Assembly (NCBI GenBank): GCA_003963115.1
Contig: RXJQ01000058.1
Coordinates: 1-64,000, forward strand
Reading direction: 5' to 3'
Origin: Burkholderiales bacterium
GTDB lineage: Bacteria > Pseudomonadota > Gammaproteobacteria > Burkholderiales > Burkholderiaceae_C
Length of the DNA stretch: 64,000 bases
In this document: positions 1 through 64,000 of the stretch, piece after piece
How positions within the stretch are numbered: the stretch's first letter is position 1
How the letters are laid out: each line of letters opens with the position of its first letter
The notes under the pieces: model-generated
Told to the model about the DNA's origin: nothing
Seen by the model: only the letters and a program-made list of their open reading frames with translations
Databases searched by the model: none
Translations under genes and position numbers: made by a program

Positions 1-45
1 CTCCGAAGGCAGGGGTTGCTGGTTCGATCCCAGCCGGGCGCGCCA
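1..45 (+). tRNA. tRNA-Arg(CCG), 3' part (5' half outside window)
   Basis: The window opens in the anticodon loop (CTCCGAA, anticodon CCG at 3-5). The anticodon 3' stem (8-12), a five-base variable loop, a perfect T arm (18-22 with 30-34, loop TTCGATC), the acceptor 3' strand CGGGCGC (35-41), discriminator G and an encoded CCA (43-45) follow. The acceptor matches the GCGCCCG start usual for tRNA-Arg(CCG). The 5' half cannot be seen, so whether the gene is intact is inferred. Confidence 0.85.
1..45 (+). repeat. Left att core (attL), 45-bp direct repeat
   Basis: Identical to 2201-2245. The core runs from the tRNA anticodon loop through the CCA end; identity stops at base 46 (a versus c). Tyrosine integrases that use tRNA genes commonly take the anticodon loop or T arm through the 3' end as core. 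Confidence 0.75.
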
Positions 46-53
46 AATAGATC

Positions 54-86
54 AAGCACTTAGAGCGTTTCTCTAGGTGCTTTTTT
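54..86 (+). terminator. Rho-independent terminator after tRNA-Arg
   Basis: A 12-bp stem (54-65 with 71-82, one G-T wobble) with loop CGTTT is followed by a T run. It lies nine bases after the tRNA CCA end, the expected place for a tRNA terminator. Confidence 0.85.
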
Positions 87-92
87 CTTGGT

Positions 93-114
93 GGTAGGAA
101 AAAGGTAGGAAAAA
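93..114 (+). repeat. Tandem 11-bp repeat, candidate integrase arm site
   Basis: GGTAGGAAAAA occurs twice back to back (93-103 and 104-114). It lies just inside the left att core, where tyrosine integrases usually have arm-type binding sites. The repeat is seen directly; the role is inferred. Confidence 0.55.
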
Positions 115-138
115 GCAGGTTTCCACGCCTGCCTTTTT
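110..138 (+). terminator. Possible second hairpin with A and T tracts
   Basis: GCAGG (115-119) pairs with CCTGC (128-132); an A tract precedes the stem and a T tract follows after one base. The stem is short. It could act as a weak terminator on either strand or simply be part of the repeat-rich element end. Confidence 0.4.
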
Positions 139-140
139 GC

Positions 141-172
141 TGCGTACCGAACTGCGTACCAGCTTGCGTACC
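141..172 (+). repeat. Three 8-bp iterons (TGCGTACC) at 12-bp period
   Basis: TGCGTACC starts at 141, 153 and 165, exactly 12 bp apart, with different spacer bases. Regular phasing near an att core suggests binding sites for an integrase or excision factor; an origin-type iteron is the alternative. Confidence 0.55.
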
Positions 173-261
173 GCGTAAGTCACGGGTGACTCACGCGTCA
201 GTCATGCGGCGCTGCGCGTCTTGGTCTTATGCTGATCAGGCAAGAACGGGGAGGCAAGTCC

Positions 262-660
262 ATGGAACAGAGCGACATCGATAGGTGCCCTTGGGATGTC
301 GAGGCGGATGCCATCGAATTCGATGCGGATGATTTCGAGAGCGCTGGAGCAGCCGACTTGCCTGAAGGGCAGGAATCCACCACATTGACTCCCCTCTCTG
401 ATGAAAATTTCGGAGACTCAACATGTCAATCACGAAGGGTGCACCCACAGAGCCAGACGATCACTGTGCGAGGCGGGGCGCGCGCCCTTCATGCTTTGCC
501 GATCCAGCCCGACAGGCTTGTGAGCCCGCGTAGCGTGATCGCGAAAGTGACAGCACCGAAGATCATCCCCAGGCCTTACCAGCAGCCAATGAGGCCCGCC
601 AGTTGCAGGATGTTGGTGTTGGCCGTGCCCAGGTTCGTCAAGATCAGGTTCTTAAGCTGA
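262..660 (+). CDS. Unrecognised acidic small protein (doubtful)
   Basis: A 132-codon frame starts at an ATG preceded by a GGGGAGG-like ribosome site. The first 50 or so residues are strongly acidic (MEQSDIDRCPWDVEADAIEF) and look protein-like. The remainder is Arg/Pro-rich and overlaps, on the other strand, a hydrophobic remnant, so the reading frame may be lost there. A second short frame starts at ATG 422 after a GGAG and ends at 532. I recognise neither; this may be the start of a cargo gene of the element that has been broken. Confidence 0.3.
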   Translation: MEQSDIDRCPWDVEADAIEFDADDFESAGAADLPEGQESTTLTPLSDENFGDSTCQSRRVHPQSQTITVRGGARALHALPIQPDRLVSPRSVIAKVTAPKIIPRPYQQPMRPASCRMLVLAVPRFVKIRFLS

Positions 661-671
661 TCGATGGCCAC
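489..671 (-). pseudogene. Remnant of a small membrane protein with an in-frame stop
   Basis: On the minus strand a 60-residue stretch from a GTG at 671 reads AIDQLKNLILTNLGTANTN, then ILQLAGLIGCW, a TAA stop, then GLGMIFGAVTFAITL. Across the stop it gives one continuous hydrophobic helix, as in small transmembrane components of conjugative or prophage machinery. I cannot name the family. The single nonsense codon and the lack of a convincing ribosome site suggest a decayed gene. Confidence 0.35.
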
Positions 672-883
672 AGACAGTACTGTCTCTGGTGGCAGTCTCT
701 ACATAGTTTCGTCGCCAGTACAACTTGAACTGGCTAAGGCACTGGTGGCACGAAATTGCCAGCTTATGTTTGAGGCAACGTGATTGAGCTATGTCACTTG
801 ATGCTTAGCTCGATGCGCCACCACCCATGTGAGACCAACTGGCAGCTAATACCCTATGCGCGTAATGACCGCGGAGCATGCCG

Positions 884-1465
884 TTACAGCAGACTGAGTG
901 CCTGCCTCAGTCGTTCCGCCGTGGCTACCAGGCCATTCTTTTCCATGGCTTGGGCGAATTCTTCCGGTGTCGCGTTGGGCCGTCGCCAACGCGCGCGCAT
1001 GTCGCGGAACGCGGCCAGCGCGGTGAACAGGTCAAGATCAAGTTGCTTGACGATGAAGTCGTCAGGGTGAATGACCTCGATGCCGAACTGGCCCACCCGC
1101 CCCGCGGGGAAGTCCTTGAGGTTGGCTGTCACGATGCAATCAGCATGGCCCGCAATGGCTGCAGCGAGTACATGCACGTCGTCAGGATCAGGCAGTTCCA
1201 GCGAAGGTGCCAGCGCCTGCCAGGCTGCTTCTGGCACTTCCCAGTCCAGGACGGCTTCCCGCATAGCGTCGCGCCGGGTGGTCAGGCGTCCGACCAGATC
1301 GGGTCGCTGCTTCTCCAGGTTGCGAATCCACTCGTCTTCAATCCTCGTGGTCCATTTCCCTGCAAACAGTCCTTTGGACGCGAGGCTCATCAATGCATCT
1401 GACAACGCCAGCGGGTACAGCACGCAAGCGTCCAGCACCGCCGTGTAGCGTGCGTGTCCAGCCAT
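884..1465 (-). CDS. PIN-domain toxin (VapC-like ribonuclease)
   Basis: 193 residues. PIN domains are Mg-dependent RNases that act as toxins when freed from their antitoxin. The first acidic residue is in VLDACVL (D12); further acidic positions follow in IEDEW, in PDPDDVHVLAAA and in IVTANLKDFP, which is the usual PIN layout. After the PIN core (about 5-140) a helical C-terminal tail of about 50 residues contains ATPEEFAQAME. The start codon overlaps the upstream antitoxin stop by one base (TGATG), so translation is probably coupled, keeping toxin below antitoxin. It is carried as the main intact cargo of the tRNA-Arg element, where such pairs commonly stabilise the insert. Confidence 0.8.
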   Translation of the reverse strand: MAGHARYTAVLDACVLYPLALSDALMSLASKGLFAGKWTTRIEDEWIRNLEKQRPDLVGRLTTRRDAMREAVLDWEVPEAAWQALAPSLELPDPDDVHVLAAAIAGHADCIVTANLKDFPAGRVGQFGIEVIHPDDFIVKQLDLDLFTALAAFRDMRARWRRPNATPEEFAQAMEKNGLVATAERLRQALSLL

Positions 1466-1932
1466 CAGTAGTCCAGGCCCAGTTCGTTGGCGTCATCGGC
1501 CATGCGTTGCAAAGCTGACTTCTGACGTTCGCGCATCTTTTCAGCGTATTGCGCGAGATCGTCAAACGCGATGCGGCGATGCGTGCCCACCATCCGGTAA
1601 GGCAGTCGACCTTGCTCGATTTCCTTGATGACGAAGGGGCGCGAGACGTTCAGAAAGTTGGCCGCTTCCACGGTCGAGACCTCTTGCTTGGACGGCATGA
1701 CGACGATGGGCCGACGCTCGCTCATGGCGCCGAGCACCTGTGCAATGACCTTGAGTGCCTGTGGGGGGACCTGGATGATGGGCTGATTGCCTTCATCGTC
1801 GGTCAACATGATGGACGCCGCCCGGGAGTGATCCAGGGCAGCCATGATGCATCGCTGTGCGGCACGGGCCATCTCCGCGTCTTGCGCAGACATGGCGGGG
1901 GGCAGGATCTCTCCGTTGCGCTCTAGTGTTGA
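1465..1932 (-). CDS. Excisionase-type HTH antitoxin
   Basis: 155 residues from the ATG at 1932 (MSTLERNGEIL); the longer frame to 1983 adds only Arg/Pro-rich sequence. Residues about 75-130 form a MerR/excisionase-like winged helix: EVSTVEAANFLNVSRPFVIK, then GRLPYRMVGTHRRIAFDDL. The flanks are an N-terminal helical region and a C-terminal charged helix (QKSALQRMADDANELGLDY) that could cap the PIN toxin. It precedes and overlaps the PIN gene, the normal antitoxin-first order. Inverted repeats upstream (2003-2022, 2065-2085) are plausible operators for autoregulation. The fold resembles excisionases, so a second role in excision of this element is possible but not shown. Confidence 0.75.
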   Translation of the reverse strand, partial: STLERNGEILPPAMSAQDAEMARAAQRCIMAALDHSRAASIMLTDDEGNQPIIQVPPQALKVIAQVLGAMSERRPIVVMPSKQEVSTVEAANFLNVSRPFVIKEIEQGRLPYRMVGTHRRIAFDDLAQYAEKMRERQKSALQRMADDANELGLDY

Positions 1933-2002
1933 CATTCTGGGCCTCCGGTGCAGCCATCTGCGTGCCTCCGGTGGAGGCCTCAAGGCTGTCTGTTCGATAT
2001 CG

Positions 2003-2022
2003 GCACTTTAATCCATAAGTGC
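2003..2022 (-). promoter_or_regulatory. Inverted repeat, candidate antitoxin operator
   Basis: GCACTT (2003-2008) and AAGTGC (2017-2022) form perfect 6-bp arms about 70 bases upstream of the antitoxin start, where a self-repressing antitoxin would bind. Confidence 0.45.
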
Positions 2023-2064
2023 AATAAATGCAGCATGTGAATCAAGTGAAAAGCACCAGGCACT

Positions 2065-2111
2065 AGCGCCAAACACGTTGGCGCTCCGACACTTTTCCGA
2101 CACTTTGTCGG
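2065..2111. repeat. Cluster of palindromes and direct repeats near the right end
   Basis: Three structures sit together: a perfect palindrome AGCGCCAA (2065-2072)/TTGGCGCT (2078-2085); a direct repeat CCGACACTTT at 2086-2095 and 2097-2106 (11-bp period); and CCGACA-CTT-TGTCGG (2097-2111). Like the left-end repeats they could be arm sites for a recombinase, or operators for the toxin-antitoxin genes. Confidence 0.5.
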
Positions 2112-2200
2112 TGATGTCTGGGTATAATCCGGTACATGTCGATAACGCAAGTTGTTGATTTGGCGGGGTTTTTAGTGTCCCCCGCAGGTGCTGGAGTGCG

Positions 2201-2245
2201 CTCCGAAGGCAGGGGTTGCTGGTTCGATCCCAGCCGGGCGCGCCA
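2201..2245 (+). repeat. Right att core (attR), 45-bp direct repeat
   Basis: An exact copy of the tRNA-Arg 3' part at 1-45. The bases before it (GGTGCTGGAGTGCG) do not complete the anticodon stem or D arm, so this copy is not a functional tRNA. Bases 2246-2349 after it hold no gene that I can support; the lipid operon ends at 2350. Confidence 0.75.
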
Positions 2246-2349
2246 CGCTGTCAAAGCATGACGCAGGTCATGAACAGAGGAATTGTCCAGCCCCTTGCGT
2301 TGGCAAGACGCCTCATCCGGGCCTGGTCGATTCACGGTTGGCAAGGCCC

Positions 2350-3126
2350 TCACGCACCCGTCACGCGTCGCACCGCCGAAAAAAACAAGGCGCTGGGCAG
2401 ATGCCGCAGCAGTTGCATCCAGATGGTGAAGCGCCAGGGGAAGCTTATTTCGAATCGCCCTGCGGCCCAGCCACGCAGGATCGCGCAGGCTGCCTCGTCC
2501 GGTGTGATCAGCTGGGGCATGGCGAAGTGATTCTGGGCGGTCAGGGGTGTGTCGACAAAGCCCGGATTGATGATGGAGACACCCAGACCGCGCGGTTGTA
2601 GATCCAGGTAGAGGCATTCGGCCAGATTGTGGAGCGCGGCTTTGGTGGGGCCGTAGGCCATGGACAGCGGCAAGCCCCGGTAGCCCGCGACGCTGCCGAC
2701 CAAACTGATGTGCCCATGACCTGCATGGAGCATGGCAGGCAAGACGGCATCAAGCCAATACAGCACCCCTTCGTAGTTGACGGCCAGGTGGCGGCGCATT
2801 TCCTGGAGATCGTAGCTGTCCGCGCTTTGCGCCTTGTAATGGCCGGCGCAGTACAGCGCGAGGTCGGGCGTGCGGCCCATGTATTTCGCCAAGTCGGCCA
2901 AGGCCTGATGTGACGACTGCGGGTCCGTGGCATCCATCGGCAAGGCGATCGCACCAGGGTGTTCGCGCACGAACTGAGCCAGTGCATGGGCCTGCCTGGC
3001 CGACACGACCACGCGTGCGCCTTGGCGGTGCAGGGCGCTGGCCGTGGCGCGGCCGATGCCGGAGGAGGCGCCCACGATCCAGACCACGCTGCCGTGCCAC
3101 TGCCGGATGAGCGGGTTGTGTGCCAT
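2350..3126 (-). CDS. SDR-family NAD(P)-dependent oxidoreductase
   Basis: 258 residues, the classical SDR length. The cofactor loop GASSGIGR is near residue 19, the structural NxxG region near residue 90, and the catalytic Ser/Tyr/Lys lie in SLVGSVAG and MAYGPTKAAL. A hydrophobic, basic C-terminus (FPWRFTIWMQLL) suggests membrane contact. It is the last gene of the seven-gene operon and starts four bases after the DUF3833 stop. By context it probably reduces or oxidises a lipid-linked carbonyl or alcohol; the substrate is not known. Confidence 0.8.
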   Translation of the reverse strand: MAHNPLIRQWHGSVVWIVGASSGIGRATASALHRQGARVVVSARQAHALAQFVREHPGAIALPMDATDPQSSHQALADLAKYMGRTPDLALYCAGHYKAQSADSYDLQEMRRHLAVNYEGVLYWLDAVLPAMLHAGHGHISLVGSVAGYRGLPLSMAYGPTKAALHNLAECLYLDLQPRGLGVSIINPGFVDTPLTAQNHFAMPQLITPDEAACAILRGWAAGRFEISFPWRFTIWMQLLRHLPSALFFSAVRRVTGA

Positions 3127-3130
3127 GGCT

Positions 3131-3676
3131 TCAGCTCCGTCGAATGTCCAGCACGAGCTCGCCCAGATCCAGGCCGAGCTTGCTCATGCGTGAACGGTTG
3201 AGCACGGTGCGCTCGTCCACCTGGAACATCCAGTCATCCAGCTCGACATGCCAGGTGCGGCCCTCAACTGGCAGGGCCAGCGTGTAGCGCCACTGAAAGG
3301 CGTTGCCGGCGCTGTGGCCTCGGGCCTCACCGATCACGTCGCCTGCCTGCCCCGCGTAGCCGCCCTGGCCCAGATCACGCAGATGCCAGGTGCGGGTGGA
3401 GAGGCTGCCATCGCTGTACTTGAAGTGCTCGTCGAGCGTGCCGTCGGCGCCCTGCCAGCGGCCGGTCATGTCGACAACGAAGCGCTTGACGACGCGGCCG
3501 CCGCGATCGAAGAACAGCCCGCGGCCGGTGAGGTGGCCATCAAAGAAGCTGCGCAGGTCGAACACAGGCTGCTCCTTGGCATAGTCCTCCAGCCGGGGGC
3601 TGCTACAGCCCGCCAAGCCGATGGCCAGCAGCGAGCCCAGGGCATGTCGGCGGGTGCAGGCAGATTGGTCGCTCAT
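3131..3676 (-). CDS. DUF3833 family lipoprotein
   Basis: 181 residues from the ATG at 3676, chosen because it overlaps the transporter stop (ATGA) and gives a clean lipoprotein signal: basic start, hydrophobic run, lipobox LAGC with the lipidated Cys at 24. The mature part has the beta-rich pattern of DUF3833, a lipocalin-like family found beside CFA-type methyltransferases and DUF1365 (RGLFFDRGGRVVKRF, GTLDEHFKYSDG, WHVELDDWMFQVDE). Probably an inner- or outer-membrane lipoprotein that binds or presents a modified lipid; that role is inference from context. Confidence 0.75.
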   Translation of the reverse strand: MSDQSACTRRHALGSLLAIGLAGCSSPRLEDYAKEQPVFDLRSFFDGHLTGRGLFFDRGGRVVKRFVVDMTGRWQGADGTLDEHFKYSDGSLSTRTWHLRDLGQGGYAGQAGDVIGEARGHSAGNAFQWRYTLALPVEGRTWHVELDDWMFQVDERTVLNRSRMSKLGLDLGELVLDIRRS

Positions 3677-4941
3677 GTGCGTGTGCTCCATTCAGGGTGT
3701 TGTTGCTCGCCCCACCACAGGGTGAGGGCGGCCATCAGCTTCAATGCACAGGGCAGTGCGGCATAAGCCAGCACCAGGGCCTGCAGGGCTGCGGGATCCC
3801 GGCTGCCGCTTTGATAGCCCCATGCCTGCAGCAGGGGCAGGCTGGTTCCGGCTGCCAGGGCCAGACTCAATTTGCCGAAGAAGGCCCACCAGCCCACATG
3901 CAGGCCTTCCTGTGCGTTGCCGGTTTGACGCATCAGGCCTGTCAGGAGTGCGCCAGGCACCGCCAGATCAGCGCCCAGTGCGCCGCCACTGGCCACGCAA
4001 ATGAGCAGGAACGGCACCGCGTCGCCGGCTTGCAGCAGCGGGGTCAGCACAAAGGCCACCACCGTACATGTCATGCCAAGCCGCCAGGTCGGGGCCAGGC
4101 CTTGCCTGGCCACCATGCGTATCCAAAGTGGCAGGGTCAAAGCGGCGGCACCGAAATAGCTCAGCAGAAAGACGCCTTGCATCGAAGGCAGTTGCAATCG
4201 GTCGGCCACGAAGAAAGGCAGCAAGGTGGCGGGTATGGCTGCTGCCATGCCGTTGAGCAGGTAGACCGTGATCAGGCGTCTGAAGGCGGGGTTGCGCCAG
4301 GGCGAGGAGGGCTGTCCGTGGTGTATGGCCGGAGGCGCTTCTTCGGCTTGCAGACCAAAGGTGCGGCGCAGGCCGAGCAGACCCAGCAGGAGCCCGATCA
4401 TGAGTGCCGCATTGAGCCAAACGCGCGACTGCATGCTGATCAGGCCACTGGCCAGCATCACGCCCGATAGGGCCGCACCTTCCCGCCATGCCGCGATATG
4501 GGCACGCCAGACGGGCGAGCCGCCCCAACGTGTGCCCCATGCCTGGTGAATGATGACCAGGCTGCTGCAACTCAGGGTGCACAGCGGCAAGATGGCCAGC
4601 AGCCACCACAAAGGCGCCATGCCTGCTGGCACGTCCCACAATGCCGCGAAGCTGCCAGCCAGCATCAGGCCGATCAGGCATGCGACCCACCAGGTGCGCC
4701 GCTCGCTGTGGCGCAAGAGGGCATCGGTCCAGCGGCCCACGGCCGGGTCGATGGCTGCATCGAGTACTCGCGCAGCCAGCAACACCGCGCCAAGCGCGGG
4801 CAGGGCCACACCTGGGTATTGGGCATAGTGGTGAGGCAAGGCCACGTACAGTGGCAGGGAACCAAAGGCCAGCGGCGCACCGAGCAGGCCATAAGCCATG
4901 TGGGTGGCCGCCGTGCGCTTGTACTTTGGGTGGACGAGCAT
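3673..4941 (-). CDS. MFS/GPH-type transporter
   Basis: 422 residues with about twelve hydrophobic segments. The loop DAAIDPAVGRWTDALLRHS after the second or third helix matches the glycoside-pentoside-hexuronide (melibiose-carrier-like) branch of the MFS superfamily. It lies between a chalcone-isomerase-like gene (21 bases upstream) and the DUF3833 lipoprotein (ATGA overlap). In this setting it may flip or export a lipid or a small precursor; sugar transport is unlikely. Substrate unknown. Confidence 0.75.
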   Translation of the reverse strand: MLVHPKYKRTAATHMAYGLLGAPLAFGSLPLYVALPHHYAQYPGVALPALGAVLLAARVLDAAIDPAVGRWTDALLRHSERRTWWVACLIGLMLAGSFAALWDVPAGMAPLWWLLAILPLCTLSCSSLVIIHQAWGTRWGGSPVWRAHIAAWREGAALSGVMLASGLISMQSRVWLNAALMIGLLLGLLGLRRTFGLQAEEAPPAIHHGQPSSPWRNPAFRRLITVYLLNGMAAAIPATLLPFFVADRLQLPSMQGVFLLSYFGAAALTLPLWIRMVARQGLAPTWRLGMTCTVVAFVLTPLLQAGDAVPFLLICVASGGALGADLAVPGALLTGLMRQTGNAQEGLHVGWWAFFGKLSLALAAGTSLPLLQAWGYQSGSRDPAALQALVLAYAALPCALKLMAALTLWWGEQQHPEWSTRT

Positions 4942-4962
4942 GATGAAAGTGCCAGATGGGCC

Positions 4963-5520
4963 CTAATCGCCCAGGCCCAGCAAGGACGCACGCAGCGCCG
5001 GTGCGGAGGTCTGCGGTGCCAGCCAGATGCCGAAGAACAGGCGCGCGTATTCGCGGTCTTCGAGTTGCGCGGTCTGCTTGCCGTTATAGAAAAAGCGCAC
5101 GCCACCTTGGCCATTGTTGAGGCCCAACAGGCGGTCGTTGGCAGCCACATCCGGGAAGGCCGTCTTCATGCTGGTCAGCCAGCGCTTTTCCTGCAGCTCG
5201 CTGAAGGCCGACACCCGTCGCATCTCGGCGATGGAGCGTTCGGCGATGGCCTCGCCCTCCAGCTTGCGGGCATAGGTCAACTCCAGCGCGAAGGGCTGCT
5301 GCTCGTAGTGCTCGGTTGGCAGCCGCCCAGGGGCCCACAGCCTGGCTTCGTAGACGAGCAGGCCGAAGAAGCGAAGCGCGCCCTGCCCGATCAACTGGGC
5401 TTGGGGCAGTTCTGTACGGAGCTCGGCGGGGAGCGCAGGTGTGGCGAGTGCATTCATGGGCGTGTCAATGAGGCTGCAGAAAGCGCCGCAGAGCAAGGCG
5501 CGGCGAGTGAGCGTGTTCAT
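4963..5520 (-). CDS. Chalcone isomerase-like protein, exported
   Basis: 185 residues. It starts with a signal-like segment (RRALLCGAFCSL) and then the chalcone-isomerase-like fold seen in proteobacteria: GQGALRFFGLLVYEARLWAP, ELTYARKLEGEAIAERS, FFGIWLAPQTS. Bacterial members are generally not flavonoid enzymes and several bind fatty acids. Its ATG overlaps the stop of the methyltransferase gene (ATGA), so it is translated with it. Likely a periplasmic fatty-acid or lipid-binding partner of the operon. Confidence 0.75.
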   Translation of the reverse strand: MNTLTRRALLCGAFCSLIDTPMNALATPALPAELRTELPQAQLIGQGALRFFGLLVYEARLWAPGRLPTEHYEQQPFALELTYARKLEGEAIAERSIAEMRRVSAFSELQEKRWLTSMKTAFPDVAANDRLLGLNNGQGGVRFFYNGKQTAQLEDREYARLFFGIWLAPQTSAPALRASLLGLGD

Positions 5521-6794
5521 GGTCGCTTGCGCAAGGTGAACTGCATGACGTCGGTGTTGCCGCTGTCGAAGGCGGCCTCACAGTAAGTCAGGTAGAACGT
5601 CCAGATGCGCACGAAGCGCTGGTCAAAGCCCAGCTTCAGCACCTGCTCCAGATCACGGTGGAAGGCAGCGCGCCAGCGCCGCAGTGTCTCTGCGTAGTCC
5701 GGCCCGAAAGCCAGTCGCTGGACGACTTCGAACCCGGCCTTGCGCGCCTCCTGTTCGAACACCGCAGGTGAAGGTAGCAGGCCACCGGGGAAGATGTATT
5801 GCTGGATGAAGTCGGTGGAGCGCACATAGCGCTCGAAGAGGTCATCCCGGATCGTGATGGTCTGTATGCAGGCCTGACCGCCGGGCTTGAGGCAGGCGTG
5901 GAGGGTCTTGAAGTAGTCGGTCCAGTATTCACGCCCCACGGCTTCGAACATCTCGATGGAGACGATGGCATCGAAGGGCTCATGGGCGTGTCTCAGCGAC
6001 AGATCGCGGTAGTCCTCGTAGCTGAACTCGGCGAGGTGGTCGAGCCTGGCCTCTTTCAGCCGTCTCTGGGCCCACTGCAGTTGCTCGCGCGACAGCGTGA
6101 CGCCGGTCACGTGAGCCTGGAAATCGCGTGCGGCCAGTTCGGCCAGTCCGCCCCAACCGCAACCGATTTCCAGCACGCGGCTGCCGGCCTCCACGCCTGC
6201 CTCCCGCAAGGCTCGCCGAACCTTGGCCCACTGAGCGGCCTGAAGGTCGCCTGTGGCGCGGTCCTGCCCCTCGAACCAGGCCGAGCTGTAGCTCATGCTC
6301 GGGTCCAGCCAAAGCTGGTAGAAGCTGTTGCCCAGGTCGTAATGTGCGTGGATGTTGCGTGCGCTGCCCGCGCGGGTGTTGCGCCGGCGCAGGTGCTGTA
6401 TGCGGTGCCACAGGGACCCCCACCAGGTGCCGTAGATCATGCGTTCGATGTGGTCGCGGTTGGCCAGCATCAGGCGCATCAAGGCAGGGAGATCGGGGCT
6501 GTCCCACAGGCCTTCGATGTAGCCTTCTGCGAAGCCGATGTCGCCGCTGCGCAAGGTCCGTTCGAACACGCTCCAGTCATGCAGCTGGATGCCGGCCCGA
6601 AGCGTGCTCGGTGATGGCGCCTTGCCGCCTGACACCGGTGCAGGGCAGCGCAGGTGGCGGCCATCTGGCAGTTGCAGATCCAGCTGACCAACAGGTAAAC
6701 GCGCCAGCATGTTGAGCACCTGGCGTGCGGCGCGCGGGGCTTTGTGAGGCCTGGTTGACGAGGAGGCCAAGGTGGAGGCGGTCGTGGAGTTCAT
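5517..6794 (-). CDS. CFA-synthase-like SAM methyltransferase
   Basis: 425 residues from the ATG at 6794, which overlaps the DUF1365 stop (ATGA); the longer frame runs antisense-like through DUF1365. The SAM-binding loop is VLEIGCGWGG (about 207-216); HYDLGNSFYQLWLD (151-164) and QQYIFPGGLLPS are typical of cyclopropane-fatty-acyl-phospholipid synthases. By alignment from memory with E. coli Cfa, the bicarbonate-binding Cys139 is Ser171 here (YSSAWF) and His266 is Gln311 (QTIT). So it probably methylates an unsaturated acyl chain, but may not make a plain cyclopropane. Third gene of the operon. Confidence 0.85.
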   Translation of the reverse strand: MNSTTASTLASSSTRPHKAPRAARQVLNMLARLPVGQLDLQLPDGRHLRCPAPVSGGKAPSPSTLRAGIQLHDWSVFERTLRSGDIGFAEGYIEGLWDSPDLPALMRLMLANRDHIERMIYGTWWGSLWHRIQHLRRRNTRAGSARNIHAHYDLGNSFYQLWLDPSMSYSSAWFEGQDRATGDLQAAQWAKVRRALREAGVEAGSRVLEIGCGWGGLAELAARDFQAHVTGVTLSREQLQWAQRRLKEARLDHLAEFSYEDYRDLSLRHAHEPFDAIVSIEMFEAVGREYWTDYFKTLHACLKPGGQACIQTITIRDDLFERYVRSTDFIQQYIFPGGLLPSPAVFEQEARKAGFEVVQRLAFGPDYAETLRRWRAAFHRDLEQVLKLGFDQRFVRIWTFYLTYCEAAFDSGNTDVMQFTLRKRP

Positions 6795-7570
6795 CGGGTG
6801 ACAAAGCGCTCTGGCGCAGCAGGTTTGCGGATGAAGGGCACGCGCTTGAGCCACAGGCGCAGCGCTTGCCAATGGATGCGCAGGATCACGCCCAGGGTCA
6901 TCATGGGCATGCCGAAAAAGGCGTGACGCAGGCTGGCGGCGTTCAGTGGTACCAGCCGGCCGCCGAGGCTGGTCTGCAGCAGCGGGCCTTGTGCGTCCAG
7001 CAGGTCGATGCGAACGAGGTGCAGTGGGCCTTTGGGTGTCTGAGATTGCTGGAAGCGAAAGCGGTATTGCCCATCGGTGCGGCAAAAGGGAGAGACATGG
7101 AAGACCTTGTCGGCGATCAGGTCGCGGCCCCAGCCCAGCGAAGGGCCACTCAGCAAATAGCCATGCCGTTCACCGAAGGTGTTGTTCACCTCGGCCAGCA
7201 CGGCCACCAGTTCGCCATTGGCCCGATGGGCGTACCAGAAGCTCACGGGCTTGAAGGCATAGCCCAGGACGCGGGGGTAGGTTTGCAGCCAGATCTCGCC
7301 ATCGGCGTCGGTGATGCCTTCCTGCCTGAGCAACTGCTCGAACCAGGCGAGGGCATCAGGGCCGCCTTCGCCATGATCGGCATCATGGAAACTGATGGCG
7401 CCCCAGCGGTTGCGGGCCAGGCTGGCGTGCGCTTGCGCTCTCAAAGAACGCATCGGCAGCATGAGGAAGTAGCTGCCGTAATGGAAGGCATGCGCTTGAG
7501 GGCGCAGGCGCCGGTGCCAGACCCGGCCAAAGCCGATCTGCGCTTCATGATGTGGCATCACGCAGGTCAT
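6791..7570 (-). CDS. DUF1365 family protein
   Basis: 259 residues; recognised by HRRLRPQAHAFHYGSYFLML near the N-terminus, GYAFKPVSFWYAH in the middle and KVFHVSPFC later, the conserved blocks of DUF1365. A hydrophobic C-terminal segment (MMTLGVILRIHWQALRLWL) suggests membrane attachment. The family is almost always found between a flavin amine oxidase and a CFA-like methyltransferase, exactly as here, with ATGA overlaps on both sides. Its biochemical activity is not established as far as I know. Confidence 0.85.
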   Translation of the reverse strand: MTCVMPHHEAQIGFGRVWHRRLRPQAHAFHYGSYFLMLPMRSLRAQAHASLARNRWGAISFHDADHGEGGPDALAWFEQLLRQEGITDADGEIWLQTYPRVLGYAFKPVSFWYAHRANGELVAVLAEVNNTFGERHGYLLSGPSLGWGRDLIADKVFHVSPFCRTDGQYRFRFQQSQTPKGPLHLVRIDLLDAQGPLLQTSLGGRLVPLNAASLRHAFFGMPMMTLGVILRIHWQALRLWLKRVPFIRKPAAPERFVTR

Positions 7571-8886
7571 GCCGCCCCCTGCAGGGCCGGTGCCTGCCAG
7601 CCAGCTTGCGCAGCCAGCAGTTGACTGGCCGCTTCCACGCCAGAGCGCCAGCCGTCTTCATGGAAGCCATAGCCGCACCAGGCGCCGCAAAACCATGTCC
7701 GCCGATGACCTTGCAGGGCAGGCACCCGGCGCTGGGCTTCGATGGCGGCCAGATCGAACACCGGGTGGGCGTACTCGATGCGTTGGTGCACCTGTTGTTC
7801 ATTGATCGGGCGGCTCGGGTTGAGCGAGACGATCACGGGTTGATGCCAGGGCAGAGGCTGTAGCAGGTTGATGAGGTAGTGCAGGCACACTCGGGCTTGC
7901 TCCTGCTGGTCATCCGTGGCGCGCTCGTAGTTCCAGGCCGCCCAGGCGGCTCGGCTTCGCGGCAGCACGCTGGTGTCGGTGTGCAGCACGGCCATGTTGT
8001 GCTGATAGCGGATGGCGCCCAGTACCTCGCGCTCTTGACCGCTGGCGCCTGCGCCAAGCAAGGCCAGCGCCTGGTCGCTGTGGCAGGCCAGCACGACGGC
8101 ATCGAAGGACTCGGCTCCTTCGGGTGTCTGGAGCAGCACGCCGTGTTCGAGCCGCGTGAGCCCCAGCACCGGGCAGCGCAGCCGGCGGTCGGTGATGCGT
8201 TCCAGCAGCTTTTGCACGTAGTGCCGCGAACCGCCCCGCACCGTGTGCCACTGAGGCCGGTTGGTGATCTGGATGAGCCCGTGGTTGTGGCAAAAGCGGA
8301 TCATGGTGGCCACGGGAAAGCGCAACATCTGCTCGGTCGGGCAGGACCAGATGCAGCCGATCATGGGCAGGAAATAGTGCGAACGAAAGGCCTGGCTGAA
8401 GCCGTGCTCGTCCAGGAAGGCTGCGATGGACTGGTGCAGCTCGTTGTCGGCCTGTCGCTCGGCGATGCCGGTGCACAAACGGTTGAACCGCACGATGTCG
8501 GCCAGCATGCGCCAAAAGCCGGGGCGCAGCAGGTTGCGGCGCTGCGCGAACACCGAGCTGATCGAGTTGCCACTCCATTCCAGCGACGGCCCGCGCGCGC
8601 CGTTGGCCGGCACCTGCACGGAAAACGACATGTCCGACGGTGCGGTGTCGATACCCAGGTCGGCGAACAGCCGGGTCAGGCCCGGGTAGGTGCGGTGGTT
8701 GAACACCAGAAATCCGGTGTCGACGCCATGGGTGATGCCCTCCAAAGTCAAGTCGACCGTGTTGGCATGCCCGCCAAAGTGGGCGCCGGCTTCGAACAGG
8801 CTGACCTGCAAGTGAGACTGGGCACTGAGTTGCCAGGCCGCAGCCAGCCCTCCCACACCTGATCCAACAACAGCAACACGGTACAT
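7567..8886 (-). CDS. FAD-dependent amine-oxidase-family oxidoreductase
   Basis: 439 residues from the ATG at 8886 (MYRVAVVGSGVGGLAAAWQL); this start places the dinucleotide-binding GxGxxG loop at residues 8-13, and upstream codons lie in the operator region. The family (desaturase/phytoene-dehydrogenase/amine-oxidase fold) includes the flavoprotein paired with DUF1365 and CFA-like enzymes. HGVDTGFLVFNHRTYPGL and FCGAWCGYGFHEDGWRSG match the substrate and C-terminal FAD regions. First gene of the operon. It probably oxidises (desaturates) a fatty-acyl chain before or after methylation; in Rhodobacter a comparable gene pair serves the singlet-oxygen response. Confidence 0.8.
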   Translation of the reverse strand: MYRVAVVGSGVGGLAAAWQLSAQSHLQVSLFEAGAHFGGHANTVDLTLEGITHGVDTGFLVFNHRTYPGLTRLFADLGIDTAPSDMSFSVQVPANGARGPSLEWSGNSISSVFAQRRNLLRPGFWRMLADIVRFNRLCTGIAERQADNELHQSIAAFLDEHGFSQAFRSHYFLPMIGCIWSCPTEQMLRFPVATMIRFCHNHGLIQITNRPQWHTVRGGSRHYVQKLLERITDRRLRCPVLGLTRLEHGVLLQTPEGAESFDAVVLACHSDQALALLGAGASGQEREVLGAIRYQHNMAVLHTDTSVLPRSRAAWAAWNYERATDDQQEQARVCLHYLINLLQPLPWHQPVIVSLNPSRPINEQQVHQRIEYAHPVFDLAAIEAQRRVPALQGHRRTWFCGAWCGYGFHEDGWRSGVEAASQLLAAQAGWQAPALQGAA

Positions 8887-8921
8887 GGCTACCCTCAAAT
8901 GAACGATCCGGATCAATACGT

Positions 8922-8955
8922 GAACTGATTAGTTCAAAATATAACTGAATAGTAT
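8922..8955. promoter_or_regulatory. Two tandem TetR-type operator candidates
   Basis: Between the divergent amine-oxidase and TetR genes lie GAACTGATTAGTTC (8922-8935, arms TGAACT/AGTTCA when extended by one base) and TAACTGAATAGTAT (8942-8955). The two copies share AACTGAxTAGT and are 20 bp apart, about two helical turns. TetR regulators normally bind such palindromes in the divergent promoter and control both genes. A further palindrome GATCCGGATC lies at 8905-8914. Confidence 0.6.
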
Positions 8956-9000
8956 CCATTTTGCACTGTGGGGTATTTTCCATGGCCCGATCCGTCTACA

Positions 9001-9636
9001 ATGGAGCCCATGACTGCCCGAGCCTCCATCCGACAACAGCTTCAGCGCGTGCGCGAGGAAGCCATCGTGGTGGCCGTCAACCGCTTGTTGGCGACCAAGG
9101 GTTATGACGCCATGACGGTTGATGAGGTGGCCGCCGAAGCCGGCATGGCCAAGGCCAGCCTGTACAAGCTGTTCACGTCCAAGGAAGAACTGGCCGGTGC
9201 AGCCATGGTGGCGGCGCTGGAACGCGCGCTGGACTTTGTGGATGGGCTGCGAGCGGAGGCGGCGCGCTCGGATGGCGCCATTGATTCGCTGTCGCAGCTC
9301 AAGGCGGTGACGCGCTGGGCGATGCTGAGCCAGCTTGAAGGTGAAATGCCTGCACTGCCTTCGCAGAACTCCAGCCTGAGCGCTTCATTGCAGGCCAATG
9401 ACGCCTACATGGACAAGTTGATTGCCTTGAGCAACAAGCTCGGCATCTGGATCGCCGACGCCCAGGCCAGGGGTAAGCTCAACCCGGCGCTGCCTGCTGA
9501 GTTGCTGCTCTACACCCTGTTTGCCCGGGCTTGCGATCCGGTGGTGGGGATGCTCAAGGCCTCCGGCCAGTACACGAATAAGCAGATCCTTGATTGGGTG
9601 GAGTCGGCCACCTTCAATGGGCTGGCTGCGCGCTAG
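9001..9636 (+). CDS. TetR/AcrR family transcriptional regulator
   Basis: 211 residues from ATG 9001 (a second ATG at 9010 is equally possible); upstream frame is promoter DNA. The N-terminal helix-turn-helix is ATKGYDAMTVDEVAAEAG followed by MAKASLYKLFTSKEEL, standard for the family. The C-terminal ligand-binding domain has no recognisable ligand signature. Divergent from, and 114 bp away from, the lipid operon, so it most likely represses that operon in response to a fatty-acid or lipid ligand. Convergent with the GT41 gene. Confidence 0.85.
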   Translation: MEPMTARASIRQQLQRVREEAIVVAVNRLLATKGYDAMTVDEVAAEAGMAKASLYKLFTSKEELAGAAMVAALERALDFVDGLRAEAARSDGAIDSLSQLKAVTRWAMLSQLEGEMPALPSQNSSLSASLQANDAYMDKLIALSNKLGIWIADAQARGKLNPALPAELLLYTLFARACDPVVGMLKASGQYTNKQILDWVESATFNGLAAR

Positions 9637-9644
9637 GGTTGCCT

Positions 9645-11498
9645 TCACGGTCCGGGGGGCGTTTGCCGCAAGGCCTGGGCGATGAGTTCGTCGGCAGGGA
9701 AAAGCGCTCGACACTGCTGCCACATGCCTCGCAAGGCCTGCTCGAAATGCCGTGCGAAGCGGTCTGCGTCGAACAGCGGCGAGGCCTTGAGCTGTTCACG
9801 CAAGCGGCCGCGCAGGCTGGCCAACTGCTGCACATCCGTGCTGAGGCTGATGGCGCGGGCTACGTAGTCGTCGGCATCGTTGGCGACATACGCCGGCAGC
9901 CCCGCATTCATCATCATGCCAACCCCTTGCCGGGCCACGAGCTGGCGTCCGGCGAGGGTCAGCACGGGCACCCCCATCCACAGGCTTTCGGCGCTGGTGG
10001 TGCCACCGGTGAAAGGGAAAGGGTCCAGGGCGATGTCCACCTGGCCATACGCGGCCAGGTAGTCTGCACGCGGCGACAAGCCCTCCAGCGTCAACCGGGT
10101 TTCGTCGATGTCATGCTGCGCAAAGCGCTTGAGCACATCTTGCCGAATGCCTGCGTCGCCCAACTGCTTGGCCTTGAGCAGCAGCCCGCTGCCGTCAACG
10201 GCGTGCAGTACCTTCGCCCACAAGGCCACCACCTCGGCATTGAGCTTGCTCAGGTTGTTGAAGCAGCCAAACGTGATGTGGCCCTTGTGGAGTGCAGGCA
10301 GTGGCGCTACGGGCACGTTGTCATCAGGTGGCGTGAAGCACAGCCTGGTCTCGGGCAGGCGCCAGACCTGTTCAGTGAAATGGCGCTCTTCTGACGCGGG
10401 CAGTGTCCAGGGGTCGGCGATGAAATAGTCAATGGCCCGCACGCCTGTGGTCGCGAAGTAGCCCACCCATGTGGCCTGAACCGGGGCGGGCTTCAAGGCG
10501 AACAGGGGCAGGCGGTTGTGCGCTGAATGGCCCGAGAGGTCGATCAGGATGTCGATGGCGTCTTGTCGTATCAGCTCGGCCAGTTGGCGATCGGGCATGC
10601 CCGTCACCTGGCGCCAGGCCTGGCACGAGGTCTTGATGCGTTCGGTCACCTCATCGGTACGGGTGTGGCTGGCGTAGACGACGATGCCCAACTTGCACTC
10701 GGGCTGTCGAGACAGGGCTGCGAGCACGCCTTCCACGAAGTAGCCCACGGGGTGGCGGCTGAGGTCGCCTGAGACCAGGCCCACGCGCAATGGGCGCTGT
10801 GCGTCCCGTGTGTTGGCCCAGTCGGTGAAAGGCACGCCGCGCTTTGCCACGAGTTCGCCGTAACCACGGGCTTCGGCCAGCAAGGCATCGGGGTCTTGCT
10901 GGGGCAGGTAGTTGTGGGCAAAGAGCAGGTTGCTGTAGGCGTCGGTGAAGTCGGGCCTGTGTTGGAGTGCTTGCCGGTAGCTGGCCAGCGCTTCATTCAA
11001 CTGCCCCAGTTCTTGCAAAGCGATGCCCAGGTTGTTGTGGGCTGCGGCGAGGTCAGGCTTGATGCGCAAGGCTTGGCGGTAACTGGCCACGGCTTCTATC
11101 AGCTTGCCGCTGTCTTTCAAGACGATGCCCAGGTTGTAGTGCGCATCGGCGGCATCAGGCTTGAGCGCCAAGGCCCGTCGATAGCAGCCAATGGCTTCTT
11201 CATACCGGCCCGCATCACGCAGCGCATTGCCCAAGTTGCCTTGGGCCTCCACGTCGTTGGGCAACAGGGTGGCGGCTTGTTCAAGGGCTTGCAGTGCGTC
11301 CTTGCCTTGAACCAACAGGGCCGTTCCGAAGATCTTCCAGACCATGCCCGACTCAGGGTGCAAGCCGACGAGCAGGCGTGCACGGGTCTCCAGTTCCACA
11401 TAGCGGCCTGTGTTGAACAACTGGCTCAGGAGCTGTGCTTCGTCACGCGACAGTGGCGATGGCTTGGGGGCGGCAGAGGCGTGTTTGGCTTTTTTCAT
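9645..11498 (-). CDS. TPR-containing GT41 (O-GlcNAc transferase/SPINDLY-like) protein
   Basis: 617 residues. Residues about 15-225 are five to six TPR units (for example GRYEEAIGCYRRALALKP, DAADAHYNLGIVLKDSGKL). Residues about 235-610 are the GT41 catalytic region: GYFVEGVLAAL, LIDLSGHSAHNRL (family His), QATWVGYFATTG, ITFGCFNNLSKL and DPFPFTGGTTSAESLWMG for the nucleotide-sugar site. Relatives transfer a sugar to Ser/Thr or Asn of proteins in the cytoplasm. The gene stands alone, convergent with tetR and divergent from the secreted cytochrome gene. Acceptor protein unknown. Confidence 0.85.
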   Translation of the reverse strand: MKKAKHASAAPKPSPLSRDEAQLLSQLFNTGRYVELETRARLLVGLHPESGMVWKIFGTALLVQGKDALQALEQAATLLPNDVEAQGNLGNALRDAGRYEEAIGCYRRALALKPDAADAHYNLGIVLKDSGKLIEAVASYRQALRIKPDLAAAHNNLGIALQELGQLNEALASYRQALQHRPDFTDAYSNLLFAHNYLPQQDPDALLAEARGYGELVAKRGVPFTDWANTRDAQRPLRVGLVSGDLSRHPVGYFVEGVLAALSRQPECKLGIVVYASHTRTDEVTERIKTSCQAWRQVTGMPDRQLAELIRQDAIDILIDLSGHSAHNRLPLFALKPAPVQATWVGYFATTGVRAIDYFIADPWTLPASEERHFTEQVWRLPETRLCFTPPDDNVPVAPLPALHKGHITFGCFNNLSKLNAEVVALWAKVLHAVDGSGLLLKAKQLGDAGIRQDVLKRFAQHDIDETRLTLEGLSPRADYLAAYGQVDIALDPFPFTGGTTSAESLWMGVPVLTLAGRQLVARQGVGMMMNAGLPAYVANDADDYVARAISLSTDVQQLASLRGRLREQLKASPLFDADRFARHFEQALRGMWQQCRALFPADELIAQALRQTPPGP

Positions 11499-11702
11499 GA
11501 GGGCAGTGTTGGGCTTAACCGCTTGTGGTTACGACCATGGTTTTCCATGATGAATTAAATGCATCAAGTTCAATTTTTCAACCTCATACAGGGGGGATAC
11601 AGGACGAAAACACGCGCTTCCCTTCTTCCATCCCTTGTTGTCGTTTTTTAGATTGAGGACGTGCATTTTGATTCGACGACACGAGCACGAGGAGACCGCA
11701 CC

Positions 11703-14564
11703 ATGACTACCCCTTGCACCAGCCCAGGCGGGCGAACCCGACCATGGCGACGCGTTGGCGCTGCCGCACTGGCAGCCCTGTCCCTGTCATTGGTCGCGAT
11801 GATGCCGCAAGCCGCACAGGCCGCATCACCGTCTTTCATCGCATTTGAGAGCGGGCAGGTCAGGCCCCTGGCCATGTCATCTGATGGCACGCGCTTGTTC
11901 GCCGTGAACACGCCCAATGGCACGCTGGAGATCTTCAACATCACGCCGACGGGCTTGCAGTTGTTTGCCCGTGTGCCTGTTGGCATGGAGCCCGTGGCCG
12001 TGGCCTTGCGAAGCGACAACGAGGTATGGGTGGTCAACCACCTGTCCGACAGCGTCAGCGTGGTCAGCCTCGATGGCGCGCCGCGTGTGGTGCGCACCCT
12101 GTTGGTGGGCGATGAGCCGCGTGACATCGTGTTTGCCGGTTCACCTGCCAAAGCCTTCATCACCACGGCCCATCGTGGCCAGCAACTGACCGATCCCTCA
12201 CTGAGCGGTGTGCCGGGTGCAGGCGACCCCAAGATCACCACGCCCAGCATCGGTCGTGCGGATGTGTGGGTCTTCAACCCGGCCAGCCTGGGTAGTGCCA
12301 TGGGCGGCGTGCCTGTCCGCATCATGAGCTTCTTCGCCGACACGCCGCGTGCCCTGGCAGTGAGCCCTGATCACAACACGGTGTACGTGGCCGCCTTCCA
12401 GTCAGGCAACGAGACCTCATCGGTCAACGAGCAACTGATTTGCGACAGCTTTGATCTCAACAAGACCTGCACGGTGGTGGGCAAAACGATGCCGGGCGGT
12501 CGCCTGGGCCCGCAGACCAATGCCGAAGGCAAGCCTGCACCCAAGACCGGCATGATGGTCAAGTACAACCGTGCCACCGGGCACTGGGAAGACATCGTCG
12601 GGCGCAACTGGGATGCCGCCGTGCCCTACACCCTGCCCGACAAGGATGTGTTCGCCGTGGATGCCAATGCGCTGAGCGAGAAGCGCTTCTACCAGCATGT
12701 GGGCACCACGCTCTTCAACATGGTGGCCAACCCGGTGACAGGCAAACTCTACGTGAGCAACACCGAGGCCAACAACATGGCCCGCTTCGAAGGGCCGGGC
12801 AAATTCGGTGGCTCCACAGTGCAAGGCAAGATCGCCTTGTCGCGCGTGACGGTGATCGTGGACAACAACGTCATGCCCCGATACCTGAACAAGCACATCG
12901 ACTACACGAAGCTCGTCAGTGACCCGGCTTTTGATCCCACGGTGAAGGACCACAGCCTGGCCACGCCCACCGAGATGGCGGTGAGCAAGGACGGCCAGAC
13001 CTTGTACGTGGCGGCCTTCGGCTCCAGCCGCATCGGCGTGTTCAACACCAATGAGCTGGAGACCGACAGCTTCAACCCGCGCAAGGCCAGCAGCAACTAC
13101 ATCACGGTCAGTGGTGGCGGCCCCAGCGGCCTGGTGCTGGACGAGGCGCGTGGCCAGATGTATGTGATGACCCGCTTCGACAATGCCGTGAAGGTGGTCA
13201 ACCTGAGCACGCATGCCGAGGTGGCACAAGCGGCGCTGCCCAATCCCGAGCCGGATGCGGTGATCAAGGGGCGGCCGATGTTGTATGACGCACGGCGCTC
13301 GTCTTCCAACGGAGAGGCTTCTTGCGCAAGTTGCCACATCTTCGGTGACATGGACGCCCTGGCCTGGGACCTGGGCAACCCCGATGAGGTGGTGACCAAG
13401 AGCCCCATTCCCGGCAAGTTCACCGATGGCCTGCAGTTCCAGGGCGCCAAGATCATCTTCAATGTGAAGACCAAGATCAACGGCAGTGATGACCCCACCG
13501 ACTTCCACCCGATGAAGGGGCCGATGACCACGCAGACCTTGCGGGGCATGCGCAACTCGGGCGCGATGCACTGGCGTGGCGACCGCTCCAACGGCATCTA
13601 TGGTGTCTCGGCTTTCGATTCCACCGTGTCGTTCAAGAACTTCGCCGTGGCCTTTGCCGGCCTCTTGGGCAACCCCGCGCCCATGAGCGAAGCCGACATG
13701 CAGACCTTTGCCGACTTCATGTTGCAGGTGCAGATGCCGCCCAACCCCATCCGCAACCTGGATAACTCGCTGACGGCCTCCCAGCAGCGCGGCAAGGACT
13801 TCTACTTCGGCGACCGGCCGGCGGACGGCTTCAAACTGGTGCTGTTCGGCAAGTCGGTGCTCGCCAACAACAACTGCAATGGCTGCCACACAGTGGACCC
13901 ATCGCAAGGCAAGTTCGGCACGGGTGGCTTCCAGAGCTTCGAGGGCATCTCGCAGATCGTGAAGGTGCCGCAGTTGCGCAACCTGTACGCGAAGGTGGGG
14001 CGTTTCGGCGCGGCGGCCATTCCTTTTGCTGCGGCGCAGCCCACGGGCTTCCTGGGAGACCAGGTGCGTGGCTTTGGTTTCGTGCACGACGGCTCGGCCG
14101 ACACACTGGCGCACTTCTTCACGGTGCGGGTCTTCCAGCCGACCTTGAACTCGGGCTTCCCCCTGATCAACCCGGATGCCACGCGCAGCGATGTGTCTGA
14201 CTTCGTGCACGTGATGGACAGCGACCTGGCGCCCATCGTCGGGCAGCAGGTCACGCTGACATCGGCCAATGCGGCTGCTGTGGGGCCGCGCATCGACCTG
14301 CTGATCCAGCGCGCGAAGGCGCCGTTTGTGTCCAAGGAACTGGGCGGCAATGTCACAGAGTGCGACCTCGTGGCCCAGCTCGTGGAAGGCGGCACGCGCA
14401 AGGGCTATGTCTATGACCCGGCCAGTGCGCAGTTCGTGTCGGCCATGGACAGCACCCGCCGCACCGATGCCGCCCTGCGTGCGCTGGCCGCCACCGCTGG
14501 CCAGGAAGTGACCTACACCTGCACGCCGCCTGGTTCGGGCCGCCGCATCGCGTCGTCCAGCTGA
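11703..14564 (+). CDS. Secreted beta-propeller protein with two c-type haem sites
   Basis: 953 residues from ATG 11703, after GAGGAG; the longer frame lacks a signal. A Sec signal peptide (GAAALAALSLSLVAMMPQAAQA) is followed by YVTN/YncE-like propeller repeats (RPLAMSSDGTRLFAVNTPNG, TPTEMAVSKDGQTLYVAAFG, GPSGLVLDEARGQMYVMTRF) to about residue 520. The C-terminal half has haem motifs CASCH (541-545) and CNGCH (725-729) with LRGMRNSGAMHWRGDRS between them, as in di-haem peroxidase/MauG-like proteins. Probably a periplasmic or exported redox protein; substrate unknown. A strong terminator follows. Confidence 0.8.
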   Translation: MTTPCTSPGGRTRPWRRVGAAALAALSLSLVAMMPQAAQAASPSFIAFESGQVRPLAMSSDGTRLFAVNTPNGTLEIFNITPTGLQLFARVPVGMEPVAVALRSDNEVWVVNHLSDSVSVVSLDGAPRVVRTLLVGDEPRDIVFAGSPAKAFITTAHRGQQLTDPSLSGVPGAGDPKITTPSIGRADVWVFNPASLGSAMGGVPVRIMSFFADTPRALAVSPDHNTVYVAAFQSGNETSSVNEQLICDSFDLNKTCTVVGKTMPGGRLGPQTNAEGKPAPKTGMMVKYNRATGHWEDIVGRNWDAAVPYTLPDKDVFAVDANALSEKRFYQHVGTTLFNMVANPVTGKLYVSNTEANNMARFEGPGKFGGSTVQGKIALSRVTVIVDNNVMPRYLNKHIDYTKLVSDPAFDPTVKDHSLATPTEMAVSKDGQTLYVAAFGSSRIGVFNTNELETDSFNPRKASSNYITVSGGGPSGLVLDEARGQMYVMTRFDNAVKVVNLSTHAEVAQAALPNPEPDAVIKGRPMLYDARRSSSNGEASCASCHIFGDMDALAWDLGNPDEVVTKSPIPGKFTDGLQFQGAKIIFNVKTKINGSDDPTDFHPMKGPMTTQTLRGMRNSGAMHWRGDRSNGIYGVSAFDSTVSFKNFAVAFAGLLGNPAPMSEADMQTFADFMLQVQMPPNPIRNLDNSLTASQQRGKDFYFGDRPADGFKLVLFGKSVLANNNCNGCHTVDPSQGKFGTGGFQSFEGISQIVKVPQLRNLYAKVGRFGAAAIPFAAAQPTGFLGDQVRGFGFVHDGSADTLAHFFTVRVFQPTLNSGFPLINPDATRSDVSDFVHVMDSDLAPIVGQQVTLTSANAAAVGPRIDLLIQRAKAPFVSKELGGNVTECDLVAQLVEGGTRKGYVYDPASAQFVSAMDSTRRTDAALRALAATAGQEVTYTCTPPGSGRRIASSS

Positions 14565-14599
14565 GGTTCGAGCGCAAGACAAGCCATTCTCGTTTTCTT

Positions 14600-14638
14600 C
14601 GGCCCGCATGCTCTCCTCGGCGTGCGGGCCGTTTTTTT
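14600..14638 (+). terminator. Rho-independent terminator after the propeller-cytochrome gene
   Basis: CGGCCCGCA (14600-14608) pairs with TGCGGGCCG (14623-14631), followed by seven T. Perfect 9-bp GC-rich stem 36 bases after the stop codon. Confidence 0.9.
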
Positions 14639-14729
14639 GTTGGCGAGTGTTTCTCCCAGGCCGATTCAAGGCTGATCGGAAGGCCCAGCGATTAGGATGA
14701 GCGCCAAGATGCCATGAACCGCAACAAGC

Positions 14730-16715
14730 ATGTCTGATACCGCGAATCAAGAGAAGATCAATGCCCTGCTGGACCAGGCCTTCGACGCCTTCGAGCAGGG
14801 CCGTCTTGCACAGGCCACCGATGGCTTCCGGGCTGTGCTGAAACTGGACCCGAAGGACTTCGACGCCCTGAACATGCTGGGTGTGCTAACCCTGCAAAAG
14901 CGCGACTGGCCGGCCGCCATCGCGCTGTTCGAGCAGGCCATTGCAGCCGACCCCGACGTGGGCATGGCCCACACCAACCTGGGCCTGGCCTGCGTGGAGG
15001 CGGGGCAAGTCGACAAGGCCCTGGTGCATTTCGACAAGGCGGTCACCTTGGAGCCCTCGGTCGAAGCGCATTTCGGGCGAGGTGTTGCGCAGCAGACCCT
15101 GCGGCAATGGGAAGCGGCCTCAGACAGTTTCGCCAATGTGATCGCCATGCAGCCGCAGAACGTGGAGGCCCATGTCAACCGTGGCACCGTCTTGCTTCAG
15201 TGTCGCCGGGTCGATGAGGCCCTCGCCTGCTACAACAAGGCGCTGGCGCTGCAGCCCAAGCATGTCTCGGCATTGATCAACCGGGGGCACACCTTGCTGG
15301 CTTTGCACCGTTTCGACGAGGCCCTGGCCAGCTATGACCAGGCCATCGCGCTGGATGCGACGCGGCCCGGCGCTTTCAACGGGCGGGGCGATGCCTGCCT
15401 GGGCAAGCTGCGTTTCGAGGAGGCGCTGGCCGCGTATGAACGCGCGCTGACACTGAAGGCTGACCAGCCCGAGGTACTGTGCAACCGAGGCAATGCCTTG
15501 CAGAAGCTGGGTCGCCTGCCCGATGCCATCGCAAGCTATGAACAGGCTCTGAAGTTGGCGCCCGAGCATGCGATTGCCTTGGCCAACCTCAGTGGCGCCT
15601 TGCGCCAGATGCACCGGCACGTAGAAGCCTTGCAGTATGCCGATCGCGCGCTGGCGCAGGACGACAAGCTGGCTGGTGCCCACATGAACCGCGGCAATGC
15701 CTTGCTGGACATGGAGCGGCTCAAGGAAGCCAGTGCCTCGTTTGCCACTGCCGTGAGCTTGCAGCCCGATGACGTCGACATGCAGTGGGCTCTGGGTTGG
15801 TCCAGCCTGCTGGCGGGCGACTGGGCGCGAGGCCTGCCCCTGTTCGAGGTGCGATGGCGCAAGCCCGGCTTCTCGTCGCAGCCGCGTGGCTTCACGCAGC
15901 CGCTGTGGCTGGGCGACACCGACATCCAGGGCCGCACCATCTTGCTGCATGCCGAGCAGGGCCTGGGCGACACCCTGCAGTTCTGTCGTTACGTGCCCAT
16001 GGTGGCGGCACGCGGCGCCCGCGTGATCCTGGAAGTGCAGCCGCCCCTCAAGAAGCTGATGGCCAGCCTGGCTGGTGGTGCCCAAATCGTGGGGACGGGC
16101 GAGCCCCTGCCTGCATTCGATGTGCAGTGCCCGCTGATGAGCCTGCCTCTGGCCTTCAAGTCGACACCGGACACCGTGCCCGCTCCAGCGTCTTACCTGT
16201 CGGCCGATGCTGCGCAGGTGCAGGCTGTGGCCCATCGCCTGGGGCCGCGCACGCAGCCTCGCATCGGTCTGGTCTGGTCGGGCAATGCGGCGCACCGCAA
16301 CGACCTCAACCGCTCCATGCGCCTGGCCACGCTGCTGTCGGTCCTGCCGGGTGGCGTGCATTACCACTGCCTGCAAAAAGACATCCGCGAGTCCGACATG
16401 GCCGTGTTGAAGAGCCGGCCCGATGTGAGCCACCTGCCCGATCTGCTGCAAAGCTTCGACGGCACGGCCGCCTTGCTCGATCAGATGGACCTGGTGATCT
16501 CGGTGGACACCTCGCTGGCCCATCTGGCCGGCGCCTTGGGCAAGCCTTGCTGGATCCTGCTGTCGCGCGCGCCCGACTGGCGCTGGCTGGTCGGGCGCCA
16601 GGACTGCCCCTGGTACCCGTCGGCCCGCCTGTTCAGGCAACAGGCCTGGGGACAGTGGGATCAGCCCCTGCGTGAGGTCGCACAGGCCTTGCCAACGTGG
16701 CTGGGGGCACGCTGA
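14730..16715 (+). CDS. TPR protein with C-terminal GT9-like glycosyltransferase domain
   Basis: 661 residues. About ten TPR units occupy residues 5-380 (FEQGRLAQATDGFRAVLKLD, FDEALASYDQAIALD and similar). The rest resembles the heptosyltransferase-like GT-B fold often fused to TPRs: LLHAEQGLGDTLQFCRYVPM, PRIGLVWSGNAAHRNDLNRS and MDLVISVDTSLAHLAGALG, the last being the donor-binding block of GT9-like enzymes. Likely a cytoplasmic protein or lipid glycosyltransferase using TPRs to hold the acceptor. Monocistronic between a terminator and the HDOD gene. Confidence 0.75.
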   Translation: MSDTANQEKINALLDQAFDAFEQGRLAQATDGFRAVLKLDPKDFDALNMLGVLTLQKRDWPAAIALFEQAIAADPDVGMAHTNLGLACVEAGQVDKALVHFDKAVTLEPSVEAHFGRGVAQQTLRQWEAASDSFANVIAMQPQNVEAHVNRGTVLLQCRRVDEALACYNKALALQPKHVSALINRGHTLLALHRFDEALASYDQAIALDATRPGAFNGRGDACLGKLRFEEALAAYERALTLKADQPEVLCNRGNALQKLGRLPDAIASYEQALKLAPEHAIALANLSGALRQMHRHVEALQYADRALAQDDKLAGAHMNRGNALLDMERLKEASASFATAVSLQPDDVDMQWALGWSSLLAGDWARGLPLFEVRWRKPGFSSQPRGFTQPLWLGDTDIQGRTILLHAEQGLGDTLQFCRYVPMVAARGARVILEVQPPLKKLMASLAGGAQIVGTGEPLPAFDVQCPLMSLPLAFKSTPDTVPAPASYLSADAAQVQAVAHRLGPRTQPRIGLVWSGNAAHRNDLNRSMRLATLLSVLPGGVHYHCLQKDIRESDMAVLKSRPDVSHLPDLLQSFDGTAALLDQMDLVISVDTSLAHLAGALGKPCWILLSRAPDWRWLVGRQDCPWYPSARLFRQQAWGQWDQPLREVAQALPTWLGAR

Positions 16716-16879
16716 AGCCGGCCGCCTGATTGATCGGCATCTGTCCGGTATCTATGGGGGGGATGAGGCATTTACCACCACGCCCGGCTCATTTATTCTG
16801 ATTAGACGTCCGAAAACCACGCGAATCTCATTTTCAAGGTGTGGGTTTTGGTGCCCAATGGTGGCCAGAGGATCAGTAC

Positions 16880-18499
16880 ATGCCCGACGCAGCGCCCCCC
16901 ACAGGTTCCGACATCAACGATGCCGAGCTCACGCTTGAGTATTTGCTGCGGCGCATGCGCTTTAAAAGCGATTTCCCGGCCTTGTCGGCCTCGGTGTCGC
17001 GCGTGCAGGCCCTGTCCGACTCTGAAAACGACAGCATGCAGACCCTGTGCGACGAGATCCTCCAGGACGTCGCGCTGACCCAGAAACTGCTGCGCGTTGT
17101 CAACACCGCGCATTTCCGCCGCGCTGGCACGGACCCGATCAGCACGGTGTCGCGGGCCGTTGCGCTCATTGGCGTGGGCGGCGTGCGCAACATGGCGCTG
17201 TCGCTGATGCTGCTGGACCACATGCAGGACAAGGCCCATGCCCAGCAGCTCAAGGTCGAGTTCCTGCGCACGGTGATGGCCGGCACCCTGGCCAGCGAAC
17301 TCAGCAACAGCTCCAAAGAAGCCGAAGACGCCTACCTGGGCGCGCTGTTTCGCAACCTCGGGCGCCTGCTGGTGTCCTACTACCTGCCCGATGACGCCGA
17401 GCAGATCCGGCTGCTGAGCGAGGGCAAGGACGGCGAGCCGCCCGTCGACGAAGTGATCGCGGCCAAGAAGGTGCTGGGCGTCTCTCTGGACAAGCTGGCC
17501 GACAAGGTGGGGCAGACCTGGGGCCTGCCCGATGGCTTGCGTGCCTGCATGATGTCGCCTGGCACGGCGGCGCCTCGGATCTCGCTGGCGGCGCGCCCCG
17601 AGCGGATCTATTGGCTGGCCAGCCTGGCCAATGCCGCTGCCGACGACATGCTCAAGTCCGAGCCGGGCCAGCTGGGCGACAAGCTCACCGCCTTGACCAA
17701 CAACTATGCCAAGGCCCTGGAGCTCTCGCCTCATGCCTTGCAGGACGCCGCCAGCCGGGCCCGCACGCGCCTGACTGAGCTGACGCGGGCGCTCAACATG
17801 TCGGTGCCGGCACAGTCGCCCGCCGACCGCCTGCTGGACCACTACTACGTGGACGCGCCCAATGCCGGCCAGACCGATGGCCCCAGCCCGCAGGAGCTGG
17901 GCCTGACCACCGAAAACGGCACGCTGAGCGCCGGCATGCCCCTGCCCGAGCAGGACGTGGCCAATGTGCTCACCAACGGTATCCAGGACATCACCAACAC
18001 GCTGCTGGAGCCCTTCCGCCTCAACGATGTGCTGAGCATGATCCTGGAGACCATGCTGCGCGCGCTTGACTGCCGCCGCGTCATCTTCTGCCTGCGTGAT
18101 CCCAAGACGGGCCAGTTGCTGGGCCGGCTGGGCATTGGCGAAGGCGCGGACGCGCTCAAGGCCACATTCAAGATCCCACTGGTCATTCCCAATGGGACCA
18201 CGCCCGATCTGTTCAGTGTCGTGTGCCTCAAAGGCGCCGACATGCTGATTGCCGACGCCTCGGCGCCGGGCATCGTCGGGCGGCTGCCCACCTGGTTTCG
18301 CGATCAGGTGCAGGCGCCTACCTTCCTGCTGCTGCCCCTGGTCATGAAGCGCAAAGGCCAGCCTGACATGGTGCTGGGCATGATCTACGCCGACAAGGGC
18401 CAGGCCAATGCCTTGCAGATCAACGAGAAGGAGCTCTCGCTGCTGCGCACCTTGCGCAATCAGGCGGTGATGGCCTTCAAGCAATCCACGGGCAGTTGA
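16880..18499 (+). CDS. HDOD domain protein with C-terminal GAF-like domain
   Basis: 539 residues from ATG 16880, preceded by AGAGGA; the in-frame upstream ATG lacks a ribosome site. The HDOD domain (about 20-230) shows SDFPALSASVSRVQAL, LTQKLLRVVNTAHFRR and YLGALFRNLGRLLVSYYLPD, a degenerate HD-type fold used in signalling scaffolds. The C-terminal third (DVLSMILETMLRALDCRRVI) looks like a GAF sensor domain. Likely a cytoplasmic signalling protein for motility, biofilm or stress control; the signal and partner are unknown. Confidence 0.8.
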   Translation: MPDAAPPTGSDINDAELTLEYLLRRMRFKSDFPALSASVSRVQALSDSENDSMQTLCDEILQDVALTQKLLRVVNTAHFRRAGTDPISTVSRAVALIGVGGVRNMALSLMLLDHMQDKAHAQQLKVEFLRTVMAGTLASELSNSSKEAEDAYLGALFRNLGRLLVSYYLPDDAEQIRLLSEGKDGEPPVDEVIAAKKVLGVSLDKLADKVGQTWGLPDGLRACMMSPGTAAPRISLAARPERIYWLASLANAAADDMLKSEPGQLGDKLTALTNNYAKALELSPHALQDAASRARTRLTELTRALNMSVPAQSPADRLLDHYYVDAPNAGQTDGPSPQELGLTTENGTLSAGMPLPEQDVANVLTNGIQDITNTLLEPFRLNDVLSMILETMLRALDCRRVIFCLRDPKTGQLLGRLGIGEGADALKATFKIPLVIPNGTTPDLFSVVCLKGADMLIADASAPGIVGRLPTWFRDQVQAPTFLLLPLVMKRKGQPDMVLGMIYADKGQANALQINEKELSLLRTLRNQAVMAFKQSTGS

Positions 18500-18522
18500 G
18501 CGGCGGGGGATAATGCGCCCCC

Positions 18523-18993
18523 ATGTTCCGCATCGTCCTGGTTGAACCCGAGATTCCGCCCAACACCGGCAATGTGATACGCCTGGCGGCCAACACCGGC
18601 TGCGAGCTGCACCTGGTCGAGCCCCTGGGCTTCTCGATGGACGATAAGCTGTTGCGTCGAGCAGGGCTGGACTACCACGAGTACGCCCAGGTGCGTCGCC
18701 ATGCGAACTGGGCTGCCTTCATCGAGGCCACCCAGCCCGACATGACGCGGATGTTCGCCTTCACCACGAAAGGCAGCCAGCCCTTCAACGAGGTTCGCTG
18801 GCAGCCCGGTGACTGGTTCGTGTTCGGTTGCGAGACACGCGGGCTGGCCCCCGCCTTGCGCGACACCTTTCCCACCAGCCAGCGCGTGCGCCTGCCCATG
18901 CGCGCGGACCAGCGCAGCCTCAATCTCAGCAATGCGGTGGCCGTGGCGGTGTTCGAGGCCTGGCGCCAGAACGGCTACGCAGGCGGGGCGTGA
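18523..18993 (+). CDS. trmL: tRNA (cytidine(34)-2'-O)-methyltransferase TrmL
   Basis: 156 residues, the usual length of this short SPOUT enzyme, which methylates the ribose of the wobble base in tRNA-Leu. Diagnostic blocks are MFRIVLVEPEIPPNTGNVIR, GFSMDDKLLRRAGLDY and the knot-forming C-terminus LPMRADQRSLNLSNAVAVAV. It begins 23 bases after the HDOD gene and ends tail to tail with gpsA. The gpsA-trmL vicinity is conserved in betaproteobacteria. Confidence 0.93.
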   Translation: MFRIVLVEPEIPPNTGNVIRLAANTGCELHLVEPLGFSMDDKLLRRAGLDYHEYAQVRRHANWAAFIEATQPDMTRMFAFTTKGSQPFNEVRWQPGDWFVFGCETRGLAPALRDTFPTSQRVRLPMRADQRSLNLSNAVAVAVFEAWRQNGYAGGA

Positions 18994-19011
18994 GTGCCGG
19001 GTGAAGCGCGC

Positions 19012-20037
19012 TCAGCCCTCTGCGCGGGCCTCGCGGCGCATCAGCGCGCCCACGGCTTGTGCTGCGGTGATGCGGCCATCGAGCACGGCCACCACGGCTT
19101 CGGTGATGGGCATGGCCACGCCCAGCGACTGCGCGCGCTGCCAAACCGTGGCCGCGCTGTAGACGCCTTCGGCCACGTGGCCGAGATCATGCAGGATCTG
19201 GTCGAGCTTCTTGCCGGTGGCCAGCTGCAGCCCCACTGTGCGGTTGCGCGACAGGTTGCCCGTGGCGGTCAGCACCAGGTCGCCCAGGCCTGAGAGGCCC
19301 ATGAAGGTGTCGGCCCGTGCACCCAAGGCCACGCCCAGGCGGGTCATCTCGGCCAGGCCACGCGTGATCAGGGCGGCACGGGCGTTGAGCCCCAGGTTCA
19401 TGCCGTCGACGATGCCGGTGGCGATCGCCAGCACGTTCTTGACCGCGCCGCCCACTTCCACGCCGACCGGGTCGGTGGAGGTGTAGACGCGCAGGCTGTC
19501 GCTGTGGAAGACGGCCACGGCCTGCTCCGCCAGCGTGACGTCGCTGCTGGCGGCCACCAAGGCCGTGGGCTGGCCCAGGGCGACCTCGTTGGCGAAGCTC
19601 GGGCCAGAGAGCACGCCGCTGCGCGCATGCGGGCGCACGGCCTGCGCGATCTCGTGACCGAGCCGCCCAGTGCCTTTCTCAAAGCCCTTGCACAACCACA
19701 AGGTGGCCGCATCATCGGGCAGGCTTTGCAGCATGTCGCCAAGCGCGGCCATCGGTGTGCCGATGATGATCAGGCCGCCATCCGAGCAGGCGTGTGCGAC
19801 GGCCTCGTCGAGGTCATGGCTCAGTTGCAGGCCCTCAGGAAACATCGCGTCGGGCAGGTAGCGGGTGTTGCAGCGGCTTGAGCGCATGCCTTCGACCTGC
19901 GCGGCGTCCCGCGCCCACAGCATCACCTGTGGGTTGTGGCGTGCCGCGCTGATCGCCAGCGCCGTGCCCCAGGCCCCCGCGCCCAGAACCGTGAGCTTGC
20001 GCGTGGCGAGCCCAGCCGTGAGGTCGAGGCTGGCCAA
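19012..20037 (-). CDS. gpsA: NAD(P)H-dependent glycerol-3-phosphate dehydrogenase
   Basis: 341 residues. GpsA makes sn-glycerol-3-phosphate for phospholipids from dihydroxyacetone phosphate. The N-terminal cofactor loop is [34 protein letters not shown] carries the catalytic Lys, and [20 protein letters not shown] the C-terminal signature. The start lies one base after the secB stop, an operon arrangement conserved in this bacterial class. Confidence 0.95.
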
Positions 20038-20038
20038 T

Positions 20039-20494
20039 TCAGGCTTGAGGCTGGCCGTTGGCGGCAGCTTGCTGCAGCTGGGCCTCGTACATGGCCTGGA
20101 AGTTCACTTCGGTCAGGTGCACGGGCGGGAAGCCTGTGCGGTTGAGCATGTCGGCCACGGTGGCACGCAGATAGGGGTAGACAATCTGCGGGCAGGCGAT
20201 GGCGATGATGGGCTGCATCTGCTCTTGCGGCACGTTGCGGATCTCGAACAGACCGGCTTGCTTGGCTTCGACCAGGAACAGGGTCTTGTCGTTGAGCTTG
20301 GCGGTCACGGTGGCGGTCACGGCCACTTCATACAGGCCCTCGGTCACGGGCTCGGCGTGCAGGTTCAGCTGCACATCAACCTGGGGGTTGCCTTGCTCCA
20401 GCAGGATCTGGGGGGCGTTGGGCAGCTCCAGCGACAGGTCCTTCAAATAGATGCGCTGGATCGAGAAAGAGGGTTGGGTGGCCTGGTCAGACAT
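20039..20494 (-). CDS. secB: Protein-export chaperone SecB
   Basis: 151 residues from ATG 20494, which has AAGGAAA upstream and gives the standard length. SecB is a cytoplasmic tetramer that holds precursor proteins unfolded for SecA. Family sequence is clear: [46 protein letters not shown] and [20 protein letters not shown]. Coupled to gpsA downstream. grxC, its usual upstream neighbour, is displaced by about 3.8 kb. Confidence 0.95.
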
Positions 20495-20659
20495 GGTGTT
20501 TCCTTGGTGCAGATGATGTTGTAGGCCGGGGCGCTGCGGTTGGCGCAAGAAGTCCAAGCCAGATAGATGATCTGGCAGCGATTATGAACCAGGCCGATGA
20601 CGCCGCCGTGGCAGGCCGGGGCAGGGTTTGCGCCCGGACTCCCTCACTGAAGGGGGACA

Positions 20660-21496
20660 ATGCCGAGTGTGAACAGCAAAGAAGACATCCAGCGCGCGGC
20701 CGAACTGATCGCGCAAGCCGATGCCCTGGTCGTGACGGCCGGGGCAGGCATGGGTGTGGACTCCGGCCTGCCGGACTTTCGCGGTCGCGATGGCTTCTGG
20801 CGGGCCTATCCTGCGCTGGGCCGCGAGCGCATCGAGTTCACGCGCATCGCCTGTCCACAGTCCTTCATGGACTGGCCAGAGCGCGCCTGGGGCTTTTATG
20901 GCCATCGCCTGGCGCTCTACCGCCAGACCGCGCCGCACGCGGGTTTCGACATCCTGCGACGTTGGGCTGGCCGCATGCTGCAGGGTGGCGCCGTGTTCAC
21001 CAGCAATGTGGATGGGCATTTCCAGCGTGCCGGCTTCGATGCCGATCTGGTGCATGAATGCCATGGCTCCATCCACCATTTGCAATGCCTGGAGAGCTGT
21101 ACCAGCGAGATCTGGCCAGCCGATGCCTTTTTGCCCGAGGTGGACCAGGATCAATGCCTGCTACGCAATGCGCTGCCGCGCTGCCCGCGTTGCGGTGGGC
21201 TCGCACGCCCCAACATCCTCATGTTCGGAGACTTCGGCTGGCTGGATGCGCGTGAACGGCGGCAGGCCCGGGCCTTGTCGCAATGGTTGACGCAGATTGA
21301 GCGGCCCGTCGTGATCGAGCTCGGCGCCGGCACGGCCGTGCCATCGGTCAGGAGCTTTGGCCACCAGGTGCTGCTGCATTGGCGAGCCAGGATGGTGCGC
21401 ATCAACCCCAGGGAATGGGCCGTGCCGCATGCCGAGGATGTGGGTCTGGCAGACGGCGCCTTAGCTGCTTTGCAGGCGCTGGATGCGCTGCTGTAG
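20660..21496 (+). CDS. Sir2-family NAD-dependent protein deacylase
   Basis: 278 residues. Sirtuin motifs are GAGMGVDSGLPDFRG (NAD binding), FTSNVDGHF, the catalytic-base region HECHGS, and zinc cysteines in LQCLESC and PRCPRCGG. The family removes acyl groups from lysines using NAD. It is divergent from secB and overlaps the convergent ECF sigma gene by 36 bases at the 3' end. It belongs to the block apparently inserted between grxC and secB. Confidence 0.88.
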   Translation: MPSVNSKEDIQRAAELIAQADALVVTAGAGMGVDSGLPDFRGRDGFWRAYPALGRERIEFTRIACPQSFMDWPERAWGFYGHRLALYRQTAPHAGFDILRRWAGRMLQGGAVFTSNVDGHFQRAGFDADLVHECHGSIHHLQCLESCTSEIWPADAFLPEVDQDQCLLRNALPRCPRCGGLARPNILMFGDFGWLDARERRQARALSQWLTQIERPVVIELGAGTAVPSVRSFGHQVLLHWRARMVRINPREWAVPHAEDVGLADGALAALQALDALL

Positions 21497-22777
21497 CACG
21501 TCGCGATCGCGTGCATTGCTGCTCAAAGCCCAGGCCTGCTCGAAAGCCTGACAGGCCAGTTCACGCAACTCCAGCTTGTCCAGCAGGTCGCCGCGCACGC
21601 TGTGCAGCCAGGGGTAGCGCTGCATGGCGGGGTCGCGTGACAGCTCCTCCACCAATGGCAGCGCGGCTTGCGCGCCGTAGGCCATGGACACGGCCACGGC
21701 CCGGTTGAGCATCACCACCGGAGACGGCGTCAGTTGATGGAGTGCGTCGTACAGACCCACGATGCGGACCCAATCGGTGTCTGCCGCCTGATGGGCGCGG
21801 GCGTGGCAGGCCGCAATGGCCGCTTGCAGGGCATAGCTGCCCAAGGCTTGGCGCTGCTCGCGTGCCAGTTGCTCGGCCCGCTCCAGCGCGTTGAGGCCCA
21901 GCCTGATCAGCAGCGTGTCCCAGCGGCGGCGGTCCTGATCGGGCAGCAAGACGGCATGGCCTTGCGCGTCCACACGGGCCTTGGCACGCGAGGCCTGCAG
22001 GGCCATCAGCGAGAGCAGGCCATGCACCTCGGGCTCGGCATGCGCCAGCCCGGCCAGCATGCGGCCCAGGCGCAGGGCCTCGTCGCACAGGGCCGGGCGC
22101 ATCCAGTCGTCGCCGCTGGAGGCCGTGTAGCCCTCGTTGAAGATCAGGTAGATCACGCTCAGCACCGCGGCCAGGCGCTCGCTCAGCTCCTCGCCGCGCG
22201 GCACGGCAAAGGGCACCTGCGCGGCGCTCAACGTGCGCTTGGCCCGCACGATGCGCTGCGCCATGGTCGCCTCGGGTACCAGGTAGGCACGGGCGATTTC
22301 GGCGGTGCTCAGGCCGCCAAGCACCTTGAGCGTCAAGGCCACGCGCGCTTCGGGCGACAGCACCGGGTGGCAGGCCGTGAAGATGAGGCTCAGCAGTTCG
22401 TCGCCGATCTCATCGGCCCGGGCGGCGTCCAGCGCATCCACGAAGTCCGGCACGATCAAGGCCTCCTGCGCTTGCAGATCCCACCCCAGCTGCTCCAGCT
22501 TGTCTTGCTGCATGCGGGCATGGCGCAACTGGTCCAGCGCCCGGTTCTTGGCTGTGGTCGTGAGCCAGGCGCCAGGGTTGTCGGGCACGCCCTGGCGCGG
22601 CCAGTGCTCGATGGCGGCCACCAGCGCATCCTGGGCCAGGTCCTCGGCCAGGCCCACGTCGCGCACCATGCGGGCCACGCTGGCGATCACCTTGGCGGCC
22701 TCGATGCGCCAGACGGCCTCGATGGTGCGGTGCAGGTCTGGCTGAGGCGGGTCTGGCGTGGGGGGCATGCGTGTCAC
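21461..22777 (-). CDS. ECF42-type RNA polymerase sigma factor with C-terminal extension
   Basis: 438 residues, far longer than a simple ECF sigma factor. Region 2 is about 12-85 (SVARMVRDVGLAEDLAQDAL, NPGAWLTTTAKNRALDQLRH); region 4 is about 125-190 (LSTAEIARAYLVPEATMAQR). The remaining roughly 250 residues form the DUF6596/TPR-like extension (LIFNEGYTASSGDDWMRPAL, VMLNRAVAVSMAYGAQAALP) that defines ECF42. These sigma factors sit beside DGPF/YCII genes, as here, and are not usually controlled by an anti-sigma factor. Last gene of its operon, after the SRPBCC gene (nine bases). Confidence 0.88.
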   Translation of the reverse strand: MTRMPPTPDPPQPDLHRTIEAVWRIEAAKVIASVARMVRDVGLAEDLAQDALVAAIEHWPRQGVPDNPGAWLTTTAKNRALDQLRHARMQQDKLEQLGWDLQAQEALIVPDFVDALDAARADEIGDELLSLIFTACHPVLSPEARVALTLKVLGGLSTAEIARAYLVPEATMAQRIVRAKRTLSAAQVPFAVPRGEELSERLAAVLSVIYLIFNEGYTASSGDDWMRPALCDEALRLGRMLAGLAHAEPEVHGLLSLMALQASRAKARVDAQGHAVLLPDQDRRRWDTLLIRLGLNALERAEQLAREQRQALGSYALQAAIAACHARAHQAADTDWVRIVGLYDALHQLTPSPVVMLNRAVAVSMAYGAQAALPLVEELSRDPAMQRYPWLHSVRGDLLDKLELRELACQAFEQAWALSSNARDRDVLQQRIQRLQSS

Positions 22778-22786
22778 GAAGTTTCT

Positions 22787-23314
22787 TCAGGCCTGCTCGG
22801 CCAGGGTCTTCAAGCCCTGAAGGCCGTTTTCGAAGTCCTGCCCGATCATCTTGTCCATGTCGAAGAACAGGCCCATGAGCTTGGCGATGAAGGGGCTGGG
22901 GCATTGCATGGCCCAGCTCACCTCGGTGCTGTCGCCATCCGGGCGCAGAACGAACTCGACTTCATTGTGCGCTTCGAACGGGGCGAGCATGTCCAGCCTC
23001 ATGCCGACGCGATCAGGCGCCACCTGCGTGACGGTGAGGCTGCCGCTGCCCACGTCCTTGTTGCCCTTGAAGCTGAAGCTGGCACCGGGGCCGCTGTCCG
23101 GGCCCTGGTAGTGGCCTTCCAGGTTCGGGTCCTTCTTGTTGAAGGGGTTCCAGGTGTTGAAGCGGTGCAGGTTCTGGATCAGCGGCTGGATCTTGTCGGT
23201 GCCGGCATGGATGCGGATGCTGCGCTGGACGTGAAACACATCGGGGCGGCTGGCGGCAAAGGCCAGCAGGCCGAGCAAGGCGATGGCGGCCAGCAGGGCG
23301 ATGGTCTTGAGCAT
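22787..23314 (-). CDS. SRPBCC-family protein with N-terminal membrane anchor
   Basis: 175 residues. A hydrophobic start (TIALLAAIALLGLLAFAAS) precedes a START/SRPBCC ligand-binding fold: FHVQRSIRIHAGTDKIQPLI, FNTWNPFNKKDPNLEGHY and a C-terminal helix LMGLFFDMDKMIGQDFENGL. Such domains bind hydrophobic ligands. It lies between a DGPF gene and the ECF42 gene and is probably part of that regulon. Function unknown. Confidence 0.75.
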   Translation of the reverse strand: MLKTIALLAAIALLGLLAFAASRPDVFHVQRSIRIHAGTDKIQPLIQNLHRFNTWNPFNKKDPNLEGHYQGPDSGPGASFSFKGNKDVGSGSLTVTQVAPDRVGMRLDMLAPFEAHNEVEFVLRPDGDSTEVSWAMQCPSPFIAKLMGLFFDMDKMIGQDFENGLQGLKTLAEQA

Positions 23315-23339
23315 GGAGGTTCTCCTGGTTGTGTTGTTT

Positions 23340-23753
23340 TCAAACCTTGCCGACGCTCATGTCACGGAAACGCGCGATGGCTTCGGTGGGCTCGAAGTCT
23401 TCCAGCTCGAACAGTTGGCGCACTTCAATCTCGCAGCTGGGGACGTCGTCATGCGGGCAGGGAAAGCGCCGCGTCCATTCCAGGGCTTCTTCACGCGAGC
23501 GGACCTGGATGAGGGTGTAGCCGGCGATCAGTTCCTTGGCCTCGGCGAAGGGGCCGTCGATGACCTGGCGCTGCCCGCCTTCGTAGCGGATGCGCCAGCC
23601 CTTGGATGTGGGTTGCAGGCCCGAGGCGTCCAGCAGCACGCCGGCCTGGGCCAGTTGCTGGTGGTAGTCGGCCATGGTGGTCAGCATCGCGTCCGATGGC
23701 ATGGCACCTGCTTCGGACTGCGCGGACGCCTTGACGATGATCATGAATCGCAT
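23340..23753 (-). CDS. YCII/DGPF-domain protein (first copy)
   Basis: 137 residues from ATG 23753; the longer frame covers the promoter. MRFMIIVKASAQSEAGAMPS and VIDGPFAEAKELIAGYTLIQ show the DGPF motif that names the family. These small ferredoxin-like-fold proteins are the standard partners of ECF42 sigma factors; their activity is not established. An ECF42-type promoter lies just upstream (23789-23815), so this gene probably leads the DGPF-SRPBCC-sigma operon. Confidence 0.85.
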   Translation of the reverse strand: MRFMIIVKASAQSEAGAMPSDAMLTTMADYHQQLAQAGVLLDASGLQPTSKGWRIRYEGGQRQVIDGPFAEAKELIAGYTLIQVRSREEALEWTRRFPCPHDDVPSCEIEVRQLFELEDFEPTEAIARFRDMSVGKV

Positions 23754-23788
23754 GGTGTGAGACTCCTTGTTGGTGGCTTCAATCTCAC

Positions 23789-23815
23789 GACGAAGGAGCC
23801 GCTGCGATTTCGACA
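23789..23815 (-). promoter_or_regulatory. Candidate ECF42-dependent promoter
   Basis: On the minus strand TGTCGA (23815-23810) is followed by a 17-base spacer and CGTC (23792-23789). From memory, the motif reported for ECF42 promoters is TGTCGA in the -35 region and CG[A/T]C in the -10 region. The -10 element is 36 bases upstream of the first DGPF start, so autoregulation of the whole module is likely. Confidence 0.7.
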
Positions 23816-23842
23816 ACCGCGCGCAAAAAAGTGATGCTGGCC

Positions 23843-24211
23843 TCAGGCGGCCTTGGCACCCTCGTAGCAAGGCGCCAATGGCCGCACTTCCACGGTGGCC
23901 CACTGTGCAGCCGGGCAGCGCTCGGCAATGGACAGTGCTTGCGCCCGTGTCTGGCAGTTCAGCAGAAAGAAGCCGCCGATCATTTCCTTGGCTTCAGCAA
24001 AGGGGCCATCGACCACCTGGGCCCGCCCACCGCGCACCGCCACGCGCGACCCCTGGTCCTGCGAAGCCAGCGATTCGGCCGACACGAGCAGGCCCTGCGA
24101 GCCCAGCTCATCGGCAAACTGGCGCATGGCGGCATAGGCCTCACGGCCCTGAGCCTCGGTGCGCGCCTCGCGCTGGCCGATGGGCTCGATGATCAACAGC
24201 ATGTAGGACAT
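23843..24211 (-). CDS. YCII/DGPF-domain protein (second copy)
   Basis: 122 residues from ATG 24211 (MSYMLLIIEPIGQREART). It has the DGPF motif in VVDGPFAEAKEMIGGFFLLN. It is a paralogue of the gene 89 bases downstream, sharing the DGPFAEAKE core but otherwise clearly diverged. No ECF42-type promoter was found directly upstream, so it may be transcribed separately or read through. Confidence 0.83.
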   Translation of the reverse strand: MSYMLLIIEPIGQREARTEAQGREAYAAMRQFADELGSQGLLVSAESLASQDQGSRVAVRGGRAQVVDGPFAEAKEMIGGFFLLNCQTRAQALSIAERCPAAQWATVEVRPLAPCYEGAKAA

Positions 24212-24300
24212 GGATTCCCCCAATGGCAATGTCCGGACGACAAATGGTCTGGGAGCATCTTAATGAAGAGTGCCTGACGGGCACTTGGGGGGAGGGGGCT

Positions 24301-24561
24301 TCAGCCCGCGTTCAGCAGGGGCATCAGCCCGCCGCTGCGGTCCAGGTCCATCAGCTCGTCACAGCCGCCCACATGCGTGTCGCCAATGAAAATCTGCGGC
24401 ACGGTGCGCCGGCCCGTCACGGCCATCATCTCGGCCCGCTGAGTCGGGTCCAGGTCGATGCGGATCTCTTCTATGTCGTTGACCCCACGCTGCTTGAGCA
24501 GGGCCTTGGCCCGCAGGCAATATGGGCAGACCTGGGTGGTGTACATCTTGACGGCGGGCAT
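24301..24561 (-). CDS. grxC: Glutaredoxin 3
   Basis: 86 residues from ATG 24561 (MPAVKMYTTQVCPYCLRAKA), the normal GrxC length. The dithiol active site CPYC is at 12-15; GRRTVPQIFIGDTHVGGCDE holds the cis-Pro and glutathione-binding region. It reduces disulfides with glutathione in the cytoplasm. Normally followed directly by secB in this class; here the Sir2/ECF42 block intervenes. Confidence 0.93.
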   Translation of the reverse strand: MPAVKMYTTQVCPYCLRAKALLKQRGVNDIEEIRIDLDPTQRAEMMAVTGRRTVPQIFIGDTHVGGCDELMDLDRSGGLMPLLNAG

Positions 24562-24700
24562 GGTGACAAACAGCGGGAAACGGCTGGGGGTATGAACGAA
24601 CACGGCGCTATTTTCACGCCTTTGTCATGCCCGTCCAATTCATGGGGTCTAGCGGCGATTTGTCACGCCGCAAGCTGCCTAGAGCCCTTGTCGACTCTTG

Positions 24701-25117
24701 TCATCCCTTGTCGATAGGCAGATTGGCCTCGCGCCAGGCCTTGAGCCCGCCGGCCAGGGACTGCGCGTTTTCATAGCCCATGGCCTTGAGCTGGGCCACG
24801 GCCTTGGCCGAGCGTGTGCCTGCCGCGCAGACCACCACCAGGGGCAGCTTCTTGTTGCTGGGCAGACCTTTGCCGGCAGCGATCTCGTCGAGCGGGACGT
24901 TCTTGGCGCCGGCCACGTGGGCGGCGGCGAACTCGGCCGGCGTGCACACGTCAATCACCTGGGCCCTTTCCTTGTTGATGAGCTGCACGGCCAGGGCCGG
25001 GCTCAGGCCGCCCGAGGCGCCGCCTTCCTTGAGTTGCTGCCACAGCAGCAGGGCACCGGACGCACCGGCGGCCACCATCCAGTACCAGTTGTCGGCGAAG
25101 TAGCTCGAGGAAGTCAT
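24701..25117 (-). CDS. Membrane-anchored rhodanese-like protein
   Basis: 138 residues from ATG 25117. An N-terminal helix (WYWMVAAGASGALLLW) anchors the protein. A single rhodanese domain follows, with the catalytic Cys in VVVCAAGTRSAKA and the start of the fold in AQVIDVCTPAEFAAAHVAGA. Such proteins move sulfane sulfur; substrate unknown. It lies upstream of grxC and divergent from gpmA, a conserved betaproteobacterial arrangement. Confidence 0.88.
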   Translation of the reverse strand: MTSSSYFADNWYWMVAAGASGALLLWQQLKEGGASGGLSPALAVQLINKERAQVIDVCTPAEFAAAHVAGAKNVPLDEIAAGKGLPSNKKLPLVVVCAAGTRSAKAVAQLKAMGYENAQSLAGGLKAWREANLPIDKG

Positions 25118-25299
25118 GCGGAAAACTCTCTTTGTGTGCGAAATAGCGCTCGGATGGCCAATACGGACCACGGGGCCCATGAACCGGGGGCGGCCTCCTG
25201 TTGGAGGCTGGGCGACCGGGGATTATAAAATCGCAGGTTCAGCCGGCGCAGGATGCTGCCCGCCGGCGCCATTTTTCTCACCGGATTGGGATCGACCTC

Positions 25300-26043
25300 A
25301 TGTACAAGCTCGTGCTGATTCGCCATGGCGAATCGACCTGGAACCTGGAAAACCGCTTCACTGGCTGGGTCGACGTTGACCTGACACCCACCGGCGTGTC
25401 GCAGGCCATGTCGGCCGGCCAGTTGCTCAAGGCCGAAGGCTATGAGTTCGACATCGCCTACACCTCGGTGCTCAAGCGTGCCATCCACACGCTGAACTAT
25501 TGCCTGGACGAGATGGATCGCATCTGGTTGCCCGTGGTCAAGAGCTGGCGCCTCAATGAACGCCACTACGGCGGCCTGCAAGGCCTGAACAAGGCCGAGA
25601 CCGCCCAGAAGCATGGTGATGAGCAGGTGCTGGTGTGGCGCCGCAGCTATGACACGCCACCGCCCGCGCTGGCCCCCAACGACCCGATGGGCCAACGCCA
25701 GGACCTGCGTTACGCCGGCCTGCCCGCGGACCAGATCCCGCTGACCGAGTGCCTCAAGGACACCGTGGCCCGCGTGCTGCCCTACTGGAACGAAGAGATC
25801 GCGCCCGCCATCAAGTCGGGCAAGCGCGTGGTGATCGCGGCCCACGGCAACTCGATCCGCGCCCTGGTCAAGTACCTGGACAACATTGGCGACGCCGACA
25901 TCGTGGGCCTGAACATCCCCAACGGCATCCCTCTGGTGTATGAGCTGGATGCCGATCTCAAGCCCATCAAGCACTACTACCTGGGCGATGCCGAAGCCGC
26001 TGCCAAGGCCGCGGCGGCCGTGGCCACGCAAGGCAAGGCTTGA
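25300..26043 (+). CDS. gpmA: 2,3-bisphosphoglycerate-dependent phosphoglycerate mutase
   Basis: 247 residues from ATG 25300 ([20 protein letters not shown]); 33 extra upstream codons are intergenic. This glycolytic enzyme interconverts 3- and 2-phosphoglycerate. LIRHGEST contains the phosphorylated His9; [20 protein letters not shown] and [17 protein letters not shown] hold the other active-site residues. Monocistronic and convergent with the endonuclease-family gene 16 bases away. Confidence 0.95.
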
Positions 26044-26059
26044 TACGGTTTTGAGCTGA

Positions 26060-27130
26060 TCAGGGGCTCAGGCCCCACACCACGGGGCAGTGGTCGGACA
26101 GCGTCCGGCCCTGGTCACGAGGGTCGAAGGACAGGCGCGTAAAGCGCCTGTTTCTGTTCGTGCCTGCCAGCCGCTGGTCGATGAGGATGTCGTCGATATA
26201 GGCCTTGTGGTGGTCGTCGGCATCACAAGGCACGTAGGCCTGGCCCTCGGTGGCGCGCAGCAGCATGGCGCCGGGCGGGTCGTTGTCGTTCCAGGCCTGC
26301 ACGAGGTTGACGGGGGCAGATTCGTCGGGGCCCGCGGGGTAACGGGCGTCCTTGTGGAGGTGTCGGTTGAAGTCGCCCAGTACGGCAAAGGGCTTGCCTT
26401 CGCGCACGCGCTGGTCGATCCAGGCTTCGACCACCGGGGCCTGCTGCTGCAGGCGTTCGCAAGACGAGAAGTGGCGGTCCATGCGGCCGTCAAAGCAGCC
26501 GCTCTTCAAATGCACGGCCAGCAGGCGCACTTCGCTTGCCGTGCCCGGGTAGAGCGTGATGTCCGCGCCAGCACGCGTGTGGCCATCGACATCCAGCGCA
26601 CTCAGGTCACCATTGCAGCGGTAAGGCAGGCCATCGCGGATGGCAAAACCCACCTTCTGTGGATGCGCCCGGTGCAAGAAGCAGTCCAACTGCCAGCCTT
26701 TGGTGAAGACCTGCCTGGCGGCTTCGGGGCCATCGACTTCCTGCAGCGCGACCACATCAGCATGTTGCTCATCGTGCAGTTGCATGGCGACGCGCGCCAG
26801 CGCCTCAAAGTCAGCGGTGGTGCGGGTGGGCGGAGGTGTGCGACCCGGCGTGCAGGGCAAGTCGCGCTGATGGCTGGCGGGCTGTCGGGCCACGCAGCGT
26901 GAGGCCAACTCGTCGTGCGCACGTGGCGTCATCAGCCAGTCCATGTTCCAGGTGGCCAGGGTGAGGCCATTCCTGTTGCTGGCGGCACTGGGGGGTGAGA
27001 ATTTGTCGAGCCAGCCTGCATGAGCCTGGAGCGGCAAAAAGGATGCGCCAAGCGCACAGCTCGCGACAAGCAAGGCGCGTGCAGACAATGTGAATGACAA
27101 GAGGAAGACTCCGCCGCGAACGCGGCTCAC
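26060..27130 (-). CDS. Exported endonuclease/exonuclease/phosphatase-family protein
   Basis: 356 residues from a GTG at 27130 that overlaps the PfkB stop (GTGA); the start is chosen because it gives a full signal peptide (LLSFTLSARALLVASCALGA...LQAHA) and coupling. The metal-dependent hydrolase fold is clear: LATWNMDWL, DVVALQEVDGPEAARQVF (metal Glu), VRLLAVHLKSGCF, FAVLGDFNRHLH and LSDHCPVVWGLSP (catalytic His). Secreted members cleave nucleic acids or phosphodiesters; the substrate here is not known. Confidence 0.82.
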   Translation of the reverse strand: MSRVRGGVFLLSFTLSARALLVASCALGASFLPLQAHAGWLDKFSPPSAASNRNGLTLATWNMDWLMTPRAHDELASRCVARQPASHQRDLPCTPGRTPPPTRTTADFEALARVAMQLHDEQHADVVALQEVDGPEAARQVFTKGWQLDCFLHRAHPQKVGFAIRDGLPYRCNGDLSALDVDGHTRAGADITLYPGTASEVRLLAVHLKSGCFDGRMDRHFSSCERLQQQAPVVEAWIDQRVREGKPFAVLGDFNRHLHKDARYPAGPDESAPVNLVQAWNDNDPPGAMLLRATEGQAYVPCDADDHHKAYIDDILIDQRLAGTNRNRRFTRLSFDPRDQGRTLSDHCPVVWGLSP

Positions 27131-28032
27131 ACGCCCAGTGCGGCGCGGTCCAGCGTGTAGTTCTGCGGGCCGGCTGCGGCGATCTTGATGGCGCCGATGC
27201 GGTTGGCCAGGGTCACCGACTTGACCAGGTCCCAGTCATTGACCAAGCCGTAGAGCAGACCGCCGCGGAAGGCGTCGCCGCAACCGGTCGGGTCCACGAT
27301 GGCAGAGGCCTTCACGCCCGGCACATGGGTCTTCTCGCCTTGAACATAGACGTTGCAGCCCTCGGCACCCAGGGTCTCGATCAGGCCCTTGAGGTGGGAT
27401 TTGGACAGCTCGGCCAGGCTGCTGCCGGTGCGCTCGGCCAGCATCTTGCCTTCGTAGTCGTTGACGGCGACCCAGGTGGCTTGCGAGACGAAGCGCTTGA
27501 GGTCCTCGCCATCGAACATGGGCAGGCCCTGGCCCGGATCGAAGATGAAGGGGATGTTGGCCGCCTTGAGCTGCTCGGCGTGCTGGATCATGGCGTCTCG
27601 GCCATCGGGTGCGACGATGGCCAGCTTGATGGCCGGATCCGCTTCGATGCGCTGGATGTGGGCCTGGCCCATGGCGCCGGGGTGGAAGGCGGTGATCTGG
27701 TTGTTGGCCTCGTCGGTGATGATGATGGCCTGGGCGGTGTAGTCGTCTTCCAGCGTGCGCACATGTTTGAGGCTCACCCCCATCTGCTCCAGGTGGTTGC
27801 GGTAGAGCGTGCCATCCTTGCCCAGCGTGGCCATGATCAGGGGCTCGCCGCCCAGTTGCTTGAGGCTGTAGGCGATGTTGCCGGCGCAGCCACCGAACTC
27901 CTTGCGCAGCGTGGGCACCAGGAAGCTCACGTTGAGGATGTGCACCTGCTCGGGCAGGATCTGCTGCGCGAAACGGCCATGGAAGTTGGTGATGGTGTCG
28001 AAGGCCAGGGAGCCGCAGATCAGGACAGACAT
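27127..28032 (-). CDS. PfkB-family carbohydrate/nucleoside kinase
   Basis: 301 residues from ATG 28032 (MSVLICGSLAFDTI); the longer frame runs into DUF3426. PfkB signature 1 is FGGCAGNIAYSLKQLGGEPL and signature 2 IVDPTGCGDAFRGGLLYGL, with the catalytic Asp in GCGD. Similar proteins are annotated as adenosine or ribokinase-like sugar kinases; the substrate cannot be fixed from sequence. It follows DUF3426 by 40 bases and is coupled to the exported hydrolase. Confidence 0.85.
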   Translation of the reverse strand: MSVLICGSLAFDTITNFHGRFAQQILPEQVHILNVSFLVPTLRKEFGGCAGNIAYSLKQLGGEPLIMATLGKDGTLYRNHLEQMGVSLKHVRTLEDDYTAQAIIITDEANNQITAFHPGAMGQAHIQRIEADPAIKLAIVAPDGRDAMIQHAEQLKAANIPFIFDPGQGLPMFDGEDLKRFVSQATWVAVNDYEGKMLAERTGSSLAELSKSHLKGLIETLGAEGCNVYVQGEKTHVPGVKASAIVDPTGCGDAFRGGLLYGLVNDWDLVKSVTLANRIGAIKIAAAGPQNYTLDRAALGV

Positions 28033-28072
28033 GGTGTGCCTCGGTGAATGCAAAAGGGGCTGCAAAGGGGTG

Positions 28073-29827
28073 TCAGGGGTAGAACAGCTCGGCCGTGTAG
28101 CCGGCTGGCCGGATATCGCTGGCCTTGATGCGCCATTGCAGCGTGGTGCTGCGCTGGCTGGGTGCCGCCGTGGGGACGCTGGCGGCGGGGCTGGCCGCAT
28201 GGGCCGCATCCGCTTTGGTGTCGGCCTTGGGGTCGGCCGTATCCAGCCACTGCGCGTCCTTGGGCGAGAACACGCGGCGGGCGATCACGGCGCCGCTTTC
28301 ATCGGTCAAGGTCAGGTCCACATCGGGCCAGGCCAAATCGATCGTGGCCTGGTTGCGCACGACCACGGTCAGGCGGTAGCTGTCGGGGCCCTCGGAGCTG
28401 GTGCGCACGAGTTCAAGATTGTCGACCTGCAAAGACTCCAGGCGCAGCGGTGGCGAGAGCTTGCAGCCCACGGCACCGCACCACTGGGCCAGCAACGGAC
28501 GGCTGGCGGGATGATAGGCAGCGATCAGATCGCGGAACTGGTGCATCAGCTGCAGGCCGAGCGTGAGCAGCAGGCCCAGCGCGCACACCGAGAGCACAGC
28601 GCGCATGGCTGGATGACGCCAGAAGGCTTCGCGCTGGGCGCGCTTGAGGAACTCGGGCGTCTGGTCGGCAGGCGCGCGGCCGCGTGTGCCCGACTTGCCT
28701 GGGCGCTTGCTGGGCGGCGGCAGGGCCGCATCGTCGGATTCGATGTCGTCGGCGAAGCGCGAGGGCAGGGTGGGCTGGTCGTCGGGCGACTCGTTGGCGG
28801 GGGCGCCGGCTGGCGCGTTGGCTGGCAGGTTCGCGGGCGAGGCCAGTGGCTTGACCGGTGCACCGGCCGGTGTGCGCAGGGCGGCGGTGGACACCGGCGG
28901 CGCCGTCTTGGGCAAAGGCGCAGGGCTGGGTATAGAAGAGCGTGTCTCGTGCTCGAACGCCGAAGGGCCGAAGTCGGAGGCCCAGTCTTCCTCGGCGTCG
29001 ATCATGGCGTCGCTGGGGAACTGGGCGTCGGCGAACTCGGGGCCGGACTGGCGGCGGTGCGGCGCGTGGCGCTCGCGCTCCGAGGGCATCAGGTAGCGCG
29101 AGTCCAGCGCATCGGCCTCATCGGTGCTGGGCACGTCCTCGGGCGGTTCATCCAGCCAGGGTTGTGCTTCTTCGTGCGCTGCGGGTTGCGGCACGAAGGG
29201 CTGCGTCACCGCGATGGGCGCAGGTTCGGGCGCGGGGGCCGGCGGCGGCACGCGCCCACGCGAGGTGGCGGCCAGCACCATCTCCAGCGGCGTGTTGTCG
29301 TCCACCGCGATGGCGGTGTCGAGCTCGAAATCGGTGGTGCCTTCGATGGCAGGCGGCTCCATCGCGAGGTCTTCTTCGACCTGGGGGCGGCGAGGCGGCT
29401 GTGGCTGCGGCGCCGGTGGCTCGGGCTCCGGTTCCGGCAAGGTCGAGCTGGCGAAGGTGGCCGGCTGGGTACGCGCCCATCCACCAGGCGGCTGGGACTC
29501 GATGCCCAGATTCAGTTCTTCCTCGGAGAGCAGGCCGTGCGAGCGCAGGGCGTCTGTCGCAGAAAGCTCGTCTGACGGGGCGGCGGCCGTTTGCGTGGCC
29601 CCAGCATGAACGGGCTCATCAATGGGCTCTTCAGCGATGGCTTGCTGCTGTTTAGCCGGCACCTGCCGGGGCGGAGGCGGCTCCTTTTCGAGGTCGAACA
29701 AGGAGGGCAGGGCGTTGAAGACCTCGTTGCAGCGGCCACAACGCACCCAGCCTTCCGAGACCTTCAATTGGTCTTGGACGACCTTGAAGATCGTGCCGCA
29801 GTGGGTGCAACGGGTGGCCAGGCTCAT
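28073..29827 (-). CDS. Zinc-ribbon / DUF3426 membrane protein
   Basis: 584 residues. The N-terminal MJ0042-type zinc ribbon uses Cys 7, 10, 30 and 33 (CTHC...CGRC). A long Pro/Ala/Glu-rich low-complexity linker (about 50-390) leads to one transmembrane helix near 405-425 (VLSVCALGLLLTLGLQL) and a periplasmic DUF3426 beta domain (YRLTVVVRNQATIDLAWPDV). The prmA-DUF3426 order is common in betaproteobacteria. The linker is unusually long for the family. Function unknown, perhaps a membrane-linked regulator. Confidence 0.82.
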   Translation of the reverse strand: MSLATRCTHCGTIFKVVQDQLKVSEGWVRCGRCNEVFNALPSLFDLEKEPPPPRQVPAKQQQAIAEEPIDEPVHAGATQTAAAPSDELSATDALRSHGLLSEEELNLGIESQPPGGWARTQPATFASSTLPEPEPEPPAPQPQPPRRPQVEEDLAMEPPAIEGTTDFELDTAIAVDDNTPLEMVLAATSRGRVPPPAPAPEPAPIAVTQPFVPQPAAHEEAQPWLDEPPEDVPSTDEADALDSRYLMPSERERHAPHRRQSGPEFADAQFPSDAMIDAEEDWASDFGPSAFEHETRSSIPSPAPLPKTAPPVSTAALRTPAGAPVKPLASPANLPANAPAGAPANESPDDQPTLPSRFADDIESDDAALPPPSKRPGKSGTRGRAPADQTPEFLKRAQREAFWRHPAMRAVLSVCALGLLLTLGLQLMHQFRDLIAAYHPASRPLLAQWCGAVGCKLSPPLRLESLQVDNLELVRTSSEGPDSYRLTVVVRNQATIDLAWPDVDLTLTDESGAVIARRVFSPKDAQWLDTADPKADTKADAAHAASPAASVPTAAPSQRSTTLQWRIKASDIRPAGYTAELFYP

Positions 29828-29860
29828 AGGGCCCTATTTATGCCATTGAATTGCAGGCGT

Positions 29861-30799
29861 TCACGCCGTTTTTTGGGCGGTCATCAGAATCCAGCCCTCT
29901 TCTTCGTTGGCGACCTGCAACTGCAAGCCGACTTCGGCGTAGGCGTCCTTCAGTTCCTGCTCCTGGCGCGCCAGGATGCCGGCCAGCACCAGATAGCCGC
30001 CCGGGGCCACATGAGCGGCCAGCAGTGGCGACAGCATCTTCAGTGGCGTGGCCAGGATGTTGGCCAGCACCACGGGGTAGGTCTGGGCCGCTTCACCGAC
30101 CAGATCGGGCAGGCCGGCGTTGATCGGTGTCTTGCCTTCGGCGTTCTTCAAATGCGCCAGATTGACCTGGGCATTGGCGTTCGTGGCGTCCACGGCGGCT
30201 GGGTCGATGTCGACCGCATCCACCACGCCCGAGCCATGCAGCGCCGCACCGATGGCCAGGATGCCAGAGCCGCAGCCATAGTCCAGCACGCGCTGTCCCC
30301 GGTAGGCAGACGCGTTCTGAGCGATCCACTTCAGGCACATGCGCGTGGTCGGGTGCGTGCCCGTGCCGAAGGCCAGACCCGGGTCCAGCCGCATCACGGT
30401 CTTGGCTTGCGGGGGCACCTCATGCCATGTGGGCACGATGTAGAAGCGCTCGGTGATGGGCACGGGCTGGAACTGCGACTGAGTCAGGCGCACCCAGTCC
30501 TGCTCGTCCACCGGCTGGATACCCTGTACATGGATGTCAGCAGCCCAGTCCTGCGCCAGGATCAGCGTGGCGGCTTCGAGCGCTTCTGCTTCGCTGGGGA
30601 ACAGGCTCTTGATGGTCGAGCGCTGCCAGGCCTCGCGGGGCACCGGCATGCCGGGCTCGCCCCACAAGGCTTCTTCGTGCTCGGTGTCGGCATCAAAGTC
30701 TTCCACCGATACGGACAAGGCTTCGATCTCCATCAGCGCATCGCTCAAGGTCTCGACTTCGGCCTCCTTGGCCAGCAGGGTAAGTTCAAACAAAGCCAT
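29861..30799 (-). CDS. prmA: Ribosomal protein L11 methyltransferase
   Basis: 312 residues. PrmA trimethylates ribosomal protein L11 with SAM. The N-terminal substrate domain (FELTLLAKEAEVETLSDALM) and the SAM loop VLDYGCGSGILAIGAALHG are typical, as are DPGLAFGTGTHPTTRMCL and VLANILATPL. It starts five bases after the accC stop, keeping the conserved accB-accC-prmA order. Confidence 0.95.
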   Translation of the reverse strand: MALFELTLLAKEAEVETLSDALMEIEALSVSVEDFDADTEHEEALWGEPGMPVPREAWQRSTIKSLFPSEAEALEAATLILAQDWAADIHVQGIQPVDEQDWVRLTQSQFQPVPITERFYIVPTWHEVPPQAKTVMRLDPGLAFGTGTHPTTRMCLKWIAQNASAYRGQRVLDYGCGSGILAIGAALHGSGVVDAVDIDPAAVDATNANAQVNLAHLKNAEGKTPINAGLPDLVGEAAQTYPVVLANILATPLKMLSPLLAAHVAPGGYLVLAGILARQEQELKDAYAEVGLQLQVANEEEGWILMTAQKTA

Positions 30800-30804
30800 G
30801 GTGA

Positions 30805-32154
30805 TCAGCGCTTGCGAGCGGCCATCCAGTTCTCGAGGTAGTGGATGTCGGTGCCGCCTTCCACGAACTTGGCGTCCACCATCAGCTCCCGGTGCAGGGG
30901 GATGTTGGTCTGGATGCCTTCGACCACGGTCTCCGACAAGGCCGTGCGCATGCGGGCCAGGGCCTGCTCACGTGTGTCGCCGTGCACAATGATCTTGCCG
31001 ATCATGGAGTCGTAGTTGGGGGGCACGAAGTAGTTGGCATAGGCGTGCGAATCGACGCGTACACCGGGGCCGCCGGGCGGGTGCCAGGTCGTGATGCGGC
31101 CAGGCGAAGGAATGAACTTCACCGGGTCCTCCGCGTTGATGCGGCACTCGATGGCATGGCCGCGCAACTCGATCTGGCGCTGCGTGAAGGGCAGCTTCTC
31201 ACCAAAGGCCACGCGGATCTGCATCTGCACGATGTCGATGCCGCTGGTCATCTCGGTCACGGGGTGCTCCACCTGCACGCGGGTGTTCATCTCGATGAAG
31301 TAGAACTCGTCGTTCTCATACAGGAACTCGAAGGTGCCCGCGCCACGGTAGCCGATCTTCTTGCAGGCGGCCGCGCAACGCTCGCCGACCTTCTCGATGA
31401 GACGGCGGTTGATGCCGGGGGCCGGCGCTTCTTCGATGATCTTCTGATGGCGGCGCTGCATGGAGCAGTCGCGCTCGCCCAGCCAGACGGCGTTCTTGTG
31501 CTGGTCGGCCAGGATCTGGATCTCGACGTGCCGAGGATGCTGGAGGAACTTCTCCATATAGACCTCGGGATTGCCAAACGCAGCACCGGCCTCGGCCTTG
31601 GTGGTCTGCACGGCGTGGATCAGCGCAGCTTCGGTATGGACCACGCGCATGCCGCGTCCACCACCGCCACCGGCGGCCTTGATGATGACCGGGTAACCCA
31701 CGGTGCGGGCGATCTTGATGATCTCCTTGGGGTCATCAGGCAGGGCGCCTTCGGAGCCGGGCACGCAAGGCACGCCGGACTTGATCATGGCCTGCTTGGC
31801 CGAGACCTTGTCGCCCATGATGCGGATGGACTCGGGCGCCGGGCCGATGAAGGTGAAGCCCGATTGCTCGACGCGCTCGGCGAAGTCGGCGTTCTCGGAG
31901 AGGAAGCCATAGCCGGGGTGGATGGCCTCGGCATCGGTCACTTCGGCGGCCGAGATGATGGCCGGCATGTGCAGGTAGCTTTGTGCCGAGGGGGCCGGCC
32001 CGATGCACACGGCCTCGTCGGCGAGCTTGACGTACTTGGCGTCGCGGTCGGCCTCGGAGTAGACCACCACAGACTGGATGCCCATCTCGCGACAGGCTCG
32101 TTGAATACGCAGGGCAATTTCCCCGCGATTCGCGATCAGGATCTTCTTGAACAT
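30805..32154 (-). CDS. accC: Biotin carboxylase subunit of acetyl-CoA carboxylase
   Basis: 449 residues, the standard length. AccC carboxylates biotin on AccB using ATP and bicarbonate, the first step of fatty-acid synthesis. [20 protein letters not shown] starts the biotin-carboxylase domain; the ATP-grasp Gly-rich loop [14 protein letters not shown] and [15 protein letters not shown] (catalytic region) are intact. It follows accB by nine bases. Confidence 0.97.
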
Positions 32155-32163
32155 GAAGCCCCC

Positions 32164-32619
32164 TTATTCGATGATGAACAGGGGCTGACCGTATTCAACT
32201 GGCTGGCCGTTGTCGACCAGGATCTTGGAGATCACGCCGTCCTTGTCGGCCTCGATCTCGTTCATGATCTTCATGGCTTCGATGATGCACACGGCCTGGC
32301 CGGCCTTGACCGCATCGCCCACTTCGGCAAAGGGCTTGGCGCCGGGGCTGGATGAACGGTAGAAGGTGCCCACCATGGGCGACTTGACCACATGGCCCGT
32401 TTCTTCGACTGGGGCAGCGGCCTCGGCAGCAGGTGCGGCGGCGGCCACGGGGGCGGCCATCATCGGTGCGGCCTGTTGAACCATGGGGGCGGCCATGACC
32501 ATGGGTGTGGCGCCGGCCTTGACGATGCGGACCTTGCCATCGGCTTCGGTGATTTCGAGTTCAGACACGTTGGACTCGGACACGAGGTCGATCAGGGTCT
32601 TGAGTTTGCGCAGGTCCAT
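32164..32619 (-). CDS. accB: Biotin carboxyl carrier protein of acetyl-CoA carboxylase
   Basis: 151 residues from ATG 32619 ([16 protein letters not shown]). An Ala/Pro-rich linker (about 40-75) connects to the biotinyl domain, with the biotin acceptor Lys117 in EAMKIMNE. It carries the carboxyl group between AccC and the transferase. 83 bases separate it from aroQ upstream. Confidence 0.96.
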
Positions 32620-32702
32620 TTTGGGTTCTCCAGGAATGCGGTGAGAGCGGGTGACGCTCAATAATGGATGTGAGGCTGATGCCGGCCGGGGTGGTGGCCG
32701 GT

Positions 32703-33152
32703 TCAGCCGCGTGGGGTGGCGCCCAGCTTTTCGAGGGCGGCTTCCAAGGCCAGGCGGTAGCCCGACGCGCCCAGCCCCACGATCACGCCTTCGGCCAGAT
32801 CGGAGAAATAGGAGTGGTGCCGGAAGGGCTCGCGCCGATGGACGTTGGACAGATGCACTTCGATGAAGGGCAGGGCCACGCCCGCCAGTGCATCGCGCAG
32901 GGCGACGCTGGTGTGCGTGAAGGCCCCCGGGTTGATGAGGATGAAGGATGTGCCGTCGGTGCGGGCAGCATGCACGCGATCGATCAGCGCGCCTTCATGG
33001 TTGCTCTGGAAGGCCGACAGGCTGGCGCCGCGTTGGGCGGCCAGTGCGGTCAGGCCGGTGTTGATCTGCTCCAGCGTGGTGGCGCCATAGACCTGGGGCT
33101 CGCGTGTGCCGAGCAGGTTCAGATTGGGGCCGTGGAGGACAAGAATCTGCAT
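32703..33152 (-). CDS. aroQ: Type II 3-dehydroquinate dehydratase
   Basis: 149 residues from ATG 33152 ([15 protein letters not shown]). It dehydrates 3-dehydroquinate in the shikimate pathway. Catalytic Arg17 and Tyr22 fall in TREPQVYG, and [17 protein letters not shown] and [18 protein letters not shown] hold the remaining conserved residues. Its position upstream of accB is conserved in this group. Confidence 0.96.
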
Positions 33153-33305
33153 GTGTCTCTGGCTTGACTGCTTGTGCGCGGTGGTGTTGAACACCTCTGC
33201 GGCACCGGTAAGCTGGGCCAAGAAAATGAAAGTAGGCGGATTTTAGACGCAAATGAGCGAAATTCCGACCATTCTTCTTGAAGTGTCCGATTTGGCTTGA
33301 CTCAT

Positions 33306-33992
33306 TCAGGGGGTGCCCAGTTGGCGGGCCCAGGTGGCCAGCTCATCGAAATGCGTGGCGCCCATTTTGCGGTGCAGCACGCGGCCCTTGGCGTCGATCA
33401 TGACCGAGAAAGGCAGCCCGCCCGACTCGTTGCCCAGGGCCTGGGCCAGTTCGGTACCGCCGAAGCCGGCCAGCCCGATGTCGAATCCTACCGCGACTTT
33501 GACCAAAAATTCTTTCACGGGGGTCGGCCCGTCGATGGCCAGGCCAATGACCCTCCAGCCCTTGGGGCCGAATTCGCGGTGGAAACGGTCCAGCTCGGGC
33601 ATTTCCTTGACGCAAGGCGGGCACCAGGTCGCCCAGAAATTGAGCAAAACCGGGTGGCCCTGGGCGATGGACAGGCTCAGCGCCGTGCTGCCCTTGGGGG
33701 TGTCGAACTGCTGTTGCCAGAAGGCGGGCGCGAGCTGGTCACCGGTGATGAAGGGGGCGCTGGCGGCTTGTTCGGCCGCGCTGGTGACGCTGACAGGCGC
33801 TTGGGCTGTGTCGCCGGTTTTTGGGGTGGTGCCGGAAGGTGCGCGCTTGAGCGCCACGAAGGCGCCCCCGGCTGCTGCAGCCAGGCCGGCGAGCACCAGC
33901 AGGGCGCGGCGCGTAGCTTGGCCGCTTTGCATCTGGGCATACAGACGAGCGGGCTGTGATGTGGGGGAAGAGTCAGTAGATGACAAGGGCAT
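33306..33992 (-). CDS. TlpA-type membrane-anchored thioredoxin
   Basis: 228 residues from ATG 33992 (MPLSSTDSSPTSQP). A transmembrane anchor (RALLVLAGLAAAAGGAFVAL) is followed by a periplasmic thioredoxin domain with WCPPC in LLNFWATWCPPCVKEMPEL and the cis-Pro loop GGLPFSVMIDAKG. TlpA/ResA-like proteins reduce periplasmic disulfides, often for cytochrome or enzyme maturation. It follows an unknown gene by 13 bases, which itself follows a molybdopterin oxidoreductase by three, so it may serve that unit. Confidence 0.88.
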   Translation of the reverse strand: MPLSSTDSSPTSQPARLYAQMQSGQATRRALLVLAGLAAAAGGAFVALKRAPSGTTPKTGDTAQAPVSVTSAAEQAASAPFITGDQLAPAFWQQQFDTPKGSTALSLSIAQGHPVLLNFWATWCPPCVKEMPELDRFHREFGPKGWRVIGLAIDGPTPVKEFLVKVAVGFDIGLAGFGGTELAQALGNESGGLPFSVMIDAKGRVLHRKMGATHFDELATWARQLGTP

Positions 33993-34005
33993 GGTGTGAG
34001 GCTGG

Positions 34006-34605
34006 TCAGGCGCTGGCATCGGTCGCCAGGAGCTTGTGGAGTGAAGCCAGATCGCCCCGGTCGGTGCGGCCGCGTGCGTCGGGCTTGAGGGCGCCGCGCA
34101 GGTCGTCGGCATCGAGGATGGTCAGGTGCAGGCCGATGGGCTCGTTGAGGGCACGGCAGGGGATGGTCAGGCTCAGGCGGTCCACGCTGTCACCGCGCGG
34201 GCCGGGCACGCTGCCCACATCGTAGTCCAGGCCCTGGTTGAGCAGGCCGATCTCGGCGGATTTGCTGTCGTCGCAGTAGAGCTGGAGGTGGATGTCGTTG
34301 AGGCGGGTGGCCGTGCCGCGCCAGACGGCGCCGGTGAGGTGGGGGCGGAACTCGGCCAGGCGCGCCATCCAGGTGGCGGCTAGCTCGCGCAGGGCGCGCA
34401 GCTCGGCGGGCTGGGTGTCGGCGCAGAACACGGCGAGGTACTCGAAGACCGCCTCTTCCACCTCGTCGTTATCGGGCAAGTCGCCTCGGCCGGTCAGGCC
34501 CAGCTGCTTGGCGGCACGGCGTTTGGCGGGCCCGTATTCCAGGCCCTCTTCAACGATGATGCGGGCCGCCGTGGCGGCGATCTCTGCGCTGGCTTGGCTC
34601 ATCAT
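34006..34605 (-). CDS. Conserved protein of unknown function
   Basis: 199 residues (two adjacent Met codons, either may start). No transmembrane helix or cofactor motif is visible. The N-terminal half is helical and charged (AAKQLGLTGRGDLPDNDEVE), then LRELAATWMARLAEFRPHLT; the C-terminal half is beta-like (TRLNDIHLQLYCDDSKSAEI, VDRLSLTIPCRALNEPIGLH). Similar Burkholderiales proteins are sometimes labelled UDP-N-acetylmuramate-alanine ligase, which the length and lack of an ATP site contradict. Packed between the oxidoreductase and the TlpA gene. Confidence 0.75.
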   Translation of the reverse strand: MMSQASAEIAATAARIIVEEGLEYGPAKRRAAKQLGLTGRGDLPDNDEVEEAVFEYLAVFCADTQPAELRALRELAATWMARLAEFRPHLTGAVWRGTATRLNDIHLQLYCDDSKSAEIGLLNQGLDYDVGSVPGPRGDSVDRLSLTIPCRALNEPIGLHLTILDADDLRGALKPDARGRTDRGDLASLHKLLATDASA

Positions 34606-34608
34606 GGA

Positions 34609-36810
34609 TCAGGCCGCTTCGACCCACACCGGCACCGCGCTGAAAGCCGCGTTGGCGCTGATGCGCTCGGTCAGGCGGTCATCGGTCAGGTCATTGATGC
34701 TGGCGCCGGCATGGGCCTGCGCAACCTTGATGTCGGTGCCGGCCCGGTCATGTCCCCAGCCATGGGGCAGGCTGACGACGCCGGGGCGGATGTCTTCGGT
34801 GACGTGCACCGGCACGCGCACCTGGCCCACGCGCGAGGCCACCATCACGGTCTGGCCGTCTTGCAGCTGGCGCGCGGCGGCATCGCTGGGGTGGATCCAC
34901 AAGGTGCAGCGCGGCTTGCCTGACACCAGCCGGGCGCTGTTGTGCATCCAGGAGTTGTTGCTGCGCACATCGCGCCGGCCGATGAGCTTGAGCGTGGGCG
35001 GCGTGCTGGCAGACTGTGGCGCTGTCTCGGCGGGGAAGACCTGCATCAGGTTGGGCAGCTCCTGGCGGATGCCCAAGGGCAGCAGGTCGATGCGGCGCCC
35101 GCGCTTTTGCAGGCCTTCGACCAGGGTCGGTTGCAGCGGGCCCAGGTCGATGCCATGCGGGTGGGCCAGCAGGGCCTTCAGACTCAGGCCGCGGCCGGCA
35201 CGCTTGAGGCCGAAGGCCAGCACGCGCCTGGGTGGCACGCGGCTCATGAGGCTGCGCGTGAGCAGGCCTTGCAGGCGCTGGCGCGTGTTGCCGCGCTCCA
35301 GGGCCCACACGCGCCGGGCATAGCGCTTGGCCAGCTCGCTGAAGATCTGCCAGTCGTGCATCGCGCCGGGTGAAGGTTCGACCACGGCCTGGCTGTAGCG
35401 GGCCACGTTGCGCACGGCCAGGTGCAGGAAGATGAGGTCGTACTGGTCGTGCTCGATGCTGCAGGTGGGCGGCAGGATCACATGGGCATGGCGCGTGGTC
35501 TCGTTGAGGTAGAAGTCGATGGAGACCATGAAGTCCAGGCCGCGCAAGGCCTCGTCGAGCTGGCGGCCATTGGGCGTGGACAGCACGGGGTTGCCGCAGG
35601 ACGTGACCAGCGCGCGCAACTGGCCCTTGCCGGGCGTGAGCATCTCTTCGGCCATCACCGAGACGGGCAGCTCGCCGCCGAACTCGGGTGCACCCCGCAC
35701 ACGGCTGCGCCAGGCATCGAAGTGGCCGGGGCTCATCATCTTGTTCTGGATGAGGTTGATGGCCGGGCTGGTCAGCAGCGCGCCGCCTTCGCGGTCCACA
35801 TTGCCGGTGAGCAGGTTGATGACCTGGATGACCCATTGGCAGACCACGCCGTGAGCCTGTGTCGACAAACCCATGCGGCCATAGACCACGGCGCCATCGG
35901 CCTGGGCCAACTCGCGGGTGAGCCGGCGTGTGGTGGCCGCATCGATGCCGGTGTGCGCCGCCATGGTCTCAGGCCTGAAAGGAGCCACGGCATCGCGCAC
36001 GGCGCGGATGTTGTCCAGCAAGGGCTCCAGGTGCTTGGGGTGCACCAGCTCTTCATCGAACAGCGTATGGATGACCGACAGCAGCCAGGCGGCATCGGTG
36101 CCGGGGTCGATGAAGTGGTGCTCATCGGCGATGGCGGCAGTCTCGGTGCGGCGCGGGTCGATCACCACCAGCCTGCCACCACGTTCGCGCAGGGCCTTGA
36201 AGCGGTGGCGCACATCGGGCACGGTCATCAGGCTGCCATTGGATGCCAGCGGATTGCCGCCCAGGATGAGCATGAAGCGGGTGTGGTCGATGTCGGGGAT
36301 GGGAATGGCCATCTGGTGGCCATAGAGCCAGTAGGAGGCCAGGTGGTGCGGCAGCTGGTCCACCGAGGTGGCCGAAAAGCGGCTGCGGGTTTTGAGCTGG
36401 CCGAAGAACAAGGGGCCATGTGTGACGTTGCCCCAGTTGTGCACCGTGGGGTTGCCCTGGTAGACCGCCACCGAGCTGGAGCCGTGCTGTTCGCGCACAC
36501 GCGCCAGGCCTTCCACGACCAGGTCGAAGGCCTCGTCCCAGGTGATGGTCTGCCAGCGGGTCTGGCCGTTGTCCACGATGCGTTTGACGGGCTGACGCAG
36601 GCGGTCGGGGTCTTCGTGCAGGTCTTTCAGGGCCACAGCCTTGGGGCAGATGTGGCCGCGCGAGAGCGGGTCGGCCTCATCGCCCTTGATCGAGATGACG
36701 CGGTTGCCCTGGACCTGGAAGCTCAGGCCGCAGATGGCCTCGCACAGGTTGCACACGCCCTGGCGGGTGGTGAGCGCAGTATCCATATTGCGGTTTGAGG
36801 CGTAGGCCAT
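34609..36810 (-). CDS. Molybdopterin-dependent oxidoreductase (DMSO-reductase family)
   Basis: 733 residues from ATG 36810, preceded by AGGAAGA; the longer frame lacks support. A 4Fe-4S site is made by Cys20, 23, 27 and 55 (CNLCEAIC...GHICPKA). Molybdopterin-binding blocks include ITWDEAFDLVVEGL, YQGNPTVHNWGNVTHGPLFF, ILGGNPLASNGSL and the C-terminal domain VSLPHGWGHDR. There is no twin-Arg signal, so it should be cytoplasmic. Substrate unknown; cytoplasmic members include formate-dehydrogenase- and nitrate-reductase-like enzymes, but no partner subunit lies nearby. Confidence 0.87.
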   Translation of the reverse strand: MAYASNRNMDTALTTRQGVCNLCEAICGLSFQVQGNRVISIKGDEADPLSRGHICPKAVALKDLHEDPDRLRQPVKRIVDNGQTRWQTITWDEAFDLVVEGLARVREQHGSSSVAVYQGNPTVHNWGNVTHGPLFFGQLKTRSRFSATSVDQLPHHLASYWLYGHQMAIPIPDIDHTRFMLILGGNPLASNGSLMTVPDVRHRFKALRERGGRLVVIDPRRTETAAIADEHHFIDPGTDAAWLLSVIHTLFDEELVHPKHLEPLLDNIRAVRDAVAPFRPETMAAHTGIDAATTRRLTRELAQADGAVVYGRMGLSTQAHGVVCQWVIQVINLLTGNVDREGGALLTSPAINLIQNKMMSPGHFDAWRSRVRGAPEFGGELPVSVMAEEMLTPGKGQLRALVTSCGNPVLSTPNGRQLDEALRGLDFMVSIDFYLNETTRHAHVILPPTCSIEHDQYDLIFLHLAVRNVARYSQAVVEPSPGAMHDWQIFSELAKRYARRVWALERGNTRQRLQGLLTRSLMSRVPPRRVLAFGLKRAGRGLSLKALLAHPHGIDLGPLQPTLVEGLQKRGRRIDLLPLGIRQELPNLMQVFPAETAPQSASTPPTLKLIGRRDVRSNNSWMHNSARLVSGKPRCTLWIHPSDAAARQLQDGQTVMVASRVGQVRVPVHVTEDIRPGVVSLPHGWGHDRAGTDIKVAQAHAGASINDLTDDRLTERISANAAFSAVPVWVEAA

Positions 36811-37054
36811 GGGTCTTCCTAAAAGCTGAGAAATGACTCCGGAATTTAAGGCGCGAATAGTCGATTTCGCCAAGGAAGACATCTCAATATTGGCTTTGTA
36901 ATCCAAAAAGACTCCCACGTTCGTAGGATGGATGGGCGACTGATGGCGGTCTAGAGTCCAGCTCGTTATTCGGAAGGGAGGAAGAACTAGAAAAATAGAT
37001 CAAGCCTTGCGGGTAACGCTCGTCCGGAATCATCAACATCCCTGGAGATCTACC

Positions 37055-39184
37055 ATGGTCAGGCTTACATCATTCATTTCATCGAGGGCAGTCATCACAT
37101 CCATATGCGTGGCACTTGCGTTGGCCGCCTGTGGCGGCGATGGAGGAGGCGATACCTCTGCTACGCCATCCAGCACGGGGGCTGCTCCATCGGGGGGCAC
37201 GTCAGTTTCGGGTACGGTGATCGCGGGGGCCGTTAACGGCGCGACCGTGACAGCCTATGCGTTGGCGGCCGATGGGTCGCATGGCGATGCGCTGGGCAGT
37301 GTGACGACAGATAGCGGCGGCGGTTTCTCATTGCTCCTGTCGGCCATTCCCACCGATGGCCGTGTTTTACTGGTAGCGTCGGGGGGGACGTATGCCAGCG
37401 AGTTCGACGGTGCGAGCATTGCAATGGGGTCACCCTTGCGGGCCATCATCACGGGCGTGGGCACGGGTGCTGTTTCAGGTGTGGCCCTCACGCCGCTGTC
37501 CGACTTGCTGGTCGCTCGGACTGTAGCCTTGGCCAAGTCAGGAAAGACTTTGGCTGACGCTCTGGCCTCTGCAGAGGCTCTGGTGCGTTCGGCCTATGGT
37601 CTAACCGTAGCAGTGGCGACAACAAAGCCGGCGTTCGACAAGGCCAGCATCGGAACACAGGCTTATCTCATCGGGTTGATCCTGGGGTCGTTCGAGACCT
37701 GCGGCAAGTCTCTGTCGCCGAGTGCGCGTGGCGCCTTGCAGGCGGCCTTGGCGCTGGACTTCTCCGACGGGGTCTTTGATGGCAAAGTGAATGGCACGGC
37801 CGTGACGCTGGGCGATGCTAGCCTGTCCTCGACTGCGGGCACCTCCGATTTCCTGGCCTGTGTATCGACGTATGCCTCGTCGGGCAAGCAGGTAGTGGAT
37901 GCGGGCATCACAGGTGGCGAGTTGTCGGCGACCGTCAGCTCGCTGCGCTCGTCTGTTGTGGCCGCCCCAAGTACGCCGAAGTCCACGGGCTTGGCGGCCA
38001 GCAGCTCGGGCGCTATTTCTTCGTTGGCCTTTGGCGGCAAGCAGTGGGTTTTTATTGCGGCACGCTCCCAAGGTGTGGTCGCCATTGATGTGACTGACCC
38101 AACAGCGGCGTCGCCTACGGTGAAGAAGTTCGATACGCTGGTAACCAACTTTGGCGGCAATGAGATTGGTGGTGTGGTACCTCTGCTGGGCGCTGATCAT
38201 CCTCAATTGTTGGTTTTCTCGTACAACAGTAAGCACATCGCACTGGTTAACGCAGACACAGGGGTGGTCGAGTTCGAGACAGACTTGGCGCTGACGAACG
38301 GGGCATTCAGCTTCTCTGGCGGCAGTGCTTACATCTCTGGCGCCATTCCCGATACCGCGCGTGACGGCGTGTGGCTTTCGACCGTCGACGGCTACCTCTT
38401 CTTTGACCGTGCGGCCAAAGCATTGACCACAGATACCAAGAGAATGTTCGCTTTCGAGTCGAAGGCCGATGTCGCGGAGAACATGGGCGGCGATGTGGCT
38501 TATGGCTACCTGTTCGCGCCGAACTACTTCCCCGGTGTGCAATTGGCGGATCTGGCGGCAGGCAAGTCGTATTTCCTGACCGGTACCGATTATCAAGCTG
38601 CGTTCCCTCTTATCGGTGATCCTGATGCGGGCTCGGTGGACACGGGTTACCACGTCGGTCTTATTACCAATGAGGACAGCTCGCAGATCGGTCTGATTAA
38701 CCTCGCTTCGGTAGTGAAAACCGATGTGGCCGGCGGTCCTTCGACTTTCAAGCCCGCGAAAGGTGGCACGGTGGCGCTGTCTTTGGGCAGTTATGAGCCA
38801 GTTATCAGTGGCTCTGCCGTGGATGGAGATACTCATTTGGCCTTGTTCATGGCGGGGTACTCGACCGATATTGCGGTGGGCCTTATTCAGGACCCTGCCA
38901 GCGTGCCTGCTGGTGGTGCATGGGCTGGGCTCAGTGATTGGCGCTATGTTGCTGGGTTGAATGGCTATAGCCACGCCAAAGACCCGCATGCTGTAGCCGT
39001 CATCAAAAATCTGACCAACGACAAGGTCTATGGCTATTTGCTGGATGGTGGCAACCGCAAGAGTCTGGTGGTAGACATGGCTGCCTTGCTTGCCACAACA
39101 CCGAAGGGTAGTACCGGTGATGCTGCGCACACCACGGCTATCGATGTCGTAGGTACGGGGATCGTGAAGTCGATCAGTTGGTAA
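37055..39184 (+). CDS. Large secreted lipoprotein of unknown function
   Basis: 709 residues from ATG 37055 (GGAG upstream). Lipobox ALAAC lipidates Cys26; a Gly/Ser/Thr linker (CGGDGGGDTSATPSSTG) precedes a carboxypeptidase-regulatory-like beta domain (VSGTVIAGAVNGATVTAYAL). Residues about 330-709 look like a propeller of WD/YVTN type (GKQWVFIAARSQGVVAIDVT, HPQLLVFSYNSKHIALVNAD). Base composition is slightly less GC-rich than its neighbours. Architecture resembles the lipoprotein at 58268. Not part of an obvious operon; divergent from the oxidoreductase. Confidence 0.8.
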   Translation: MVRLTSFISSRAVITSICVALALAACGGDGGGDTSATPSSTGAAPSGGTSVSGTVIAGAVNGATVTAYALAADGSHGDALGSVTTDSGGGFSLLLSAIPTDGRVLLVASGGTYASEFDGASIAMGSPLRAIITGVGTGAVSGVALTPLSDLLVARTVALAKSGKTLADALASAEALVRSAYGLTVAVATTKPAFDKASIGTQAYLIGLILGSFETCGKSLSPSARGALQAALALDFSDGVFDGKVNGTAVTLGDASLSSTAGTSDFLACVSTYASSGKQVVDAGITGGELSATVSSLRSSVVAAPSTPKSTGLAASSSGAISSLAFGGKQWVFIAARSQGVVAIDVTDPTAASPTVKKFDTLVTNFGGNEIGGVVPLLGADHPQLLVFSYNSKHIALVNADTGVVEFETDLALTNGAFSFSGGSAYISGAIPDTARDGVWLSTVDGYLFFDRAAKALTTDTKRMFAFESKADVAENMGGDVAYGYLFAPNYFPGVQLADLAAGKSYFLTGTDYQAAFPLIGDPDAGSVDTGYHVGLITNEDSSQIGLINLASVVKTDVAGGPSTFKPAKGGTVALSLGSYEPVISGSAVDGDTHLALFMAGYSTDIAVGLIQDPASVPAGGAWAGLSDWRYVAGLNGYSHAKDPHAVAVIKNLTNDKVYGYLLDGGNRKSLVVDMAALLATTPKGSTGDAAHTTAIDVVGTGIVKSISW

Positions 39185-39193
39185 GACGGGAGG

Positions 39194-41380
39194 CTAGGGC
39201 CTGCGCCTGCGCAGCCTCCGGGAGGCCAGGCTCACCTGCCGGGCCTCTTGGTCCGTCTGCGCCAGGCGCAGCAGCAACCAGTCTGTCAGGACTACGCGTC
39301 CGGCCGTGATGGGTGCCAGCTCTTCGTCTGGCGGCAGGTCACGGGGCTCTACCCTAGTGTCGGTGCGAGGGGCATCGGGCGCTGGTGTTTGTCCTCTGAG
39401 GCTTGCCTTGATGCGGTCCTCCGTCTGGCGCAGTGCGGGCTCGGCACGCATCGTGATCAGCTCTTGATGCCGCACGGTCAACAAGCCCTTGATGGCCGCC
39501 AGATGGGTGATGAGCCGGTGGCTATGGACCAGCATGGCTTCCAGGTCTGGGGCCCAGGCCTTGGCATGAGCAGGCTCCTTGCCCATGCGTTGCAGCGATT
39601 GCGCGAGCTGGTTGAGCACCTCGTACACCTCGCGGCGGGCATGGCTGCGCAAAGGCGATGGCGCATGCGCCTCATGCCAGTGCAGCGCATGGTGGGTGTA
39701 GTGGCCCAAGGCCCGCAGCAGCCGGCCCGCGAGCCGGGGGAGTTGCTGTTGCTCCCATGAGGGCAGCACATAGCTGAAAGCCCAGGCCAGCATGGAACCG
39801 ATGAGCGTGTCGCCCAGGCGCTCGGCGGCATCGATGAATGCTGCATGGTGGCTGGGTGTGAAAAGGTGCCCTTGCACGAGCGCCAGCACCGCCCCTGCTG
39901 CGGCTGTGACGCGGTAGTTGATCTGCACGAAACCGTGTGCCAGGCTCAGCGAGATCACCAGGGCCACGAAGAGCCAGGCCGAGTGGCCGGCCACAGTGAG
40001 CAGGGCCGAGGCCAGCAGGCAGCCGACGAGCGTGCCCTGGATGCGCGCATCGCGGCGGGCCAATGTTTGTTCCAGGTTGCCACGCATGACCACGGCCACC
40101 GTCATCAGGATCCAGTGCGGGTGGCTGGTCCAGGGCAGCACGTGGGCCAGACCGTCGGCACAGCCGATGGCCAGCGTGGCGCGCGCGGCATAACGCATCA
40201 CCGGGGCCCGCGTGTTCAGCTGGGCCTTGAGCGCGGGCAGACCCCAGTCATTGGGCGAGACCAGGGTGCGCAAGGTGGTGGCCAGGTCGGCACCGTGAAG
40301 CGGCTGGCGCATCAGGTTCTGTCCACCCTCGGCCTGATCGCTGGCGATCTGGTCCACCAGGGTGCGCATGTGGGCGCAGCGGCGACCCAGCGAAGCCAGC
40401 ACAGGCTCTTGATGAGGCCAGACCAGGTCTTCGGGCTGATGCGGTGGCAGTGGCTGTCCGGCCCGCCAGGCCTGGGCCACACGGCTCAGATGCATGGCCA
40501 TGGTATCGAGCTGGTCCGCCAGATCCTGGATGACTTGAGGTGTGGCGGCATGGCGTGGAAGACGGTCCAGGTCGAGCTGGCAGGCCTGCACCACGTCGCG
40601 CAGGTTGACGGTGTGGATCAGCGCCTGGATCTGGCGGGCCACGGTGCGGTTGGTGACGCTGGCATCGGCCTGGCTGTAGAGCAGGTCACGCGCGGACTGG
40701 AAGACATCGGCGATGCCCGCCTGCTGCTGGATCAGGGCCAGCAGGGCCGCGGTGCCTTGGTCGGTGCGGGTATCCTGTCCGCCGGGGCGATGCTGGCGCG
40801 TCCACTGGGCTTGCACGCGCATCATCGTGCTCAGCGCCTCGATGCTGTCGACCAGGGCCAGCGTGCGGTAGCGCGAGGCCATGGCCCGGATGCTGAGCTC
40901 TGACCACAGGGCCATGCTCATGGCGCCCACCGTTACCCAGCCCAGGTGCTGCCAGATCTGGGCGGGCGTCATGTCGGCGCGGGTGAAGGCCGCCATCTGG
41001 AAGACCAGGGTGAGGACCATGACGAAGGTCTGCGGTCCGCCGCGTTTGCCCCAGGACATCCAGAAGATCGAGCCGAAGGTGGTGAGCAGGACGACCAGTG
41101 TGAGCGCCCAGGGCGTGCCGTGGCTCCAGGCCACCATTGCAGCCACCAGGGCCGTGCTGATCACGGCAGGCACCATCTGGTAGCGCTTGGCTTGCGGCGC
41201 GCAGACCGTGTCGGCCACGCTGGCCGTGGATGCACCCGAGGCGGCGGTGATGGCTGCGGGCATGCCGGCCATCGCGCCGATCAGCGCCGCCAGGATGGCC
41301 AGGCCCAGGCCCACGCTGAGGCCGTTGAGCACCGGGGCGGGCCAGTGAGACCACTGGATGAGTCGGCTTGTTTTGGGCAC
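39194..41380 (-). CDS. FUSC-family inner-membrane transporter
   Basis: About 728 residues. The start is uncertain: no ATG lies downstream of the terminator at 41413-41444; GTG 41380 (VPKTSRLIQW) or GTG 41332 are the best candidates. Two hydrophobic blocks (GLAILAALIGAMAGMPAAIT; and ILMTVAVVMRGN with LEQTLARRDARIQGTLVGCL) and a large soluble domain after each match FUSC/AaeB/YccS aromatic-acid exporters. Convergent with the lipoprotein gene. Confidence 0.82.
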   Translation of the reverse strand: MPKTSRLIQWSHWPAPVLNGLSVGLGLAILAALIGAMAGMPAAITAASGASTASVADTVCAPQAKRYQMVPAVISTALVAAMVAWSHGTPWALTLVVLLTTFGSIFWMSWGKRGGPQTFVMVLTLVFQMAAFTRADMTPAQIWQHLGWVTVGAMSMALWSELSIRAMASRYRTLALVDSIEALSTMMRVQAQWTRQHRPGGQDTRTDQGTAALLALIQQQAGIADVFQSARDLLYSQADASVTNRTVARQIQALIHTVNLRDVVQACQLDLDRLPRHAATPQVIQDLADQLDTMAMHLSRVAQAWRAGQPLPPHQPEDLVWPHQEPVLASLGRRCAHMRTLVDQIASDQAEGGQNLMRQPLHGADLATTLRTLVSPNDWGLPALKAQLNTRAPVMRYAARATLAIGCADGLAHVLPWTSHPHWILMTVAVVMRGNLEQTLARRDARIQGTLVGCLLASALLTVAGHSAWLFVALVISLSLAHGFVQINYRVTAAAGAVLALVQGHLFTPSHHAAFIDAAERLGDTLIGSMLAWAFSYVLPSWEQQQLPRLAGRLLRALGHYTHHALHWHEAHAPSPLRSHARREVYEVLNQLAQSLQRMGKEPAHAKAWAPDLEAMLVHSHRLITHLAAIKGLLTVRHQELITMRAEPALRQTEDRIKASLRGQTPAPDAPRTDTRVEPRDLPPDEELAPITAGRVVLTDWLLLRLAQTDQEARQVSLASRRLRRRRP

Positions 41381-41412
41381 GTGGACCGTGGCGGTAAAAG
41401 TGGGCCGGAAAC

Positions 41413-41444
41413 AAAAAAAGCCCAGCTTACTGGAAGCTGGGCTT
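41413..41444 (-). terminator. Rho-independent terminator after the lysS-glycosyltransferase unit
   Basis: Perfect 11-bp stem (41418-41428 with 41434-41444), loop of five, followed on the minus strand by a U run. It closes the lysS-glycosyltransferase transcript about 31 bases after the stop. Confidence 0.92.
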
Positions 41445-41474
41445 GATTTGTTCAAGTGAGGGTTTGGTTGCGAG

Positions 41475-42367
41475 TCAGCCGCGGTGGCCAGTCCGGAGTC
41501 GACCAGTGATACGTTCCCATAGGCTTTTTCGTCGCGACGAGGCCATGAGCTTGGCATATTCTGTGACGGCAAAGAAACGGATGTGTTGTTGACTAGGCAG
41601 GTGGTAGCAGAAAGGCTTGCCATCACTAAATACGAGCGATTTCGTCTTGGCCCTGAAGACCGGGCTCTCTCCGAACTGAAACTCGTCTCGAACGTGGTTA
41701 TCGGCGATACGGTTGTTGAAATCAAATGTGCTTCCTCGATGTGGCACACCCAGGTTCAGGAAGCCGTCTTCTTTTGCAAAGGCATACAAAAGAGTCATAT
41801 CGCAGACCCCGCCGGGTGTATTGCTGCGCTGGTGCCAAGCCCACTTGTCATGCAGAAGGTTGTGACAACCTGGTTCATACAGAGCCAAGATCAGTTCGCA
41901 GAAACGGGCAATCCCATTGGTGGTCCAGATCGCACAGCAGGCCGTTCCTGCCCAGTAAAAATCTGTTTGATCTTTTGGGACGGAGTAAGCAAATTCGAAC
42001 GACTGATCCTCGTAATGCTGCTCAATTTCGCTGGTATGGCTATACAAATAGACGTCAGAGTCTAGGTAGAGAACACGATTGAGACCCCGTATCCGCATGA
42101 AATTTTTAAGGATGAACCAGCGGTAAATACAAATGAACTCGAATTCGAATGGGTTCGAGCTCATGTGCTGGTATCGAGATGCGAAGACAACCTTGTCCAA
42201 GCTATAAGGCTTGATGTCCACCACACAGGCGTTCATCAGTGCGTCATGTGGTGGCGTGTCAGTCAGAAGGTAGATTTGGTTGCCGAAGCTGGCAGCTTGA
42301 GCAATGGCCTCGCGCAGGTAAGTAGGAATTCCTCCCAGGTGGATGAAAACGACGGGCAGTTCAGTCA

Positions 42368-42371
<4 letters not shown>
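41475..42371 (-). CDS. Glycosyltransferase (GT-A fold), AT-richer than neighbours
   Basis: 298 residues. The DxD-type metal motif is in [14 protein letters not shown], with [20 protein letters not shown] at the start and [20 protein letters not shown] near the acceptor site. A short basic C-terminus ends the protein. The ATG overlaps the lysS stop (ATGA), so it is co-translated with a housekeeping gene. Its composition is plainly more AT-rich than lysS and the surrounding genes, suggesting acquisition. Family not assigned; acceptor unknown. Confidence 0.75.
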
Positions 42372-43909
<1,538 letters not shown>

Positions 43910-44007
43910 GGCAAAGCGCTTTCGGTGAAAGCTTTGGATGAAAGCTGAGGTGGGGCCTGGTCAGGCCAAACCCTAGATTGTATGAAACCCTGGGCGACAA
44001 TGGCGGG

Positions 44008-45423
44008 ATGTCCGTTCAAGATCCACGTCCGCCAGCTGTTTCGGGGGGCGCCCCATCCGCCGCAGGCCGCCTGGCCTCCCTGAGGCAGGCGCTGCAAGCC
44101 TTGCCCAAGGCCGCGCTCGGCAACCTGATCGCCAAGGTGATGATCGTGGGCCTGGGCCTGGCCATCACGGTGACGGTGGCGCGCCATGGGCCACAGGTGC
44201 AAGGGGCGTTTGCGCTGTTCGTGGCCGTGGAGTCAGCGTTGCTGACCTTGTTCTCCGGCCTGGGCCTGTGGCTGGCCAGGCAGATCTCGCAGCAGACCGA
44301 TATTCGTCAGGCACGTGCGCTGCCGATGTTGCGCAGCGTGTTGCGTGCCGCCGTGGCACTGGGGCTGGTGGCATCCACGGTGCTGCTGGCGGTGTCGTGG
44401 CGGGCTGACCGCTTGCCTTATAGCTATCTGTGGCTGCTGGCCCTGGCCGCGCCCTTCCTGTTGCTGGTGCCCACGGCCACGGGCTTGTGGCTGGGAGAGG
44501 GGCGCATGTGGCCCATCAATGTGGCGCAGGTGGCGGCGCCGGCTTCGGTGCTGGCGGGCCTGGGCGGCGCGTGGTGGATCTCGCAGGGCAGCCATGGCAA
44601 CCGTGCCACGGTCATGCTGGTGCTGACGGCCTGGGTTAGTGGCAAGTCGGTGGTGGCGGTGGTCACGGCTTTCTATGCTTTGCGCAATGCGCGTCACCGT
44701 GATGCAGACCTGGCCGAGCGGCTCAGTGCCTCGCGCCTGACGGCTTTTCAGCTGCCGCAACCGAGCTGGCTGGCCCAGTGGCCTTTCGTGGCCACCATCG
44801 GCGTCACCAATGTGATCGGCTTGCTGAACTACCGCGTGTCGCTGTTCCTGGTCGAGCGCTTCCATGGCCTGAGCACGGCGGGCATCTATTCGGTGGCGGT
44901 GACTGCGGCCGAACTGTTGTGGCTGCTGTCCTCATCGGTGACGGTGTCGGTCTACTCGCGCATCGGGCATCCGGACACCCAGATCGCCGCGGCGATGACG
45001 GTGCAGGCGGTGCGCATCAACGTGTTGTCCACCCTGCTGGCTGCGCCGGTGTTGCTGGGCCTGGCGTGGTGGGCGCTGCCCTGGGTGATGGGGCCGGCTT
45101 ACGAGGCCTCGCTGCTGCCCCTGGCTGCGCTGTTGCCAGGCGTGGCGGCGTATGCGGCAGCGTCCAGCCTGTCGGCGTTCTACACGAACCACCTGGGGCG
45201 GCCGCAGCTCTCGGGCGCGATCGCAGGCATGTCCCTGAGCATCAGCTTCTGTGCGGGCTGGTTCCTGGTCCCGCTGTGGGGCCCGATGGGGGCAGGCGTG
45301 GCGTCCAGCGCGGGCTACATCCTGGCCATCGTGGCGGCCTACGGGGTGTTCCTGAAGCACGCGGGATTGCCGGTGCGGGCGCTGTGGCAATCGTCCCTGA
45401 CGCGGGTGGGCCAGGCTGACTGA
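44008..45423 (+). CDS. Wzx-like polysaccharide/oligosaccharide flippase
   Basis: 471 residues from ATG 44008 (MSVQDPRPPAVSGG). About twelve hydrophobic helices starting at NLIAKVMIVGLGLAITVTVA; layout and length fit the MOP/MATE-like flippases that move undecaprenyl-linked glycans across the inner membrane. First gene of the glycan locus; 127 bases separate it from the acyltransferase. Confidence 0.8.
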   Translation: MSVQDPRPPAVSGGAPSAAGRLASLRQALQALPKAALGNLIAKVMIVGLGLAITVTVARHGPQVQGAFALFVAVESALLTLFSGLGLWLARQISQQTDIRQARALPMLRSVLRAAVALGLVASTVLLAVSWRADRLPYSYLWLLALAAPFLLLVPTATGLWLGEGRMWPINVAQVAAPASVLAGLGGAWWISQGSHGNRATVMLVLTAWVSGKSVVAVVTAFYALRNARHRDADLAERLSASRLTAFQLPQPSWLAQWPFVATIGVTNVIGLLNYRVSLFLVERFHGLSTAGIYSVAVTAAELLWLLSSSVTVSVYSRIGHPDTQIAAAMTVQAVRINVLSTLLAAPVLLGLAWWALPWVMGPAYEASLLPLAALLPGVAAYAAASSLSAFYTNHLGRPQLSGAIAGMSLSISFCAGWFLVPLWGPMGAGVASSAGYILAIVAAYGVFLKHAGLPVRALWQSSLTRVGQAD

Positions 45424-45550
45424 CGCCCGCGTTACCACCGGTTCGCGGGGCCGGGTGGCGGTTTACCCAGGTGGCGTGCCAGGTCAAGGGGTGGGATCAG
45501 GGAGAATACGGGGCTTCGCATCGACGAACTGCGCGTATTCCTTCACTGAC

Positions 45551-46213
45551 ATGTCGGTCCTGACCCAGAGACTCATCAAGCGCCCCATGGTACGCCTGCT
45601 GGCGGCCTTCACCGGCCCCCGCATCGTGTACGGCTGGGTCAATGCCGATGGCTCCTGGTGCCCGAACACGCGGGTGAGCACGCACACCTGCCTGGAAGGG
45701 CTCGAAGGCCTGAAGCTGGGTGACCACGTCTTCATCGGGCACTTCAACCGCGTCGATGGCTCCAACGGCCTGGTGATCGAAGAGGGCGTGCAGATCACGA
45801 ACTACTCGTCCATCCTGAGCCACTCCAGCCACAAGGCGGTGCGGGTGATGGGGCGGCGTTATGTGAGCGATCCCAATCCAGCCGGCTACATCCGCAAGGC
45901 CACGCGCATCGGGGCCTACAGCTTCATCGGTCCGCACAGCGTGATCGCGCCGGGCGCGCAGATCGGCAAGGGCGTGATCGTGCAGGGCTACAGCTTTGTC
46001 TCTGGCGCGGTGCCTGATTTCGCCATCGTGGGTCCGCAGGCCCATGGCCGGCCCGCCACCATCATCGGTGACACGCGCGAACTCGACCGTGCCGTGCTGC
46101 AGCGTCACCCCGAGTTGCAGGCGGTCTATGCGCACTGGGCGGGCAAGGACAATCTGCGGCGGGCACTGCATGGCCATCTGCATTCAAACGAGTCGGAGCA
46201 GGAGGGCACATGA
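45551..46213 (+). CDS. Left-handed beta-helix acyltransferase
   Basis: 220 residues from ATG 45551. Hexapeptide repeats are visible in KLGDHVFIGHFNRV and ATRIGAYSFIGPHSVIAPGA, then IGKGVIVQGYSFVSG. These enzymes O- or N-acylate sugars with acetyl-CoA or similar. The stop overlaps the next start (ATGA), so it is coupled to the GT4 gene. It probably decorates the glycan made by this locus. Confidence 0.82.
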   Translation: MSVLTQRLIKRPMVRLLAAFTGPRIVYGWVNADGSWCPNTRVSTHTCLEGLEGLKLGDHVFIGHFNRVDGSNGLVIEEGVQITNYSSILSHSSHKAVRVMGRRYVSDPNPAGYIRKATRIGAYSFIGPHSVIAPGAQIGKGVIVQGYSFVSGAVPDFAIVGPQAHGRPATIIGDTRELDRAVLQRHPELQAVYAHWAGKDNLRRALHGHLHSNESEQEGT

Positions 46214-47349
46214 CAGGGCGCATGAGCTGTGCCGATGACGCCCCCGCGCGCATCCTGTTTTTTGCCGATGCGGCCAGTGTGCACACGCGCCGCTGGGTGG
46301 CGGCCGTGGTGGAGCGTGGCGCCGAGGCCGTCGTCATCACGCGCCAGCCCGCCGAGGTGCCGGGCGCCCGGGAGGTGATCGCCATCGCGCCGGGCAACGA
46401 CAAGCTCACCTGGTTCAAGGCCTTGCCGCAAGTGCGCCGCGTGGCTCGCGAGGTGGCCGCGCGTTTCCATCCCAATCTGGTTCATGGCCATTACGTGACC
46501 TCGTATGGCCTGTGGGCCGCGATGTGTGGGCTCAAGCTGCCCACGGTGCTCACGGCCTGGGGCAGCGACATCCTGGTCACGCCGCGCGAAAGCCGCCTGA
46601 TGCGCTGCGTGGTGGGCTGGTCGCTGCGGCATGCCGATCTCATCACGGCCGACTCCATGGACATGCTGGACGCCATCAATGGCTACAGCCCGCAGGCGCC
46701 GTGTCACCAGATCCTGTGGGGCGCCGACACCGACAAGTTCGTGCCGGGCGACCCGGGCGAGGACTTCGATGTCATCAGCCTGCGCAGTTGGGAGCCCAAC
46801 TACAACATTGATCTCATCCTCGAAGCCTTCTCGCGCTTCTTGATGCTGCGGCCGCATTCGCATGCCCGCTTGCATCTCCTGGGTGGGGGCAGCATGCAGA
46901 CGGCGTTGGAGCATCGTGTGCAGGAGCTGCGCTTGCTGCAGCAGGTGCGCTTCCATGGCCGTGTGGGTGACGTCGAGATGGTCAACGCCATCCAGCGCAG
47001 CCGCGTGAGCGTGTCGGTGCCCACCAGTGACGCCACCTCGGTGTCGGTGCTGGAGTCCATGGCCTGCGGCCTGCCGGTGATCGCCACCGACCTGCCGGCC
47101 AACCGCCAATGGATCGACGAGCAAGGCGGCTGGATCGTGCCGGTGCGCGATGTGGACGCGGTCACGCAGGCCCTGGTGAATGCCTATGACCAACCGGCCC
47201 AGGCTGCGCAGATGGGCGAGCACAACCGCAAGCGCATCGAACGCGATGCTTCCAGGCGCGGCCAGATGGATGCGATGTGGCAGCTCTATCAAAAGCTGCT
47301 GCACCCTGTTACGCCGCGCATCCAGCGTCACCGCGCCTCGGCGCGTTGA
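46210..47349 (+). CDS. Glycosyltransferase family 4
   Basis: 379 residues; coupled to the acyltransferase (ATGA). GT-B fold: N-terminal half RILFFADAASVHTRRWVAAV and HGHYVTSYGLWAAM; C-terminal donor site VPTSDATSVSVLESMACGLP with the conserved Glu. GT4 enzymes retain configuration and use nucleotide sugars. Donor unknown. Fits glycan assembly on the cytoplasmic face. Confidence 0.85.
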   Translation: MTGRMSCADDAPARILFFADAASVHTRRWVAAVVERGAEAVVITRQPAEVPGAREVIAIAPGNDKLTWFKALPQVRRVAREVAARFHPNLVHGHYVTSYGLWAAMCGLKLPTVLTAWGSDILVTPRESRLMRCVVGWSLRHADLITADSMDMLDAINGYSPQAPCHQILWGADTDKFVPGDPGEDFDVISLRSWEPNYNIDLILEAFSRFLMLRPHSHARLHLLGGGSMQTALEHRVQELRLLQQVRFHGRVGDVEMVNAIQRSRVSVSVPTSDATSVSVLESMACGLPVIATDLPANRQWIDEQGGWIVPVRDVDAVTQALVNAYDQPAQAAQMGEHNRKRIERDASRRGQMDAMWQLYQKLLHPVTPRIQRHRASAR

Positions 47350-47352
47350 GCC

Positions 47353-48561
47353 ATGAGCAGCATGTCGACGAACGCCCGTATCGTGTCGGTGATCGTGCCA
47401 TGCCGCAATGAGCGCGATTTCATCGAGCCCTTCTGCCGCAGCGTGGCCGCGCAAGCCGTGCCCGAGGGCTGGACGCTGGAGGTGCTGATCGCCGATGGCC
47501 TGAGCGACGACGGCACGCGCGAGCGCCTGGCAGCCTGGTGCATGCAGGACAGCCGCTTCGTGATGATCGACAACCCCGGCCGCATCGTGTCTTGCGGCTT
47601 GAACCGCTGCATCGAGCAGGCCAGGGGCGAGTTCATCGTGCGCCTGGATGTGCACACGGTCTACGCCCATGACTACATCGCGCAGTGCCTGGCCACCTGG
47701 CAGCGTACCGGTGCCGACAATGTGGGCGGGCCGTGGAAGGCGCAGGGCAACGAAGGGCCGCAAGGCACGGTGCAGCGCGCGGTGGCCGCGGCCTTCCAGT
47801 CCCGGTTGGTAGCGGGTGGTGCCTTGTCGCGTGATCTGGCTTATGAGGGCGAGGTCGACACGGTCTACCTCGGGTCCTGGCCGCGCCAGACCTTCGAGCG
47901 CTTCGGCGGCTTTGACGAGATGCTGGTGCGCAACCAGGACGATGAACACAATCTGCGCATCCACAAAGGCGGCGGGCGCATCTGGCAATCGGCCCGCATC
48001 CGTTCCACCTATTTCCCGCGTGCCAGCAAGCTGGACGTTTTCCGGCAGTACCGCCAGTACGGCTACTGGAAGCCTTTCGTGATGAAGAAGCATGGCCAGG
48101 CCGCAGCGCTGCGTCACCTGATTCCCGGCCTCTTTGTGGCGGCCTTGCCGCTCACGCTCACGGCCTGCCTGATGGGCAGTGTGGCGATCACCTTGCTACC
48201 CATGGGGGCTTGGCGAACCGCCATGATGTGGCTCACCGGCCTGGGGGCATCGGGCCTGTTGGCTCTGGTGTTGCTGTATAGCACGGCCGTGTATGCCATC
48301 AGCTGGCGCATCGCTGGCGAGAAAGGGCGGGAGCTGTTCACGCACCTGCCCGATGTGATTGCGGCCTACCATGTTGGCTATGGCCTGGGCTCGCTGCGCG
48401 GCTGGTGGGATGCCATCGTGCGCGGTCGGCCCGACCCGGCGTTTGGCCGGTTGACGAGACCCCCCCGAGCGCCTTCGGCATTTCCTCCAGGGGGCGCCGC
48501 CAGCGGACCGGCAGAGCCGGATCCACGGCGTCCGCTGGACAAGGGCGAGCGGTCCAACTGA
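47353..48561 (+). CDS. Glycosyltransferase family 2 with membrane C-terminus
   Basis: 402 residues, three bases after the GT4 gene. GT-A fold: [31 protein letters not shown], DxD-like LDVHT and acceptor region [12 protein letters not shown]. The C-terminal third has two to three helices ([20 protein letters not shown]), as in ExoA-like membrane GT2s. The last 35 or so residues ([19 protein letters not shown]) are encoded by an intergenic-type repeat (48461-48548) and are probably a non-native tail. Confidence 0.83.
48461..48548 (+). repeat. Repeat-like palindromic element inside the GT2 3' end
   Basis: CCCCCCGAGCGCCTTCGGC starts a structured stretch with nested inverted repeats: CAGCGGAC (48501-48508)/GTCCGCTG (48530-48537) and CGGC (48509-48512)/GCCG (48516-48519). 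Very similar 'gag-C-rich-cgagcgcc-ttcgg ... gggggcgccgcc ... ggacc' intergenic elements are familiar from Comamonadaceae-type genomes, from memory. Only one copy was noticed in this window. Confidence 0.45.
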
Positions 48562-48586
48562 ACCTATTTTTGAAGCGACACTGACC

Positions 48587-49768
48587 ATGACTGCGACCAC
48601 GGATTCATTGCCCTTCCTGCCCTTCGCCCTGCCCGAAATCGGCGAGGAAGAGATCGCCGAGGTGGTCGACACCCTGCGCTCCGGCTGGGTGACCACGGGC
48701 CCCAAGGCGCGCAAGTTCGAAGAGGCCTTCAGCGCCTACCTGGGTGATACGAGCCTGCAATCGATCGCGGTGAACTCGGCCACGGCTGGCCTGCACCTGG
48801 CGCTCGAAGCACTGGGCATCGGCCCGGGCGACGAAGTCATCACGACCACACACACCTTCACGGCCACGGCCGAAGTGGTGCGCTACCTCGGCGCCGACGT
48901 CAAGCTGGTTGACATCGATCCCGCCACCCTGAACATTGACCCGGCCGCCATCGAAGCCGCCATCACGCCGCGTACCAAGGCCATCATGCCGGTGCACTAT
49001 GCCGGCCTGGCCGTGGACATGGACGCCATCTTCGCCATCGCCAACAAGCATGGCCTCAAGATCGTGGAAGACGCCGCGCATGCACTGCCCACGACCTACA
49101 AGGAGCGCCTCATCGGCACACTGCAAAGTGACGCCGTGGTCTTCAGCTTCTATGCCAACAAGACCATGACCACCGGCGAGGGCGGCATGCTGGTCACGCG
49201 TGATGCGCAACTGGCCGCGCGCGCCAAGGTCATGCGCCTGCACGGCATCAACCGCGATGCCTTCGACCGCTTCACGGCCAAGGTGCCCAGCTGGTACTAC
49301 GAGATCGTGGCACCGGGCTTCAAGTACAACCTTACCGACATCGCGGCGGCCTTGGGGCTGCATCAGCTGCAGCGCGTGAGCGGCTTCCAGGTGCGTCGCG
49401 AGCAGATTGCCTCGCGCTTCGATGAGGCCTTGGCCGACCTGCCTCTGATCTTGCCGCCGCGCCCCCAGCATGCGGGAGACCTGCATTCCTGGCACCTCTA
49501 CGTGGTGCGCCTCAAGGACGAAGCCGGTATCAACCGCGACCAGCTGATCGACAGCCTGTTTGCCGATGGCATTGGCGTGAGCGTGCACTACATCCCCCTG
49601 CACCTGCACCCCTACTGGAAGGAGCGCTACGATCTGCGCGCCGAACAGTTCCCGCACAGCCAGAAGGCCTACGAGCGCATGCTGACCTTGCCGCTCTACA
49701 CCCGCATGAGCGATGACGATGTCGAGCGTGTGATCAAGGCCGTGCGCAAGGCCTTTGGCCGGGCCTGA
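48587..49768 (+). CDS. DegT/DnrJ/EryC1-family sugar aminotransferase
   Basis: 393 residues. PLP-dependent; the Schiff-base lysine is Lys192 in [15 protein letters not shown]. Other blocks are [40 protein letters not shown] and [18 protein letters not shown]. These enzymes transaminate a nucleotide-linked keto-sugar, as in bacillosamine-type pathways. Coupled with the PglC-like gene downstream, it supports an amino-sugar-initiated glycan. Confidence 0.88.
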
Positions 49769-49781
49769 TCAACAAGGCAAG

Positions 49782-50378
49782 ATGAGCAAGCGGCTGTTCG
49801 ATCTGGTGCTCTCCACGCTGGGCCTGCTGGTGCTGGCGCCGCTGCTGTTGCTCATGGCGCTGGCCATCAAGCTCGATTCCAGCGGGCCGGTGTTCTTCAG
49901 GCAGGAGCGCGTGGGCCGTTTCGGCCAGCCCTTTCGCATCCACAAGTTCCGCACCATGCGGCACGACCCGGCCGGCAAGGGGCCGCAGATCACCGTGGGG
50001 GCCGACAGCCGCATCACCCGTGTGGGCGGCTTCCTGCGCCGCACCAAGCTCGATGAGCTGCCGCAATTGATCGATGTGTGGGTGGGGTCGATGAGCCTGG
50101 TGGGGCCGCGCCCCGAGGTGCCGCGCTATGTGGCGCACTACCCGGTGGCCCTGCGCGAGAAGGTGCTGTCGGTGCGCCCGGGCATCACCGACATCGCGTC
50201 CATCGAGTACCGCGATGAAAGCACCGTGCTGGCACGCGCAACGGACCCCGAATATGCCTACATCCATGAGGTGATGCCGCACAAACTGGCCCTGGCCGCC
50301 AGCTATGTGGACCAGGCCTCGGTGTGGATGGATGTGCGCCTGATCTGGCGCACGGTCATGGTGATCGTGCGAGGATGA
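49782..50378 (+). CDS. PglC/WcaJ-type phosphoglycosyl transferase
   Basis: 198 residues from ATG 49782, the PglC length. A membrane helix (LSTLGLLVLAPLLLLMALAI) precedes the catalytic core: FFRQERVGRFGQPFRIHKFR, RTKLDELPQLIDVWVGSMSL and VGPRPEVPRYV. It transfers phospho-sugar to undecaprenyl phosphate and starts glycan assembly. 13 bases after the aminotransferase. Confidence 0.88.
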   Translation: MSKRLFDLVLSTLGLLVLAPLLLLMALAIKLDSSGPVFFRQERVGRFGQPFRIHKFRTMRHDPAGKGPQITVGADSRITRVGGFLRRTKLDELPQLIDVWVGSMSLVGPRPEVPRYVAHYPVALREKVLSVRPGITDIASIEYRDESTVLARATDPEYAYIHEVMPHKLALAASYVDQASVWMDVRLIWRTVMVIVRG

Positions 50379-50404
50379 GGCCTGCCGAGCGTGGGCTGCG
50401 GCTT

Positions 50405-51205
50405 TCAGGCGCGGCGGCGTGCAGCGCCCAACAGGCCGACGAGACCCAGGCCCATCAAGACCCATGTGGATGGCTCGGGCACCGGGTGCACGTTGTCAGT
50501 GGCCCACAGGTAGGTTTGTGTGCTCAGTGAGCCGAAATCCGACATGCCGTCGAGGGTCAGTCGCGCCAGAGACTGCATGCCCAGTGACTGGACGAAGACC
50601 GTTCTGCCTTGATCCGTCAAATGCAGGCCTGTTGCCGTTGCGCTCAGCATGTGCTCGTAATTGGGTTGGCCGACGGCGTCGCACATGCCGATACCGGGGC
50701 AGCCGTAAATGCTGCTGCTGATGGTGTCGACCGTCCACAGCGCCGTGTTCGTCAGCGTGCCGACCCCATTGGCACCGATCACGGTGCCGGAGATGACCTT
50801 GGTGCCAAAGTTCAAGGACAGGTCGGTGATGGTCAAGGTGCCGCCAGAGCTGATGCTCTTGATGGCCGGTGCGGTCAATGTCATGCCACCAGCGGCGTGG
50901 GTGGCATAGATGGCCATCGTGTTGACATCCATGTCGACGGACACCGCCGGTGCGCTCATGCTCACCTGGCTGTAGTAGCCATCTGTGTCCTTGGTGGCCT
51001 GGACAGTGCCCGAGCCCCAGCTCCCGACGGCGATGCGCATGGTGTCCAGGGCGACATTGGCATCGACGCTCAGGTCGAGCGTGCTTGTACCGCCATAGAC
51101 CAACCCCAGGTAAGAGGGAAGGGCCTGCGCCGTGGCGGCAGAGGCCATCAAGGCCGAGGACAAGGCGACGACCGCACCAACGTGGGCAGGCATGCTCAGA
51201 TTCAT
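50405..51205 (-). CDS. PEP-CTERM sorted secreted protein
   Basis: 266 residues from ATG 51205 (AGGAG upstream). The signal peptide (ALSSALMASAATAQA) is followed by a Thr/Ser/Ala-rich beta-rich body (LTLTAPAIKSISSGGTLTIT) and the PEP-CTERM tail VPEPSTWVLMGLGLVG...RRR, recognised by exosortase. Such proteins are surface-associated and commonly co-occur with exopolysaccharide loci, as here (convergent with the phosphoglycosyl transferase). No exosortase is present in the window. Confidence 0.88.
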   Translation of the reverse strand: MNLSMPAHVGAVVALSSALMASAATAQALPSYLGLVYGGTSTLDLSVDANVALDTMRIAVGSWGSGTVQATKDTDGYYSQVSMSAPAVSVDMDVNTMAIYATHAAGGMTLTAPAIKSISSGGTLTITDLSLNFGTKVISGTVIGANGVGTLTNTALWTVDTISSSIYGCPGIGMCDAVGQPNYEHMLSATATGLHLTDQGRTVFVQSLGMQSLARLTLDGMSDFGSLSTQTYLWATDNVHPVPEPSTWVLMGLGLVGLLGAARRRA

Positions 51206-51389
51206 GTTTCGCTCCTGGATTTCTGATGTGATGGGTGTTGACGTGCAAGTCACTTTTTCGTCAGGCAGGCTAGGCGTCGCAAGGGACATCGTCAACCACA
51301 TGAACGCGGTGTGTTGCATGCTGTTCCTTGTGGGTTGTTCACCTTTTGTTTCGAATCTGTTGCCCTCGTGGTTTTGCCCTGATGATGTC

Positions 51390-51406
51390 CGCATTCGGAA
51401 AATGCG
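51390..51406. promoter_or_regulatory. Short inverted repeat upstream of the ACAD gene
   Basis: CGCATT (51390-51395) and AATGCG (51401-51406), spacer five, lie 16 bases before the acyl-CoA dehydrogenase start. A candidate operator or 5' UTR hairpin; the regulator could be the neighbouring MarR protein, which is inference. Confidence 0.35.
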
Positions 51407-51421
51407 AATTTGCCTGAACCA

Positions 51422-54007
51422 ATGACCCACCCCCCAGGCGCCTACCTCCCCGCCATCAAAGAGCGCGGCCCCACGGCCGACGCCCAGCGCCTGCGCGAGT
51501 CCGTCGCTGATTGGTCCGCCGCGCTGGCCGCCGTCAGCGACCTGCCCTCCTCGGTCAGGCAGGACGTGGTCGACGCGCTGGAGCTGGCCCAGCGCTTCAA
51601 TGCCGAGGTCGTGCGGCCCATGGCCTTGCAGCTGGACCGCCAATCGCTGGACGATCCCGACTTCATCCCGCATGAACTGGTTCGCATCGCTGGCGAGTGG
51701 GGCCTGTTCACGCTGTGGCTGCCCTCGCTGTTTGGCGGCAAGGGCTGGAACTTCCTGTCGCTGTATGCCTTCCTCGAAGAGGTGGCCTCGGCCTGTGCCG
51801 GCGTGAGCGCCATGATCGGCGCGCACTACATGGGCCTGGCCACCTTGACGGCCAGCTGGAACCTGCCGCTGGCCGTGCGCGTGTTGGACGATGTGTGTGC
51901 GGGTGAACGCATGGGTCAGCCTCGTCTCGTGAGCCTGGCGCTTCATGAGCCTCATGCAGGTACTGATACGTCAGAGACCCAGCTGCTCGATCAGGCCGAG
52001 CTGGGCACACAGGCCGTGGCCCAGGCCGATGGCAGCTATGTGCTGCAAGGCCGCAAGACTTACATCTCCAACGGGCATGTGGCGGCCTGGCACATGGTGG
52101 TGGCCTATGAAGACCTGAAACGGCCGTCCGACACCATGGTGATCATGGCGGTGCGCGCCGACACACCCGGCCTGCAAATGGGCGAGCTGGTCGACAAGGT
52201 CGGGCAGAAGGCCTGCGTGGCCTCCGAGCTGGTGTTTGATCAATGCCGTGTGCCCGCAGACTGCGTGGCCATTGACCGCTCACGCGCCAAGGGCCTGCAA
52301 CGCCCTTATCGCGACGTGGTGCAGACCCTGCTCGACTACATCGCCTCGTGCACCCGCGCGGGCGTGGGCGCGTTCGCCGCGGGCACAGCGCGTGGGGCCT
52401 TCGAAGCGGCACGCGACTATGCCGCGCGCAAGGTGCTGCCGGCGGGCCGCCTGATCGAGCAGCAATGGGCGCAGACCACCTTGGCCGAGATGGGCAAGAA
52501 CGCCAAGCTGGCACGGCAGGCTTACCTCGAATCGGCGCTGGCCAATGGCATGGGCGGCCTGTTTCGCATGATGTTCTTCAGGCCATTGTATTGGGCAGAC
52601 AAGCTCGCGCCAGCCAGCGTGTGGCGCTTCGTGGCCCGCCGCTTCATGCGTTCGCCCGATGCCACGCATTGGTTCCAGGAGCGCTTCCTGGACCAGCAGC
52701 CCAAGGAATGGCAGCGCCTGACATCCGGCCTGGCTTCGATGGCCAAGTTTGCCGGCAGCGAACTCGCCATGACGAACGCTGGCCTGGCGCTGGACCTGAT
52801 TGGCGCCGACGGCTTGCGCCATGAGGCGGGGATCGACAAGCGCTGGCGCGATGCCAAGGTGTTGCAGCTCTATGAAGGCACGGACCAGCTCAACCGGCTC
52901 AACCTCTTCAAGTGCCGGCTGCGCCCTGATGACAGTGTGCGGGTGTTCGAGCGCGAAGCCGAGGTCTGGGGCCTGCCCGAGCCCGCCATGAACTGGCCCG
53001 ATGGCGATGGGCATGACTGGCTGGCTGTGGCGCACCAGTTGGCGAACACGCAGTTGCCAAAGGTCGATGGCCTGCAGGCGTTGGACCTGATGCATGGTCT
53101 GGGATGGGGGCATCTTCCTTCGGTGGGTGAGCTGTGCCGCGTGCTGGAAGTGCTGTCCGCCGTGGATGCCGGCGCAGCCGTGGCGGTCTATGCCAGCACC
53201 GCCGCCCACATGGCCTTGAAGGCCGCGGGCCCATCCGAAGAAGAGCGGGCCCTGAAGCAGGCCCTGGCTCAGGATCTGGCCGGCGAATGGCTGGCCTGGC
53301 CGGCCTTCCACGATCTCCACGACCAGCTCTGGCCTGCCGTGGACCCGCAAGGTTATCTGCGTGGTCAGGTCGACATGGTGCTGCTGGGCACGCAGGCGCG
53401 CTGGGCGGTGCTGCCGGTCCAGGGCCGTGATCAGAAGACCATGCAACTGGCGGTGGTCGATCTGGCTCACCCGGCGGTCATCCGTGGCGAGGCCATCCGC
53501 ACATTGGGGCTCGCCACCGGTGGTATCAACGATGTGGAGTTCGGGGGCGTGCCCTGCACGGTGCTGGGGCGGCTGGGCGTGGGCTTGTTCAGGCGCTTGT
53601 CGGCCGAGTTGGCTCCGGCTGTCATGGCCATGCAATGCGGTTTGTCTCGGGTCAGCCTGAGCACGGCCATGGGCCATGCGGCCTCGCGCCAACAAGGTGG
53701 TGGCAGCCTGCTGGGCTGGGGCGAGGTGCGGCGCCTGCTGTCAGGCATGCAAGAGCGGCTCAGCGTGATGCAAGGGCTGTTGTTGTCGTCCCTGTCAGGT
53801 CAGGCGTCTGGCACCGATGCGCTCTACAAGGCCTTGCATGTCGGGCAACTGGCCACGGCCTTGACGGTGGACGGTGTGCAGATCATGGGCGCAGATGGCT
53901 ACAAGCGCCATGCCGCGCAAGCACAGCGCATGCAGAACGCGCGCCAACTGCAATGCCTGTTGGGTGGGGTGAGCTGGCGCCGTCAATGGTTGCTGGAGCA
54001 GGTGTGA
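51422..54007 (+). CDS. Double-length acyl-CoA dehydrogenase-family protein
   Basis: 861 residues from ATG 51422 (an upstream TTG would add four). The first half (about 30-500) is a full acyl-CoA dehydrogenase: LSLYAFLEEVASACAGVSAM, SLALHEPHAGTDTSETQL, LQGRKTYISNGHVA and LYEGTDQLNRL near the usual end. The second half (about 505-861) repeats the fold without the N-terminal helices and lacks the catalytic Glu (QNARQLQCLLGG). An extra stretch of about 50 residues (FRPLYWADKLAPASVWRFVA) interrupts the first domain. Probably oxidises an unusual acyl chain; substrate unknown. Confidence 0.8.
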   Translation: MTHPPGAYLPAIKERGPTADAQRLRESVADWSAALAAVSDLPSSVRQDVVDALELAQRFNAEVVRPMALQLDRQSLDDPDFIPHELVRIAGEWGLFTLWLPSLFGGKGWNFLSLYAFLEEVASACAGVSAMIGAHYMGLATLTASWNLPLAVRVLDDVCAGERMGQPRLVSLALHEPHAGTDTSETQLLDQAELGTQAVAQADGSYVLQGRKTYISNGHVAAWHMVVAYEDLKRPSDTMVIMAVRADTPGLQMGELVDKVGQKACVASELVFDQCRVPADCVAIDRSRAKGLQRPYRDVVQTLLDYIASCTRAGVGAFAAGTARGAFEAARDYAARKVLPAGRLIEQQWAQTTLAEMGKNAKLARQAYLESALANGMGGLFRMMFFRPLYWADKLAPASVWRFVARRFMRSPDATHWFQERFLDQQPKEWQRLTSGLASMAKFAGSELAMTNAGLALDLIGADGLRHEAGIDKRWRDAKVLQLYEGTDQLNRLNLFKCRLRPDDSVRVFEREAEVWGLPEPAMNWPDGDGHDWLAVAHQLANTQLPKVDGLQALDLMHGLGWGHLPSVGELCRVLEVLSAVDAGAAVAVYASTAAHMALKAAGPSEEERALKQALAQDLAGEWLAWPAFHDLHDQLWPAVDPQGYLRGQVDMVLLGTQARWAVLPVQGRDQKTMQLAVVDLAHPAVIRGEAIRTLGLATGGINDVEFGGVPCTVLGRLGVGLFRRLSAELAPAVMAMQCGLSRVSLSTAMGHAASRQQGGGSLLGWGEVRRLLSGMQERLSVMQGLLLSSLSGQASGTDALYKALHVGQLATALTVDGVQIMGADGYKRHAAQAQRMQNARQLQCLLGGVSWRRQWLLEQV

Positions 54008-54025
54008 CCGCAAGCAACGGCCAAC

Positions 54026-54493
54026 TCAGATTGCTGCGTCAGACAGCTTGAGCAGGAGCCGGTGCAGATCGGCCTGTTCCTTGCTGTCGAGCATCTGCGT
54101 GACGGCCTTGTCCTGAGCTTGCACGGCCGCGGTGATCTTGACCAGATCGGCCTTGCCTTTCTCGGTCAATGCCAGGCTGAAGGCGCGGCGGTCTTCAGGT
54201 GCGGGCAGGCGCTGCATATAGCCCAGCTCTTCCAGTGCATCGACCAGGATGACGGCGCCCGAGCGGGCAATGCCCATGATCTTGGCCAGTTGCGTGAGCT
54301 TGAGCCCCGGGTTGAGCGAGACGATGACCATGGCCGAGAAACGGGGCGGCGTGATGCCCCAGGGCTCCATGGCCATGATGAAGGTTTCGTACATCCTGAT
54401 CTGGGCGCGCCTGACCGCGTAGCCGACCAGGGAATCCAGCACACCGTATTGGATGCCCGGTACGTGGGCAACGAAAAGTTCCGAATCGCTCAT
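54026..54493 (-). CDS. MarR-family transcriptional regulator
   Basis: 155 residues from ATG 54493 (MSDSELFVAHVPGIQ). Winged helix at about 60-105: LTQLAKIMGIARSGAVILVD, LEELGYMQRLPAPEDRRAF. Convergent with the acyl-CoA dehydrogenase gene, which it may regulate. Ligand unknown. Confidence 0.85.
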   Translation of the reverse strand: MSDSELFVAHVPGIQYGVLDSLVGYAVRRAQIRMYETFIMAMEPWGITPPRFSAMVIVSLNPGLKLTQLAKIMGIARSGAVILVDALEELGYMQRLPAPEDRRAFSLALTEKGKADLVKITAAVQAQDKAVTQMLDSKEQADLHRLLLKLSDAAI

Positions 54494-54602
54494 TGTTCTG
54501 GTGCTGGGGGAGGACACTGTTCCAGTGGGCCATTGTATTGATGGCGGCAAAGCGAAGTCGTGCGACCAAGGTCACGCCAGGGGAGATTTTCTGTTATGGA
54601 GA

Positions 54603-55988
54603 TTAACAGGCCACGATGTTGACGGCCAGTCCCCCGCGGGCGGTTTCCTTGTATTTCTCCTTCATGTCCGCGCCTGTTTCACGCATGGTCTGGATGACCT
54701 TGTCCAGGCTGACGCGGTGGGTGCCGTCGCCATGCAGGGCGAGGCGGGCCGCATTGATGGCCTTCACGGCAGCGATCGCATTGCGTTCAATGCAGGGGAT
54801 CTGGACCAGGCCGCCGACCGGGTCGCACGTGAGCCCCAGGTGGTGTTCCATGCCGATCTCGGCGGCGTTCTCGACCTGGGCGGGCGTGCCCCCAAGGACA
54901 GCGCACAAGCCAGCAGCGGCCATCGAGCAGGCCACGCCCACTTCACCCTGGCAGCCCACCTCGGCACCGGAGATGGAGGCGTTCTCCTTGTAAAGCAGGC
55001 CGATGGCGCCGGCCGTGAGCAGAAAGTCCATCACACCCCGGTCAGAGGCGTCGGGCACGAAATGGCGGTAGTAGTGCAGCACCGCAGGCACGATGCCGGC
55101 GGCGCCATTGGTGGGGGCCGTCACCACGCGGCCGCCAGCGGCATTCTCTTCATTGACGGCGAGCGCGTAGAGGTTGACCCAGTCCATGACATGCAGCGGG
55201 TCTTTGGGCGAGGCCACAGACACCAGGCGCTGGTAAAGCCCGGGCGCGCGGCGGTTCACTTTGAAGCCGCCGGGCAGCACGCCGCCGTGGGTGCAGCCGC
55301 GCTGCACGCAGGCTTGCATGGCCGACCAGATGTGCAGCAGACCATGGTCGATGGCCTTGTCGCCACGCCAGTGGCGTTCGTTACGGCGCATCAACTCGGC
55401 GATGCCGATGCCATGCAAGGCCGTCAGCTCCAGCAGTTCGGCTGCACTGTGGAAGGGCAGGGGCAGCACGTCGGCCACGGGCGCGATGGTGGGCTGGCGA
55501 TCGGTGTTGTCGGCGACCTCCTGGCTCAGCACGAAGCCGCCGCCCACCGAGTAGTAGGTGCCTTCGAGCAGCGCGTGCCCGGCATCGTCCAGCGCCGTGA
55601 AGCGCAGCGCGTTGGGGTGGAAGGGCAGCGACTCGCCCATGCGAAAACGCAGGTCGCGGGCGATGTCGAAGGGGATGTCGCGCAGATCCAGCAGGCGCAG
55701 CCGCGCTTGCGTGCGAACCTGTTGCAGCAAGGGCTCGATGTCGTCGATGGGGACGGCGTCGGGCTCATGGCCCATCAGGCCAAGGATCACGGCTTTGTCG
55801 CTGCCATGGCCTTTGCCGGTGGCGCCCAATGAGCCGAAGAGATCGATCACCACGCGCTGCGTGGCATCGAGCAGCGAACCTGACTGCAAACGCAGCGCAA
55901 AGAGCCTGGCTGCCCGCATCGGGCCGACCGTGTGTGAACTCGATGGGCCGATGCCCACCTTGAACAGATCGAATACCGAGACAGCCAT
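54603..55988 (-). CDS. sdaA: L-serine ammonia-lyase
   Basis: 461 residues, the length of the single-chain 4Fe-4S serine dehydratase. It converts L-serine to pyruvate and ammonia. [19 protein letters not shown] marks the N-terminus; the iron-sulfur cysteines lie in [20 protein letters not shown] and [15 protein letters not shown]. Upstream of the MarR gene on the same strand but 109 bases from it. Confidence 0.95.
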
Positions 55989-56108
55989 GTGGCCCCCGTC
56001 TGTGTCAGACCATCTTCGCGCCGATGCGCGTGAGGCAGCAAGACGGGGTTCGCCCTAGTGAACGCGCAGCGATGTGGCGAAATGCACGTTGGCGATCAGT
56101 ATGCGCGA

Positions 56109-56990
56109 TCAGTAAGCGGCCTTGAACAAGGCATCGCCCGCACGCATCGGGTCACCCGTGGACTCGAAGGTCTGGATCCACACCGGATAGCTGTGGATGA
56201 CCTTGTGCTGCCAGGGGTGGAAGCCGGGCTTGTAGTACTGCAGCAGCTTGAGCGTGTTGCGGGCAAACAGGCCACCCGGACCATACAGCCACCAGGCGCC
56301 CTTGACGCACATGACCATGCGCTTGCCGAACGAGAAGCCATCGCCCTTGAGCAGCAGATTGGTCAGACGCATGCTGTCGACCACGACCTTGTAGAGCGCG
56401 TGGGTCATGGCCGCGCAACGCTTGAAGTAGCCGACCTTGGCCACCTGCTGCATCACGTCGAAGGCCACGGCCTTGTGCTCCATCTCCTCAATGGCATGCC
56501 AGGCCCACATGGCGCGCACGTTCTCGTCGGCGGGCGCCATCACGTCCTTGGTCTCGAACAGCATCTGCGCCATCATGGCCGTGAAGTGCTCGAAGGCCGC
56601 GGTCAGGGCGAGGTTGTACTCGGCCGAGTAGCGCTGACCGTACTTGTCGAACAGGGTCTTGGCCTCGTTGATGATGTGGTCCACATCCAGCCCCTGCTTG
56701 CGCAGCAGGTCGTTGTAGTGCGTGTGGGCGATGCCGTGCTGGCCTTCCTGGCGCATGAAGTTCTTCACGTCCTCGGCCAGCTTCCTGTCGGTGATCTGGT
56801 TGCGGAAGGCGCGCACGCTGGTGATGAAGTAGCGCTCGCCATCAGGGAAGGCCGCCTGCATGCCGTCGAACACGCGGGTCTGGAAGGCCTTGCCGCCGTA
56901 CCACCAGCGCGGGGTCTTCTCATCGAGGTGGAAGTCGAGCTTCTCGCGGGGCACGATCTGGCCGGGGCTGTTTTGCTGTGTGTGGCTCAT
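56109..56990 (-). CDS. Predicted metal-dependent hydrolase (PF10118-like)
   Basis: 293 residues from ATG 56990; 66 upstream codons are antisense-like and were dropped. Ferritin-like metal motifs are [14 protein letters not shown] and [14 protein letters not shown], the paired Glu/His sites of this family. Family members are uncharacterised; possible link to fatty-acid or steroid metabolism in neighbouring genes is inference. Divergent from the SDR gene. Confidence 0.8.
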
Positions 56991-57205
56991 GTTGAGATGT
57001 CTCTTCGGTAGCTCGTAACTGTTTGATACCAGTTTACGGAAGAGTGTGTCGCTTGACGTATACGTCAACGCGACATGAAGGCATCCATGGCGACAGCGGG
57101 GGAAGCGTTCGTGCAATCCACACGCGATGGTGCTGAGGGTTTTTACGAGGGTTGCGGATCGCGCATGATGTGGGCCGTGTTGTTCCAACCAAGCATGAGA
57201 CGGAC

Positions 57206-58129
57206 ATGAGTGCAGACATTCGATTCGACGGCCGCGTTGCCATCGTGACGGGCGCCGGTGGCGGCCTGGGCCGCAGCCACGCCCTGCAACTGGCGGCGCG
57301 TGGGGCCAAGGTGCTGGTCAATGACCTGGGCGCGGCACGCGACGGCAGCGTGGGTACCGTTGCGGGTGACTCCGCGGCCGACAAGGTGGTGGCCGAGATC
57401 CGCGCGGCGGGCGGCGAGGCCCTGGCCAATGCCGGCTCGGTGACCGACCCGCTGGCCGTGCAGGCCATGGTGCAGCAGGCCATGGACGCCTGGGGCCGGG
57501 TGGACATCCTGGTCAACAACGCAGGCATTCTGCGAGACAAGAGTTTCTCGAAGATGACGTTCGATGACTTCAAATTGATCGTCGATGTCCACCTGATGGG
57601 CGCGTTTTACGGCACGAAGGCGGTCTGGGAGATCATGAAGGCCCAGGGCTACGGCCGCATCGTCTTCACGACCTCGTCGTCCGGGCTGTTCGGCAATTTC
57701 GGCCAGGCCAACTATGGTGCGGCCAAGATGGCCCTGGTGGGCCTGATGCAGACCCTGGCGCTCGAAGGCGAGAAGTACAACGTGCGGGCCAACTGCCTGG
57801 CGCCCACGGCAGCCACGCGCATGACGGAAGACATCATGCCGCCCGAGGTGCTCAAGCTGCTGACGCCCGAAAGCGTTACCCCAGGCTTGCTGTTCCTGGC
57901 CAGCGAGCAGGCGCCCACGCGGGCCATCCTGTGTGCCGGGGCGGGCGTGTTTGCCGCTTCGCATGTGACGCTGACCGATGGCGTGCTGATCGGCGCAGGG
58001 GCCGACGCGCCCGAGCAGGTGGCCGCCCGCTTCGCGCAGATCAATGCGCAGGCCAATGAGGTGGTGCCCGGCAGTGGCCTGGCGCAGTCCCAGCAGGAGA
58101 TGGCCAAGGTGATGGCCGCGCCGCACTGA
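57206..58129 (+). CDS. MFE-type (3R)-hydroxyacyl-CoA dehydrogenase-like SDR
   Basis: 307 residues from ATG 57206 ([20 protein letters not shown]). Cofactor loop [20 protein letters not shown], NxAG block [15 protein letters not shown], and catalytic YGAAK in [15 protein letters not shown]. The [20 protein letters not shown] insert is that of the SDR domain of multifunctional enzyme type 2. It probably oxidises a hydroxyacyl-CoA, fitting the acyl-CoA dehydrogenase nearby. Confidence 0.83.
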
Positions 58130-58214
58130 GGCGTGCTGAGCAGCCCTTTCACAGGGTGCATTTGGGTGCCCTAGGCCCCGCTAATCCGGGCTTTCCGAAC
58201 CGGCGTGATCCGGA

Positions 58215-58255
58215 CAATGAAATGGACCTCTACCCGAGGTGCGTCCATTTCATTG
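58215..58255 (+). promoter_or_regulatory. 13-bp hairpin in the lipoprotein leader
   Basis: CAATGAAATGGAC (58215-58227) and GTCCATTTCATTG (58243-58255) are perfect 13-bp arms with a 15-base loop that can itself pair CCTC with GAGG. The right arm ends 12 bases before the lipoprotein ATG and no U run follows, so it is more likely an mRNA leader structure or operator than a terminator. Confidence 0.5.
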
Positions 58256-58267
58256 CCGAGGTTCGCC

Positions 58268-60337
58268 ATGTTGACACCATTGACCCGCAAGCGCTCGCCA
58301 CGCCTGGCCTGGCTGGGGGTCGCTGTTTCCGCCGTGCTGCTCACGGCATGTGGAGGTGGCGGCGGAGGCGGCTCTTCAAGCAGTGGCGGAGGCGGCGGTT
58401 CGGGCGGCTCGACCAGCGGCACGGTGACCCTGTCGGGCGTGGCCGCAACCGGTGCGCCCGTGATCGGCGGCACCATCACGGTGCTGGATGCGAACGGCGC
58501 CAACTGTGGCACGGCCAGCACGGCCTTGGCGGACGGTACCTACACATTGGCCCTGACCTGCACATCGCCCACCATGCCCTTGCTGCTGGAAGCGGTTGGT
58601 GTGGACATGAGCGGCGCACCCATCGTGCTGCACTCGCTGGTGCAGTCGGTCACATCCGGAACAGGCACGAGTAACTCCGTGCAGATCAACCCACTGACCA
58701 ATGCCGTGGTGGCCTTGCTGATGGGCGGGGAGCCCACGGCGTTCTTCCAGGGCGGCAAGGCTTCGGCTACGGGCAGTGCGGCGGTACGCAGCGCGCGCTG
58801 GTCTCTGCTGGGCAGCAGCGCGTCGCTCAACGTGGCCAGCGATTTCGTCAAGACGGTGATCCGGGCCAATCTGAACGATGCGCGGATGACGACCGCTGCC
58901 CTGGTCAATTTCTTCAGCGACAACACCAGCTTCACCTTCACGGCCAACAAGACCGGCCTGGACGCCGCCATCGAAGGCCTGCGCATCCAGTTCGGTCGCA
59001 ACAACACAGGCGACGAGTTGCTGCAACTGTCCAATCGCCTGTTGCCACCGTGCAGCCCGGGCAGTGCCTGCAATGCGTCGACGAACCTCGGCAGCCCAGA
59101 GGTCATTGTCAATCTGACGACTGCACGCAGTGGCCTGAACGCGGCCACCCCAGCCATCGCCTCGACGGCCACCATCTCCACGGCCAAGACGACGACCTCC
59201 ACCTCGGCGCTGATGAGCCCGGTATCCGATCTGGAAGGCATCCGGGCCGCCATCAACAATGTCCTGCGCCCCACCACGCTGGCGACCGACATCGCCACGC
59301 TGAACTTCACCAACAGCAGCAACGCCAGCAAGCCGGTGTTTGCCTCGACCTATTCACAGCAAGACGGCAGCAACGCGCTGGCTGTGGCTGGCATCCTGGC
59401 GGGCTATGGCGCCAGCAACTACCAGCTTTCGTCCTTCATGATCGCAGGTTGTCTGGACTACCCCATCACCAACCGCTGCACCAAGGTGCGCATCACGTCC
59501 ATGGTGCGTGACGGGTCGGGCACCATCCAGGCTGTCTTCGACAACACGGCCAACTATGTGGCGGCATCGAGCAGCTGGTCGCTGGTGGGCAATGGCCGGC
59601 AGGTCTACTGGGCCATCTACCCCTCGACCTGGCTTTATCTCAATGGCGATGGCAGCACCTTGAGCAGGTCTGCATCGGGCCCCAATCCAGGCCAGGGCAT
59701 TCAGACCACGATCCGTTCCATCGATTCGGTAACGCCGCTGATCTCGGACGTCACCACCTCATCGGGCACCACGGTCCACTTCTACAACTGCAATTCGGTT
59801 GCAGGCGACCCGATGTGCCTGAGCAACCAGTCCAGCACCGGCTATGAAACCGGTGACCTGGTGCTCGACCAGATTTTGCCCACCACCAACACGAGTTGGC
59901 TGGGCCCCACGGACACCCGTCCTGGCACGCGCTTCCAGAACACCAGCACAGGCATTGGCGTGGGCGAAACCACCACCCTGATCCTGCCGGCTGACCTGCC
60001 CGCGACCAGCAACCAGTCGCTCTATCCGGTGATTGATGGCCTGTCCGTCAGCGCGCCGCTGCTGCATGCCAACCTTGAGGCCGGCGTGACCATTTCATGG
60101 GCGACGTGGGCTGCCGCCAACCCGGGCTTGCGTGTGGTCGAGGTGCGCGCCGTCATCATGCGGCCGACACCGTTTGCCCCGACCAAGCAGGTCTTCAGCA
60201 TCAGCCCGCTGGCCGCAACGCAGATCACGATCCCCGCCTTCTCCAGCGTGCCCAGCGACGCGACCGAGGACTCGATCTGGTTGATCGCGCAAGACGCCGT
60301 GGGCCGGCGCTACATCACCAAGATCGTGGCGCTGTGA
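58268..60337 (+). CDS. Large secreted lipoprotein of unknown function (second)
   Basis: 689 residues from ATG 58268. Lipobox LLTAC lipidates Cys28; a poly-Gly/Ser run (about 28-50) leads to a beta domain (VTLSGVAATGAPVIGGTITV) and a long Ser/Thr/Asn-rich body (PTTLATDIATLNFTNSSNAS). Organisation is like the 37055 lipoprotein but sequence similarity is confined to the N-terminal domain. Surface location is likely; function unknown. Confidence 0.8.
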   Translation: MLTPLTRKRSPRLAWLGVAVSAVLLTACGGGGGGGSSSSGGGGGSGGSTSGTVTLSGVAATGAPVIGGTITVLDANGANCGTASTALADGTYTLALTCTSPTMPLLLEAVGVDMSGAPIVLHSLVQSVTSGTGTSNSVQINPLTNAVVALLMGGEPTAFFQGGKASATGSAAVRSARWSLLGSSASLNVASDFVKTVIRANLNDARMTTAALVNFFSDNTSFTFTANKTGLDAAIEGLRIQFGRNNTGDELLQLSNRLLPPCSPGSACNASTNLGSPEVIVNLTTARSGLNAATPAIASTATISTAKTTTSTSALMSPVSDLEGIRAAINNVLRPTTLATDIATLNFTNSSNASKPVFASTYSQQDGSNALAVAGILAGYGASNYQLSSFMIAGCLDYPITNRCTKVRITSMVRDGSGTIQAVFDNTANYVAASSSWSLVGNGRQVYWAIYPSTWLYLNGDGSTLSRSASGPNPGQGIQTTIRSIDSVTPLISDVTTSSGTTVHFYNCNSVAGDPMCLSNQSSTGYETGDLVLDQILPTTNTSWLGPTDTRPGTRFQNTSTGIGVGETTTLILPADLPATSNQSLYPVIDGLSVSAPLLHANLEAGVTISWATWAAANPGLRVVEVRAVIMRPTPFAPTKQVFSISPLAATQITIPAFSSVPSDATEDSIWLIAQDAVGRRYITKIVAL

Positions 60338-60347
60338 TCTGAGCGCG

Positions 60348-61496
60348 TCAACCTTCGATGCGGTGCAGGGCCCGCACGAAGTCCGACTGCGTGATGATGC
60401 CGACGATGCGCTTGTCGGCGTCGATCACGGGGATGTGGTGGTGGCCGGCTTCGGTGAACAGAGGCAGCAGGGCCACTGCGTGCCGATCTTCACTGGTCAC
60501 GCGCACCTGGCGCGTCATGATCTGGCCGACCACTTCAGGCTTGTCAGACTCGACCAGGCCATCGGGCCGGATGAAAGCACGCAGGCGCTGTGCCAGTCCC
60601 TGATGCCCGCTCACACCCGCGCCGCGCAGAAAGTCTGCCATCGTGACGATGCCCACGATGCGCCGTGAGCGATCGATCACGGGGAGCGCCTTGATGCCGC
60701 GCGTGTGCATCAACTGCCAGGCTTCTTCCAGCGACGAGCCGAACTCGACGGTGATCACATCGTGCGTCATCACGTCGCGGCAAAGCACTTCGCCGGCGCG
60801 TCGGCGCATGCCTTCCATCTCGGCTTCCTGCAGCAGGTTCTCGAGGTCGTCGCGGCTGATGTCCAGCACCTGGTTGTAGCGGGCCAGGACCTTGTCGAGG
60901 TCTTGCGAGAGAAAGCGGGCGGGTTTGCCTGCGGTGGCGTGTTGATCCGGCGGTGCGATGGGCCGGTGAGGGTAGGGGCGCCCCGTCAAGGCGTTGTAGA
61001 CCATGCCCAGGCAGACCAGCAGCGTGGAGTCCAGCAAGGCGGCCTCGACCGGGAAGTGGCCATGCCCCAGATGCGCCAGTACGGCCGACAAGGCCATGGC
61101 CCCGCCGGGTGGGTGCAGGCAACGCAAGGCGAACATGGCGGCAATCGCCAGCGACACCGCCAGGGCACAAGCCGGCACCACCTGGCCGACCAGAGCCGCG
61201 CAGGCGACGCCAACCAAGGCCGACATCACATTGCCACCGACCACAGACCATGGCTGAGCCAAGGGGCTGGCCGGTGCCGCGAACACCAGCACGGCGCTGG
61301 CCCCAACAGGTGCCACCAGCCAGGCGCTGACCGGTGACGCGCCTGCCAGCAGGTGGCTGACACCGGCGACGGTGGCGATGCCGAACAGGGCGCCGATGGC
61401 GGCACGCAGGCGCTCGCGGCGGTCAACGGCAAGTGGTGCGGGCCAGAAGGCGCGAAGCCAGGCGCGCCAGGGACGAGGTAGGGAGGATGAGACCAT
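60348..61496 (-). CDS. HPP-family membrane protein with two CBS domains
   Basis: 382 residues. An N-terminal HPP block with about four helices (LFGIATVAGVSHLLAGASP, GASAVLVFAAPASPLAQPWS, ALRCLHPPGGAMALSAVLAH) carries the family HPPGGA motif. Two CBS domains follow (DVMTHDVITVEFGSSLEEAW and QIMTRQVRVTSEDRHAVALL). Likely an inner-membrane protein (nitrite transport was proposed for some HPP proteins) regulated by adenine nucleotides. Confidence 0.85.
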   Translation of the reverse strand: MVSSSLPRPWRAWLRAFWPAPLAVDRRERLRAAIGALFGIATVAGVSHLLAGASPVSAWLVAPVGASAVLVFAAPASPLAQPWSVVGGNVMSALVGVACAALVGQVVPACALAVSLAIAAMFALRCLHPPGGAMALSAVLAHLGHGHFPVEAALLDSTLLVCLGMVYNALTGRPYPHRPIAPPDQHATAGKPARFLSQDLDKVLARYNQVLDISRDDLENLLQEAEMEGMRRRAGEVLCRDVMTHDVITVEFGSSLEEAWQLMHTRGIKALPVIDRSRRIVGIVTMADFLRGAGVSGHQGLAQRLRAFIRPDGLVESDKPEVVGQIMTRQVRVTSEDRHAVALLPLFTEAGHHHIPVIDADKRIVGIITQSDFVRALHRIEG

Positions 61497-61585
61497 GCGT
61501 CGCGCAGCTTACCAAAATGGTGCATGCCTATTGCAGGCCCGATGTGTCTCCTCTTTCCCATGCGTGAGGTGGACACGGACTTCAG

Positions 61586-63025
61586 TCAAGGCCAGACCGG
61601 CGGGTGCGTGCCGGGCGGCATGGCCTTTCGCTTCCAGCGAGCAGGTGTCGCCGAGAAGACGGCCGCATGCCGCATCGTCAGCAACTGGCCAAACCCTGAC
61701 GGCTCGTGCGCCAGGTAGGGTTTCAGATCGGGCTTGCCGGTGTGGGTGAAACCATCGGGAACACGGCCCAACCTGCGCAACCATTGGCCCACGCCGGCCA
61801 AGGACACCTCCACATGCCAGCTGCCGCCTTCGTGCGCCTGCTTCCACAAGGCAGCCTGTGCGCCAAAGGTCAGCAGATAGCCTGCCGCGTAGTCGAGGAT
61901 CTGCAAGGGCATCGGCTTGGGATCCGGGCTGCCTGTGGCGACAGCTTCGGCCAGGTTGAAGCCGGTGGCGGTCTGCACGAGCGAGTCGAAACCGCGACGC
62001 GATGACCAGGGGCCTTCAGGGCCATAAGCCGAGAGGGACACGGCCACGATGCCTGGGCGCTGTTGGGCCAAGGCTTCTGGGGCCAAGCCCAGATCGGCCA
62101 TGCCACCGGGGCGGTAGGCCTGCATGAAGATGTGGGCCTCTTGCAGCAGCGCATGCAGCTGCGCCTGCCCTTGTGGTGCGCGCAGGTCGATGTGGGTGGA
62201 CAGCTTGCCCCGGCTGGTGTCGGCGATCGCGTCGATGTTGGGCAGGTGCGGCGCGTTGACGAGCATCACATCGGCGCCATAGGCCGCCAGGGTGCGGCCG
62301 GCAACGGGGCCTGCGAGGATGCGCGTCAGGTCCAGTACGCGCAGGCCTTGCAGTGGCTGGGAGCCGGCAGGCAGCCTGGGCCATGCGCGCGGTGGGGCCT
62401 CGCCGATGCGCGTGAGGCGCACCACGGGCTGGTCCTTCAAGGCTTGGGCTTGCGGGTGGGCGTCCCATTCATCGAAGCTGCGGGCGGCCGAGACCACGAG
62501 CCCGGCTTGGGCTGCGGCAACTTCGAAGTCCAGGGCAGGCCATGCGCGCAGGGCCTGGATCACGCTGGGCTTCTCGGTGCCCTGGCCCGTGGGGAGGCCC
62601 AGGAGCTTCAAGGCGCCATCGCGGTGGTGGGCGAAGTTGGCGTGGATGCGCACCCAGCCGGCCTGGCCCGCATCGGCGCCGCAGGGGTAGAGGCCGGAGA
62701 GCTTGTCCCACACCAGGGGCTCGCGACCATCGATCGTGAACCAGCCCAGGCATTCCAGCACGGCATGTTCGCGTGGCACGGTGACGTGTTGGCGCTGTGG
62801 CGCGTCTCCACGCAGTTGCCACAGCTCGGCGGCTGCGAGCGCCGCCGCACCCAGGCTGGCCTGGGCCGCCGTGGCCACGGCAAAGCTCGATGGCAGCACC
62901 GGTGCGGTGCCTGAAAGCTCAAGCATGGCCAAGGCATCTGAGGGCAGGCCCAGGCTCTGCCACAGGTCTCGCGCAGCTTGCCATGCCGGCATGGGCTCAA
63001 GTTGCTCAGGCGTTGCGGTTGGCAT
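61586..63025 (-). CDS. Family III CoA-transferase (CaiB/BaiF-like)
   Basis: 479 residues. GLRVLDLTRILAGPVAGRTL and YGADVMLVNAPHLPNIDAIA begin the CoA-transferase fold; RRGFDSLVQTATGFNLAEA holds the probable catalytic Asp. An N-terminal half of about 200 residues resembles a second, diverged copy. It transfers CoA between acids. Substrate unknown; other acyl-CoA genes are near. Confidence 0.83.
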   Translation of the reverse strand: MPTATPEQLEPMPAWQAARDLWQSLGLPSDALAMLELSGTAPVLPSSFAVATAAQASLGAAALAAAELWQLRGDAPQRQHVTVPREHAVLECLGWFTIDGREPLVWDKLSGLYPCGADAGQAGWVRIHANFAHHRDGALKLLGLPTGQGTEKPSVIQALRAWPALDFEVAAAQAGLVVSAARSFDEWDAHPQAQALKDQPVVRLTRIGEAPPRAWPRLPAGSQPLQGLRVLDLTRILAGPVAGRTLAAYGADVMLVNAPHLPNIDAIADTSRGKLSTHIDLRAPQGQAQLHALLQEAHIFMQAYRPGGMADLGLAPEALAQQRPGIVAVSLSAYGPEGPWSSRRGFDSLVQTATGFNLAEAVATGSPDPKPMPLQILDYAAGYLLTFGAQAALWKQAHEGGSWHVEVSLAGVGQWLRRLGRVPDGFTHTGKPDLKPYLAHEPSGFGQLLTMRHAAVFSATPARWKRKAMPPGTHPPVWP

Positions 63026-63026
63026 A

Positions 63027-63301
63027 TCACCCCATCTGTTTTGGTTGCACGAATCGCGCCTTGCCAGTTTGCCGGCGGCGCATCAGGGAGCGTAGCCGGG
63101 CCTCGATCTCAGGTGCATCGAAGGGTGGCTGCACGATGGCGTCCGCACCCAGTTCCAGCGCCAGCGTCCGATGACGGTCCACCGGCTTCTCGCCAATTCG
63201 AAATGCAGCCCCATGTTCTGAAGAGCTTGATGAACCAGTGCCGACAGTGGTCCGCAAGGGTCGATGATCAGGCATGGCGCTTTATATGGCGAGATGGTCA
63301 C
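63027..63301 (-). pseudogene. Frameshifted response-regulator receiver remnant
   Basis: From ATG 63301 one frame reads MTISPYKAPCLIIDPCGPLS and LVHQALQNMGLHFELARS, like the first strand and helix of a receiver. Around 63185 the coding signal moves to another frame: TLALELGADAIVQPPFDAPE and IEARLRSLMRRR, the receiver C-terminus (GAD...PFD...RLR). About 45 middle residues, including the phospho-acceptor region, are missing. It ends one base before the CoA-transferase start. Confidence 0.5.
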
Positions 63302-63355
63302 GCCACTTGGTCGGGTGCGTTGAGCCTTTGATATCGGACGATCTGCGAGTTGCTG

Positions 63356-64000
63356 TCAGGCACCCAGATAAGCCTCGACCACCGCCGAGTTCCTTCGGAT
63401 CTCATCGGGCGAGCCTTCCACGTGGACGTGCCCGCGCTCGACCACATACACATAGTCGGCCACGGACAAGGCCGTCTGCGCGAACTGCTCCACCAGCAGC
63501 ATGGTCACGCCTTCGCGGCGCAGTGTGCGGATCGCGTCCACCACCACATCCACCATCACCGGTGCCAGGCCCATCGAAGGTTCGTCCAGCAGCAACACGG
63601 TGGGCTCGGACATCAATGCCCGCCCAATCGCCAGCATCTGCTGCTCACCACCAGACAAGGTGCCGGCGCTCTGGTTGCGCCGTTCCTTGAGGCGCGGAAA
63701 CAGCGTGTAGATGCGGTCCAGCGAGGTGGTGGCCTTGCGGCGATAACCAAATAGGGAGGGCAGCTTGCGGTAGGCGCCCAGCAGCAGGTTGTCTTCGACC
63801 GACAGCGGCGCGAACACGCGGCGGCCCTCCGGGCAATGCGCCAGCCCGAGCTTCACGATATTGGGTGCGGATTCGCTCTGGATGTCGCGCTGGCCCAGCT
63901 TGACCACGCCCGCGCTGGGCCGCAGCATGCCGGAGATGGCCCGCATCATCGTGGTCTTGCCCGCGCCGTTGGCACCGATCAGCGTGACCAGCTGGCCTTC
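63356..64000 (-). CDS. livF: Branched-chain amino-acid ABC transporter ATPase LivF (5' end cut by window)
   Basis: 215 residues visible; the start lies beyond the window. Walker A GANGAGKT is encoded at about 63960-63985, the ABC signature LSGGEQQMLAIGRAL and Walker B VLLLDEPSMGLAP follow. AHCPEGRRVFAPLSVEDNLL is typical of LivF. It powers uptake of branched-chain amino acids or related substrates. The rest of the operon should lie to the right. Confidence 0.9.
   Translation of the reverse strand, partial: EGQLVTLIGANGAGKTTMMRAISGMLRPSAGVVKLGQRDIQSESAPNIVKLGLAHCPEGRRVFAPLSVEDNLLLGAYRKLPSLFGYRRKATTSLDRIYTLFPRLKERRNQSAGTLSGGEQQMLAIGRALMSEPTVLLLDEPSMGLAPVMVDVVVDAIRTLRREGVTMLLVEQFAQTALSVADYVYVVERGHVHVEGSPDEIRRNSAVVEAYLGA

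Follow-up and report, generated by a model that had tools for sequence, protein, structure and literature searches.

A TetR-linked operon for probable furan fatty acid synthesis in Burkholderiales, and the apparent loss of a native copy

Furan fatty acids are membrane lipids thought to be protective against reactive oxygen, and their synthesis by ufaD, ufaO and ufaM has been described in Rhodobacter and Rhodopseudomonas. The first three genes of a seven-gene unit in a Burkholderiales genome agree with this trio in domains and order, which raises the question of what the unit makes, what controls it and whether it is the copy that its genus originally had. Within the window (the whole stretch of DNA analysed here, 64,000 nucleotides), the explanation that we find likely as a whole is a TetR-controlled furan fatty acid operon with accessory genes for lipid delivery, in a genome from which the native copy was excised elsewhere.

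The seven-gene unit and its core trio

Seven uninterrupted genes on the minus strand span 2350–8886, as listed among the open reading frames and checked in the bases. The original prediction of a coupled unit with ATGA overlaps at 4 of 6 junctions is exact: the 4-bp overlaps lie at the ufaD/ufaO, ufaO/ufaM, ufaM/CHI-like and MFS_2/DUF3833 junctions, while the spacings are 21 bp between the CHI-like and MFS_2 genes and 4 bp between DUF3833 and SDR. All seven proteins score above their own Pfam cut-offs. The unit begins with a UfaD-like FAD oxidoreductase of 439 aa (7567–8886; PF01593, PF13450), a putative methyl-acyl desaturase whose closest solved relative by sequence is LkcE (3.9e-36). It is followed by a UfaO-like DUF1365 protein of 259 aa (6791–7570), which is the single match in the genome and reaches 260.5 bits against a PF07103 cut-off of 25, and by a UfaM-like SAM methyltransferase of the CMAS family (425 aa, 5517–6794; PF02353, 282.5 bits). 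This D-O-M order within one unit is the usual order in relatives.

The chemistry of the trio is already known from relatives, and the gene set of the window is common in its family. By analogy with the published proteins, the trio very probably makes furan fatty acids, either 9M5-FuFA or an equivalent derived from the cell's own 18:1. UfaM would methylate cis-vaccenate bound in phospholipid, UfaD would then desaturate the methylated chain, and UfaO would insert an oxygen derived from O2, leading to closure of the furan ring. Orthology to the R. sphaeroides and R. palustris proteins was judged by family, gene order and published description. The NCBIfam and Pfam matches included no UfaM-specific or UfaD-specific model, and the UfaD-like assignment combines the Amino_oxidase family with adjacency. 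For UfaO, an alignment of 15 DUF1365 sequences, sampled across several classes of the phylum, has 22 columns without variation.

The methyltransferase could instead yield ordinary cyclopropane fatty acids, or fatty acids with a simple methyl branch, with the FAD and DUF1365 proteins acting otherwise. It does belong to the CMAS family, and a CMAS search of the genome placed it at 283.8 bits with a runner-up at 35.5; no other CMAS protein in the genome exceeds 36 bits, so that this one might serve as the CFA synthase of the cell. However, it falls short of the NCBIfam CFA-synthase cut-offs (252, 240 and 226 bits against 400, 600 and 650, respectively), and its gene adjoins those of UfaD and UfaO in all 40 family loci inspected. 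We consider this alternative improbable and retain furan fatty acids as the predicted product.

DUF1365 was found in 154 of the 200 genomes of the family. In 32 of the 40 family loci inspected, all seven protein families recur around UfaO; these loci were hand-picked, roughly in order of their labels, from the 154 positives with the exclusion of the 30 best scorers, whose loci were too short to judge. The grouping is therefore not a product of chance. The same is seen in 59 of 79 named loci, a set restricted to beta- or unplaced proteobacterial titles and taken from the best 80 of 587 matches, minus 1 without UfaO by profile; several of these loci end at contig ends, and some lie on the same contigs as family loci. 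Two pairs of TetR-linked loci are duplicates (L049 and L227, L204 and L222), and further duplicates among the other loci include at least L212/L260, L207/L234, L195/L239 and L067/L295. A 2013 paper (PMC3818230) considered the accessory trio confined to Rhodobacteraceae; the known range of the trio now extends to Burkholderiales.

The divergent TetR gene and its candidate operators

A divergent gene encoding a TetR-family regulator of 211 aa (9001–9636, plus strand; PF00440; the start could also be 9010) occupies the place where relatives have a ChrR or MerR regulator. A TetR instead of ECF/ChrR had been predicted, and the genome bears this out: its best TIGR02451 match is 21.7 bits against a ChrR cut-off of 124.5, which 1 of 14 control genomes passes, and the first 20 kb of the window contain neither a ChrR nor a MerR match. 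Nor was a B12-type LitR/CarH found in the genome, the best CarH match of 32.2 bits covering the HTH part only. The same profile gives 120 bits for the neighbour at locus L032, and 0 control genomes reach its cut-off of 400. A phototrophic host was considered and ruled out, as no reaction-centre gene was found in the genome. The host has furan fatty acid genes with no reaction-centre gene, above-cut-off ChrR or B12-type light regulator found, so that the role of the lipid could be studied here apart from ChrR signalling.

The TetR protein has 11 non-self matches at 71–77% identity, and 8 of the 8 that were inspected adjoin ufa genes. The neighbours of eight free-standing TetR homologues gave no clue to a ligand, the recurrent ORFs looking antisense or unrelated. 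Between the divergent genes lies a first candidate operator, a 16-bp palindrome with 6-bp arms, TGAACTGATTAGTTCA (8921–8936), which is conserved in relatives. Searched across the 64 kb with up to 2 mismatches allowed, its pattern occurs once where 0.07 would be expected, a post hoc figure in that the pattern was drawn from the site itself. A second candidate operator, ACTGAATAGT (8944–8953), is an ACTN4AGT repeat 20 bp from the first. A candidate ufaD promoter (8938–8966, minus strand), consisting of a −35-like GTGCAA (8966–8961), a 17-nt spacer and a −10-like TATATT (8943–8938), was placed by eye between both operators in an alignment of 14 loci; a consensus promoter scan of positions 2000–9700 returned no promoter.

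The ACTN4AGT motif is present in 27 of 30 TetR-linked promoters (25 of 28 distinct ones; shuffle mean 0.8), as compared with 3 of 70 MerR-linked and 0 of 25 ChrR-linked promoters, the 200-nt control stretch lying partly in or beside the glutathione peroxidase (GPx) gene in GPx-led operons. It is not exclusive to TetR, because it also occurs in 13 of 71 promoters without a detected linked regulator, and 16 non-TetR loci carry it within 300 nt of the first gene of the operon. The locus closest to that of the window (L194) has no DUF3833 gene and one mismatch in operator 1, and scores as a motif match solely via another site. Regulators were assigned with seeded profiles, and the four labels were checked by Pfam (8 examples) and NCBIfam (2); the profiles replaced a clustering of upstream stop-to-stop ORFs, which produced many antisense families.

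From these conserved sites we infer that TetR probably represses ufaD. It would bind the palindromes around the ufaD −10 element, and its release by some ligand would permit expression. Certain TetR proteins act as activators, and an activating TetR, or an operon driven chiefly from elsewhere, would be compatible with the motif at those 13 loci where no linked regulator was found. The palindromes appear by eye to flank the candidate −10, however, which is the usual layout of a repressor; we therefore regard activation or a distant promoter as unlikely and keep repression as the working model.

Accessory genes after ufaM

Four further genes complete the unit. They encode a CHI-like protein of 185 aa with a probable signal peptide, judged by eye (4963–5520; PF16036, 37.7 bits); an MFS_2 (GPH) transporter of 422 aa (3673–4941; PF13347); a DUF3833 lipoprotein of 181 aa with a LAGC lipobox, also by eye (3131–3676; PF12915, 210.3 bits; alternative upstream ATG at 3691); and an SDR oxidoreductase of 258 aa (2350–3126; PF00106), which reaches no NCBIfam cut-off among the 25 families listed out of 209.

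By profile the transporter is nearest to the lysophospholipid symporter MFSD2A (1.2e-15 versus 2e-9 for MelB). Its D61 and D65, which do not vary among the 22 sequences compared, are presumably the paired helix-II aspartates of the cation site, a feature common to MelB and so not discriminating. An AlphaFold2 model of the CHI-like protein (mean pLDDT 90.4) has the CHI fold according to Foldseek, with matches to an engineered ancestral CHI (4.5e-9), AtFAP1 (4.4e-7) and AtFAP3. Arg85, Arg95 and Arg177 are invariant, and Arg50, the putative ligand arginine of CHI/FAP proteins (plant FAPs), is present in 27 of 46 rows. In DUF3833, Cys24 is invariant in 46 of 46, and the predicted model (ten strands, pLDDT 91.8) has weak matches to calycin-like folds (best E 3.5e-4) and also resembles the haem-binding nitrobindin and nitrophorin. 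Sequence-only PDB searches with the DUF3833, CHI-like and DUF1365 proteins gave no match below E 0.08.

Jointly, and as speculation that we hold tentatively, the accessory proteins point to lipid trafficking and the SDR to carbonyl clean-up after furan oxidation. The MFSD2A-like transporter would flip a furan (lyso)phospholipid, the CHI-fold protein would ferry it across the periplasm, an outer-membrane calycin-like lipoprotein (DUF3833) would receive it, and the SDR would reduce carbonyls remaining from furan oxidation. Instead of furan-lipid transport, the same genes could serve another target while remaining under shared control, for example haem or membrane lipids that have been oxidised; we rate this as a substantial possibility somewhat short of an even chance. 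Deletion of RSP1087, RSP1088 or RSP1089 in R. sphaeroides caused no detectable change in fatty acids, which would fit such a target, as would the likeness of DUF3833 to haem binders and the binding of haem, not fatty acids, by CHI-fold proteins of yeast (PMC9996372). On the other hand, mislocation would in our reading be invisible to an assay of total phospholipids, and the nearest relative of the transporter is a lysolipid symporter.

Within the lipid trafficking interpretation, a stronger version, which we think unlikely, is that the genes after ufaM form a dedicated export line moving furan phospholipid from the inner to the outer membrane, and that the genus operon was replaced by one under a TetR sensing the state of this lipid itself. 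Such export would account for the unchanged whole-cell fatty acids in the accessory deletions and, if real, would put protection where photo-oxidants arrive. Accessory genes lacking a deletion phenotype in the published assay thereby gain a candidate job.

Operon history and comparison with known systems

The native operon of the host genus was very probably excised in situ at another site, and the operon in the window is probably not the genus's original copy. The outermost native genes, the first encoding GPx and the last a SnoaL-like protein, persist on another contig, in a stretch collinear with the genus loci L033 and L198 on either side of a missing block of ~6.2 kb; the GPx there is 91% identical to that of L033. 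Operons of the TetR type and of the MerR/GPx type both occur within the genus, each of whose 38 positive genomes has one DUF1365 match, and none of these 38 was seen to have both types. In trees built by FastTree with local supports, the TetR-type clade brings together different genera but not the MerR/GPx lineage of the genus, and the main TetR clade neighbours that lineage (with L063) at a support of 0.903. A first tree had set the window operon apart from the whole genus; this was abandoned when, with genus loci added, it became sister to a same-genus locus, and the reading was narrowed to two operon lineages within one genus.

No transfer would be needed if an ancestor had both types, or switched regulator once, and lineage-specific losses followed. 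Both types within one genus, the adjacency of the two groups in the tree and the single DUF1365 match per genome are consistent with such a history; it is less easily reconciled with the mixed genera of a TetR-type clade that leaves the genus MerR/GPx lineage outside, or with the lack of genus genomes seen to contain both types, and we judge it a plausible alternative to horizontal transfer, at somewhat less than even odds. Two regulatory versions in one genus, with the old site still visible, amount to a natural experiment in the rewiring of membrane protection. The original prediction of a single operon for an unusual membrane lipid, akin to RpoE-ChrR regulons, with methylated furans as the lead and TetR replacing ECF/ChrR, survives this comparison. 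It had overlooked that the gene set is usual in the family, that many members have a MerR, and that the native operon of the host genus was apparently deleted.

The genus-native loci L033, L198 and L192 run GPx, UfaD, UfaO, UfaM, MFS_2, DUF3833, SDR and SnoaL-like and, unlike the window, have no CHI-like gene or TetR, whereas CHI is present in five other GPx-type genus loci. A divergent MerR occurs in 15 of 37 genus loci (from the 38 DUF1365-positive genomes, the partial G790 being excluded), and the one that was checked, at L032, bears B12-binding domains. In Pseudomonas mendocina (PMC9758184), the pmlR1 region resembles the window in that UfaM is accompanied by an SDR, an FAD oxidoreductase and hypothetical genes. 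Light induces ufaM 25- to 33-fold there, control is attributed to a class II LitR, and phrB lies in the region, whereas no B12-type LitR/CarH was found in the window host. R. palustris RPA2571-2569 (ufaD, ufaO, ufaM) has the trio in the same numbering order as the window, but R. palustris also has FufM, which makes dimethyl-FuFA, while the CMAS profile search of the window genome gave no second strong CMAS protein. R. sphaeroides RSP1091-1087, like the window, encodes UfaD and UfaO and then proteins of 402, 186 and 245 aa in order, of which RSP_1088 matches a lipoprotein and RSP_1087 is an SDR, both types being found in the window too; PMC5507510 (Table 2) already lists these two in a core ChrR regulon of eight genes. 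There ufaM lies elsewhere and control is by RpoE-ChrR, whereas in the window ufaM and the CHI-like gene are inside the unit and TetR is adjacent. The order UfaD, UfaO, MFS_2, DUF3833, SDR is also found, with ChrR nearby, in 7 of 19 loci of family f55.

Layout and probable furan-fatty-acid core of the operon

The original prediction of a seven-gene coupled operon at 2350-8886 is borne out: it lies on the minus strand, no gene is interrupted, and ATGA overlaps occur at 4 of the 6 junctions, the other two being gaps of 21 bp and 4 bp. Read along 8886-2350, the genes encode an FAD oxidoreductase (UfaD-like), a DUF1365 protein (UfaO-like, the single DUF1365 match in this genome), a CMAS methyltransferase (UfaM-like), a chalcone-isomerase-like (CHI-like) protein, an MFS_2/GPH transporter, a DUF3833 lipoprotein, and an SDR, each of which passes its Pfam cut-off. 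A TetR gene (9001-9636) is divergent from ufaD, with 114 bp between them.

According to the sections of Lemke 2020 (PMC7380195) used here, UfaM methylates cis-vaccenate, UfaD, which has an NAD/FAD domain and is kin to phytoene desaturases, yields 11Me-10t,12t-18:2, and UfaO uses O2, with formation of 9M5-FuFA. The three families of the R. palustris trio described there (RPA2571, 2570, 2569) are present in the window in the same order, and judged by family, order, and literature, the window trio appears orthologous to the named Ufa proteins. The window methyltransferase scores under the NCBIfam CFA-synthase cut-offs. It reaches 283.8 bits with the CMAS profile, and the next three matches in the genome reach only 35.5 (above the cut-off of 27), 21.1, and 20.6 bits, so that a second strong CMAS protein is not evident. 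Three loci of the same genus (L183, L184, L215) have divergent UfaD-UfaO-UfaM operons with a second CMAS gene downstream, and are possible makers of dimethyl-furan.

Most relatives have a SnoaL-like gene after the SDR, but a search of the window's first 20 kb found none. A 45-bp sequence, the 3' end of a tRNA gene, stands in two identical copies at 1-45 and 2201-2245; contig C102 begins with a nearly complete version of this tRNA, which by eye reads as Arg(CCG). An integrative element between these copies may abut the 3' end of the operon, where the SnoaL-like gene is missing. Within it, at 884-1983, genes for a PIN-domain protein and an excisionase-type HTH protein have one base in common and look like a toxin-antitoxin pair. 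On the other side, the TetR gene is neighbored by a gene for a TPR protein that also contains a domain of glycosyltransferase family 41 (9645-11498), and at 11661-14564 there is a 967-aa protein with matches to lactonase-type beta-propeller and cytochrome c.

Regulators and candidate TetR operators

The palindrome ACTN4AGT, a candidate TetR operator, occurs in 27 of 30 TetR-linked promoters (25/28 after removing duplicates; shuffle mean 0.8), compared with 3/70 MerR-linked promoters, 0/25 ChrR-linked promoters, and 13/71 with no regulator detected. An alternative count, made upstream of the operon's first gene, finds it at 16 non-TetR loci. Since these loci and others with no detected regulator carry it, the motif is not exclusive to TetR-linked operons; at loci without a linked regulator it may be the target of an unlinked TetR. 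Operons that have an upstream copy but no linked regulator that could be found include L037, L219, L274, L281, L284, L287, and L291. The window's two candidate sites (8921-8936 and 8944-8953) flank a candidate -10 placed by eye; a consensus promoter scan of the operon region found no promoter. The 16-bp palindrome at 8921-8936, a pattern chosen post hoc, is the sole match in the 64 kb at 2 or fewer mismatches.

Regulator profile labels were verified on example loci: the regulator of L114 is ChrR (189 bits, above cut-off), the MerR of L032 has two B12-binding domains (one under its Pfam cut-off) and scores 120 bits against the CarH model (under the cut-off of 400), and the MerR of L122 has no B12-binding domains. 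In the window's genome no ChrR exceeded its cut-off, no reaction-centre gene was matched, and the best CarH-like protein reached 32.2 bits against the cut-off of 400, which no control genome passed. Furan fatty acids have been linked to ChrR turnover in the part of PMC6852236 used here; if ChrR is absent from the window's host, that role cannot hold there. In Pseudomonas mendocina, ufaM is reported to be light-induced 25- to 33-fold, which is ascribed to LitR proteins (PMC9758184, in part). Among the papers listed by our literature searches, of which PMC7380195, PMC10940516, and PMC6852236 were consulted, no TetR-controlled furan-fatty-acid operon came to light; one listed paper, PMC7074977, mentions TetR, operon, and furan fatty acid in its text.

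Operon types in the genus and a probable excision

The genus set comprised 37 loci (38 positives minus one partial), of which 11 are TetR-linked, 15 have MerR and GPx without CHI, and 8 have GPx but no detected MerR; in the remaining 3, the operon is divergent and there is a second CMAS gene. In a tree of 87 loci, TetR-linked operons group mainly in a single 20-member clade (support 0.992), with further occurrences in four other places. The window operon's sister is L194 (support 1.0), in which no DUF3833 lies between SDR and transporter (5637-5745). The window's TetR clade is distinct from the genus GPx lineage (0.994), yet the two are neighboring clades (0.903). The TetR-type operon may have entered the window lineage by horizontal transfer, or may go back to an ancient duplication or regulator switch followed by differential loss.

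A SnoaL-like homolog adjoins a GPx on contig C55 of the window's own genome (positions 7970-8991 of stretch L300). Stretch L300 is collinear with L033, a genus-native GPx-led operon locus, at L300:4644-8424 (L033:1-3790, 75%), 8467-8960 (10035-10528, 88%), and 9345-10184 (10899-11738, 91%), and likewise with the GPx-led L198; the SDR-to-UfaD block is missing between the matching flanks. The C55 GPx is 91% identical to that of L033, and the SnoaL-like protein, which clusters with genus GPx-type ones (0.996), shares 75% identity with that of L198. Given these collinear flanks, the absent block, and the kinship of the outer genes, a native ufa operon was most likely cut out of the C55 site, leaving GPx and SnoaL-like genes behind, and the window operon would be its replacement. 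We sought a C55-type GPx in twelve genomes of the genus whose operons are of another type, and nine (seven TetR-linked, two divergent) have one of 65-88% identity. Alignment with L300 extends over both flanks in five of these and over one flank in the other four (one of the nine stretches is a 6-kb contig and one has two GPx copies), and none contains ufa or SnoaL-like genes. In G695, G803, and G795, only GPx of 54-58% was found.

Accessory genes and comparison with known operons

DUF1365 positives were found in 154/200 family, 153/398 phylum, and 38/42 genus genomes. In 40 family loci, hand-picked in rough handle order with the 30 best scorers left out, UfaD, UfaO, and UfaM are always present (40/40), accompanied by CHI-like (35), transporter (36), DUF3833 (35), SDR (36), SnoaL-like (34), and GPx (17) genes; all seven operon genes occur together in 32, and the divergent regulator is MerR in 21 and TetR in 5.

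The transporter profile matches MFSD2A (1.2e-15) and MelB (2e-9), and its paired aspartates are invariant (22/22). The predicted DUF3833 structure (pLDDT 91.8) has ten strands, with weak calycin-like matches to nitrophorin (3.5e-4), nitrobindin (TM 0.61/0.70), and the fatty-acid-binding-like Ycf58 (5.2e-4). Its lipobox Cys is invariant in 46/46 and is followed by Ala in 42 and by Ser in the window. Under the Lol rule, the residue after this Cys indicates a lipoprotein's membrane, and Ala or Ser here suggests a predicted outer-membrane location. Proteins of the CHI fold, AtFAP1 and AtFAP3 among them, are matched by the predicted CHI-like structure (pLDDT 90.4). Yeast CHI-fold proteins are described, in the part of PMC9996372 used here, as binding haem and not fatty acids, and by analogy the accessory proteins may have a haem role. 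A lipid trafficking role for the accessory genes is plausible, if speculative. The null result for RSP1087-1089 came, as far as the portion of PMC7380195 used here describes it, from an assay of whole-cell phospholipid fatty acids; on our reading, which is not that of its authors, lipid mislocation would escape such an assay.

In family f55, probably Rhodobacteraceae, ChrR is close by in 19/19 loci, and 7/19 have the order UfaD, UfaO, transporter, DUF3833, SDR, in agreement with R. sphaeroides RSP1091-1087 as published in the sources used. RSP1089-1087 were described in 2013 as confined to Rhodobacteraceae (PMC3818230, in part); the present loci carry this type of accessory trio beyond that family, into Burkholderiales. 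The window operon represents a known pathway whose genes are commonly arranged in this way, under a less common regulator.
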